Positions 1 through 6,603 of a DNA stretch of 6,603 nt are shown in pieces. The notes below the pieces were generated by a model. That model was not told the origin of the DNA. It saw nothing but the letters and a program-made list of their open reading frames with translations, and ran no database searches. How positions within the stretch are numbered: position 1 is the first letter of the stretch; each line of letters begins with the position of its first letter. Made by a program: the position numbers and the translations under genes. Origin of the DNA: a bacterium. GTDB taxonomy: Bacteria > Blakebacterota > Blakebacteria > Blakebacterales > Blakebacteraceae. Location of the stretch: the NCBI GenBank assembly GCA_025774615.1, contig JALGVQ010000157.1, forward strand, positions 1-6,603, read 5' to 3'.

Positions 1-222
1 CCTTCCTCCCACGATCACACCCAGGGCAAGGAGACCGAGCAGTTCACCCACCTGATCCACGTTCACCGGAAGTCGACCGGTTTTCGCCAGGCGACGCAGG
101 ATGAGGAATCCGATCGCAAAGCCAACGAGGTACATCATCCCGTACCAACGGATCGCGAATGGTCCCGGCAGTTCGAGGAGGATGGGATTGATGTTCGGAT
201 AGAGCCAGCCGATCGATTCCAC
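1..222 (-). CDS. lgt: Prolipoprotein diacylglyceryl transferase, N-terminal 74 codons (cut by window edge)
   Basis: Lgt is an inner-membrane enzyme that moves diacylglycerol from phosphatidylglycerol to the lipobox cysteine of prolipoproteins, the first step of lipoprotein maturation. The visible 74 residues begin [18 protein letters not shown], followed by PFAIRWYGMMYLVGF at about 21-35. This matches the Lgt N-terminus, where the WYG(L/M)MYL segment enters the first membrane helix. Hydrophobic stretches lie at about 28-42 and 61-72. The catalytic histidine and arginine regions are beyond the window, so activity cannot be judged. The start is GTG at 222; its G is the last base of the rarA TAG stop, and AAGGAG at 230-235 sits 7 nt upstream, supporting this start. 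The gene is therefore co-transcribed and probably translationally coupled with rarA. Identification is by recalled family pattern, not a search. Confidence 0.93.
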   Translation of the reverse strand, partial: MESIGWLYPNINPILLELPGPFAIRWYGMMYLVGFAIGFLILRRLAKTGRLPVNVDQVGELLGLLALGVIVGGR

Positions 223-1550
223 TACTCCACTCCTTCTGAGCCTGATTTTTCTTCCTGATTCTTCTTCATTATCTCATCCCGGCGACTGCGGAGCCAGTCC
301 AGCCGCTCGGATATCTTTGCCTCGAGTCCCCGCGTATCCGGACGATAGAGCTGCAGATCTGAAAGTTCTTCGGGCAGATAACTCTGCGGCGCGAGGGCAT
401 CGGGAAAGTCGTGATCGTAGAGATACTCCTTCCCGTATCCAAGATCCTTCATCAGTGAAGTCGGGGCATTGCGCATGTGCAGAGGCACCTGCCAGGAAGG
501 ATGCTCCCTGGCTGCCTTGCGGGATTCCTTTTCAGCACGATAGATGGCGTTGCTCTTCGGTGCCACCGCCAGATAAACCACCGCTTCGAAAAGGGCTATC
601 TCACCCTCCGGACTGCCGAGGAAGTGATACGTGTCCCGGGCAGAGAGAGCAATCGAGAGGGCCCGTGGATCTGCCAGACCCACATCCTCAGCCGCCATAC
701 GAACGATCCGTCGTACCACGAAGAGCGGGTCTTCTCCCCCCTCGAGGATCCTGGCCAGCCAGTAGAGGGCACCATCCACATCTGAACCGCGAACAGCCTT
801 GTGCAGCGCGGAGATGAGATTGAAGTGGGATTCACCAGCCCGGTCGTGCCGGCTGGTCTTCTTCGACAGGAGATCGCCTACGAGACCGGCCGTGATCTCT
901 CCGGTGGCAGCGGCAGCGCTCATCTCCAGAACGCCCAGCAGAGTGCGTGCGTCTCCATCGGCCAGCCCGACCAGTACCTCCTCTACCCCCTCTTCCAGCG
1001 CCAGAGGGTTGCCATCGGCACCGGTCACGCCGCGTTCGGCATCGTTCATGGCGCGTCCCAGAAGAACATGCAGGTTCTCTTCAGACAGCGGCTGAAAGGG
1101 AAAGACGGTTGTTCGGGAGAGAAGCGGAGCATTCACCTCGAAAGACGGATTCTCGGTCGTGGAGCCGATCAGAACGATGACGCCCTCTTCCACATGCGGC
1201 AGGAAGGCATCCTGTTGAGCCTTGTTGAAACGGTGGATCTCATCCACGAAGAGGAAGGTGGGGATCCCCTCCACCCACTGGCCCCGCCGTGCCTGCTCCA
1301 CTACTTCCCGTACTTCCTTCACTCCGGAGAGGACCGCCGAAAAACTTTTAAAGGGCGCGCCTACATAGCCGGCCATCAGTCGACCGAGGCTCGTCTTTCC
1401 CGTTCCGGGAGGACCCCACAGGATCATGCTGGGGATCTTCCCCTCCTCGATCAGTCGGCGCAGCGGCATCCCCTCCCCGAGGAGGTGCTCCTGTCCCACG
1501 AATTCATCCAGGGATCGGGGCCGCATCCGGTCGGCAAGGGGTGGATTCAT
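222..1550 (-). CDS. rarA: Replication-associated recombination protein A (RarA/MgsA), AAA+ ATPase
   Basis: RarA (MgsA; Mgs1/WRNIP1 family) is a cytosolic, clamp-loader-like AAA+ ATPase acting at stalled or gapped replication forks. The 442-residue length is normal. Visible motifs are Walker A GPPGTGKT (46-53), Walker B FLFVDE (99-104) followed by [17 protein letters not shown], sensor 1 GSTTENP (129-135), arginine finger LLSR (143-146) and sensor 2 GDAR (199-202). The MgsA C-terminal oligomerisation region follows, with [20 protein letters not shown] at about 247-266 and [21 protein letters not shown] at about 271-291. All ATPase residues look intact. The ATG start overlaps the stop of the upstream DUF4143 ATPase (ATGA, 1547-1550). 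The nearest Shine-Dalgarno-like GGAG lies about 11 nt upstream inside that gene, so translation may depend on coupling. The stop overlaps the lgt start. No separate promoter is evident, which makes the upstream operator region the likely control point. Confidence 0.97.
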
Positions 1551-2746
1551 CGGTCGAGCAACTCCGGCAGAGAAAGCAGCAGGAAATCGTTCAATGGAAG
1601 AGCATCATCACTTACGAGGATGGCGCGGCTTTCAGGATATCGCGATAAAAACGTCTTCATCCCTGATATTCCCGATTCTCTCACCCTCCCGCTTTTCACC
1701 TCGATCGCCGTGATACTCTCATTACTTCTGATCACGAAGTCCACTTCCCGATTGTTCTCACGCCAGTAATGGATCTCACAGTCGTGTATCATGGCTTCAT
1801 TGATAAGGTGCGCTCCAACCGCGGATTCCACCAGACGCCACCTGTATTCCCGGTCCGAGATCGACTCACTGAAGGTTTTCGCCGTAGACGCCGTCATCAG
1901 GGCAGTGTTCCACACCTGGAGTTTCGGGCTCGAGGCTCTCTTCCTCACGATACGTCCGGAGTACTTCTCGAGTCCGGCCAGAAAGCCGGCGCTGTTCAGC
2001 AGATTGAGATAGTGGGCCAATGTAGTTGTATTGCCTGCATCATGCAGCTGACCGAGCATCTTTGTGTAGGACATGACCTGACCCGAATATGCACAGCCAA
2101 GATCATACAGGCGTCGCAACATGACCGGCTTGTTTATCTGTGTGAGGAGCAGAACATCGCGGGAGATCGTTGTTTCGATGATCGAATCGCGAAGGTATTG
2201 CCGCCATCGATCCTCATCCTCGATCAATGACGCTGCCCCCGGATACCCTCCAAAGTGAAGAAACCGGTCAAGATCCCATCCGAAAGCATCCCGTATCTCT
2301 CTGAATGACCAGTGCGGGACTCTGATCATTTCGAAACGACCAGCCAGAGTCTCGGCGATTCCTTTTTGCACCAGGAGTGGTGAAGATCCCAGGAGGATCA
2401 CTCTCATATCCCGTTTGTGATACGTATCGGCATCCCAGAGTGCCTTAACCGCAGAGCTCCAGTCAGGGATTTTATGGATTTCATCCAGGATGAGAAGCAC
2501 CGGTATGTTCTCCCGCCCACCGGCAAGCTTCAATCGTGCTGTTTCCCATTGCTGTTCAATCCAGGCTGTGTCCTCTATGGCCGGGGCATCCGCCGAGGCA
2601 TAATGCGTCGGATGGGTAATCCGGTCCATGAGCTGTTGTACCAGGGTGGTCTTACCGACCTGTCGTGGACCGAACAGCACCTGCATGAACCGCCGTGGTT
2701 CATCGATTCGCCGATGCAGTGTTTCCAGATGAGGTCGTGAATACAC
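1547..2746 (-). CDS. AAA_14 / DUF4143 (COG1373-type) ATPase with PD-(D/E)XK-like C-terminus
   Basis: This 399-residue protein belongs to the widespread but poorly understood AAA_14-DUF4143 family; its cellular role is not known. The N-terminus has the family opening (RRFMQVLFGPRQVGKTTL), with Walker A GPRQVGKTT at 26-34. Walker B LLILDEIHKIPDW is at 84-96 (D88, E89) and a sensor-1-like ILLGSS at 117-122. A winged-helix-like stretch lies around 220-260. The DUF4143 C-terminus has LVESAVGAHLINE (305-317), YWRENNREVDFVI (327-339) and AIEVKSG (347-353). E307, D336, E349 and K351 are spaced like a PD-(D/E)XK nuclease core. The start is GTG at 2746: it is the only start before an in-frame stop at 2750-2752, and GAGG at 2753-2756 lies 6 nt upstream. 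The stop overlaps the rarA ATG. It has its own terminator-insulated, operator-bearing promoter, suggesting an acquired, self-contained unit. Confidence 0.9.
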   Translation of the reverse strand: MYSRPHLETLHRRIDEPRRFMQVLFGPRQVGKTTLVQQLMDRITHPTHYASADAPAIEDTAWIEQQWETARLKLAGGRENIPVLLILDEIHKIPDWSSAVKALWDADTYHKRDMRVILLGSSPLLVQKGIAETLAGRFEMIRVPHWSFREIRDAFGWDLDRFLHFGGYPGAASLIEDEDRWRQYLRDSIIETTISRDVLLLTQINKPVMLRRLYDLGCAYSGQVMSYTKMLGQLHDAGNTTTLAHYLNLLNSAGFLAGLEKYSGRIVRKRASSPKLQVWNTALMTASTAKTFSESISDREYRWRLVESAVGAHLINEAMIHDCEIHYWRENNREVDFVIRSNESITAIEVKSGRVRESGISGMKTFLSRYPESRAILVSDDALPLNDFLLLSLPELLDR

Positions 2747-2752
2747 GTGCTA

Positions 2753-2756
2753 CCTC
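2753..2756 (-). promoter_or_regulatory. Ribosome binding site of the DUF4143 ATPase
   Basis: GAGG lies 6 nt before the GTG at 2746 and fixes that start, because an in-frame TAG (2750-2752) rules out anything further upstream. The site overlaps the edge of repeat copy A, so folding of that repeat in the mRNA could affect access to it (inference). Confidence 0.6.
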
Positions 2757-2794
2757 GTGGCAGGGAGCCTGGCGATTATTCAGACAGATTCCTA
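2755..2794. repeat. Dispersed intergenic repeat, copy A (short form)
   Basis: On the plus strand this copy reads TCGTGGCAGGG, AGCCTG, five bases, then TATTCAGACAGATTCCTA. The same blocks in the same order and orientation occur at 5300-5366 (copy B), with one mismatch in the last 18-base block, 7 extra bases after the first block and a longer central spacer. GGAGCCTG (2764-2771 region) and CAGATTCC near the other end can pair imperfectly, so this looks like a degenerate hairpin. It makes up most of the 5' untranslated leader of the DUF4143 ATPase gene. I do not recognise a named repeat family. Confidence 0.7.
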
Positions 2795-2797
2795 TTT

Positions 2798-2837
2798 TAC
2801 TCAATACTTTGAGTAATAATACTCAATACATTGAGTA
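2798..2837. promoter_or_regulatory. Tandem palindromic operators: four alternating 7-bp half-sites at 11-bp spacing
   Basis: Two near-identical 18-bp palindromes, TACTCAA-TACT-TTGAGTA (2798-2815) and TACTCAA-TACA-TTGAGTA (2820-2837), are separated by ATAA. The half-sites begin at 2798, 2809, 2820 and 2831, exactly 11 bp apart, with 4-bp spacers, so every half-site falls on nearly the same face of the helix. The palindrome centres are 22 bp apart. The right palindrome fills the -35/-10 spacer of the minus-strand promoter, and the left one covers the presumed transcription start. This is the layout of a cooperatively bound repressor. The binding protein is unknown, and no regulator gene is seen nearby. 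Confidence 0.85.
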
Positions 2838-2843
2838 TGTCAA
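2816..2843 (-). promoter_or_regulatory. Sigma-70-type promoter of the DUF4143-rarA-lgt operon
   Basis: On the minus strand a perfect -35 TTGACA (2838-2843) is followed, after a 16-bp spacer, by a -10 TATTAT (2816-2821, 5 of 6 consensus bases). The start of transcription would fall near 2809, giving a leader of about 63 nt to the GTG at 2746. The spacer is almost exactly one operator palindrome. No other convincing promoter was seen for the three downstream genes, but internal promoters within the ATPase gene cannot be excluded. Confidence 0.75.
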
Positions 2844-2850
2844 GTCATGG

Positions 2851-2885
2851 AAAGAAAAAACCCCACCGGTTTCAACCGACGAGGT
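2851..2885 (-). terminator. Intrinsic terminator of the M23 peptidase gene
   Basis: Read on the minus strand, ACCTCGTCGGT, loop TGAA and ACCGGTGGGGT form an 11-bp stem (three G-U pairs) that runs directly into a T tract at 2855-2859 continuing as CTTT. It begins 36 nt after the peptidase stop and ends 8 bp before the -35 box of the next promoter. It therefore insulates the DUF4143 operon from read-through. Confidence 0.8.
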
Positions 2886-2920
2886 ATGCGGTTACCACGT
2901 ACTGGATGCGGGTAGTGACC

Positions 2921-3913
2921 TTACTTCTTTATGCCCAGCGCCTGGTCTGTCCGGTCATCGTGATAATACCAATACGGATTGATCTCGCGCCCGTCCTCGA
3001 TCACGGCATAGTGGAGGTGGTATCCGCTCGATTTACCCGTTTTGCCCACATAGCCGATCACATCTCCCCGCTTCACCCGGGCACGTGTTCCTGTCACTCG
3101 CGGGTGCAGACCATCAAGATGGCCGTAGAAGGTCTGTAGGCCACTCGCGTGTTCGATCCGAACAAAGTTCCCGAACCCGTATCGACTGGTTGTTGTCACA
3201 TCACCACGTCTGTCGATGACTATCCCGTCAGCAGTAGCCCGGACCGGCGTCCCCTGCGCGGCTGCCCAGTCGTTGCCGTAGTGGAACGCGCGCCTGCTCG
3301 GATCGAGAGGGTCATCCCTCATGGAGAACGCCGAACTCATGCGTGTCCGGTAGAGGGTACGGTCGATAGGCACGATGCTCGGGAATCCGAGGAGGTACTC
3401 CTCCGATTCCGCGAATCTGGCGTCGATCTCCAGCAGTGACTCGATCTCCAGCTTCATCTCGCGGCTGAGTTGATTGAGCCGTGACTGCGTATCCCTGGCT
3501 AGAGCCCCCATGTTGCCGGTGATAAAGAGCAGTTCACCGTCGAAGTCACGGTAATTTCCACCGACACCTGCTTTCCGGATCTCATCGGCGAGCGGTTCCA
3601 TCTCGGCCATCAGCCGGAGTACTTCGTCCCGCTCGGCGATCACGTCCATCTGTGCCGAGATGTTGGTGACTGCCTGGTTCATATCTTCGAGTTGAGTACG
3701 GAGGACCTGGTTCTCCCGCTGAAGCCGCAGATAACCGACCTGGTCGATGAGAGAGGAACCGTAGGTCACCGCCATGGCGACGAAGAGGACAGCAAGGAAG
3801 AGCGTTCCGGCCAGTGAACTGATGATCCCGGTACCCGAAAGCCGGATTTCCCTCACACCACGGGCTTCGTTCCCGCGAGGGACAACCAGCAGTGAGAATC
3901 CCTTCCGTTTCAT
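2921..3913 (-). CDS. Membrane-anchored M23 (LytM/DD-endopeptidase-type) peptidase
   Basis: Likely cell-wall remodelling peptidase or LytM-type activator, acting in the periplasm on peptidoglycan cross-links. Counting from the ATG at 3913 (330 residues), a short cytoplasmic KRKGFSLLVVPRG segment is followed by one membrane helix at about 29-51. A coiled-coil-rich stalk spans about 56-110 and 138-175, and the M23 domain about 190-317. The zinc and catalytic residues look intact: H211 and D215 in HYGND, H265 in YGHL, and H299 and H301 in HLH. It is an active-type enzyme by motif, unlike degenerate EnvC/NlpD activators. The frame stays open to GTG at 3919 and TTG at 3916. GGAG at 3924-3927 is 10 nt from the ATG, 7 from TTG and 4 from GTG, so the start is uncertain by two codons; ATG matches family N-termini best. 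It has its own promoter and a strong terminator, so it appears monocistronic. Confidence 0.93.
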   Translation of the reverse strand: MKRKGFSLLVVPRGNEARGVREIRLSGTGIISSLAGTLFLAVLFVAMAVTYGSSLIDQVGYLRLQRENQVLRTQLEDMNQAVTNISAQMDVIAERDEVLRLMAEMEPLADEIRKAGVGGNYRDFDGELLFITGNMGALARDTQSRLNQLSREMKLEIESLLEIDARFAESEEYLLGFPSIVPIDRTLYRTRMSSAFSMRDDPLDPSRRAFHYGNDWAAAQGTPVRATADGIVIDRRGDVTTTSRYGFGNFVRIEHASGLQTFYGHLDGLHPRVTGTRARVKRGDVIGYVGKTGKSSGYHLHYAVIEDGREINPYWYYHDDRTDQALGIKK

Positions 3914-3991
3914 CAACACATTGCTCCAGGCAGCAGCTTGACCAACTTCAGAGGGCAGACGCCCCCAACAATGTCATTTTTCAACATGTGG

Positions 3992-4020
3992 AGAATAGGT
4001 GTACGGTGTCCGGAGGTCAA
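3992..4020 (-). promoter_or_regulatory. Sigma-70-type promoter of the M23 peptidase gene
   Basis: The minus strand carries TTGACC (4015-4020), a 17-bp spacer and TATTCT (3992-3997). The start of transcription would be near 3985, giving a leader of about 70 nt. The remainder of this 172-bp gap holds a short inverted repeat, GTTTCA/TGAAAC (4034-4039 and 4059-4064). No T-tailed hairpin follows the sigma gene, so some read-through from it is possible. Confidence 0.6.
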
Positions 4021-4085
4021 GACTCAGATGGGAGTTTCAACACCGGCTGAAATCCACGTGAAACAACTATGATCGGGTATGTCGT

Positions 4086-4943
4086 TTACTGGGTATAGGG
4101 CGAAAGCGCCCTCGACCTCGAACTATGCCTGAGCCGGCGGATCGCTTTCTCCTTGATCTGCCTGACCCGCTCCCTGGTAAGACCGAACCTGGTGCCGATC
4201 TGCTCCAGCGTCATCGGCTTCTCGCGTCCTATTCCGAAATAGAGCCGGATGACTTCAGCCTCACGATCCGTGAGGGTGGAGAGAGCCTTCACGACTTCCT
4301 TCTGGAGAGCTTCGTCGAAGAGATCCTCATCGGGAGGAGCCTGGACCTCATCCTCGAGAACGTCGAGCAGGCGGTTGTCCTCACCCTCCTGGAAAGGAGC
4401 GTCGAGGCTCAGATGCCGGCTTGAGATCTTGAGGGTGTCGGTCACCTCGTTCGAACTCATGTCGAGCCGCTCGGCGATCTCATCGGCCGAGGGTTCGCGG
4501 CCGTAGTTCTGTTCCAGATCGGAAGAGACCTTACCGATCTTGTGCAGAGCGCCGACCCGGTTCAGCGGGAGACGAACGATACGGGACTGTTCAGCCAGTG
4601 CCTGGAGGATGGCCTGTCGGATCCACCACACGGCGTATGAGATGAATTTGAATCCCTTGGTCTCATCGAAACGCTTGGCAGCCTTGATGAGCCCGAGATT
4701 TCCTTCGTTGATGAGATCACCCAGGGAGAGTCCCTGATTCTGGTACTGCTTGGCCACGCTGACGACAAACCGGAGGTTCGCCTGAACGAGTTTGTTCAGA
4801 GCGTCCTGGTCATCCTGCTTGACCAGCTTGGCAAGACGTACCTCTTCCTTGGCATCGATGAGGTCGACTTCACCGATCTCCTGGAGGTACTTGTCGAGAG
4901 ACTGATCTTCTCGTGTGTACGGTTTCTTCGTCAACTTCGCCAA
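4086..4943 (-). CDS. rpoD: Primary sigma factor, short FCB/Bacteroidota-type RpoD
   Basis: This is the sigma-70 family subunit that directs RNA polymerase to housekeeping promoters. Its 285 residues are typical of the compact primary sigma of Bacteroidota and relatives; region 1.1 is absent. Region 1.2 is at about 14-45 ([16 protein letters not shown]). Region 2 is at about 48-126, including the near-invariant [19 protein letters not shown] and the -10 melting/recognition segment [20 protein letters not shown]. Region 3 lies at about 127-205, and region 4 at about 215-280 with the -35-binding helix-turn-helix [20 protein letters not shown] (245-264). The start is TTG at 4943: an in-frame TAG just upstream leaves no earlier choice and no ATG or GTG occurs in the first part of the reading frame. 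AGGAG at 4955-4959 is 11 nt away, longer than usual. It is expressed from its own promoter with a leader of about 120 nt. Assignment as the primary rather than an alternative sigma rests on motif conservation. Confidence 0.95.
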
Positions 4944-4954
4944 AGCGTTCTATA

Positions 4955-4959
4955 CTCCT
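4955..4959 (-). promoter_or_regulatory. Ribosome binding site deciding the TTG start of the sigma gene
   Basis: AGGAG precedes the TTG at 4943 with an 11-nt spacer. With a TAG in frame at 4947-4949, it supports the rare TTG start. Long spacing plus TTG predicts modest initiation efficiency for an abundant protein (inference). Confidence 0.6.
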
Positions 4960-5070
4960 GATGGTTCATATATTTGACACCGAGGGAGAACCCGTCCTCG
5001 CGTCGTTGTAGGGAATCCCAACTCAACAGAACTGGTACCCAAGGAGGGCAGAGAAGGATTCAAGCCCGGT

Positions 5071-5099
5071 AGTATCAGCTTAAAAGGAGATACTGTCAA
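5071..5099 (-). promoter_or_regulatory. Sigma-70-type promoter of the sigma factor gene
   Basis: A perfect -35 TTGACA (5094-5099), a 17-bp spacer and the -10 GATACT (5071-5076, 4 of 6 consensus) lie on the minus strand. The start would be near 5064, giving a leader of about 120 nt. An AT-rich imperfect palindrome (GAAGcAATT-cc-AATTtCTTC, 5108-5127) sits just upstream of the -35, where an UP element or activator/repressor site would lie. Within the leader, CGAGG/CCTCG (4981-4985 and 4996-5000) can form a small hairpin. Confidence 0.65.
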
Positions 5100-5165
5100 C
5101 AAGAAGTGAAGCAATTCCAATTTCTTCAGCCCGACCCTATCACATCCCTCTGTACCATGTAAATG

Positions 5166-5201
5166 GAAAGCTGCACCCGACTCCAGCCGGGTGCAGTTTC
5201 C
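5166..5201. terminator. GC-rich hairpin, probable terminator of the capA-like gene
   Basis: CTGCACCCG (5171-5179), an 8-base loop and CGGGTGCAG (5188-5196) form a perfect 9-bp stem. It is flanked by GGAAA on one side and TTTCC on the other, which extend the pairing with a one-base bulge. Read on the minus strand, the stem is followed by CTTTCCATTTAC, a short T-rich tail. It lies between the capA-like gene and the sigma promoter, where a terminator is expected. The T run is weak, so termination may be inefficient; its symmetry would allow function on both strands. Confidence 0.6.
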
Positions 5202-5299
5202 ACGCTTGCTGCTTGCTGCGGGAGCAGCATCGATCTTGCTACTCCCTACAACTGTAAGACGCCATTTCTTCGTGAAAGTTTACAGAGGAAGTGTCTGTT

Positions 5300-5366
5300 T
5301 CGTGGCAGGGCACCAGGAGCCTGTCGGTGAAACTGTTAAAACGAAAGCTATTCAGACAGGTTCCTA
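5300..5366. repeat. Dispersed intergenic repeat, copy B (long form)
   Basis: On the plus strand the blocks are TCGTGGCAGGG, CACCAGG, AGCCTG, a 25-base spacer, then TATTCAGACAGGTTCCTA. Apart from the 7-base insert, the longer spacer and one mismatch, they match copy A at 2755-2794. AGGAGCCTGTC (5314-5324) and GACAGGTTCCT (5355-5365) form an 11-bp inverted repeat with a single G-U pair on the plus strand. The last three bases (5364-5366) are the TAG stop codon of the capA-like gene, so the element abuts and closes that reading frame. The rest of the 5202-5299 stretch contains only a small TGCTGC/GCAGCA hairpin (about 5215-5230) and nothing I can identify as coding. Confidence 0.75.
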
Positions 5367-6503
5367 CGGTGGCAACAATCTCAAATAACCACCCGTATCG
5401 ACCTGCACTCCCGGATGACCGGCTGCTGCGGAATCGACGAGCGCAGCCAGGACAGAACTCTCCAGCATGGACCAGCGGGATGGATCGAGGAGACCGGGTC
5501 TGAATTCTCGCCGCAGGTTGTTCACATCGATCGGATGGAGTTCGGCCTCTATCGGCCTGCCTTCGACGAATCGCACCAGCAATACGGCGCCTTTCGCGGT
5601 CGAGGTGAAGGAACCGAACACAAAATTGCCGAGGCTGTAGGCGATAAGCCGCCCGCGATACCACTCCAGCGGCTGGAGGGTATGGGGGTGATGACCGATT
5701 ATGAGATCGGCACCGTTGTCGATCGCGATGTGGGCCAGGATCTTCTGGTAGTCTCGGGGCTCCTCCAGCAGTTCTCCGCCCCAGTGGAACATCACCACCA
5801 CCAGGTCTGCGTCCTCATCCGCCCTTTTCACCTCACGGGCCAGGCCCTCATCACTTGCGTGGGCGGTCCCGGGACGGTCTGCCGTCGCCCAGAATTCCTC
5901 CGGAAAGGTATGACTGTAGGCAAGAAACGCCACCCGACTGCCCTGCCGCTCTATCGTGGTGTGCCGGTGAGCTTCCCCCTTCGTCCGCCCCGTGCCGGTA
6001 TGGGCGATCCCCGCCGAATCGAGCACGCTCCACGTCTCGAAAAGGCCCGCCAGACCGAAATCGAGGATGTGGTTGTTGGCCAAGCAGACAAGGTCGAATC
6101 CCCCTGCAGTCAGTGTTTCCACGATCCCCGGCGGCACAGCGAATGTATATGTCTTCTCAGCCCTTACGACCCCGGTCGTGTCACCGAGGAAGGGTGATTC
6201 CAGGTTGCCGACCAGCAGGTCGGTCGACTGCAGGAGGGGCAGGACTTCTCCGAACGGGTAGTCGGCCCCCTGCTCGTTCAGCACCTCAATCAGCCATGAA
6301 CCGAGCATGATATCACCCGTCGCGCCGAGGATAAGGGTGTCGTGTGCCGTCGAGGTCAGGGAGGCAATCGACGAATCAGCCGGCGGTGGGGGTACCGCGA
6401 ATAATTCCGTCGTGATGCCGCCAATGAAAAGAAGGGTGAACACAGATGCTCCGACTGCCAATTGACGGAGCGGTTGAGATGGAGAGACGCCCGGCGGTCT
6501 CAT
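5364..6503 (-). CDS. Exported CapA-family (poly-gamma-glutamate synthesis CapA-like) metallophosphatase-fold protein
   Basis: The protein has a calcineurin-like (metallophosphatase) fold of the PGA_cap/CapA family. Members are linked to poly-gamma-glutamate capsule production, but many have no known substrate. Counting from the ATG at 6503 (379 residues), a basic N-terminus and hydrophobic segment (about 15-30) form a signal peptide or anchor, with possible cleavage after LFA (about 36). Family motifs appear in order: GATGDIMLG (60-68), GNLESPF (99-105), ANNHILDFG (142-150), MFHWGGEL (238-245), IIGHHPHTLQ (268-277) and YSLGNFVF (289-296). The metal-binding-type D, N and H residues are present. 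The frame is open to GTG at 6530, but the ATG at 6503 overlaps the stop of the upstream dehydrogenase (ATGA) and places the signal peptide correctly. No capB or capC is visible, so a capsule role is not supported here. Its C-terminal stop lies inside repeat copy B. Confidence 0.9.
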   Translation of the reverse strand: MRPPGVSPSQPLRQLAVGASVFTLLFIGGITTELFAVPPPPADSSIASLTSTAHDTLILGATGDIMLGSWLIEVLNEQGADYPFGEVLPLLQSTDLLVGNLESPFLGDTTGVVRAEKTYTFAVPPGIVETLTAGGFDLVCLANNHILDFGLAGLFETWSVLDSAGIAHTGTGRTKGEAHRHTTIERQGSRVAFLAYSHTFPEEFWATADRPGTAHASDEGLAREVKRADEDADLVVVMFHWGGELLEEPRDYQKILAHIAIDNGADLIIGHHPHTLQPLEWYRGRLIAYSLGNFVFGSFTSTAKGAVLLVRFVEGRPIEAELHPIDVNNLRREFRPGLLDPSRWSMLESSVLAALVDSAAAGHPGVQVDTGGYLRLLPP

Positions 6504-6603
6504 GAGACCGTGAGGACCACCTTTCCGCACTCTCCGGCCTCCATCAGGCGTATTCCTTCTTCGAAGGCTTCCAGCTCGAGGGTGTGGGTGAGAACCGGCG
6601 ATA
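6500..6603 (-). CDS. Zinc-type (MDR) alcohol dehydrogenase, last 33 codons only (cut by window edge)
   Basis: The readable C-terminus is SPVLTHTLELEAFEEGIRLM followed by EAGECGKVVLTVS and TGA at 6500-6502. The pattern of a TH(x)LELE(x)FEEG helix followed by GKVVL is the usual end of medium-chain zinc-dependent alcohol, sorbitol or threonine dehydrogenases. These are cytosolic NAD(P)-dependent enzymes with GroES-like and Rossmann domains. Neither domain is in the window, so substrate and metal site cannot be judged. Its stop overlaps the ATG of the capA-like gene, implying one transcript and translational coupling. Confidence 0.8.
   Translation of the reverse strand, partial: SPVLTHTLELEAFEEGIRLMEAGECGKVVLTVS

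Follow-up and report, generated by a model that had tools for sequence, protein, structure and literature searches.

A conserved double-palindrome operator over the promoter of a PDC-S01-type ATPase gene, probably bound by the ATPase itself

Genes and features at the locus

The window, that is the whole stretch of 6,603 nucleotides analysed here (contig JALGVQ010000157.1, from a member of the Blakebacteraceae), contains on its minus strand the gene for a PDC-S01-type ATPase, preceded by a promoter interlaced with two palindromes and followed by rarA, which in turn overlaps the start of lgt. The features are listed in Table 1.

Table 1. Position of the features within the window; the last column reports the basis of the assignment.
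Feature	Position	Strand	Basis
-35 hexamer TTGACA	2838..2843	-	promoter reading and conservation in relatives
-10 hexamer TATTAT	2816..2821	-	promoter reading and conservation in relatives
Upstream palindrome TACTCAATGTATTGAGTA, inside the promoter spacer	2820..2837	-	letters, shuffles, family consensus
Downstream palindrome TACTCAAAGTATTGAGTA, over the presumed transcription start	2798..2815	-	letters, shuffles, family consensus
Central divergent half-site pair TTGAGTA-N4-TACTCAA, same 11-bp phase	2809..2826	-	
PDC-S01 ATPase, 399 aa, GTG start; AAA_14, winged helix and PD-(D/E)XK in DUF4143	1547..2746	-	
AAA_14 domain, residues 21-151, with invariant or almost invariant Walker A (GPRQVGKT) and Walker B (DE)	2294..2686	-	
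Winged helix, residues 207-261, predicted DNA-binding part	1964..2128	-	model and conservation
Recognition helix, residues 240-252 (TTTLAHYLNLLNS)	1991..2029	-	model, conservation, variants
PD-(D/E)XK nuclease-like part, residues 324-380	1607..1777	-	
rarA (MgsA), lacking its first ~25 codons; start ATG overlapping the stop of the ATPase gene (ATGA)	222..1550	-	
Segment absent at the same locus in the sister genome; approximate bounds of insertion or replacement	1545..2850	.	
Terminator-like stem between the M23 gene and the inserted unit; conserved in the sister genome	2860..2885	-	

The distance between rarA and the M23 gene is 1,308 bp in the window and 118 bp in the sister genome (G001), where the ATPase is missing. 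The ATPase gene and its operator are therefore a recent insertion: the segment, operator included, took the place of the first ~25 codons of rarA and of the DNA before them. The conserved PLADRMRP core start of rarA is retained despite this loss. lgt and rarA adjoin in genome G003 too: the pair is old, while its position behind the ATPase operator is new and accidental, since the sister genome has rarA beside the M23 gene without the ATPase. A preliminary description of the locus had seen a switch on a DUF4143-rarA-lgt operon; the overlaps between the genes are indeed present, but control of rarA and lgt as its purpose does not stand, given the recent insertion, absent in the sister genome.

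A pair of 18-nt repeats at 2755-2794 of the window reappears, in unchanged order, 2.5 kb away at 5300-5366; TATTCAGACAGRTTCCTA occurs in the genome only as these two copies.

The operator-promoter in the window

Heptamers alternating between TACTCAA and TTGAGTA, with the 11-bp period already reported in the preliminary description, are located at 2798-2804, 2809-2815, 2820-2826 and 2831-2837. The four build two 18-nt palindromes, 22 bp apart. When the window is shuffled, a mean of 0.13 palindromes is found at up to three mismatches, versus the two real ones, and two are reached in one of 200 shuffles. In the source genome (3.3 Mb, 82% complete) no palindrome beyond these two is found at up to two mismatches. 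The same heptamers may be read in a second register, TTGAGTA-N4-TACTCAA, which is the one kept in some Planctomycetota.

The promoter boxes, separated by 16 nucleotides, match the consensus in 11 of 12 letters. The first palindrome, as previously proposed, fills the spacer, except that TATTAT overlaps its last two letters; the position of the second, over the presumed transcription start, is about right for these boxes. The interlacing of promoter and phased half-sites also holds beyond the window, the arrangement being conserved across phyla: promoter boxes stay in register with the palindromes among relatives, and in most of them the operator lies over the gene's own promoter, as in autoregulated transcription factors. 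Among 39 members with the palindrome pair outside the Bacteroidota, 22 have TTGA at 6-9 nt ahead of the first palindrome (expected 3.4%, p 1.6e-22), and 36 have TAnnnT between the two palindromes. Bacteroidota have promoters of another type; TTGA occupies that position in 6 of 36 Bacteroidota members only.

Occurrence of the operator in bacterial genomes

About 85,000 bacterial genomes, many of them metagenome bins, were scanned for two CTCAA-N4-TTGAG palindromes separated by any gap from 3 to 25; at least 116 stretches with two palindromes were obtained. Among the matches listed, 77 have a gap of 8, which corresponds to the 22-bp spacing of the window, and every other gap accounts for 8 matches or fewer. 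Again among the matches listed, a gene for the ATPase (~395 aa, AAA_14-DUF4143) lies directly downstream in 58 of 75 gap-8 loci, and in none of the 41 loci with other gaps. Operator and gene are found together in Bacteroidota, Chlamydiota, Verrucomicrobiota, Planctomycetota, Pseudomonadota, Nitrospirota, Elusimicrobiota, Melainabacteria and others. The phyla interleave in a quick tree of the members, which is no proof of transfer. The consensus over 62 sites, where some loci are counted twice, having been entered via two tools, is TTTACTCAATRYATTGAGTAAATTTACTCAATRYATTGAGTAAAAT: conservation extends to letters outside the search pattern. At these sites the start codon, assigned by rule, is a median of 14 nt from the last core letter.

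Among the matches listed, ten double operators are orphans, with no such ATPase nearby (L014, L038, L044, L047, L051, L069, L073, L078, L081, L119), and are perhaps relics of lost genes; L051 still has ATGGATTGA at the customary distance, and an AbiEii-like gene comes next. In Bacteroides (L033, L043, L049, L061, L098) and Prevotellaceae (L040, L071), palindromes resembling CTCAA-N4-TTGAG, often CTCAAAGGCTTGAG, form tandem 22-bp arrays between ordinary genes, without the ATPase. In Cyclobacteriaceae (L075/L133, L055, L091) a further operator-like pair or single site follows ~90-120 bp downstream of the ATPase gene.

Palindromes of other kinds were also encountered. In Coriobacteriia (L032, 4962-5014; L052, 3472-3524), pairs resembling TTCTCAAC-N-TATTGAGAA, 39 bp apart, precede a different AAA ATPase gene (GVRRCGKST); in Chamaesiphon (L016, L064), CTCAAATATTTGAG pairs, possibly a partition site, are found ~98 bp before a ParA-like gene; in L090 and L126, tandem GCTCAAACGTTTGAGC-like palindromes stand directly before a LacI-type regulator gene.

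The operator seen from the protein side

Family members were also gathered blind to the operator, at a threshold of E < 1e-50: among Bacteroidia 23 of 395 genomes carry such a gene, among Planctomycetota 24 of 294, and in the phylum of genome G014 33 of 232. Upstream DNA was readable for 70 genes, four of them from plasmid or phage records. At least one palindrome (up to three mismatches) precedes 61 of the 70, while shuffles give 0.85 genes; a 22-bp pair precedes 31, while shuffles give 0.0. The spacings observed are 22, 44, 23 and 46 only; in some members there are three or four palindromes, or an additional pair follows the gene. When either register is counted, the motif is present in 66 of the 70 relatives. 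The co-occurrence of the operator with AAA_14/DUF4143 genes, a check put forward in the preliminary description, is strongly positive from both the DNA and the protein side.

In 12 of 24 genomes carrying the gene, double operators (up to three mismatches) lie beside the ATPase, the remainder having more degenerate copies; away from the ATPase none was found in these 24 genomes, nor was any found in 20 genomes without the gene.

The transcribed position of the second palindrome, near the start codon, could indicate that the inverted repeats act as RNA hairpins, in attenuation or in sequestration of the ribosome site. In the 121 palindromes of the protein-side set, however, 174 arm changes are one-sided and 11 are compensatory on both sides, as for a protein on duplex DNA, and the hairpin reading was rejected on these figures. 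The location of the first palindrome within the promoter spacer, and a strict 22-bp phase for which RNA offers no reason, also make it highly improbable.

The palindromes might, otherwise, mark a target or a boundary at which the one-gene unit moves or recognises itself, rather than a transcription operator. In the window the inserted segment has the operator at one of its ends, orphan sites exist, and in Cyclobacteriaceae the gene is flanked by pairs on either side; such downstream copies are, however, limited to that one group among 78 loci, no transposase or inverted end accompanies the unit, and the promoter boxes are in register with the palindromes, so that this role is very unlikely. 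Classification as a transposon or insertion sequence was rejected, as transposase domain and terminal inverted repeats are absent and operator copies on both sides are restricted to one clade.

The ATPase protein

The protein matches PADLOC PDC-S01 model PDLC04791 over residues 1-395 (E 9.8e-174). Across 59 sequences, G26, R28, Q29, G31, K32, D88 and E89 are invariant, as are E334, E349 and K351 in the nuclease-like part. In the structure model (mean pLDDT 92) the winged helix is placed between the AAA core and the PD-(D/E)XK part. Conservation peaks at residues 220-247 (0.84), a 28-residue stretch holding the helix-turn-helix; the AAA domain reaches 0.63 and the nuclease part 0.58. The top Foldseek match is archaeal Cdc6/Orc1 on origin DNA (2qby, E 7.7e-9); a second structure aligner ranks first the archaeal ATPases 2qen (Z 16.6, 255 residues, rmsd 3.2) and 2fna (Z 16.5), then CED-4 and plant NLRs. 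The fold is AAA+ plus winged helix, as in ORC and STAND proteins. A PDB search by sequence gave generic P-loop matches only, and nothing useful came from PHROGs and NCBIfam.

Archaeal Cdc6/Orc1 (2qby) and the STAND ATPases 2qen and 2fna share with the ATPase an AAA+ core followed by a winged helix, and Orc1 binds DNA boxes; the likeness is limited to these two parts, the DUF4143 PD-(D/E)XK tail falling outside, and Orc1 boxes mark origins. With Orc1/Cdc6 on origin DNA among the nearest folds, and three or four palindromes or a second downstream pair in some members, the main role of the ATPase when bound to the operator could be activation, or that of a sensor platform similar to origin or iteron binding, and not repression. 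This is unlikely, as the sites overlap the -35 box, the -10 box and the presumed start, positions which normally block polymerase.

Candidates for the binding protein

No conserved neighbour gene is found at the ATPase loci: the largest neighbour family is present in 3 of 52 loci, all close relatives. A type II toxin-antitoxin operon, for which two co-conserved genes are expected, was rejected on this count. Given the lack of both a conserved neighbour and, in the 44 genomes searched, any other double-operator site, the candidate regulator left is the ATPase itself, which is the most likely one. Of the two options initially considered, a distant regulator or participation of the ATPase, the finding of a one-gene unit with its operator and no conserved neighbour argues for the second and against the first. 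The site is probably the operator-promoter of a one-gene unit, whose PDC-S01-type ATPase-nuclease would bind the TACTCAA half-sites via its own winged helix, shutting off its own gene. The ten orphan double operators are evidence against such self-control.

Natural variants bear on the binding part. Ten members have V or A in place of T241, a residue of the recognition helix's first turn, and CTCAA half-sites are fewer in these members: a Collinsella record with V241 features TACTCAGTATACTGAGTA, Thermus oshimai, also V241, has arms TACTAG/CTAGTA, and A241 members have TGCGTA. For the association between the replacement and CTCAA loss, kinship being ignored, p is 2e-4 per gene, 0.0017 at the half-site level and 0.26, not significant, for the majority base per gene. 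In a sister clade (34-41% identical), helices are different (GALET and the like), TACTCAA is absent, and TCGAAT/ATTCGA-like letters are found in 3 of 5 members. These comparisons are suggestive of a tendency of changed recognition helices to go with changed half-sites. In a family-wide Mantel test of operator against protein regions, the partial correlation is 0.114 for the helix, 0.100 for the nuclease part and 0.089 for the lid: since lid and nuclease part also score, the helix is not singled out. Winged helices of related ATPases are often lids rather than DNA binders.

The 11-bp repeats of alternating orientation would bring all half-sites onto one face of the DNA, where joint binding of protomers is possible: several ATPase protomers may bind together, from -35 to +1, and silence their own gene. 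Upon activation, possibly triggered by phage or foreign DNA, the AAA+ ATPase would leave the operator; the gene would then be derepressed and the PD-(D/E)XK domain unleashed.

Dyads upstream of other PDC-S01 genes

Other DUF4143 genes (65, from the genome of the window and from further genomes) were compared with 220 control genes, taken from contigs of the double-palindrome scan. An upstream dyad beating all 60 shuffles is present in 41 of the 65, versus 16 of the 220 controls (odds ratio 22, p 7e-20). PDC-S01 models are also matched by ten paralogues that come from other genomes and have other dyads. Of ten further plasmid genes, five have a dyad at p <=0.01. Many dyads of PDC-S01-type genes end within a few bases of the ATG. 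Their letters differ between subfamilies and are alike within a subfamily across genomes: TACCATGAAAAT for L152/L154/L201, GGAGTATACTCC for L187/L192/L207, and CCTTGyAAAT for L143/L179/L182, the last recurring in Cereibacter and Phaeobacter plasmids. Paralogues inside one genome have different dyads.

By reading only, the sequences upstream of seven PDC-S01 genes (L139, L147, L154, L177, L198, L200, L201) feature TTGACA, ~17 bp, a -10 box, 6-7 nt and the ATG; these genes appear to be leaderless, with transcription starting at the ATG.

Since dyads are different at other PDC-S01-type genes, one host factor cannot serve them all, which suggests that each PDC-S01-type protein controls its own gene. 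The operator might still be bound by a separate regulator, encoded elsewhere in each host: the preliminary description saw none encoded nearby, and Sulfolobales have an AAA ATPase/PD-DExK gene whose partner is a distinct winged-helix gene (PMC11065993). Such a regulator is improbable, given the same operator beside the same gene in many phyla and the absence of a conserved neighbour; with different dyads for paralogues in one genome, any distant factor would need to be present in all hosts and in many versions.

Relation to known systems and significance

PDC-S01 is reported to be the fourth most common predicted defence in prokaryotes, with 29,494 bacterial and 9,986 archaeal cases, and validation is pending for most candidates of this kind (PMC12988326). 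The ATPase described here corresponds to this single-gene PADLOC candidate in its AAA ATPase and PD-(D/E)XK parts, full-length match and scattered, one-gene occurrence; it differs in the operator, not described for PDC-S01 in the literature searched, where the antiviral role is that of a candidate. In the openly available texts found, neither operators for the DUF4143/COG1373/PDC-S01 family nor control of PDC-S01 expression is described.

Autoregulated type II toxin-antitoxin operons and the C proteins of restriction-modification likewise have palindromic operators that cover their own promoter and are specific to each system; those systems use a separate small DNA-binding protein, while here the candidate binder is part of the effector and no second conserved gene is present. 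The Sulfolobales pair SiRe_2374/SiRe_2373, a winged-helix protein and an AAA ATPase-PD-DExK nuclease proposed to act in immunity, shows the same link between this type of ATPase and winged-helix DNA binding; it differs in being archaeal and made of two genes, with a separate MarR-like winged-helix protein (PMC11065993).

As a more tentative extension, PDC-S01 genes may constitute a very large family of one-protein switches, combining sensor ATPase, sequence-specific self-repressor and nuclease effector in one polypeptide, with a private operator for each paralogue and many insulated copies per genome. Operators of different letters at most PDC-S01 genes would mean that expression is held off by default. 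They would make binding and reporter assays immediately available for each subfamily, and would offer a handle on the trigger, that is on what makes the ATPase let go; the natural protein-operator pairs would be material for reading winged-helix specificity.
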